This document shows, piece after piece, positions 1 to 23,870 of a stretch of DNA of 23,870 bases. Source of the stretch: a virus; the IMG/VR virus record IMGVR_UViG_3300023180_000401, positions 1 to 23,870 of that record, one strand, 5' to 3'. Each line of letters begins with the position of its first letter. Positions within the stretch are counted from its first letter, which is position 1. A model generated the notes under the pieces. It saw only the letters and a program-made list of their open reading frames with translations. It ran no database searches and was not told the DNA's origin. Both the position numbers and the translations under genes were made by a program.

Positions 1-70
1 AAGGACCTGCCATTGCAGCGCCAGCGAAAAGGGGAGCAGCAGCCAGAGCTGCGAATGCGGATTTAATCAT
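1..70 (-). CDS. Secreted protein, N-terminus only (runs off the window)
   Basis: Only the first 23 codons are present, starting at the ATG at 70-68 and open at base 1. The visible peptide begins MIKSAFAALAAAPLFAGAAM and reads like a signal peptide: basic Lys3, an Ala/Leu-rich hydrophobic core and an AMA-G end that fits signal peptidase cleavage. A GAGG Shine-Dalgarno about 9 bases upstream supports the start. Small exported or outer-membrane-like proteins with similar leaders occur in cyanophages, but the mature part is missing, so no function is assigned. Confidence 0.7.
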   Translation of the reverse strand, partial: MIKSAFAALAAAPLFAGAAMAGP

Positions 71-271
71 TTGAAAATACCTCGTAGAATTTTTACTTGT
101 GGAATGGTTACCCACAGATGTTGGTCGGATCGACTTCCGACGCTTGCTAATCATAACAGATCCCGTTGCGAGTAATTGAGGCATTGGTGCTGTTATCCAA
201 CTGGCACATGTGACAGTTGTAATATATGTATACAAGAAGTATACAAATGTCAGGTAGTGATAACCTGACAA
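71..271 (-). other. Noncoding gap with two hairpins
   Basis: I see no gene in these 201 bases between tRNA-Ser and the secreted protein. On the minus strand the tRNA is followed at once by an 8-bp hairpin (arms 248-255 and 263-270, 7-base loop) with only a weak T-rich tail, which could be a tRNA 3' processing signal or weak terminator. Next comes an inverted repeat of two GTATAC palindromes (228-233 and 239-244). No TTGACA-type promoter was found for the gene at 70, so it is either read through from the tRNA or uses an unrecognised promoter; its leader would then be long. Confidence 0.5.
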
Positions 272-356
272 CGGAGAGTCAGGGATTCGAACCCTGGAAG
301 GTGTTACCCTTGCCTGTTTTCAAGACAGGTGCCTTAAACCACTCGACCAACTCTCC
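272..356 (-). tRNA. tRNA-Ser (UGA)
   Basis: An 85-nt tRNA folds with a GGAGAGU/ACUCUCC acceptor stem, a D-arm, a CCTGT/ACAGG anticodon stem with loop CTTGAAA (anticodon UGA), the long variable arm typical of serine tRNAs, and a T-arm with loop TTCGAAT. The discriminator is G, as expected for Ser. CCA is not encoded. It lies 3 bases after the stop of the 52-residue gene and is probably cotranscribed from the promoter at 542-570. Confidence 0.95.
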
Positions 357-359
357 AAG

Positions 360-518
360 TCAGTCAGGATACCCATCGTCATCGTCAAATACAGGAGTGC
401 ATTTGGCAATCTCATCATAGGACAAATAAGTTTCAGTATCCGAATAAATTTCACTTTCAAGTTCATTCACTATTTTTTTAAGATCTTGAATAAGATTCTT
501 AAGTTTGTCTCGATCCAT
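360..518 (-). CDS. Small acidic conserved phage protein (52 aa)
   Basis: ATG at 518-516, TGA at 362-360. The protein begins MDRDKLKNLIQDLKKIVNEL, a lysine-rich amphipathic helix that may form a coiled coil, and ends in a very acidic tail (VFDDDDGYPD). Short proteins of this layout, with a DDDDGYPD-like end, are familiar from T4-like cyanophages, but no function is known to me. It lies directly behind a strong promoter (542-570), with 23 bases between the -10 box and the ATG and no Shine-Dalgarno. It is followed after 3 bases by tRNA-Ser, so both are likely on one short transcript. Confidence 0.75.
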   Translation of the reverse strand: MDRDKLKNLIQDLKKIVNELESEIYSDTETYLSYDEIAKCTPVFDDDDGYPD

Positions 519-541
519 AGTTTTGTTCGGATACTAAAAGA

Positions 542-570
542 ATGATAGCATAGTGTTAGTAGTTTGTCAA
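542..570 (-). promoter_or_regulatory. Sigma-70-type promoter for the 52-aa gene and tRNA-Ser
   Basis: On the minus strand, exact TTGACA at 570-565, a 17-base spacer and TATCAT at 547-542. It sits in the gap after the RimK-like gene (stop 583-581). The predicted start point is near 535. Confidence 0.8.
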
Positions 571-580
571 GAGGGGTAAA

Positions 581-1471
581 TTAATTAGCACACCTAAGTT
601 TGGTGTAGGCAAATACCTTTTCTGGTACGTTAATATCTAGTGCTGATTCAAATCCTTTGAATCCTGGGGAAGAGTTTGCTTCACAGATTCTATATCCATC
701 AGGATGGAATAAAAGATCAACACCAGCAATATCAAGGTCAAGAACTTTTGCAACTTGAATAGCAAGCATTTCCATTTCGTCGTCAACATCGTATGCCTCT
801 CCTTGTCCTCCACGAGAGATATTGGCTTTGAATGAACCATCTGTAGAGGTACGTTGCATGGCACCGATTACTCGACCACCAATAACAATCACACGAAGAT
901 CTCTTCCTTCTGAATGTTTAATGTACTCTTGAATGATCATGCTAGTTTTACTATCTAGCGAAGAAATAAGTTCCGATAGATCTTCAAACTGTTTAGCATT
1001 CTCACACAGATATACACCAGCACCATGAGAACCAGTGATTACTTTAAGCACACAAGGAAATCCTACTTGTTTCTCAACTAATTCTGCTTTACAAGGAAAA
1101 CGAGTAAGCAACGTTTTGGGGATAGGAAGTCCTGCCTGTGCCAGAATTTGGTTGGCATACATCTTATCCTTCGATGCTTCAATAGAATTAGAGTTTGGTA
1201 TCGTAGGTACATTCAATCTTTCAAATTGTCTGAGAACACTGAGATTAAAGTAACCAGTACCGCTACCAGTACGAGCAAGTAGTCCATCAGGGAGAGGAAC
1301 AATATCGTTACGATATCGAATAGATTTACGGTCATCTCTAGAAACAATTAAATCAATTTCGTCAGCAAATACTACAGAAAAATCAATTCCCTGTTTATCT
1401 GCTTCTTCAATAAACCGTTCACGTTCATATATCTCAGTAGTGAGACGATTACCAAGCATCCAAAGTTTCAT
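581..1471 (-). CDS. RimK-like ATP-grasp ligase
   Basis: A 296-residue protein of the RimK / ribosomal protein S6-glutamate ligase type. RimK enzymes use ATP to add glutamate residues to the C-terminus of a protein or to a small molecule. Visible signatures: an N-terminal pre-ATP-grasp region (1-100), ATP-binding Lys143 and the loop SHGAGV (148-153), IQEYI near 180, Arg/Asp in GRDLRV (189-194), and the metal site GVDLL (250-254) with CEANSSPGFKG (263-273; Glu264, Asn266), close to the canonical RimK motif. Length is near that of bacterial RimK (about 300). The ATG overlaps the upstream stop as ATGA, so translation is probably coupled to the secreted HExxH gene. Whether it targets host S6, another protein or a peptide cannot be told. 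Confidence 0.85.
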   Translation of the reverse strand: MKLWMLGNRLTTEIYERERFIEEADKQGIDFSVVFADEIDLIVSRDDRKSIRYRNDIVPLPDGLLARTGSGTGYFNLSVLRQFERLNVPTIPNSNSIEASKDKMYANQILAQAGLPIPKTLLTRFPCKAELVEKQVGFPCVLKVITGSHGAGVYLCENAKQFEDLSELISSLDSKTSMIIQEYIKHSEGRDLRVIVIGGRVIGAMQRTSTDGSFKANISRGGQGEAYDVDDEMEMLAIQVAKVLDLDIAGVDLLFHPDGYRICEANSSPGFKGFESALDINVPEKVFAYTKLRCAN

Positions 1472-2136
1472 TTAATAAAACCGTTTTCTTGTAACCACTT
1501 ACGAGTAAGTGGGGTTGGTGTGTAGTCAGTCCACATTGTACCAGCAGCACATGACTTAAGTGCTTTGAGAGTCATACCTTCAGTACGACCTGCCCACGCT
1601 GCTTCTGCTTCCCAAGGGACAGCAGATTTAGGATAGGTCTTTTCTACCATTTCTCGCCAGATAGAGGGCACTTTTTCCTCTGGCATAATGATGGCAATCA
1701 TAGAGTTTTCGATAGAACCTGCCATGCAGTCCTGAGCAGCGTGCCATCCTTCATGACGCATTACTGACATGAGAGTTGAGTATCTACCAACTAAGGCATC
1801 ATTAAGATAAAAGTTATTGCTAACAGTATGATACACACCACGGTGCCCAGGAGGAAAGTACTTAGAAGGAGCGAGATAAACCTTGACTCCAATGGCATTA
1901 GACGCTGTAACCAATTCATTGAATTCCTTAGCAATACTAGGTGACATAGGATACTTTTTATAGTAATTCGCTATGTCTTTATCGTTTTTAATTTCAACGA
2001 CACCATCAGTGCATTCTCCGAGGATCAGGCAACCCATGGCATCCATAGTGTACCACCCCTTTGTCGGTTTGGCAAGGGCGACTTGAGGTAACATCAGTAA
2101 TGATACACCTAGCGCCATAATTGTTTTTTTAATCAT
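1468..2136 (-). CDS. Secreted protein with HExxH (HEGWH) motif, candidate zinc peptidase
   Basis: 222 residues. Residues 1-22 form a signal peptide (MIKK, hydrophobic core, ALA before Lys23), so the protein should leave the cytoplasm. At 125-136 lies VMRHEGWHAAQD; His128-Glu129 and His132 match the HExxH zinc-binding and catalytic pattern of metallopeptidases in a helical setting. A possible third ligand is in EAEAAWAGRTEG (about 197-208), where an acidic residue follows about 65 residues later as in gluzincin-like enzymes; that is a guess. Four cysteines are candidates for disulfides. It overlaps both neighbours by 4 bases (ATGA), placing it in one operon with the 132-aa protein and the RimK-like ligase. 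Peptidase activity is inferred from the motif only. Confidence 0.75.
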   Translation of the reverse strand: MIKKTIMALGVSLLMLPQVALAKPTKGWYTMDAMGCLILGECTDGVVEIKNDKDIANYYKKYPMSPSIAKEFNELVTASNAIGVKVYLAPSKYFPPGHRGVYHTVSNNFYLNDALVGRYSTLMSVMRHEGWHAAQDCMAGSIENSMIAIIMPEEKVPSIWREMVEKTYPKSAVPWEAEAAWAGRTEGMTLKALKSCAAGTMWTDYTPTPLTRKWLQENGFIK

Positions 2137-2531
2137 TTTGATCCAAGAGAAAAAGAAGAAAGTCCCCGTTTGTCAACATTAATGACTTTATCAATGACCC
2201 CATTGATAAAGACAATTTTAAGTTCAGGATAAGGAACATAATATGCGTCCCATACAGAAGGGTATACTCTGATGGTATCGGTAATATAGCATGGGACAAC
2301 TCTCCCATGGTTACCGTTTGGTACAGATTCAAAAGTGTTCCATGGTGCAGTCCTTTCTTCTTCAGGAACATCTACAAAATCATGAGTACCTGAGTAGTCG
2401 ATTTCATACAATTGACCCGATGGAGAAATCCAATATTCTGCCATACTGCATACTAAATCTTTTGTCTGTAAATCTTTATGGAACCCAGGTCCAAGATCAT
2501 AAGAGGACCTGATAGTATCGAACATTCCCAT
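2133..2531 (-). CDS. Conserved phage protein of unknown function (132 aa)
   Basis: Begins MGMFDTIRSSYDLGPGFHKD and then has a Tyr/Asp-rich domain with YWISPSGQLYEIDYSGT. Proteins starting with this MFD...LGPGF block are common in cyanophages and some other phages; I know of no assigned function. No signal peptide or membrane segment is visible. It is the first gene after the perfect promoter at 2555-2583, with 23 bases between the -10 box and the ATG and no Shine-Dalgarno; a second in-frame ATG lies two codons on. Its stop overlaps the next start as ATGA, heading the operon with the HExxH protein and the RimK-like ligase. Confidence 0.8.
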   Translation of the reverse strand: MGMFDTIRSSYDLGPGFHKDLQTKDLVCSMAEYWISPSGQLYEIDYSGTHDFVDVPEEERTAPWNTFESVPNGNHGRVVPCYITDTIRVYPSVWDAYYVPYPELKIVFINGVIDKVINVDKRGLSSFSLGSK

Positions 2532-2554
2532 GCAGATAATCTAAGTGCAACCTC

Positions 2555-2583
2555 ATTATATAGAAAAAAAGGAGGGGTGTCAA
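2555..2583 (-). promoter_or_regulatory. Perfect-consensus promoter with its -35 in a terminator loop
   Basis: TTGACA at 2583-2578, 17-base spacer, TATAAT at 2560-2555: both boxes exact. The -35 hexamer is exactly the loop of the terminator at 2564-2591, and the spacer holds that terminator's right arm and T-tract. The start point should fall near 2548, downstream of the hairpin. It drives the operon 2531-581. Confidence 0.88.
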
Positions 2584-2591
2584 CCCCCCCT
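2564..2591 (-). terminator. Rho-independent terminator overlapping a promoter
   Basis: On the minus strand an 8-bp stem (left arm 2591-2584, right arm 2577-2570, one G-U pair), a six-base loop reading TTGACA, then seven T (2570-2564). It would end transcripts from the petE cluster and from the promoter at 2618-2646. Confidence 0.85.
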
Positions 2592-2617
2592 GTTGCCTTC
2601 CTTCACACGGAAGTTAA

Positions 2618-2646
2618 ATTATACCATAAAATTAAACAAGTGTCAA
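2618..2646 (-). promoter_or_regulatory. Second perfect-consensus promoter, upstream in tandem
   Basis: TTGACA at 2646-2641, 17-base spacer, TATAAT at 2623-2618. It lies just after the stop of the 55-aa gene (2652-2650). Its start point (about 2611) is only some 47 bases before the end of the terminator T-tract, so most transcripts should be tiny unless the terminator is read through. Confidence 0.82.
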
Positions 2647-2649
2647 CCC

Positions 2650-2817
2650 TTACTTTGTGTAAGTGTGTCCACGATAATTAAAGGTGCCGTGAGTTTCCTT
2701 TGGTTCATGACTACCGATGCAAAATTCACAACCACGATATGCAGTATGTGAGATTTGAGCATCGTGAAGAGCAGATGCCTTTTGGATCTGCTTCTTAATC
2801 AGTTGAAGGGTATTCAT
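2650..2817 (-). CDS. Small Cys/His-containing protein, DUF4278-like end (55 aa)
   Basis: ATG at 2817-2815 behind a good GGAG Shine-Dalgarno, TAA at 2652-2650. The N-terminus is a basic helix (MNTLQLIKKQIQKASALHDA). The C-terminal half contains CEFC (30-33), two His and ends FNYRGHTYTK. The YRGxxY pattern with a preceding Cys/His stretch resembles the short DUF4278 domain seen in cyanobacteria and cyanophages; metal binding is possible but not shown. Last gene of the psbA-petE small-gene run before the terminator. Confidence 0.75.
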   Translation of the reverse strand: MNTLQLIKKQIQKASALHDAQISHTAYRGCEFCIGSHEPKETHGTFNYRGHTYTK

Positions 2818-2881
2818 TTTAGTACTCCTAAAGAAATGGGTGAGTGTTAAATCTCCCGTTCCTTCAGTCGGCTTTTGCGTC

Positions 2882-3070
2882 TTACTTTCCTACTTTAAAA
2901 CAGGCAGGATCAGTACCTCTAATAAAAACAGAGATGAAAGATAACTTTTCTTCTCTTGTCAGAAGTTCTGATCTCCATACACCACTACTCAACCAATCAA
3001 AATCATCACAATTCATGAGCATTCTGGTGTCGGGTTGTGACGTTGCTAGAACTAATGAGAGTAGAAACAT
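2882..3070 (-). CDS. Small exported protein (62 aa)
   Basis: Starts MFLLSLVLATS, a short hydrophobic leader that may be a signal peptide or membrane anchor, followed by PDTRMLMNCDDFDWLSSGVW and an acidic/basic helix ending DPACFKVGK. Two cysteines (Cys21, Cys57 by count) could form one disulfide in the periplasm. Small proteins with this PDTRML..C..FDWL layout occur in marine T4-like cyanophages, function unknown. It lies 27 bases after the upstream 47-aa gene in the petE cluster. There is no clear Shine-Dalgarno. Confidence 0.65.
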   Translation of the reverse strand: MFLLSLVLATSQPDTRMLMNCDDFDWLSSGVWRSELLTREEKLSFISVFIRGTDPACFKVGK

Positions 3071-3097
3071 AAGATGAACGATCCGTTCCGAGTCGGC

Positions 3098-3241
3098 TTA
3101 CTTGCGTTCGCTATTCGAAAATAGCGAATGAACGTATGGATGCTTTGCATCCTTTTTATTTATGATAGGTGGTCTGTATATTTGTGGCCAAGTATCATGA
3201 ATGATCTCGACCAGTTTGTAAGGTGTTTGTTCTTCTATCAC
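3098..3241 (-). CDS. Small protein, GTG start (47 aa)
   Basis: The GTG at 3241-3239 overlaps the upstream TGA as GTGA, and the frame stays open to TAA at 3100-3098. The product begins MIEEQTPYKLVEIIHDTWPQ, with a Trp/Pro-rich centre (IYRPPI) and a basic tail. No known family. The 4-base overlap and exact fit between neighbours support a real gene. Its 3' end contains a strong hairpin (arms 3107-3115 and 3120-3128, TTCG loop on this strand). Confidence 0.55.
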   Translation of the reverse strand: MIEEQTPYKLVEIIHDTWPQIYRPPIINKKDAKHPYVHSLFSNSERK

Positions 3242-3348
3242 GGATTGTGATTTTTAGATTCTTTAATTTTATTGTATCCCCATACGACAGCAGTGCCGAT
3301 GCCGATACCTACGACGCAACAGATAATCATGTGTTCAATGTGATGCAT
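3238..3348 (-). CDS. Tiny membrane protein after petE (36 aa)
   Basis: The ATG at 3348-3346 directly follows the petE stop (3351-3349). The peptide MHHIEHMIICCVVGIGIGTA continues as one hydrophobic helix (about residues 7-25) and ends with a basic, polar tail, predicting a single-span membrane peptide. The His-rich N-terminus (MHHIEH) and the Cys pair are notable next to a copper protein, but any link to copper is speculation. The next gene overlaps it by 4 bases (GTGA). Confidence 0.6.
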   Translation of the reverse strand: MHHIEHMIICCVVGIGIGTAVVWGYNKIKESKNHNP

Positions 3349-3672
3349 TTAATTTACAGTAATGTGACCAATCATTCCCGCACCTTTGTGAGGATCGCAC
3401 CAAAAGGTATACTCACCAGGAACATCAAAGGAAATGTCAAAGGATTCTCCAGGAGAAAATGCCAGACCTGTGTGGCTGAGCTCGGGATGACCATCAACAA
3501 CGACATTGTGAGGAGGTAGCACATTATTGACAAAATGGACGCTATCACCAGCACTGATTGTAATTTCTGATGGTTCAAAGACCAGTCCTCCATTGTAACC
3601 CATTTGTACATCTACTGCCCAAGCGGGAAGGGCAAAGAACAGAGTTGCGATGAATGCGAAAAGGAACTTCAT
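3349..3672 (-). CDS. petE: Plastocyanin
   Basis: 107 residues: a signal peptide (1-19, ending AWA) and a mature type I copper domain of about 88 residues, shorter than the usual 97-99. It carries electrons from cytochrome b6f to photosystem I in the thylakoid lumen. The four copper ligands are visible: His55 (PPHNVV), Cys92, His95 and Met100 in FWCDPHKGAGM. The start overlaps the upstream stop as ATGA. It lies two genes behind psbA, so the phage supplies both a PSII core protein and a soluble carrier during infection. petE is a known auxiliary gene of marine cyanophages. Confidence 0.95.
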   Translation of the reverse strand: MKFLFAFIATLFFALPAWAVDVQMGYNGGLVFEPSEITISAGDSVHFVNNVLPPHNVVVDGHPELSHTGLAFSPGESFDISFDVPGEYTFWCDPHKGAGMIGHITVN

Positions 3673-3881
3673 GAAAGTTTATACAACTTCATTATATATG
3701 ATTGTTGATTGTCGTTCCAATGCCTAATAGCATTTGCAACAATCGCAACGTTCGTAATTAGATAGGTGAGAAAGATAAAAGTACGAAGAATTGCAACAAT
3801 GTTCGCTTCTCTGTCTGTCTTTCCACTCTTCTCTCCAAGGGCAAGTGCCCACAATCTCCATGCGGTTTTTCGTTTTCCCAT
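3669..3881 (-). CDS. Small membrane protein between psbA and petE (70 aa)
   Basis: The ATG at 3881-3879 directly follows the T-tract of the psbA terminator; a longer frame upstream would run through the hairpin and is unlikely. The N-terminus MGKRKTAWRLWALALGEKSG is basic, followed by a charged linker (KTDREAN) and one membrane helix (about 28-50), then a polar tail. The MGKRKTAWRLWALALGEK block is a familiar small protein beside psbA in marine cyanophages, function unknown. The end overlaps petE as ATGA. It is led by the promoter at 3910-3938 and has no Shine-Dalgarno. Confidence 0.8.
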   Translation of the reverse strand: MGKRKTAWRLWALALGEKSGKTDREANIVAILRTFIFLTYLITNVAIVANAIRHWNDNQQSYIMKLYKLS

Positions 3882-3909
3882 AAAAAAAGAGGAGGTCTTA
3901 GACCCCCTC
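3882..3909 (-). terminator. psbA terminator
   Basis: Minus strand: a 9-bp stem (left arm 3909-3901, right arm 3897-3889, one G-U), 3-base loop, then T7 (3888-3882). The base of the stem abuts the -10 box of the next promoter (3915-3910). A promoter start near 3903 lies inside the left arm, so transcripts begun there cannot form the whole hairpin. Confidence 0.88.
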
Positions 3910-3938
3910 AGTATAGCAACGATTAAGTCAGTTGTCAA
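3910..3938 (-). promoter_or_regulatory. Promoter for the 70-aa gene and petE, overlapping the psbA stop
   Basis: TTGACA at 3938-3933, 17-base spacer, TATACT at 3915-3910. The psbA stop TGA (3937-3935) is inside the -35 hexamer. Confidence 0.82.
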
Positions 3939-5014
3939 CCAATGGAAGGAGCAGTCAGAGCAACAGGAGTTGCTTCAACAGATGCCAGATCCAGAGGGAA
4001 GTTGTGAGCGTTGCGCTCGTGCATTACCTCAAAACCGAGGTTAGCACGGTTGAGAATGTCTGCCCAAGTGTTGATGACACGCCCTTCGTTGTCAAGGAGT
4101 GACTGGTTAAAGTTAAACCCATTGAGGTTGAATGCCATCGTGGAGACACCCAGTGCCGCGAACCAAATTCCCACGACAGGCCATGCTGCGAGGAAGAAGT
4201 GTAGCGAGCGAGAATTGTTGAAGGATGCATACTGGAAGATCAGACGACCAAAGTAACCATGAGCAGCAACAATGTTATAGGTTTCTTCTTCTTGACCGAA
4301 CTTGTAACCATAGTTTTGGGATTCTACTTCAGTCGTTTCACGAACGAGTGAAGACGTAACCAAACTTCCGTGCATAGCACTAAACAAGCTGCCACCAAAT
4401 ACCCCAGCCACGCCAAGCATATGGAACGGATGCATAAGGATATTGTGTTCTGCTTGGAAGACGAGCATGTAGTTAAACGTACCCGAGATTCCGAGAGGCA
4501 TTGCATCAGAGAAGGAACCCTGACCGAAAGGATAGACAAGGAACACTGCAGAAGCAGCGGCAACAGGAGCAGAATAAGCAACACAGATCCAAGGACGCAT
4601 ACCCAGACGGTATGAGAGTTCCCATTCACGACCCATGTAAGCATAGATACCAATCAGAAAATGGAAGACGACCAATTGGAATGGTCCACCATTATATAGC
4701 CACTCATCGAGTGACGCTGCTTCCCAGATGGGATAGAAGTGAAGACCAATAGCATTGGAACTGGGGACGACAGCACCAGAGATGATGTTATTACCCCACA
4801 TAAGTGAACCAGCGACGGGTTCACGGATGCCATCGATGTCCACAGGGGGAGCACCGATGAAAGCGATGATGAAACACGTTGCTGCTGCAAGCAGCGTAGG
4901 AATCATCAGAACACCGAACCAACCCACATAGAGGCGGTTGTCGGTGCTAGTAACCCAGTTGCAAAACTGTTCCCAGGTAGAATTAGAGCGTTGTTGTGAA
5001 AGTGTAGCAGTCAT
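3935..5014 (-). CDS. psbA: Photosystem II reaction-centre protein D1
   Basis: A complete 359-residue D1. It binds the PSII pigments, QB and the Mn4CaO5 cluster in the thylakoid membrane; phage copies replace D1 lost to photodamage during infection. All classical positions are intact: Tyr161 (YZ), Asp170, Glu189, His190, His198, His215, His272, His332, Glu333, His337, Asp342 and the Ala344 processing site (NFPLDLA). Residue 130 is Glu, as in the high-light D1:2 form. There is no intron. The tail after 344 (15 residues) differs from usual host tails. It has its own promoter region (5184-5217), a 169-base leader and a terminator. A Shine-Dalgarno is not obvious. Confidence 0.98.
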
Positions 5015-5183
5015 TTTGATTAAAAGGATAGTAAGACCATCAGGGAAATGGTGGAGATACTATGCTCCCGTCACCCTCAGACGGGATATGAAGGACGGAT
5101 TGGTAACCCTGCCTAGTCCTGGTCAAGCGGCAGGGGTTGTCACAACTTGTAAAGAAAATTTACATTTCTTAACGTTGTTGATG
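5015..5183 (-). promoter_or_regulatory. Structured psbA leader
   Basis: 169 bases between the TATAAATA box and the psbA ATG hold no gene. On the minus strand I see: a long imperfect stem of AACCCCTGCC against GGCAGGGTT (roughly 5137-5104), a 6-bp hairpin CCCGTC/GACGGG (5085-5080 with 5072-5067, 7-base loop) and a 5-bp hairpin ACCAT/ATGGT about 25 bases before the ATG. This is the longest leader here, and others are near 20 bases, so RNA-level control of D1 synthesis or stability is plausible. Confidence 0.55.
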
Positions 5184-5217
5184 TATTTATACTAGCACCT
5201 GACTAGCGGTTTGTCAA
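5184..5217 (-). promoter_or_regulatory. psbA promoter: early-type and late-type boxes superimposed
   Basis: TTGACA (5217-5212), 17-base spacer, TAGTAT (5194-5189), running into a T4-type late box TATAAATA (5191-5184). psbA could thus be transcribed both by unmodified host RNA polymerase and later by the phage late sigma (gp55) system. The -35 contains the stop codon of the 47-aa gene. Confidence 0.75.
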
Positions 5218-5357
5218 GGGGTCAGATGCAAGTTCTTTAGGACAGCAGGTAAGTTCATGTGCCCATGGAAGTAGCCAGCAACAATGGTCGCCAACACCAG
5301 CAATACTAGCACAACCAGCGTCAGTGTCAAGGGGACCCTGGTATCTTTAGTATCCAT
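5214..5357 (-). CDS. Small membrane protein upstream of psbA (47 aa)
   Basis: ATG at 5357-5355, TGA at 5216-5214. A short charged start (MDTKDTR) is followed by an unbroken Leu/Val/Thr-rich helix (about 8-30) and a tail GYFHGHMNLPAVLKNLHLTP. One membrane span is predicted, with two His near the membrane edge. It overlaps the upstream gene by 11 bases. A TTGACA also occurs within it (5330-5325) with a weaker -10 (TAGTAT after 16 bases), which could be an extra psbA promoter. Function unknown. Confidence 0.7.
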   Translation of the reverse strand: MDTKDTRVPLTLTLVVLVLLVLATIVAGYFHGHMNLPAVLKNLHLTP

Positions 5358-5508
5358 ACCAGAAATCTTCCCAATCCTCATCTGTCGCTTCGTAAATGGG
5401 ACAGGGTTCTTCCATTAAAAGATCATTCTTTGCTTGTGCAACACGTTCTCTTAATTTTTTATAGTCATCCTCATCCATGAGGTTGTCGATAAAATCCAAA
5501 TCCTTCAT
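5347..5508 (-). CDS. Small acidic protein (53 aa)
   Basis: ATG at 5508-5506, TAA at 5349-5347. Sequence starts MKDLDFIDNLMDEDDYKKLR and ends EDWEDFWYGY; strongly acidic with aromatic residues at the end and a likely helix in the middle. It overlaps the upstream stop as ATGA and the downstream gene by 11 bases. No family or function known to me, although acidic microproteins like this are common in cyanophage early regions. Confidence 0.7.
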   Translation of the reverse strand: MKDLDFIDNLMDEDDYKKLRERVAQAKNDLLMEEPCPIYEATDEDWEDFWYGY

Positions 5509-5669
5509 TGATTGTACTCAGCTAAAAGGTCCAAAATTCGATTCAAAGAATCATGGGCACCATCATGCCAATCTGCATTCTTAGCATAATGCGTACCGTT
5601 ATAAAGCTCTTGCTTTATCTTGTAAATCCTAGATTGAATATCAATCTTGGTTACTTTTCCGCTTGGCAT
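5505..5669 (-). CDS. Small conserved phage protein (54 aa)
   Basis: MPSGKVTKIDIQSRIYKIKQ then ELYNGTHYAKNADW and a Leu-rich helix ending LLAEYNQ. Start chosen at 5669 because AAGGAG lies at a proper distance; the ATG just before it (5672) is also in frame. It overlaps the upstream gene's end by 29 bases and the next start as ATGA. The pattern V(T/S)K..IQ.RIYKIKQELYNG is familiar from cyanophage small proteins, without known function. Confidence 0.7.
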   Translation of the reverse strand: MPSGKVTKIDIQSRIYKIKQELYNGTHYAKNADWHDGAHDSLNRILDLLAEYNQ

Positions 5670-5877
5670 CATACTCCTTGATGAATTGTTCGGTGTCTGC
5701 TGTTAACTGTGCTTTAAGTTTTCTCTTCATGTTCCACATTAAAATCCTAACATATGCATATTTAATTTGAAGTTCTAGATAAGTAAATACTCTTAGAGTT
5801 CCTTCAAATCCTGCATAGGCAATCATTAAAAGAAGGATTGCCATTAGTAGATAGAATTCAAGTAAAAATGATGCCAT
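5641..5877 (-). CDS. Single-span membrane protein (78 aa)
   Basis: MASFLLEFYLLMAILLLMIA forms one N-terminal membrane helix (about 4-24). An aromatic stretch (FTYLELQIKYAYVRILMW) and a basic cytoplasm-type tail ending EYDAKRKSNQD follow. It is the first gene behind the promoter at 5898-5925, with about 20 bases from the -10 box to the ATG and no Shine-Dalgarno. Unknown function. The 3' end overlaps the 54-aa gene by 29 bases. Confidence 0.75.
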   Translation of the reverse strand: MASFLLEFYLLMAILLLMIAYAGFEGTLRVFTYLELQIKYAYVRILMWNMKRKLKAQLTADTEQFIKEYDAKRKSNQD

Positions 5878-5897
5878 GAAGATACAGCGTAGTACTA

Positions 5898-5925
5898 ATT
5901 ATAATGAGATGAAAGGAGATGTCAA
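5898..5925 (-). promoter_or_regulatory. Promoter, exact boxes with 16-base spacer
   Basis: TTGACA at 5925-5920 and TATAAT at 5903-5898. It begins one base after the stop of the 64-aa gene (5929-5927) and drives the four small genes upstream of psbA. Confidence 0.82.
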
Positions 5926-5926
5926 C

Positions 5927-6121
5927 CTAAAGTTCGTGTCTCCTAACAGAACCTTTGATTTCGTTTTCCTTAACAAATGCCTTTGCCCCTCTTTGCGTGT
6001 TAAACATTTTTGCAAATCGAGGATCCAAATTCCATTTAGTAGCAGACACTAGGTATTCAGTTCTGCCATTATTTTTTCTTGTGACTATCCACAAGATGTT
6101 ATTTTCTGCATCAGTTGACAT
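5927..6121 (-). CDS. Unknown small protein (64 aa)
   Basis: MSTDAENNILWIVTRKNNGR leads into a compact, probably mixed alpha/beta, basic protein ending KGSVRRHEL, with no membrane segment and no Cys. The leader between the upstream stop (6148-6146) and this ATG is 24 bases, AT-rich and without Shine-Dalgarno. No family recognised. Last gene of the run that starts at 7298. Confidence 0.65.
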   Translation of the reverse strand: MSTDAENNILWIVTRKNNGRTEYLVSATKWNLDPRFAKMFNTQRGAKAFVKENEIKGSVRRHEL

Positions 6122-6145
6122 GGTAATAAAAATAATATTCTCTGT

Positions 6146-6358
6146 TTATTTATTTGACCAGAGGTTCCTAAAATAAACATCGACAGAATTCAATCCATCC
6201 AAAGGTGCTACTTCAGATTTTAATGCCCATTCGTAACAGAAATCAATCATGTCAGAAGATACATGAGTTACACCATACATCCTAGAAAATGATGAGGTAG
6301 CAAAGTGAAACCTTCTCTTAATGTGCGGTTCCATTTCCCTTATAGTGTTCTGATTCAT
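6146..6358 (-). CDS. Unknown small protein (70 aa)
   Basis: MNQNTIREMEPHIKRRFHFA then SSFSRMYGVTHVSSDMIDFC and an acidic middle; soluble, one Cys. A strong GGAGG six bases before the ATG at 6358 fixes the start, even though this overlaps the upstream 43-aa gene by 41 bases. No known family. Confidence 0.7.
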   Translation of the reverse strand: MNQNTIREMEPHIKRRFHFATSSFSRMYGVTHVSSDMIDFCYEWALKSEVAPLDGLNSVDVYFRNLWSNK

Positions 6359-6449
6359 AGTATCCTCCTTTCTTTGATGCGAAATAGAGTGTAGTTATGA
6401 CGAACGGAATTGCAATAATTGCTAATCCCCTTCCTAATAAATGTTCCAT
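6318..6449 (-). CDS. Tiny membrane protein (43 aa)
   Basis: I place the start at the ATG at 6449, which shares a base with the upstream TAA (TAATG); longer in-frame starts exist at 6491 and 6515 but lie inside the upstream gene. MEHLLGRGLAIIAIPFVITT forms one membrane helix (about 8-25), followed by a charged, Gly/Tyr-rich tail (SKKGGYYESEHYKGNGTAH). Function unknown. Confidence 0.6.
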   Translation of the reverse strand: MEHLLGRGLAIIAIPFVITTLYFASKKGGYYESEHYKGNGTAH

Positions 6450-6586
6450 TATTGGTCTATCCCAAGTTCCCTTAAGTAATCGATCCACCATTGAGGATCC
6501 TTTTTCATTCTCCATTGTGGAACCTCCATACCCTTTTCAGAGTAATATTCAAACAGAGCATCATCGATAATCTGTTTTACTTCCAT
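6449..6586 (-). CDS. Small Trp-rich protein (45 aa)
   Basis: Start chosen at 6586 because GAGGAGG lies close upstream; a longer frame to 6694 is inside the previous gene. MEVKQIIDDALFEYYSEKGM continues to a Trp-rich end (QWRMKKDPQWWIDYLRELGID). Sequences ending DPQWWIDYLRELG-like are typical of small cyanophage proteins; function unknown. It overlaps the upstream gene by 26 bases. Confidence 0.65.
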   Translation of the reverse strand: MEVKQIIDDALFEYYSEKGMEVPQWRMKKDPQWWIDYLRELGIDQ

Positions 6587-6770
6587 ATTCTTCTTCCTCC
6601 TCATCAACGTCTGCATATGCATCTGCCACATAAGGTCCGTGTGGTTTTCTGGATTCTTCTCTGACATATTCTTGCTCAGTATTAACTGCAGCAATCCATA
6701 CTGACAGCTTCATTATTATGTAGATAACAATAAGAGGTAAGAAACAAGACAATAAAATTAAAGTTTTCAT
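6561..6770 (-). CDS. Membrane-anchored acidic protein (69 aa)
   Basis: MKTLILLSCFLPLIVIYIIM is a hydrophobic N-terminal segment (membrane anchor or uncleaved leader), followed by an amphipathic part and a very acidic stretch of Asp/Glu (about 53-61). The start overlaps the upstream stop as ATGA and has an AAGGA motif. No function known. Confidence 0.7.
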   Translation of the reverse strand: MKTLILLSCFLPLIVIYIIMKLSVWIAAVNTEQEYVREESRKPHGPYVADAYADVDEEEEEYGSKTDYR

Positions 6771-6946
6771 TTGTCCTTGAGTAAATGTTCGATTCTCCTT
6801 CTCATTTCTTGGGATTCTTTTTGCTCCCTTTCACAATGTCTATACCCCCGTTGCCCTCTCATGATCATTGTTCCTTGATAGAACATAGTAGCGGCAAAAA
6901 TTAATAGGAAAACTATTCCTATTACTTCAGGGTAATGTCCATCCAT
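6767..6946 (-). CDS. Membrane protein with charged tail (59 aa)
   Basis: ATG at 6946, TGA at 6769-6767. MDGHYPEVIGIVFLLIFAAT has one membrane helix (about 7-27), then a long basic, Glu/Arg-rich tail (REQKESQEMRRRIEHLLKDK) that should form a cytoplasmic helix or coiled coil. It overlaps its upstream neighbour by 25 bases and the next gene as ATGA. Layout (one span plus coiled coil) recalls small phage membrane proteins such as spanins or lysis regulators, but there is no specific evidence for this. Confidence 0.65.
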   Translation of the reverse strand: MDGHYPEVIGIVFLLIFAATMFYQGTMIMRGQRGYRHCEREQKESQEMRRRIEHLLKDK

Positions 6947-7152
6947 GGTAGTAGAGGTGGTATTACTCCAATGAGTCGAAGAAGACCCTCAGCAAAAAGT
7001 GCAAGAACAACCCAACCAACACACATTGAGATAATCGAAGCATTTCGATTATGCTTTCGTATGGCATCATCAATCATCTCCTGTACTTCTTCTTTTGTTA
7101 CATAATCTGGAGGTTCAATATCAGAACCCCATTTACTTAAGAAAGTTTTCAT
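6922..7152 (-). CDS. Single-span membrane protein (76 aa)
   Basis: MKTFLSKWGSDIEPPDYVTK and an acidic helix (EEVQEMIDDAIRKHNR) precede a C-terminal hydrophobic region (about 39-66) ending LPWMDITLK. The cytoplasmic part would be N-terminal. It overlaps the upstream stop as ATGA. Function unknown. Confidence 0.7.
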   Translation of the reverse strand: MKTFLSKWGSDIEPPDYVTKEEVQEMIDDAIRKHNRNASIISMCVGWVVLALFAEGLLRLIGVIPPLLPWMDITLK

Positions 7153-7298
7153 TTGTGTTTTTTAGAAAAAGGTTCCCAATGTTGCCAATTATATTTGTGG
7201 ATTGCCCAAATACCTAAGATAGGAACAAACACCAATGAAAAACATAAAGTCCCTAAAGTAAAGGGGTTGTTCAAAACCCAGGCAGCAAAATGTACCAT
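7149..7298 (-). CDS. Tiny membrane protein (49 aa)
   Basis: ATG at 7298-7296, TGA at 7151-7149. MVHFAAWVLNNPFTLGTLCF and the following 12 residues are hydrophobic (one or two short spans), with a Trp/His-rich tail (IWAIHKYNWQHWEPFSKKHK). It follows the terminator at 7305-7333 and heads the small-gene run, so a promoter must lie nearby; I see only a weak TATTAT one base before the ATG. There is no Shine-Dalgarno. Confidence 0.65.
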   Translation of the reverse strand: MVHFAAWVLNNPFTLGTLCFSLVFVPILGIWAIHKYNWQHWEPFSKKHK

Positions 7299-7304
7299 GA
7301 TAAT

Positions 7305-7333
7305 AAAAAAGACCACCCTATATAGGTGGTCTT
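7305..7333 (-). terminator. Terminator after the thioredoxin-like gene
   Basis: Minus strand: a perfect 9-bp stem AAGACCACC/GGTGGTCTT (7333-7325 with 7317-7309), 7-base loop and a T-tract (7310-7305). It ends the hli-petF-hli-trx unit. Confidence 0.88.
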
Positions 7334-7353
7334 AAATAAATGTTTGAGTTTTC

Positions 7354-7626
7354 TTACAAATGTTTAGCAATAGTTGCTTTCCAAAACTCAGAAGTCATGT
7401 CTTGCGATCCTGTTATTTTAGCAACGATGTTGCCTTCAGACAACGCAATAAGAGTTGGTGTAGCTTCAACGCCACATTGCTTAGCAAAGTCAGACCACTC
7501 ACCATTCTCTTTGGCATTGGTAATTTGTATTACCTCTTGCCAACCATCAACTTTCTTTAATTGAGTTTCAGCGTACATACAAGGTCGGCAACCTTCCTGT
7601 ACAAACAAATGAATATCAATCACCAC
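7354..7626 (-). CDS. Thioredoxin-like protein
   Basis: A 90-residue thioredoxin/glutaredoxin-fold protein. The redox motif CRPC is at 13-16 (EGCRPCMY) and the cis-proline in ATPTL follows (about 55-59), as in the thioredoxin fold. It is shorter than host thioredoxin A (about 105). It probably reduces disulfides in the cytoplasm; ribonucleotide reductase, encoded elsewhere here, is a natural partner but this is inferred. The start is GTG (7626, or the GTG three bases downstream) overlapping the hli stop, so translation is coupled to hli. It is last in the petF unit. Confidence 0.85.
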   Translation of the reverse strand: MVIDIHLFVQEGCRPCMYAETQLKKVDGWQEVIQITNAKENGEWSDFAKQCGVEATPTLIALSEGNIVAKITGSQDMTSEFWKATIAKHL

Positions 7627-7739
7627 ACACCAGGAATGATTTGTCCAGTGGTAATGTAAGCACCAACAGCAGCAACGAAACCGATCATTGCCAGACGTGC
7701 ATTGAGGATCTCTGCCTCAGGAGTGAAAAGTTTTTTCAT
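7620..7739 (-). CDS. hli: High-light-inducible protein, short form (39 aa)
   Basis: ATG at 7739-7737, TGA at 7622-7620. One chlorophyll-binding helix with the Hli signature E-x-x-N-x-R-x-A-M-I-G (EILNARLAMIG) and the conserved end TTGQIIPG. Hli proteins bind chlorophyll and carotenoid in thylakoids and protect photosystem assembly under light stress. Too short for standard gene lists but unmistakable. It sits two bases after the 43-aa gene and overlaps the thioredoxin-like gene. Confidence 0.92.
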   Translation of the reverse strand: MKKLFTPEAEILNARLAMIGFVAAVGAYITTGQIIPGVW

Positions 7740-7740
7740 G

Positions 7741-7872
7741 TTAGTAATGGTTGTGAAGTTTGGGTGAAAGGTATGGACGGGAAAACACTGCCGAGAATGG
7801 TAGAGTTTTCAATTCTTCTAGTTGTTCTTGGGATAAACGACCCCAACGAAGACGGGCAAGGAAATATTTCAC
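7741..7872 (-). CDS. Small basic protein, GTG start (43 aa)
   Basis: GTG at 7872 overlaps the petF stop as GTGA; TAA at 7743-7741 lies two bases before the hli ATG, so the frame fills the gap exactly. The product begins [20 protein letters not shown] and ends with a basic, aromatic, His-rich tail. No family known. Its placement in the petF-hli operon is the main evidence that it is real. Confidence 0.55.
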
Positions 7873-8162
7873 AGATTCTCTTCTTGTTCAGTCAGGATAA
7901 CACAGTCGCTGGTGGGGTATGCTACACAAGTGAGAACAAATCCATCAGCAATCTGGTCATCGTCCAAGAAGGATTGTTCATCATTATCTACGGTGCCAGA
8001 GATGAGTTTTCCAGCACACGCCGAACAAGCGCCTGCTTTGCACGACGAAGGAAGGTCAACACCTGCCTCTTCTGCCGCTTCAAGAATGTATTGATCATCG
8101 GCACATTCAATCGTAGTTTCAGTGCCATCAGGAGATTGAAGAGTAACGTTAAAGGTTGTCAT
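7869..8162 (-). CDS. petF: Plant-type [2Fe-2S] ferredoxin
   Basis: 97 residues, the normal length for photosynthetic ferredoxin. Cluster ligands are in the classic spacing: Cys41, Cys46, Cys49 and Cys79 ([14 protein letters not shown] and LTCVAYP). It takes electrons from photosystem I and can feed reductases such as the bilin reductases that some cyanophages also carry. The ATG at 8162 overlaps the stop of the 28-aa frame; a longer TTG frame is less likely. A promoter lies at 8226-8254. A further Cys at 87 is not a ligand position. Confidence 0.95.
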
Positions 8163-8248
8163 CAGTAAGTTTCGCAAAGTTTTTCAACAGAGATTGCCAA
8201 CAGAACAAAGAAGGCAACAGAGGTAATAGTAAAGCAAAGAGCGAGCAT
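8162..8248 (-). CDS. Possible 28-residue membrane peptide
   Basis: ATG at 8248-8246 and TGA at 8164-8162, overlapping petF as TGATG. The peptide [20 protein letters not shown] plus VEKLCETY is one hydrophobic helix with a short charged tail, like the small membrane peptides elsewhere in the window. Against it: the petF promoter (8226-8254) lies inside it, so a transcript from that site would not carry its start; it would need read-through from the hli promoter at 8468-8496. Confidence 0.45.
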
Positions 8249-8254
8249 TGTCAA
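8226..8254 (-). promoter_or_regulatory. Promoter ahead of petF
   Basis: TTGACA at 8254-8249, 17-base spacer, TACTAT at 8231-8226. The hli stop (8253-8251) is inside the -35. Confidence 0.7.
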
Positions 8255-8442
8255 GCTACTCCGAAGAAGAGGTTACCAGTGAGAGCATAAGAAAGAGCAC
8301 CAGCAATAATGCCGACCATTGCCCAGCGTCCATTATAAGTTTCTTTCCATTCATTTGGGGTTTGCTGTCCATAGTTATGGTAGTACATGGTGGGTTCTTT
8401 TGCCCACATGTTGTTCTGACCATGTTCGTTGGAGGTAATCAT
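8251..8442 (-). CDS. hli: High-light-inducible protein, long form (63 aa)
   Basis: A polar N-terminus (MITSNEHGQNNMWAKEPTMY) and one chlorophyll-binding helix with ETYNGRWAMVGIIAGALSYA, matching the Hli motif E-x-x-N-x-R-x-A-M-x-G. Start placed at the ATG at 8442; a TTG further up is within the promoter. It has about 25 bases between -10 and ATG. The tail FFGVA is followed by TGA inside the next promoter. Role as for the short hli: pigment binding and photoprotection. Confidence 0.92.
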   Translation of the reverse strand: MITSNEHGQNNMWAKEPTMYYHNYGQQTPNEWKETYNGRWAMVGIIAGALSYALTGNLFFGVA

Positions 8443-8467
8443 TTGCTTTGTAAAGAATTGCAACAAT

Positions 8468-8496
8468 AGTATATATGGATTGTTGCGTTTTGTCAA
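8468..8496 (-). promoter_or_regulatory. Promoter for the long hli
   Basis: TTGACA at 8496-8491, 17-base spacer, TATACT at 8473-8468. The stop of the 109-aa gene (8495-8493) is inside the -35. Confidence 0.82.
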
Positions 8497-8822
8497 GCAC
8501 CAAATATCACGGGATCCTCACCGATCTTGACCACAGGTTGTCCAGTGATACGATCTTCAGTCAGGTATACAGGATCATTAAAGTCAACTTGACGATTCCC
8601 CATCATCAGAGATTTAAATTCAACCCAACGATCCATATGATCCTTGTGATAGTTAATCCACTCTTGAGCAGATGCCAGCACCGTCTCATAGCATTGACGA
8701 GGACTGGTGCTCATATCATCATTCAGATACTCAGCAATAGCATCATCCAAGCGTGACCGCCGTTGCTTTTGATACGATGCTTCCCAGTCATGCTCGATTG
8801 CGGGGCGTCCTTCGATAGTCAT
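8493..8822 (-). CDS. Conserved cyanophage protein of unknown function (109 aa)
   Basis: MTIEGRPAIEHDWEASYQKQ opens a largely helical soluble protein (YETVLASAQEWINYHKDHMD in the middle) ending in a short beta-rich part (GQPVVKIGEDPVIFGA). Proteins with the GRP..HDWEASYQ.QR start are common beside hli in marine cyanophages, without known role. First gene behind the hairpin-embedded promoter at 8847-8875. No Shine-Dalgarno; a competing ATG eight bases upstream opens only a short frame. Confidence 0.8.
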   Translation of the reverse strand: MTIEGRPAIEHDWEASYQKQRRSRLDDAIAEYLNDDMSTSPRQCYETVLASAQEWINYHKDHMDRWVEFKSLMMGNRQVDFNDPVYLTEDRITGQPVVKIGEDPVIFGA

Positions 8823-8829
8823 TGGTCAT

Positions 8830-8864
8830 AAAAAAACGACCCCCGCATCGTAGCAGGAGTCGTT
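8830..8864 (-). terminator. Terminator after the fibre genes, loop equals a -10 box
   Basis: Minus strand: a 12-bp stem (8864-8853 with 8846-8835, two G-U pairs), loop 8852-8847 reading TACGAT, then a run of T to 8830. The loop is exactly the -10 of the promoter at 8847-8875. Confidence 0.88.
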
Positions 8865-8875
8865 GGGTCTGTCAA
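8847..8875 (-). promoter_or_regulatory. Promoter with its -10 in a terminator loop
   Basis: TTGACA at 8875-8870, 17-base spacer, TACGAT at 8852-8847. The spacer is mostly the left arm of the terminator. The start point near 8840 is in the right arm, so its RNA lacks the left arm. Confidence 0.78.
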
Positions 8876-8881
8876 CAGGGT

Positions 8882-10060
8882 TTATTCAGAATACCTGACA
8901 ATGTTTGGATAGACATCACCAACAGTATACGTTCCTCCCGCAACATACATACTATTCCCTAGTCCATTATCTCTAATCATGGATGCACCAGGATTCCATT
9001 TGTTAGCACTCCAAGTTGGTACAGTATAAGAAGTACTAGCACCAACAACAGGAAGAGCTAATTTACCTCCAGGATATGCTGCATTTGCCTCATAACTTCT
9101 ATCAGTAACTAATGAATAAATTTCACCGTTCATTGCACCACAGGATGACCAGTAATATTGATTATCACTTATAGTCCAATTTGTACCACTATCATCACTT
9201 CTGTAAAGTTTACCATCACCATTTATTTCTGAACCAATTCCATATTTTGTACCAGTTACTGCAAGTTTATATCTATAAGAATTTTGACTAAACGTAGTAA
9301 AATTCCACCCAGTTGCAGTAAGTTGATCTACTTGAATTGTATTTGAACTACTGATTACTAATTTGTATAGTTCTGTAGTGCCCCACTGAAGAATGACATG
9401 AATGTTTCCAGTTGTAGGATCAATCTCTGGCATCGTAAAATAAGAATTACTAATATACCCTTGAGTGTTAGTCCCTCCAGTCCATCTGTCTGTTCCAGTA
9501 TTCCAACTAACAACAGGTAATGACATTACACCATTACCAGATATGGTTCTAATGAAAAGCGCGTTAGTTACTTTTTTAAACATCCATAGTTCTTGAACAG
9601 GACCAGATTCATATACAATAAAACGAATCCAATTTGCGTTGGGACTATAATTATTAGTATTAATAGCACTAACATTTAATCTGTTATCATTATCATTAAC
9701 TCTCCAATAATAGTTCGCCAAACTATCATTGGTGTAAATATTTTCAAATGCTGTTGATGCATATTGACCAATTCCTGCCCTACCTAACACTAAAGGAAGT
9801 CCACCGAGACCGTTTACATTTGGGTCATTAGCATCACCTCTACCATTAAAAGTAGCTCTATAAAGATTACTTAATCTATCACCAACAAAGACACCACCAT
9901 TTGAAGTAGATGTGGCATTATTATCAAAAGCAGATACCATAAACTGATTTCTTTGGCAGGTAAAATCTCTAATATATGTGCCTAGAAATGCTTCAGAATC
10001 TCCAGTAGCTTCTCTAAGTTGATACGGATTAACTCCGCCAAATGAACTTAAGAATGACAT
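8882..10060 (-). CDS. Fibre-like protein with an Asp-box
   Basis: 392 residues, rich in Asn, Ser, Thr, Gly and Tyr and poor in Lys, as in virion surface proteins. The Asp-box SDDSGTNW is at 288-295 (pattern S-x-D-x-G-x-x-W), a hallmark of sialidase-type beta-propeller blades; other blades are less clear. It follows the 255-aa gene with one base between them and is under the same late promoter (10854-10861). Probably a tail fibre or receptor-binding component that recognises host surface sugars; enzymatic activity is not supported by any catalytic motif I can see. Confidence 0.65.
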   Translation of the reverse strand: MSFLSSFGGVNPYQLREATGDSEAFLGTYIRDFTCQRNQFMVSAFDNNATSTSNGGVFVGDRLSNLYRATFNGRGDANDPNVNGLGGLPLVLGRAGIGQYASTAFENIYTNDSLANYYWRVNDNDNRLNVSAINTNNYSPNANWIRFIVYESGPVQELWMFKKVTNALFIRTISGNGVMSLPVVSWNTGTDRWTGGTNTQGYISNSYFTMPEIDPTTGNIHVILQWGTTELYKLVISSSNTIQVDQLTATGWNFTTFSQNSYRYKLAVTGTKYGIGSEINGDGKLYRSDDSGTNWTISDNQYYWSSCGAMNGEIYSLVTDRSYEANAAYPGGKLALPVVGASTSYTVPTWSANKWNPGASMIRDNGLGNSMYVAGGTYTVGDVYPNIVRYSE

Positions 10061-10061
10061 T

Positions 10062-10829
10062 TTAGATTAACCTCCATTGAACTGTTGAATTTACATATAC
10101 TAAGGATGTCGTACTGTATGGCGAGTCAAGAATAAGATCTTCAGCCAATCCCATTATCTCTTTTCCGTTCCTGTCTAGAGTAACGTTAATAAAATCTCCC
10201 GCTAAATTAACAGATACCGTATCACCATCAAGTGGATTTGGAGGTAGGGTTACCGTAATTCCATCTGTAAGAACACTCAAAAACTCACCAGATTCTAGTG
10301 TGTAGTTTGTAGAAGTAGAGTTAGTTACATACTTTCTACCATTAGTAACTACCCGACTTCTGCTGCTGAGTTGAGTGTCTAAAATATACCATCTTCCATC
10401 AAAGGAAACTAAGGTAACTCCAGAAAAAGGAGTGTCAATTACAATTCCATCATTAGCAGCAAATCCATCAATTTGATCTCCAGTTCCAGGATTGATGGTT
10501 ACGTTCCTGCCAGTCACTTCATAATCTTCATTAGTAATGAAACTAAACCAATCCCCACTATTAACGTCAGAAATCAATGGAAGAGTTAATACAGGATTTG
10601 CAGTATTGTATCCAACAAACACGTACTGATTAACCTGTGCATCGGTAAGTGATGTATTGGCAGATATAGGAGTTGAACCTAAAATTGGAAATCGTTTTGC
10701 ATCAGTTCCCAATTTTGCAAGAGTTACTGCACCGTTAAGAATCTTATCAGTGATTACTGCACTGTTGTTGATCTTCAGGGAACTAATTGCATTATTTGTT
10801 ATTCCATCTCTTGGAATTTGATATACCAT
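10062..10829 (-). CDS. Tail-fibre-like structural protein
   Basis: 255 residues. Starts MVYQIPRDGITNNAISSLKI with repeated short elements (NNSAVITDKILNGAVTLAKL) like the N-terminal repeats of phage fibre proteins, followed by a beta-rich Thr/Val/Asn/Gly body (two similar halves, e.g. PVLTLPLISDVNSGDW and ITVTLPPNPLDGDTVSV, suggest a duplicated domain). The late promoter lies 24 bases upstream of the ATG. It probably forms part of a fibre with the next gene product. Confidence 0.7.
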   Translation of the reverse strand: MVYQIPRDGITNNAISSLKINNSAVITDKILNGAVTLAKLGTDAKRFPILGSTPISANTSLTDAQVNQYVFVGYNTANPVLTLPLISDVNSGDWFSFITNEDYEVTGRNVTINPGTGDQIDGFAANDGIVIDTPFSGVTLVSFDGRWYILDTQLSSRSRVVTNGRKYVTNSTSTNYTLESGEFLSVLTDGITVTLPPNPLDGDTVSVNLAGDFINVTLDRNGKEIMGLAEDLILDSPYSTTSLVYVNSTVQWRLI

Positions 10830-10834
10830 TTATC

Positions 10835-10863
10835 TTGACAAATGTTTCTGATGTATTTATACT
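10835..10863 (+). promoter_or_regulatory. Possible antisense promoter
   Basis: On the plus strand TTGACA (10835-10840), 17 bases, TATACT (10858-10863). It would fire into cpeT in the antisense direction. No plus-strand gene is known here, and it overlaps the late box on the other strand, so it may be fortuitous. Confidence 0.35.
10854..10861 (-). promoter_or_regulatory. T4-type late promoter for the fibre genes
   Basis: TATAAATA on the minus strand, 24 bases before the ATG at 10829. The cpeT stop TAA (10859-10857) is inside it. Confidence 0.75.
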
Positions 10864-11279
10864 TTATCAAAAACAAAGGGTCCATTTGTAGATCCCCATT
10901 TCTGTTCTTTGGTCTCAGGATCTAGTCCAGCATCAATGACTTTGTACTGAGTAGAAGTCAGTTCCGCTCTACTTACAAGAAGAGTTCCTTTAAATACACA
11001 ACCAGGAACAGTTCCTCCTCTGTAAACATATGCTTGCTTTTGAAAGACAAGGTTACATTGATCGTTCTCTATTACAATGATATCTTTATGCTGTACTACC
11101 TTGATAATTTTATCTCGGTATGGTTTGGGATCATGATTATATCTCTGAGTAACATGAAACTCATTGTCAGAGATTCGTTCATGCTTCAGAATGATATGGG
11201 CAAAGGAAGTTGGACGACTAGATGCCTGTCGCCAATTATTATACTCACCTTCAAACCAATTTGTAAATTCCTCTAGCAT
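10857..11279 (-). CDS. cpeT: CpeT-like phycobiliprotein lyase
   Basis: 140 residues resembling the CpcT/CpeT family, which attaches bilin chromophores to phycobiliproteins. Visible family features: an N-terminal EFTNWFEGEYNNW.QA, FAHIILKHERI, a strand with YRDKIIKVVQ, CNLVFQK (about 75-81), GCVFKGTLLVSRAELTST, and the strongly conserved end DPETKEQKWGSTNGPF. Host proteins are about 200 residues, so this is the short phage form, lacking some of the barrel. A phage CpeT homologue has been studied in Prochlorococcus phage P-HM1; its exact role is unclear. It follows tRNA-Gly by 16 bases. The start at 11279 is an ATG without a clear Shine-Dalgarno. Confidence 0.88.
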   Translation of the reverse strand: MLEEFTNWFEGEYNNWRQASSRPTSFAHIILKHERISDNEFHVTQRYNHDPKPYRDKIIKVVQHKDIIVIENDQCNLVFQKQAYVYRGGTVPGCVFKGTLLVSRAELTSTQYKVIDAGLDPETKEQKWGSTNGPFVFDKV

Positions 11280-11295
11280 TGTTTTATATTAAAAG

Positions 11296-11367
11296 AGCGG
11301 AGTATCGGATTCGAACCGACGACATCTAACTTGGAAGGATAGCGTTCTACCACTGAACTAACTCCGC
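11296..11367 (-). tRNA. tRNA-Gly (UCC)
   Basis: 72 nt with a complete cloverleaf: acceptor GCGGAGU/ACUCCGC, anticodon loop CTTCCAA (anticodon UCC), T-loop TTCGAAT. The discriminator is U, as expected for glycine. CCA is not encoded. A perfect 7-bp hairpin (11372-11378 with 11385-11391) lies just upstream. Confidence 0.95.
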
Positions 11368-11596
11368 AGGTGGGGGAAGGTCAGTTCCCCCGAGCACATG
11401 CACGCCACTTGCTCTTTAACCAGAAGCAAGAAACTGGGCGGAGAAAGAAATTCCCCATCCGCACCACTTGCTCTTGAGAGAAGCAAGAAACTCCGAGGGT
11501 CATTTGACCATCCCGACCAGGGCGCTTTTTACACCATCCCGAGGTGCTGGGTCATATTGACTCCACCAGGGCACTTTTAATGTCAGTCCGAGACAA
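11368..11596 (-). repeat. Repeat-rich noncoding stretch between tRNA-Gly and the 75-aa gene
   Basis: No convincing gene on the minus strand; a plus-strand frame (11398-11580) is just the repeats in translation. Two copies of CCACTTGCTCTT...AGAAGCAAGAAACT (11403-11433 and 11464-11492) each fold into a stem of CTTGCT with AGCAAG. A second pair, ACCAGGGC(G/A)CTTTT, is at 11516-11530 and 11565-11580. There is a palindrome GGTCATTTGACC (11498-11509), a related GTCA-TAT-TGAC and a strong 7-bp hairpin at 11372-11391. This suggests a structured RNA or decayed duplicated segment in the tRNA transcript. Confidence 0.6.
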
Positions 11597-11824
11597 TCAA
11601 ACGTAAACTCCAGATTCAATCAAATCTGCTTCAACATTGTCCAGAATAATGTTGTAATCATCTTCTGGGTCATCGTACAATTGAACACCTTGATCCTCAT
11701 AGAAACGAATAAGTTTCTGATAAAGTTTAGGGTAATCTTCGTCGATAGCAATATTGCCTTCGACTGCTTCAGTCAGTTTCTTAAGATCTGATTTGAACTT
11801 GGAATAAAATTTTGAACGAGACAT
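11597..11824 (-). CDS. Small acidic phage protein (75 aa)
   Basis: MSRSKFYSKFKSDLKKLTEA is a basic helix, followed by an acidic C-terminal half (YDDPEDDYNIILDNVEADLI). Soluble, no Cys or membrane segment. An AAAGG motif lies upstream of the ATG. It follows tRNA-Pro in the same transcript. No known family. Confidence 0.7.
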   Translation of the reverse strand: MSRSKFYSKFKSDLKKLTEAVEGNIAIDEDYPKLYQKLIRFYEDQGVQLYDDPEDDYNIILDNVEADLIESGVYV

Positions 11825-11850
11825 TGCCTTTGCAATTTAACTGTGGTTAG

Positions 11851-11867
11851 TGGAGGGGAACCCTCCA
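11851..11867 (-). other. Hairpin after tRNA-Pro
   Basis: 6-bp stem TGGAGG/CCTCCA with a 5-base loop, starting 2 bases after the tRNA 3' end. There is no T-tract, so tRNA 3' processing is more likely than termination. Confidence 0.55.
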
Positions 11868-11868
11868 G

Positions 11869-11942
11869 TCGGGGTGACAGGATTCGAACCTGCGACATCT
11901 CGCTCCCAAAGCGAGTGCTCTACCAAACTGAGCTACACCCCG
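11869..11942 (-). tRNA. tRNA-Pro (UGG)
   Basis: 74 nt: acceptor CGGGGUG/CACCCCG, anticodon stem CTCGC/GCGAG with loop TTTGGGA (anticodon UGG), T-loop TTCGAAT, discriminator A. CCA is not encoded. It lies 18 bases behind the -10 of a perfect promoter. Confidence 0.95.
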
Positions 11943-11959
11943 ATGTGTGTACCTGATGA

Positions 11960-11988
11960 ATTATACACCCATCAGGCAGGTTTGTCAA
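11960..11988 (-). promoter_or_regulatory. Perfect-consensus promoter for tRNA-Pro
   Basis: TTGACA at 11988-11983, 17-base spacer, TATAAT at 11965-11960. It lies 4 bases after the stop of the 60-aa gene (11995-11993). Confidence 0.88.
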
Positions 11989-11992
11989 GGGG

Positions 11993-12175
11993 TCAGGAAT
12001 TGAACTCCTGAGACCTGCGTTGGAACAAGTATTGTAGCACATCCTCCCTCCATTCCATCAGTTCATGAAAGCATTTCTGTTCATGAGCACACTGACGGAG
12101 TTCACTATCTGGTTTGTACACACTCTCAATAAACAGGTTGAGTGCGTCCTGACGCTTGACTTGTTTTTCGTTCAT
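11993..12175 (-). CDS. Small charged protein (60 aa)
   Basis: MNEKQVKRQDALNLFIESVY leads a helical, charged protein with CAHEQKCFHELMEW in the centre (two Cys, two His), ending QRRSQEFNS. The Cys/His group could bind a metal but is not a known motif. The start overlaps the upstream stop as ATGA. Its 3' end doubles as a tRNA T-arm-like sequence (11989-12015). Confidence 0.65.
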   Translation of the reverse strand: MNEKQVKRQDALNLFIESVYKPDSELRQCAHEQKCFHELMEWREDVLQYLFQRRSQEFNS

Positions 12176-12420
12176 TTGATTTCAAAATCGAGTTTGCGAA
12201 CCTTCCGTTTCCTTCGGTTCTCCTGGTATTCTAGATCACTTCTGCTGAGAACTCCCTCTTTCTTAAGGTTCTTTTCAGAATTGATCAATAGAACTTTACT
12301 TAAATCTTTTGCTGTGATGGTGTCGTCATGGACAACCATTTGATTAATACACCCACAGCATTGTATTTTACTGCTGCTAGTTATTTCTACATTGCATACT
12401 TTGCATTTTGCTGTTAACAT
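12172..12420 (-). CDS. Small zinc-ribbon-like protein (82 aa)
   Basis: The N-terminus MLTAKCKVCNVEITSSSKIQ has Cys6 and Cys9, followed by CCGC (21-24), giving a C-x2-C...C-x-x-C pattern like a short zinc ribbon. The C-terminal part is basic (ENRRKRKVRKLDFEIK), suggesting nucleic-acid contact. This layout is common in cyanophage early proteins; the role is unknown. The end overlaps the 60-aa gene as ATGA. Confidence 0.72.
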   Translation of the reverse strand: MLTAKCKVCNVEITSSSKIQCCGCINQMVVHDDTITAKDLSKVLLINSEKNLKKEGVLSRSDLEYQENRRKRKVRKLDFEIK

Positions 12421-12449
12421 TTTTCATGTGCCTCATGGTATTGATGCTA

Positions 12450-12680
12450 TTATTTATTTGGATTATGATCATTCATGCCATCGTGATTACCGTCTCTGGG
12501 CAGTTCTCCCATAGTCAAGTATTTGACAACCTGAATAGATCCTTCAAGACGATTTAGATCTGCTTTAGTTTTTACATATTGATCATATGCATCTTGCAAC
12601 TCACTTAACTTACCTTGGAGTTCTATAGTTCTTTTAGTAAATCTTTGAAGTAATTGCTCTGGGGTTTCTATAGATTTCAT
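12450..12680 (-). CDS. Coiled-coil protein (76 aa)
   Basis: Residues about 5-52 are a long helix with heptad-like Leu spacing (LLQRFTKRTIELQGKLSELQ), ending with a Gly/Asn/Asp-rich tail (RDGNHDGMNDHNPNK). No membrane segment. It starts 17 bases after tRNA-Val and is cotranscribed with it. Function unknown. Confidence 0.7.
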   Translation of the reverse strand: MKSIETPEQLLQRFTKRTIELQGKLSELQDAYDQYVKTKADLNRLEGSIQVVKYLTMGELPRDGNHDGMNDHNPNK

Positions 12681-12697
12681 ATCTCTAATTCTAAGAA

Positions 12698-12769
12698 TGG
12701 GAAATACTGGATTCGAACCAGTGACTTATTGCTTGTAAGGCAACCACTCTACCGCTGAGTTAATCTCCC
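12698..12769 (-). tRNA. tRNA-Val (UAC)
   Basis: 72 nt: acceptor GGGAGAU/AUUUCCC (one G-U), anticodon loop CTTACAA (anticodon UAC), T-loop TTCGAAT, discriminator A. CCA is not encoded. It lies 9 bases after the -10 of a perfect promoter. Confidence 0.93.
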
Positions 12770-12778
12770 GATAGACAA

Positions 12779-12807
12779 ATTATAACCTACAAATCATAAT
12801 TTGTCAA
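12779..12807 (-). promoter_or_regulatory. Perfect-consensus promoter for tRNA-Val
   Basis: TTGACA at 12807-12802, 17-base spacer, TATAAT at 12784-12779. The stop of the 319-aa gene (12806-12804) is inside the -35. Confidence 0.88.
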
Positions 12808-13763
12808 GCTTTACAAAAAGCTTGTTCAATTTGTTTTATATATGTCTGGCGTATCTCTTCTCCATAAGATTGATTCGCATCTTTTCTTCCCTTACAACTA
12901 CCAACTCCACAGAATCCACAATTCTTTCCCACAACTAGATAATTTCTAACCACATGCTTGTATATATCCACTGGAGATCCATTATATAACTGCTTAACAC
13001 TAACCCCGTTTGAAGCGATGATGGACAACGTATTGAAAATGAAGTCCATTTGATGAGTATGCTTCAGGTTATTATAAGCACAGAAATTTAGATACTCTTT
13101 ATAGTCATTATTTGCCAAACTATACAGAATAGAATATACACTTCCAATCTTATGTTGAAGTTCTTTAGAGTAAAACAAATCTGCTACATCAGTTACCTTA
13201 GCACCAATGGTTAAATCCGAAATACTATTCTTATCCCAAGGGAAGTTCCAATTGGATTGAATCATATAATCCAAAAGTTCCCTAAGTTCTATTGGACATG
13301 GATTATCCAAATACTCAGTTCTTCCAAATGGATAAAGGACTTTAAGGTAATACTGCTGATCAGTTTCATCAATGGTCACATACTCCATTGCAGTTACCGC
13401 ATTTCTTTCAAATCCATTTTCATCATACAAATTTTCAAAGATGTTTAATTCTTTAATTCCACATGCACCAATCCAATCCGTAAAATGAGGTTGATGCTTT
13501 TCTTGAAAGATTCCAAATTTACCACGATAGCATTTCTTAGTAACCATGTTACCAAGATAAAAGACATCGGATACACTTAGGAGATCATAGTCATCATTCA
13601 TATCTTCTGGAAAGATATGATGAAGTTGATATGGTACACCAACACCTTTATAGTAATATTCTTTACCTTTAGCAACTCTACCATTAACATAATTAACATC
13701 TTCTGGCAACGTAATTGCGTTAATTTGATTGCCGTTAGAATCGTAAATTGGAATTTCAGTCAT
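12804..13763 (-). CDS. Unknown 319-residue protein inside the tRNA cluster
   Basis: I do not recognise this protein. It starts MTEIPIYDSNGNQINAITLP, has a His pair in YQLHHIFPEDM (46-55), an aromatic Asn/Asp-rich body with no membrane segment, and a Cys cluster C282-x2-C285-x4-C290 (CGFCGVGSCKG) near a basic C-terminus. The HHIFP and Cys cluster loosely recall HNH-type endonucleases or zinc-binding domains, but the order is not canonical. It is AT-rich and flanked by tRNA-Arg and tRNA-Val, a usual spot for homing or inserted genes. It ends inside the promoter for tRNA-Val. Confidence 0.7.
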   Translation of the reverse strand: MTEIPIYDSNGNQINAITLPEDVNYVNGRVAKGKEYYYKGVGVPYQLHHIFPEDMNDDYDLLSVSDVFYLGNMVTKKCYRGKFGIFQEKHQPHFTDWIGACGIKELNIFENLYDENGFERNAVTAMEYVTIDETDQQYYLKVLYPFGRTEYLDNPCPIELRELLDYMIQSNWNFPWDKNSISDLTIGAKVTDVADLFYSKELQHKIGSVYSILYSLANNDYKEYLNFCAYNNLKHTHQMDFIFNTLSIIASNGVSVKQLYNGSPVDIYKHVVRNYLVVGKNCGFCGVGSCKGRKDANQSYGEEIRQTYIKQIEQAFCKA

Positions 13764-13778
13764 GGTAATAAATCTGAA

Positions 13779-13852
<74 letters not shown>

Positions 13853-13855
13853 AAG

Positions 13856-13927
13856 TAGGACTGCCGAGAATTGAACTCGGTTGACTCCGTTATAAGCAGA
13901 GCGCATTAACCAATATGCGACAGTCCC
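13856..13927 (-). tRNA. tRNA-Ile (UAU)
   Basis: 72 nt: acceptor GGGACUG/CAGUCCU with a terminal G-U, D-stem GCAT/ATGC, anticodon stem CTCTG/CGGAG with loop CTTATAA (anticodon UAU), T-loop TTCAATT, discriminator A. It reads AUA directly, where bacteria normally use a lysidine-modified CAU tRNA. End positions could shift by one base. Confidence 0.85.
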
Positions 13928-13930
13928 AAC

Positions 13931-13959
13931 ATCATAACACTACATCGTAAATTTGTCAA
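13931..13959 (-). promoter_or_regulatory. Promoter for tRNA-Ile and tRNA-Arg
   Basis: TTGACA at 13959-13954, 17-base spacer, TATGAT at 13936-13931, at the 3' end of the tail-lysozyme-like gene (stop 13942-13940). The start point near 13925 would coincide with the tRNA 5' end, so the tRNA may need little 5' trimming. Confidence 0.75.
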
Positions 13960-14428
13960 GGTATTGCTTTGCGTAATAGGTTCGGTTGCCATGAATACCC
14001 CAACCTAACCAAGTGTATGCGTGATTCATATAATAAGAAATAGATTTTCCAGGTGTCTTGAATCCAGGTAATGCTTTTTTCCACTGGTATTCATTGACCA
14101 TATATCGTAATTGAGTAGAAAGCGAAGATGGATCTCCACCATATCGACTTGCAAAAGATCCTAGTCCATAATAACGTTTGGTAGAGGTCCACTGTATAAG
14201 TCCATAACCTCCATACCTGCAACCAGTGTAAGAAGTTCTAGCACCACCTTCACAAATGTTAGAAACAAATCCAGATTCCTGTTTAATGTTGCCCATGATT
14301 GTAGCAAGAGCATACTCATCTTTGATGCCTTGCTTTTGTAAAAAGTTAAGTGTGAATTTCTCGTTATGATTGCAGTTGGTACATCGAATCTCGGCAATCG
14401 GAGGGAGTGTTGCGTGTGCGATCAGCAT
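13940..14428 (-). CDS. Tail-lysozyme-like peptidoglycan hydrolase
   Basis: 162 residues resembling the phage tail lysozyme family: NFLQKQG (28-34), IMGNIKQESGF (44-54) with candidate catalytic Glu51, CEGGARTSYTGCRYGGYGLI (59-78), QW, TQLRYMVNE and the end YTWLGWGIHGNRTYYAKQYL. It would cut peptidoglycan for DNA entry or release. The first 22 residues are extra, with a CTNC pair, and may be a poor leader. The ATG at 14428 is inside the upstream gene, with a possible promoter at 14472-14501. It could be a virion part or a soluble endolysin. Confidence 0.82.
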   Translation of the reverse strand: MLIAHATLPPIAEIRCTNCNHNEKFTLNFLQKQGIKDEYALATIMGNIKQESGFVSNICEGGARTSYTGCRYGGYGLIQWTSTKRYYGLGSFASRYGGDPSSLSTQLRYMVNEYQWKKALPGFKTPGKSISYYMNHAYTWLGWGIHGNRTYYAKQYLDKFTM

Positions 14429-14846
14429 AATCGAAATAATCCTTTCGGTAGTAGCGACCTAGGACATTGCTATTATAGAAGGCAGGGGTGCCATCTGTCA
14501 AGCTCTCAGTCAGGACGCTGTTTACAAATAGTTGTCGGGTCTCTTCGTAATTACATTTACCCAACGTGGTGTGCAAACTTAGAATTTCTCTTCTAAAATT
14601 TTGCTTACCGTATTTTTTAATATCTTCTTTTAACTCTGGACAAGAACCATAATAGTTTTTCCAATCAGATTCTTGTTTAGAACGTCTAGTTTGACCTTTC
14701 TTTTTTCGGAATGACCAAAAATATTTTCTTCCTATGTATTTCCTATCATTTATAGTATTAGTGATCAAGTATACGAATCCATAATAACCATTAATGCCAT
14801 CAGATTCAAATACTCGATCACCATACCACCACGGGTTATCGTACAT
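14364..14846 (-). CDS. GIY-YIG family endonuclease
   Basis: 160 residues. The GIY-YIG core is visible as GFVYLITN (23-30) and KYIGRKYFW (36-44), followed by a basic stretch and the DWKNYYGSCPELKEDIKKYG (61-80) region typical of cyanophage members. The usual catalytic pattern (Tyr, Arg, Glu) is plausible (Y26, Y37, R40, E around 102), giving a site-specific DNA nicking or cutting enzyme, possibly a homing enzyme. Start at ATG 14846; a TTG five codons upstream is less likely. A late box lies 22 bases upstream. Confidence 0.82.
   Translation of the reverse strand: MYDNPWWYGDRVFESDGINGYYGFVYLITNTINDRKYIGRKYFWSFRKKKGQTRRSKQESDWKNYYGSCPELKEDIKKYGKQNFRREILSLHTTLGKCNYEETRQLFVNSVLTESLTDGTPAFYNSNVLGRYYRKDYFDYADRTRNTPSDCRDSMYQLQS
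14472..14501 (-). promoter_or_regulatory. Promoter for the tail-lysozyme-like gene
   Basis: TTGACA at 14501-14496, 18-base spacer, TATAAT at 14477-14472, located inside the GIY-YIG gene. The leader to the ATG at 14428 would be about 37 bases. Confidence 0.65.
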
Positions 14847-14868
14847 AAACAAACCAGTCAATCTGGTC

Positions 14869-14876
14869 TATTTATA
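14869..14876 (-). promoter_or_regulatory. T4-type late promoter for the GIY-YIG gene
   Basis: TATAAATA, 22 bases before the ATG at 14846. The stop TAA of the upstream 64-aa gene (14874-14872) is inside it. Confidence 0.65.
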
Positions 14877-15066
14877 TTCGCCCAGTAGTCGTTCCAATCT
14901 CCTTCCCAGGGATCTGGCGGTAGAGATTCTTGTACCTTTCGTACATGGCACCCATCATCCACGCTTGAGACATGGTTTGTGGTCCCCTCTTCAACAATTG
15001 TATTTGAAGAGAGGTCAGATTCCCTTCCTCTAACGTTAGATAATGTTCGCACCAAGTTTCTATCAT
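14872..15066 (-). CDS. Small protein after nrdB (64 aa)
   Basis: MIETWCEHYLTLEEGNLTSL begins a helical, soluble protein ending RQIPGKEIGTTTGRI. It overlaps the nrdB stop as ATGA, which selects this frame over a longer one in another phase. Small proteins of this type commonly follow nrdB in T4-like cyanophages; function unknown. Its TAA lies in the late box for the next gene. Confidence 0.72.
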   Translation of the reverse strand: MIETWCEHYLTLEEGNLTSLQIQLLKRGPQTMSQAWMMGAMYERYKNLYRQIPGKEIGTTTGRI

Positions 15067-16235
15067 AGTTTGAAACCAACGAAAGTATCCTTTTCAACAT
15101 CTTGTTTAATGCCCCCTACAATATAAGATTCGACCTCTGTTTCTTGGGGAGCAATTTGCAGACCTTTAGATGAAATCCAATGCTCAGTCCAGGGAAGGGG
15201 GTTATTCTTTGCAGGAATATCGTACTCTGGTTTGAGACCAATCGCCTTCATCCGACGATTAGCAATCCACTCCACATAATTATGTAGGAGCTTATCATTC
15301 AAACCAATCATAGAACCATCTTTAAACAGATACTGTGCCCAGAGTTTTTCCTCATCGACACACTGCTTAAACATTGCTCTTACATAGGGTTCTTCTTCCT
15401 TAGCAATCTCTTTAAGTTCTGGATCGTCTCCATCACGCCATTTGTTAAGGATGTTTTGTGTAAGTACAAGATGCTGGCTTTCGTCTCTGGCGATGAGAGA
15501 GATGATTTTAGCGGATCCTTCCATAAGCTTGAGTTCACCAAACGCAAACGAACAAGCGAACGAAACATAGAATCGGATACCTTCGAGAATGTTGACATTG
15601 GCAATTGCTCGATAGAGTTTACGCTTCAGAGCATAACGCTCATGTTGCCCAAGGTCAACCCCATCGTTAGCAAATTGCCACAGATTGCTGTTGCCATACT
15701 CTTGGGCAGAATGAATGAAGTCATCGTATGAAGCAGTGACAGATGATGCTCTGTTCAAAATGTTTTCATCTTCTAGGATAGTGTCAAACACTTCGCTAGG
15801 ATCTGAATATACATTCTTAATAATATATGTATAGGAGCGACTATGGATCATCTCCATAAACTCCCATACAGTCATAGCAGATTCGAGTTCAGGTAGTGAA
15901 CAGTAAGGAATAAAAGCCATCCCAGGACCACGCCCTTGTACAGAATCCAACATGACCTGATACTTAAGGTTGGAAGTGAAAATGTGCTTTTGTTCGGGGC
16001 GAAGCGTTTGATAGTCACTGCGATCTTTCTGTAGGGATACTTCTTCTGGTCTCCAGAAGTAACCCAACTGCTGCTGGGTCAACTTCTCAAAGATGGGGTA
16101 CTTTGCCCCATCATACCTCTGAACTCCGAGTGGTTGACCAAAAAACATTGGTTGCTTTTTGGTGTCCACTTTGTTGGTATTAAATACCGTCATACCTTCA
16201 ATCTTTTTGGTTGGTTCAGATTTTACAAGATTCAC
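15063..16235 (-). CDS. nrdB: Class Ia ribonucleotide reductase, small subunit
   Basis: 390 residues (or 376 from the internal ATG at 16193, MTVFNTNKVDTKKQPMFFGQ, where many homologues begin). I prefer the GTG at 16235 as the outer limit since GAGGAGG lies before it, though that also codes nrdA residues. The subunit carries the dinuclear metal site and tyrosyl radical that start reduction of ribonucleotides in NrdA. Visible: WRPEEVSLQKDR, FMEMIHSRSYTYII (ligand His and the radical Tyr region) and ARDESQHLVLTQ. It shares an operon with primase and nrdA, supplying dNTPs for phage replication. Confidence 0.95.
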   Translation of the reverse strand: MNLVKSEPTKKIEGMTVFNTNKVDTKKQPMFFGQPLGVQRYDGAKYPIFEKLTQQQLGYFWRPEEVSLQKDRSDYQTLRPEQKHIFTSNLKYQVMLDSVQGRGPGMAFIPYCSLPELESAMTVWEFMEMIHSRSYTYIIKNVYSDPSEVFDTILEDENILNRASSVTASYDDFIHSAQEYGNSNLWQFANDGVDLGQHERYALKRKLYRAIANVNILEGIRFYVSFACSFAFGELKLMEGSAKIISLIARDESQHLVLTQNILNKWRDGDDPELKEIAKEEEPYVRAMFKQCVDEEKLWAQYLFKDGSMIGLNDKLLHNYVEWIANRRMKAIGLKPEYDIPAKNNPLPWTEHWISSKGLQIAPQETEVESYIVGGIKQDVEKDTFVGFKL

Positions 16236-18513
16236 AGTCGTCCTCCTCGATGGTTTCTAATTGATTGATAATTGATTCTAGGGATTCTCTTTGCTCTTCT
16301 AACTCATCCTTTTTACTATCGTACCTGTTCAGATAATAAGAGGTCTTCCAACCGTATTTGTATGTAGTCAAAAGATCTTGTGCCATTAAAGAAGCAGGGA
16401 CTTCTTTATTTGGATAATGTTCTTGATTATAACTCCAGTTACCAGAGATTGCTTGATCAAAGAACTTTTGCATTACTGCAAGAACTTTAATGTATCCTTC
16501 ATTGGATTTCATTTCCCAAAGAAGTGTGTAATTATTCTTAAGCGAAGTGTACTGAGGAACAATTTGCTTAAGATTCCCCTTCTTGCTCCTCTTAACGGAC
16601 AGATATCCCCTAGGAGGTTCGACTCCGTTTGTGGCATTTGACACAACGGAACTGCTCTCCGAAGGCATTTGTGCGGACAATGTGCTATGTCGCAGTCCAT
16701 GTGTTTGTATCTCGGTACGTAGAGTTTCCCAATCATACTGGTACTCAGGTGCTACAAGTTCATCAACATCCTTTTTGTATGTATCGATGGGAAGAATACC
16801 ATCTGAATACTTAGTACGATCAAATGCCTCACATGCACCTTTTTCTTTAGCAAGTTGATTGGATGCTTTCAGAAGATAATACTGGAATGCTTCACTAAGG
16901 TCATGAACCAATTTCAAAGCACGAGGATCGTCGTAATGCTCCCCATGACGTGCCAAATAATGGGCAAGACCAATAAACCCTACTCCAAGCGATCTACGTG
17001 CCCTTGTAGCACGTTCTGCTGCCCTTACAGGGTATCCCTGGTAGTCGATCAACTCTTCCAAAGCACGAACGGAAAGATCACAAAGTTCTTCCATCTCATC
17101 TAGTTTGTGAATCTTGCCCACATTAATAGCAGAGAGGATGCAAAGTGCAATCTCACCATCTTCATCATCAATATGACGAATGGGATCTGTAGGAAGGGTA
17201 ATCTCTTGACACAAATTGCTCATACTCACCTTATCCTTAAAGGAAGAGTGCGTATTGCAATGGTCAATATTCATGATGTAGATGCGTCCCGTCTCAGAAC
17301 GTTCTTTAAGAATGTTAAGGAATAGTTCTTGAGCACCGACAGTTTTCCTAGGAACATCTTGAGCTCGTTCATAATGCTCATATAGTTGATCAAAACTATC
17401 AGTTCCAAAAGCATCATACAGACCTGGAACGTCGTGGGGGGAGAAGAGGGAGATCTCTCTGTTTTGGATGAAACGCTCATAGAAGAGTTTAGAGACCTGA
17501 ATGGAATAATCGAGTTTGCGTACACGGTTGTCTTCAGTTCCTTTGTTGTTTTTCAGAACAATTATATCTTGGATTTCTTGGTGCCAGATGGGGAAGTGGA
17601 CAGTTGCTGATCCACCACGGATGCCATTCTGAGTGCAGCACTTGACAGTTGCTTCAAACTTTTTGAGGAAAGGGACAACACCTGTGTGCTGAACTTCTCC
17701 ACCTCGGATCTTACTGTTGATGCCACGGATTCTGCCTGCGTTGATACCGATTCCCGCCCTTTGTGCAACGTATTTGCCAATTGCCATATCAGAGCTAAAG
17801 ATAGAATCGAGGGTGTCATCAGCATCAACAAGAACACAGCTAGCAAATTGTCGAAGTGGAGTTCGCACTCCTGCCATGATAGGTGTGGGAATGTTGATTT
17901 TGTGCTTTGAGATTGCATTGTAGTATCTACGGATGTAGGACAAACGAACGTCTTTATCATAGTTAGCAAAGATCGTTACTGCAATCATCATGTACATAAA
18001 CTGAGGAGTTTCGTACAGAGTGCGAGTCATTCGATCTTGAACAAGGTACTTATCAACTACCTGTTGAAGACCTGCATAGGTAAACAAGAAGTCCCGATCA
18101 TGATCAATAAATTCACCAATTGCTTCCAGTTCCTCTTTCGTATATTGATTCAGAACTTCAGAGTCATAAACACCCCATTCAATGCAACGAATAATTTGTG
18201 CATAGAAATCTGGATGGTCATAACAAAGACCAAAGATCTGCTTACGAATAGCAAACAGAAGTAACCTTGCGGCAACGTATTGGTAGTTTGGGTGGTCTAG
18301 ATCAATCAAATCAGAAGCAGAGCGAATAAGAATATCTTGAATCTCTGCAGTAGTAATGCCATCATAAAATTGAATACCAGATTGTATCTCTACCTGACTA
18401 GCAGAGACCCCAGAAAGACCCTCACAAGCGGCATCAACCATCTTGTGCATCTTTTCTAGATCAATAGATTCAATACGTCCGTCTCTTTTTTTAACTTTAA
18501 TACCGTTGCTCAT
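16216..18513 (-). CDS. nrdA: Class Ia ribonucleotide reductase, large subunit
   Basis: 765 residues, complete. Residues 1-95 form an ATP-cone (KVKKRDGRIESIDLEKMHKM...) for allosteric control, followed by the catalytic barrel. Key residues by count: Cys226, Asn433-Leu-Cys435-Gln-Glu437 (SNLCQEITLP), Cys458, the radical-transfer pair Tyr726-Tyr727 (KTSYYLNR), and the C-terminal CESC pair (760-763) that is reduced by thioredoxin. The start at 18513 overlaps the primase stop as ATGA; an ATG four codons earlier (18525) is possible. It makes dNTPs with NrdB. The thioredoxin-like protein at 7354 may reduce it. Confidence 0.97.
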   Translation of the reverse strand: MSNGIKVKKRDGRIESIDLEKMHKMVDAACEGLSGVSASQVEIQSGIQFYDGITTAEIQDILIRSASDLIDLDHPNYQYVAARLLLFAIRKQIFGLCYDHPDFYAQIIRCIEWGVYDSEVLNQYTKEELEAIGEFIDHDRDFLFTYAGLQQVVDKYLVQDRMTRTLYETPQFMYMMIAVTIFANYDKDVRLSYIRRYYNAISKHKINIPTPIMAGVRTPLRQFASCVLVDADDTLDSIFSSDMAIGKYVAQRAGIGINAGRIRGINSKIRGGEVQHTGVVPFLKKFEATVKCCTQNGIRGGSATVHFPIWHQEIQDIIVLKNNKGTEDNRVRKLDYSIQVSKLFYERFIQNREISLFSPHDVPGLYDAFGTDSFDQLYEHYERAQDVPRKTVGAQELFLNILKERSETGRIYIMNIDHCNTHSSFKDKVSMSNLCQEITLPTDPIRHIDDEDGEIALCILSAINVGKIHKLDEMEELCDLSVRALEELIDYQGYPVRAAERATRARRSLGVGFIGLAHYLARHGEHYDDPRALKLVHDLSEAFQYYLLKASNQLAKEKGACEAFDRTKYSDGILPIDTYKKDVDELVAPEYQYDWETLRTEIQTHGLRHSTLSAQMPSESSSVVSNATNGVEPPRGYLSVKRSKKGNLKQIVPQYTSLKNNYTLLWEMKSNEGYIKVLAVMQKFFDQAISGNWSYNQEHYPNKEVPASLMAQDLLTTYKYGWKTSYYLNRYDSKKDELEEQRESLESIINQLETIEEDDCESCKI

Positions 18514-19493
18514 ACCTTTTTCCATTCAGTGAATTTGAGTTTTGCTTCTAGACCGTGGTAAGTGTGTGATTCTACCATACTTTGAACATCTCGTCCAGCG
18601 AGGACCATATCGTTAATGTCCTTTTCAATAACATCAGAACCCCAGATAACTACTGGGTGTCCGAGTTCTATTGTCTTCGATATTCTTTCAACAATCTGTC
18701 GGTTTCTCGGTTCGTTGTCGTAGACGAATACATATCGATTATTAGAACTGCTGAGGTTAACATCGCTACCGCACATAGCAATAGCGTTGGAAAGGAAAGT
18801 GGAGTCAAATGGTCCTTCCGTGACGTAGATGGTTTCATTTTCATTTGTGGAATCTAATCCATATAATTTTGGTTTGTTTTCGTCAAGCATCACAGTGATG
18901 TAACGAAGTTGTGCATTTGGATACAAAGATCTACCCTGGTATCCAAACGTACCATCTTTATCTTTTAGAGGTATAATTATCCTTGATTCGTCGTACCGTG
19001 TGTCTTTAAATACTTGCTTATGTTTGTTTGTCCATTCTTTAAATTTAGGACAGAAGTAGAATTTATTAGATGGTAACTTCCTAGAATCAAGGAACCTCCG
19101 AGCGGGATGTGTTTTATTTAGATCTGAGATCAAAGTCAGATCTGCAAATATGTTCTTTTTAAAACTTGGTCTATCAAATTTAAAGGTTGCTGTGGGGACT
19201 GCTGTTCCCTTTCCGAACGTTCCCTCTTTGTATGACTCAAGAATATACTGATCATAAAGAGTTGAATCAGTATCTTTTAAAAAGTTAGCAAGAGATCTAC
19301 CAGAACCACAATTGTGGCACTTGAAAACAAAGTTAGATTTCTTGACAAAAAAATACCCCCTTGCTCGATTCTTGTTCTTTTTAGAATCGCCGCAATATGG
19401 GCAACGAAAGTTGTAAAGGTTGTTTGATTTCTTTTCAAACTTTTCTAATCTAGTTGAAACCAGAGAAATGTATTTTGCATCAACGTGGAGCAT
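18510..19493 (-). CDS. 61: DNA primase (T4 gp61 / DnaG type)
   Basis: 327 residues. A zinc-binding head with CPYC (31-34) and CHNC (59-62), an RNA polymerase core, and a TOPRIM domain with TEGPFD (Glu226, Asp230), VFVYDNE (Asp259) and EKDINDMV (Asp292-Asp295). It makes RNA primers with the gp41 helicase. Start: ATG at 19493, since the promoter at 19523-19551 would begin RNA near 19516, just downstream of the alternative GTG at 19520. It overlaps the end of the previous gene by 14 bases and nrdA as ATGA. Confidence 0.93.
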   Translation of the reverse strand: MLHVDAKYISLVSTRLEKFEKKSNNLYNFRCPYCGDSKKNKNRARGYFFVKKSNFVFKCHNCGSGRSLANFLKDTDSTLYDQYILESYKEGTFGKGTAVPTATFKFDRPSFKKNIFADLTLISDLNKTHPARRFLDSRKLPSNKFYFCPKFKEWTNKHKQVFKDTRYDESRIIIPLKDKDGTFGYQGRSLYPNAQLRYITVMLDENKPKLYGLDSTNENETIYVTEGPFDSTFLSNAIAMCGSDVNLSSSNNRYVFVYDNEPRNRQIVERISKTIELGHPVVIWGSDVIEKDINDMVLAGRDVQSMVESHTYHGLEAKLKFTEWKKV

Positions 19494-19920
19494 AAGCGAC
19501 GAGTGAACTGGTTTGTCCACTCATCATAGCAGACGAGTCCTGTGGTGTCAACACCCTGATGATAGGAGGAACCACTTGAAGAAGTGTTACTATTGTCGCA
19601 ATAACAGCAGCAGCACCAATGACAAACCTTGAGTTTCTATCAACTTTCTTTTCAAGATCATTCATCTTGTCTTCAATAGTTTTAAACATACGATCATCAT
19701 ACTTCTGATGGTCCTTAATCATCTGAATGATGGCAGCATTTGCTTTATCACCTTCATCTAAACGATTGTCATGGCGTTCTAAGATGATCGCAGTTTTATT
19801 TGTATTGTCCTGAATAGAAGAAACAGCACTCTCTAATTTAGAGAGCATCTCTTTTGACAGGTCTTCATAAATATCAAGTTTACTTTCAAGTACTGCTAAT
19901 TTCTGAAGACCAAATGCCAT
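19480..19920 (-). CDS. Coiled-coil protein with one membrane segment (146 aa)
   Basis: Residues 1-95 are mostly a long charged helix (MAFGLQKLAVLESKLDIYED and LERHDNRLDEGDKANAA...), predicted coiled coil, followed by basic residues and a hydrophobic span (about 99-118: VIGAAAVIATIVTLLQVVPP) and a polar tail. Layout resembles phage proteins of the XhlA/holin-like or membrane-tether type; conserved in T4-like cyanophages, function not established. The start shares a base with the upstream stop (TAATG). Confidence 0.72.
   Translation of the reverse strand: MAFGLQKLAVLESKLDIYEDLSKEMLSKLESAVSSIQDNTNKTAIILERHDNRLDEGDKANAAIIQMIKDHQKYDDRMFKTIEDKMNDLEKKVDRNSRFVIGAAAVIATIVTLLQVVPPIIRVLTPQDSSAMMSGQTSSLVAYAPR
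19523..19551 (-). promoter_or_regulatory. Promoter for the primase-nrdA-nrdB operon
   Basis: TTGACA at 19551-19546, 17-base spacer, TATGAT at 19528-19523, inside the 3' end of the 146-aa gene. It gives the replication operon its own start. Confidence 0.8.
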
Positions 19921-20525
19921 TAGAGTGACTCCGCAAACTCCGATGCTCTCTCAAAGTTTTCCGAGATCATATCAGTGAATTTATCCTGATTCTCCTCAGA
20001 CATTTCTAACCAGATATACAAGAACTTTTCTTTTTGTTCTTGCGAAAGCGTTGCAAACTGCTCATTAAGAGAGGTAAAAGCACCTTCCCAATCAAATTCG
20101 TTCTTTTCAAATTTTCTATCTGCTGACTTAGCAACGTCCTGAGCAACCTTCTTCTGGCGCTCACCTGCTTTCTTCTGATAGTCCTTCGCCTTTGCCTTAG
20201 AAAGGGTTTGGATCTCCTGTTTCCTTTGTTGTGCTCTCTTCTCACGTTCCTGCTTTTTTGCAAGTTTGCGTTTCTGCTGAATGAAGCGCATAGCGGCACT
20301 TACTTCAGTAGAACTGTTATCTTCTTTTTCTTGGATGAGTTGTTGGTCTTCCATAGTATGCTCTTTTAACTTTTTAATTCTCTGGAAAAGATCGGTTTTA
20401 AATTTCTTTTTCTTCCTCACTGGTGGTTCATCAGGAGGAAGACCTGCTAATGGACCAGAGGTATTGTTTGTAGGGATCTCCTCAGTATACAGTATCCCAT
20501 TGTTTTTAATGGTATATACTTTCAT
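19920..20525 (-). CDS. Charged coiled-coil protein (201 aa)
   Basis: MKVYTIKNNGILYTEEIPTN and a Pro-rich part are followed by a very Lys/Glu/Gln-rich helix (about 75-145) and a C-terminal domain ending with FTDMISENFERASEFAESL. It is probably an elongated soluble helical protein. The end overlaps the 146-aa gene by one base and the start overlaps the previous gene by 4. No function known; position in a late unit suggests a virion or assembly role. Confidence 0.7.
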   Translation of the reverse strand: MKVYTIKNNGILYTEEIPTNNTSGPLAGLPPDEPPVRKKKKFKTDLFQRIKKLKEHTMEDQQLIQEKEDNSSTEVSAAMRFIQQKRKLAKKQEREKRAQQRKQEIQTLSKAKAKDYQKKAGERQKKVAQDVAKSADRKFEKNEFDWEGAFTSLNEQFATLSQEQKEKFLYIWLEMSEENQDKFTDMISENFERASEFAESL

Positions 20526-20890
20526 ATCTTTTGAAGCTCCTTAAAACAATGCTGATCAATATCTACTTTATCTAGGTCTGCAGGAACTTCAGGATATCTA
20601 TTCAAATAGATCATGAAACTTTTCAAGATCGGCCAATAACTTTGAGATATTTTATAAAACAAAAGAGGAGTTGCTGCATCACCAAAAACATTATATATCA
20701 CAATCATATGATTTAGAATTAAATGCAGTTTCAGAATACCCTCTTTTGTATATGTTTTCAGTAACCTTTTAAGATATTTAAATCTTTTCAGATCTTCATA
20801 GAAATCCTCTTTGGTTACTGCCTGAGGGTTATCATAATATTTGATAGCAAAGAATAGATAATTGTCTTCATTCAATTCATCAAATTTCAT
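20522..20890 (-). CDS. Conserved cyanophage protein of unknown function (122 aa)
   Basis: MKFDELNEDNYLFFAIKYYD leads a helical, aromatic-rich soluble protein containing DFYEDLKRFKYLKRLLKTY and KLHLILNHMIVIYNVFGDAA. This block is strongly conserved in T4-like cyanophages next to structural genes, without known role. It lies 3 bases after the 192-aa structural gene. Confidence 0.8.
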   Translation of the reverse strand: MKFDELNEDNYLFFAIKYYDNPQAVTKEDFYEDLKRFKYLKRLLKTYTKEGILKLHLILNHMIVIYNVFGDAATPLLFYKISQSYWPILKSFMIYLNRYPEVPADLDKVDIDQHCFKELQKI

Positions 20891-20893
20891 TTA

Positions 20894-21472
20894 TCATGCA
20901 ATAGTGAGAGTAAGGTCATCGCCAGAACCACCTGCACCAAGGATTGTGGTGTAAGTAAGTTCGGATGCAACTGAAGTGCCCTTATCAAAGATTGTACCAC
21001 CGTTCAGATCAATTGGCAATCCAGGCAGTGAAAGATCTTCTGCTTGTGCAGGAACAGTGAAGTCAAATTCAAGACGGTTTGATCCAGTTCCACGCGCATA
21101 TGCTGCATTGATGTTACCAGTTACACTACCAACAAGGGTAAATTGTGGCGTTCCAGTAACGTCAACTTGCTCGTTGTAGATAACAACAACAGTTCCAGTT
21201 TCGCCTTGTGCCAGTGCTTCCTGCTCAAAGAATACAGCAGTGATGTCTGCCTCTCCAAGTGCAGCAGCAGGATCAGTACCGCCAGCAAGACCACCGATTG
21301 CTACCAGGACTTCATCCCAGTAACGTGCAGTATTCTTGTCATATCCTTTATAGTGACGAAGAACCCACCCACGCTCATCAGCGAAGCAATCTTCAGCAAG
21401 ACCATTCTTGTTTACATTATCCAACCACTTTGGTTTGGATTCATCCGTTTCGGTTTTTCCCCAGAGAGGCAT
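20894..21472 (-). CDS. Virion-like structural protein (192 aa)
   Basis: MPLWGKTETDESKPKWLDNV is a typical start for a conserved cyanophage virion protein. Residues about 75-190 form a beta-rich, Gly/Thr/Val-rich domain (FEQEALAQGETGTVVVIYNE...) that resembles SwmB-like adhesion domains. AGGAG before the ATG and a late promoter at 21516-21523 support the start and late expression. Confidence 0.78.
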   Translation of the reverse strand: MPLWGKTETDESKPKWLDNVNKNGLAEDCFADERGWVLRHYKGYDKNTARYWDEVLVAIGGLAGGTDPAAALGEADITAVFFEQEALAQGETGTVVVIYNEQVDVTGTPQFTLVGSVTGNINAAYARGTGSNRLEFDFTVPAQAEDLSLPGLPIDLNGGTIFDKGTSVASELTYTTILGAGGSGDDLTLTIA

Positions 21473-21515
21473 CGTTATACTCCTGTAATTATACTATTGG
21501 GTTTCGGTATAGAAA

Positions 21516-21523
21516 TATTTATA
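21516..21523 (-). promoter_or_regulatory. T4-type late promoter for the structural unit
   Basis: TATAAATA, 43 bases before the ATG at 21472. Its first T is the last T of the terminator tract, so terminator and promoter share a base. Confidence 0.78.
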
Positions 21524-21547
21524 AAAAAAGGAGGGTTACCCCTCCTT
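21523..21547 (-). terminator. Terminator after the 65-aa gene
   Basis: Minus strand: an 8-bp stem AAGGAGGG/CCCTCCTT (21547-21540 with 21535-21528), 4-base loop, then a T run to 21523. Confidence 0.88.
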
Positions 21548-21551
21548 GGGA

Positions 21552-21749
21552 TCAACCTTCAGCAGGGGGAAACAATGCTGCTTCCAGTGCTTCAACAAGT
21601 TGATCGTCTACTTTATTGTCTGTTCTTGATACTGCTTTCTTAGCAAGTTCAATCATAAATCTCTTGATAATTTCATCAAGATTGTCAGGGATTGCATCTA
21701 CTGCTGCGTTAACTACTTTAATTGCAAGTGGTACTAAAAATTTTGCCAT
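21552..21749 (-). CDS. Small hydrophobic/amphipathic protein (65 aa)
   Basis: I place the start at the ATG at 21749 (MAKFLVPLAIKVVNAAVDAI); an ATG four codons earlier (21761) is also in frame. The N-terminus is hydrophobic and the rest a helical amphipathic stretch (IKRFMIELAKKAVSRTDNKV). Similar short proteins occur in cyanophages next to structural genes, function unknown. It ends just before a terminator. Confidence 0.7.
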   Translation of the reverse strand: MAKFLVPLAIKVVNAAVDAIPDNLDEIIKRFMIELAKKAVSRTDNKVDDQLVEALEAALFPPAEG

Positions 21750-21779
21750 GATAAGAATCATTGGAGGACAAGTTATATA

Positions 21780-22988
21780 TCACTTTTTAGCATTTTTGGT
21801 AGCAGTAGCATACATCACTTGCTTTGCTTTATCGCCATAACGTGCTTTAAGGTCACCCATATTCTTCTTCATACCCTTAACAATATCTTCTTTCTTTTTC
21901 TTGTCAACTTCTTCGTTGACACCATCTTGATACTTACGACGCTTGACTTTAGATGCTTTCTTTGCAAGGCACTTTTCACATCCACAATCTTCACCTGAAC
22001 ATGTATCACACTCTTCCTTTACATTAGAAGCAGCACCTTTCAGTTTCTTGTTTTTATCAAAAGCACCTTCTGGATCAGTATTATCTTCAATTGTAGGATT
22101 TACTTCTACATACTTGCTTGCCTTCTCAGACAGTTCATCTCTCCATGAAGAGAACTCTTCTTTCTTTGCTTTGATTGCTGCACTAACTGCAGCACGCTTC
22201 TTCAGAAGGTAAGAATCCGATGCGTCTTTATCACCATCGTTATCTACATCACCATCTTCTTTACCAACTGGATCGAGTTTCTTTTTCTTTTCTTCGATCA
22301 TTTCACCTTCAGGTTCAAACCCTGCTTTAACACAATTGTCTACGGTTTTACCACCTTTTTGTTTAGTGCCAGCAAGTTTGTAACCCTTCCAACATGCTTT
22401 GCCATCAAGACCCTTTGCTTTACCTTCACTGATAATCTCAATATATTCAACTGCAAGATCTTTCATACGCTCAGTACCAAACTGAGTATCAATTGCTTCA
22501 ATAAGTTCTTCGTCTGTAATATTATCTAGAATAATATCATCGACTTTAGATGCAATTTCTTTCTGCTCAGCAATACTCAAACCAAGCATCCACGCTGATA
22601 ATTTAACAGTGGTATTCATTGTCTCTTCTTTGACGGGCTTTGTTTTATTTATACGCTTCCTTACTTCTGAGGCACTCTTCCACATATCATAATCACATCC
22701 AGGTGCCATGTCTGTTGTAAGTTTTCTAAATGCATCAGTTCCAACCAACCTTTGATCAGAACTTTTTACAGATCCAGAAACGTTCCACTGCTTATACTCT
22801 TTAATGTCAGTAACCCATGCTCTAAACATGTCACCCTCCTCAGTAATAGCAATCACATAATTAGGACCACGACGATGCACTTTACCAATAGCACCTTCAG
22901 TGTTCTGTACATACGAACCAACCTCGTACAGGTTTCCATGCCTGTACGAGGTCTGCATTGCCTTAGATTTAAATTTGGAAAACTCCAT
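21780..22988 (-). CDS. EF-hand and Cys-rich protein with KOW-like N-terminus (402 aa)
   Basis: N-terminal region (1-68) has EVGSYVQNTEGAIGKVHRRG, like a small SH3/KOW-type fold of cyanophage proteins. From 124 (a second Met with its own late box, 22646-22653) comes a helical part, then KGLDGKACWKGYKLAGTKQK (193-212), an EF-hand/dockerin-type loop with D247, D249, D251, G252, D253, D255, D258 (calcium binding likely), a Lys/Ala-rich helix, and a Cys cluster C327, C330, C335, C337, C340. The EF-hand and KACWKGY blocks recur in cyanophage head or core-associated proteins; I infer a virion role. Shares a base with the upstream stop (TAATG). Confidence 0.78.
   Translation of the reverse strand: MEFSKFKSKAMQTSYRHGNLYEVGSYVQNTEGAIGKVHRRGPNYVIAITEEGDMFRAWVTDIKEYKQWNVSGSVKSSDQRLVGTDAFRKLTTDMAPGCDYDMWKSASEVRKRINKTKPVKEETMNTTVKLSAWMLGLSIAEQKEIASKVDDIILDNITDEELIEAIDTQFGTERMKDLAVEYIEIISEGKAKGLDGKACWKGYKLAGTKQKGGKTVDNCVKAGFEPEGEMIEEKKKKLDPVGKEDGDVDNDGDKDASDSYLLKKRAAVSAAIKAKKEEFSSWRDELSEKASKYVEVNPTIEDNTDPEGAFDKNKKLKGAASNVKEECDTCSGEDCGCEKCLAKKASKVKRRKYQDGVNEEVDKKKKEDIVKGMKKNMGDLKARYGDKAKQVMYATATKNAKK
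22646..22653 (-). promoter_or_regulatory. Internal late promoter within the 402-aa gene
   Basis: TATAAATA within codons 113-116, 26 bases before an in-frame ATG (22619) that would give a 279-residue short form. Distance matches other late boxes here. Confidence 0.5.
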
Positions 22989-23870
22989 TAAATTTCTTCA
23001 CTAGTTCTGTCCTTAATGTATTTAGATGTCCAAATACCCCCACGAACTCCAGAGTGCTTTCCAACCTTTCTGCTGGTTTCACCCTTTCTAGTGCCTAAAG
23101 TTGGTTCATAATCTCCTTGACCCAGTTTGTAAAGATCGTTTCTTGCAATTAGTGCTGTAGAAAAATTAACTTTAACTCTTCGGTTTCTAGTATCTGAAGT
23201 TAGAATAATATTTCCTTGGGCAAAGAAATCTACATTATCAACTCCTGGTCTTGATGGTCCTGCATCAGAATACTTTCCAAACACTGCATATTTTTTCAAT
23301 TTGTTGTCTTTGATTTTTCTCCAGTATGCAGTTTCTAAAACTTCATTTCTAGTTTTACTATCAATTGATTCTACAAAATCTCTAACTTCTGGGTGACTTG
23401 ATATTTTATACCCTGCTCCCCTTTGAGTAATTCCAGAGTACTGTTGGAAGTCCGTTGGGTTAGATCCTTCTTTGTGAGAAATATAAAACTTGGGGTAACC
23501 ATTTTTATCTACTCCAACAAAATCTGCTTTAGCACCAGCAGGTCCAGGAATCATTCCAGCAATGGAATTAAATCGTTTTCCACCAATAGTAACATCAACA
23601 CATAACTCATCTACAAGTTGATTGAACTTCCTAATGATTTCATATTCAGTGTAGTTATCTGGATTGGTTCTTGCCATATCTAATGGCAATTTATTATAGC
23701 GTTTTAAATCATAAATCAAAGGGTTTTCCCATCCAGATTTGAGATAGGTTCTACCAGATTTAGGTAGAACCTTAATTTCAATTTGTCTGTTCCTTTTAAA
23801 CTTAAGTGTACTCTTGGGAATCTTAAACTCGGGTTTACTCTCTCGTAATGGTTGAGTAGTAAACCCAAGA
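22988..23870 (-). CDS. Protein with possible PD-(D/E)XK nuclease core, 5' end off the window
   Basis: The frame is open to base 23870, so the gene begins beyond the window; 293 codons are seen, plus stop. The central region reads IPGPAGAKADFVGVDKNGYP and FYISHKEGSNPTDFQQYSG; the Asp in KADFV followed about 15 residues later by ISHK fits the D...(x)xK core of PD-(D/E)XK nucleases, with a variant second acidic position. This is a tentative reading; it may be a structural or DNA-binding protein. The C-terminus is basic and Gly-rich (KHSGVRGGIWTSKYIKDR). It shares a base with the start of the 402-aa gene. Confidence 0.65.
   Translation of the reverse strand, partial: LGFTTQPLRESKPEFKIPKSTLKFKRNRQIEIKVLPKSGRTYLKSGWENPLIYDLKRYNKLPLDMARTNPDNYTEYEIIRKFNQLVDELCVDVTIGGKRFNSIAGMIPGPAGAKADFVGVDKNGYPKFYISHKEGSNPTDFQQYSGITQRGAGYKISSHPEVRDFVESIDSKTRNEVLETAYWRKIKDNKLKKYAVFGKYSDAGPSRPGVDNVDFFAQGNIILTSDTRNRRVKVNFSTALIARNDLYKLGQGDYEPTLGTRKGETSRKVGKHSGVRGGIWTSKYIKDRTSEEI

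Follow-up and report, generated by a model that had tools for sequence, protein, structure and literature searches.

A predicted terminator carrying the -35 box of the next promoter in its loop, recurrent among T4-like cyanophages

Promoters and terminators of T4-like cyanophages were predicted separately in PMC3037559, whose passages on them do not mention overlap between the two. In vitro, E. coli RNA polymerase does not leave the DNA when it terminates at an intrinsic terminator and starts again at promoters close by (PMC6978380), and sense re-initiation at terminator-adjacent promoters has been proposed (PMC6978322). No published description of a promoter inside a terminator was found among open-access papers. 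The site described here lies in a 23.9-kb IMG/VR virus record (the window, 23,870 nt in all) that carries T4-like cyanophage genes, including psbA, petE, a RimK-like gene and tRNAs. PhotoRC-II and wcaG RNAs also lie in it, and we take the genome to be that of a marine cyanophage.

On the minus strand, 5' to 3', the site reads CAGGGGGGG[TTGACA]CCCCTCCTTTTTTTCTATATAATGAGG. Positions 2591-2564 are AGGGGGGG TTGACA CCCCTCCT TTTTTT, followed by CTA and then the -10 box of a promoter, P2 (Table 1). An earlier note on this DNA had described a strong terminator with TTGACA as its loop and TATAAT 17 bases on, hairpin and promoter occupying the same bases, and this description holds. Both hexamers of P2 match consensus (12/12), the spacer of 17 nt lies within the 16-18 expected for sigma-70, and it is composed of the right arm of the stem and the T-tract. 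The hairpin (2591-2570) has eight pairs, one of them G-U, and folds at -15.7 kcal/mol (z -3.0), a value equalled by 1 of 200 shuffles. That the loop is exactly TTGACA is correct for the palindrome in the sequence and less so for the folded RNA, in which the first T and the final A of TTGACA pair as well, giving 9 bp and a loop of UGAC. The stable GC-rich hairpin and the T-tract immediately after the stem are those of an intrinsic terminator; a bidirectional terminator was rejected because the other side lacks an A-tract. The RNA of P2 is predicted to start near 2548. The site thus has a -35 box in a terminator loop, a spacing of 16-17 nt and a predicted RNA without the hairpin, as in the overlapping architecture described here for Kyanoviridae.

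Table 1. Features of the site and of its neighbours, in window coordinates.
Feature	Position	Strand	Basis or remark
RimK-like ATP-grasp protein	581..1471	minus	third gene downstream
phrog_591 protein, HEGWH (HExxH) motif, signal-like N-terminus	1468..2136	minus	second gene downstream
First gene downstream, phrog_1615	2133..2531	minus	start codon 23 nt past -10
-10 box TATAAT of promoter P2	2555..2560	minus	sequence
Intrinsic terminator (predicted), 8-9 bp GC-rich stem, loop TTGACA	2564..2591	minus	sequence and folding
T-tract TTTTTTT, directly 3' of stem	2570-2564	minus	sequence
-35 box TTGACA, equal to terminator loop	2578..2583	minus	sequence
Conserved motif CTTCCGTGTGAAGGAAG, between P1 and terminator	2597..2613	minus	IMG/VR recurrence
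Second perfect promoter P1, TTGACA-17-TATAAT, TG before -10	2618..2646	minus	sequence
Upstream gene phrog_545, 55 aa	2650..2817	minus	directly upstream

The element had been placed between a petE cluster and a RimK/HExxH operon. The RimK-like and HEGWH genes do lie downstream, but the immediate upstream neighbour is the phrog_545 ORF, with petE further up. Close to petE, a small ORF has a weak match to the glutamine riboswitch directly before it (3080-3136, minus; 29.5 bits, cut-off 35). When the complete intergenic region was used as a BLAST query, the matches were mainly to the downstream gene. Upstream of phrog_1615 the element was found in two other lineages and was absent in 29 of 35 phrog_1615 relatives. 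The stems of those two lineages, GAAGGGG/CCCCTTC and AGAGAGGG/CCCTCTCT, differ and are still complementary, and the distance from -10 to ATG is alike, 23 nt in the window and 20-22 nt in the two lineages.

IMG/VR was searched with the pattern GG[TTGACA]CC, T5, TATAAT, which had loose gaps and demanded a stem of only 2 bp. At least 120 loci matched. A control with the loop reverse-complemented matched 2 loci, and a control with the stem broken matched 29, mostly unrelated repeats without the 16-18 spacing. Among the matches listed, 118 of 122 sites had a spacing of 16-17 nt, though the pattern tolerated far more, and about three-quarters had stems of 5-14 bp. Of 55 distinct arm pairs, 32 form perfect stems with 6 bp or more (shuffled mean 13.7, maximum 22). 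By protein, 115 of 120 loci listed resembled named Kyanoviridae, in a comparison that used only ten genomes. A slightly stricter pattern gave 21 matches across bacterial and archaeal genomes totalling 257 Gb, mostly with stems of 2-4 bp and none from a cyanobacterium by title, and an origin from the host was rejected on these grounds. As far as these sequences tell, the element is a design that these viruses reuse, with varying stem letters, and not a one-off.

The start point of P2 can be compared with related elements that precede the manA RNA (Rfam RF01745). The conserved 5' end of this RNA lies 5-11 nt past the -10 box in 20 of 20 elements upstream of it, namely those of P-SSM2, P-RSM4 and S-SSM5 and of 17 metagenomic loci; the loci were picked for the element or its subtype and not at random, and all 17 metagenomic ones precede the manA RNA. 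For a sigma-70 promoter an RNA start 6-9 nt past the -10 box is expected. The position of the manA RNA agrees with the promoter prediction and supports the earlier claim that the promoter's RNA would start past the hairpin. Among cultured phages, the element lies at 142801-142828 in P-SSM2, 116355-116382 in S-SSM5 and 184228-184256 in Bellamy. We think it probable that a tandem transcription-unit boundary has here been compressed into one terminator/promoter piece whose own RNA lacks the hairpin. Transcripts arriving from the phrog_545/petE side and from P1 would fold the GC-rich hairpin and stop in the T-tract, as had been proposed for incoming RNA and as the stable hairpin and T-tract lead one to expect. 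The same DNA would act as a promoter, with its -35 box in the loop, a 17-bp spacer made of right arm and T-tract, and its -10 box immediately behind. Since the P2 transcript would begin beyond the hairpin, it should escape termination by it. A match in length probably favours such a layout: the 3' half of a terminator spans roughly one sigma-70 spacer, and a -35 box in the loop is therefore the phase that puts the -10 box right behind the terminator. The suggestion that the piece is an insulator applies at the level of RNA only: a polymerase stopping in the T-tract would cover the promoter, and promoter occlusion would not be prevented. Promoter-bound and elongating polymerases would hinder each other here, which we count against the compressed boundary, as we do the absence of the element from most phrog_1615 relatives and the small share of consensus promoters that are so built. 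The overlap, its phase and the pairing kept as stems change are evident from sequence and statistics, as are the copies at phrog_1615 and manA; termination and initiation at this site, and their timing in infection, we infer.

The major capsid gene is a late gene in T4, and promoters of the T4 late type need no -35 box. In these phages a conserved terminator stands 3' of the major capsid gene. Most relatives have a T4-type late box (TAAATA) immediately behind the T-tract of this terminator, and a loop such as UUCG or GAAA; a smaller number have a sigma-70 -10 box there, and among these TTGACA, TTTACA and TTGACG are frequent loops. At this site a -35 loop was present in 5 of 11 terminators with a sigma-70 -10 box against 1 of 61 (p 2e-4, with categories set post hoc, after inspection) and in 0 of 50 terminators with a late box. 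Across all terminators, -35-like loops occurred in 19/28 with an abutting sigma-70 -10 box against 23/301 (p 5e-13) in one sample and in 9/26 against 15/261 (p 5e-5) in another; related loci within each sample make these and the other counts given here non-independent and the p-values optimistic. Late boxes followed 31/329 and 26/288 stems, and control windows gave 1 and 4. This association between loop and box, at the capsid gene and across all terminators, suggests as the general scheme a terminator that runs into the next promoter, with the -35 loop answering the need of a sigma-70 promoter in that position. Where the next promoter is of the late type and needs no -35 box, the loop would be an ordinary UUCG or GAAA. 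The window contains a late form as well: at 21547-21528 (minus) stands a terminator with a T4-type late box, TATAAATA, directly behind its T-tract (to 21520).

These findings bear on a reading in which the element is shared in time, acting as a promoter early, while host sigma-70 is active and the upstream late genes are silent, and as a terminator late, once late transcripts come in from upstream and sigma-70 promoters are off. Several copies do stand directly after the major capsid gene and before small or manA-led genes, and other phages have a late-type box there in place of the sigma-70 one. For copies with the capsid gene upstream, division by time is plausible from this arrangement. The genes upstream of the window element are instead petE/psbA and phrog_545, and for the element as a whole we regard time-sharing as a tentative possibility, somewhat short of even.

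The compressed boundary has also to be set against compaction without further consequence, in which promoters and terminators crowd short gaps and overlap by chance, the benefit being saved bases and perhaps neutral. The same-strand offset of the -35 box from the terminator loop was measured for strong promoters (at least 11/12) and strong terminators, scored by consensus, in three samples not chosen for the element: 79 psbA-chosen contigs (1.01 Mb), 34 phrog_1615-chosen contigs and nine named cyanophage genomes. The -35 box lay within 8 nt of the loop in 23/200, 9/70 and 11/273 promoters, respectively, with the peak at zero offset. On the opposite strand, 0, 0 and 0 promoters had a -35 box in a terminator loop. 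The 52-nt upstream flank, which represents the ordinary order of terminator and then promoter, held only 7, 2 and 4, so that zero offset was about ten times denser. The overlap is a minority architecture, comprising about 4-13% of consensus promoters, and the T4 genome had no overlap of -35 box and terminator loop. Within the psbA-bearing contigs (1.01 Mb), a hairpin surrounded 8 of 138 TTGACA with a -10 box against 1 of 337 without. Among 140 distinct terminators with six-base loops in that sample, TTGACA tied for second place (7; CTTCGG was first with 27), and all 7 had a -10 box at the correct distance. The comparison that the earlier note had proposed, of loops equal to promoter hexamers with controls, was thus strongly positive, and chance origin was rejected, the controls of loop, stem, strand and offset all being against it.

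Other phases of overlap were seen. At 3938-3889 (minus) a promoter (11/12) lies across the psbA stop codon and a strong terminator begins at the end of its -10 box; the start point would fall within the left arm of the hairpin, and the layout was also found after psbA in other phages. This second class (offset -35 to -41) was rejected as a general one, since 11 of its 15 cases in the psbA sample sit at the 3' end of psbA and are orthologous to one another. At 8875-8835 (minus) a 12-bp terminator has the other hexamer in its loop, TACGAT, which is the -10 box of a TTGACA-17-TACGAT promoter. The existence of these two sites and the short gene gaps of cyanophages are what compaction predicts, but it does not account for offsets that are concentrated at zero and not spread over the gap, nor for the maintained complementarity of the stems. 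We therefore think compaction rather doubtful as a full account; it differs from the compressed boundary mainly in whether sharing bases brings a regulatory gain.

A further reading, implied by the term re-initiator in the earlier note, couples the two activities: a polymerase stopped in the T-tract would stay on the DNA and restart at the overlapping promoter, and upstream transcription would feed the downstream operon. The behaviour of E. coli RNA polymerase in vitro (PMC6978380) and the sense re-initiation already proposed (PMC6978322) are precedents, and the distance from terminator to promoter is here essentially zero. On the other hand, sigma would have to be retained or rebound, the precedent is not from a cyanobacterial polymerase, and no sequence feature separates such coupling from plain overlap; we judge it unlikely. 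That a dimeric regulator binds the repeat as its operator, and that there is no terminator, is very improbable indeed: the repeat around TTGACA, although symmetric and centred on the -35 box, varies freely in its stem letters with only pairing kept, has a T-tract on one side only, and has ordinary UUCG terminators in its place in other phages.

The compressed boundary would receive transcripts from a promoter of its own as well. P1 is directed into the hairpin, 27 nt away, and between the two lies the CTTCCGTGTGAAGGAAG motif, for which IMG/VR held at least 120 loci. Among the matches listed there were 89 distinct contexts: 47 had an upstream -10 box and a terminator after the motif, with the -10 box 4-5 nt before it in 41 of the 47; in 17 the motif stood at a tRNA 3' end with a terminator; and in 5 it followed a late box. 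The end of the terminator stem was 38-49 nt from the start of the motif in nearly all contexts listed, and the base at the expected RNA start was often a pyrimidine. The conserved unit can be written as a -10 box or tRNA 3' end, then TTCCGTGTGAAGGAAG(TG), then a terminator; it recurs among the IMG/VR loci and occupies 2646-2564 (minus) in the window. The unit was not found in Rfam 15. An antisense match of the motif to tRNA-Val anticodon arms was set aside as probably coincidence, a terminator being present in 0 of 8. The simplest reading is a discrete candidate RNA of about 50 nt (2614-2564 in the window), made in two ways, from its own promoter or from a tRNA 3' end; CTTCCGTGTGAAGGAAG is likely its 5' part and the terminator its end. 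With P1 and the motif just upstream, the hairpin would then also be the end of a promoter-RNA unit. This unit, the wide distribution of the architecture and its late-promoter counterpart go beyond the earlier note. The most far-reaching proposal would combine these strands into a standard stop/start element of cyanophages, which hands a terminating polymerase to the next promoter, couples or time-shares neighbouring operons, and includes a hairpin ending a widespread, undescribed small RNA made from its own promoter or a tRNA 3' end; this is speculative, and we do not expect all of it to be right.

Such an element would give large lytic phages a compact, recurrent means to separate and restart transcription units, and it would account for -35 boxes in terminator loops. 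Separate predictions of promoters and terminators will clash at these sites or discard one of the pair. The sites are also natural templates for asking whether a polymerase that a terminator has released starts again at the neighbouring promoter.

Compared with known systems, the element resembles the intrinsic terminators of T4-like phages in its GC stem, short loop and T-tract, and versions with a UUCG loop occupy the same post-capsid site; it differs in having a -35 box as its loop and a T-tract that belongs to a promoter spacer. As a promoter it has the TTGACA-16/17-TATAAT form of the sigma-70 early promoters predicted for T4-like cyanophages in PMC3037559, and is unlike them in being embedded in a terminator. 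It shares with the systems of polymerase recycling and re-initiation (PMC6978380, PMC6978322) a promoter near a terminator; there the elements were separate ones, in vitro, or the starts were antisense, and here the bases are shared and the direction is sense. The cyanophage manA RNA leaders (RF01745) have the element as promoter and upstream terminator in all 20 examined, whereas in the window an ordinary gene, and no manA RNA, follows it. A similar layout is found in Staphylococcus phage 6ec (KJ804259), in which an annotated terminator (137-180, minus) overlaps GGGG TTGACA CCCC with TATAAT 17 nt on, the stretch as a whole being 135-180. Its stem is short, its T-tract is weaker and the phage is unrelated; the overlap of this annotated terminator with TTGACA...TATAAT suggests that the layout arises outside cyanophages too.
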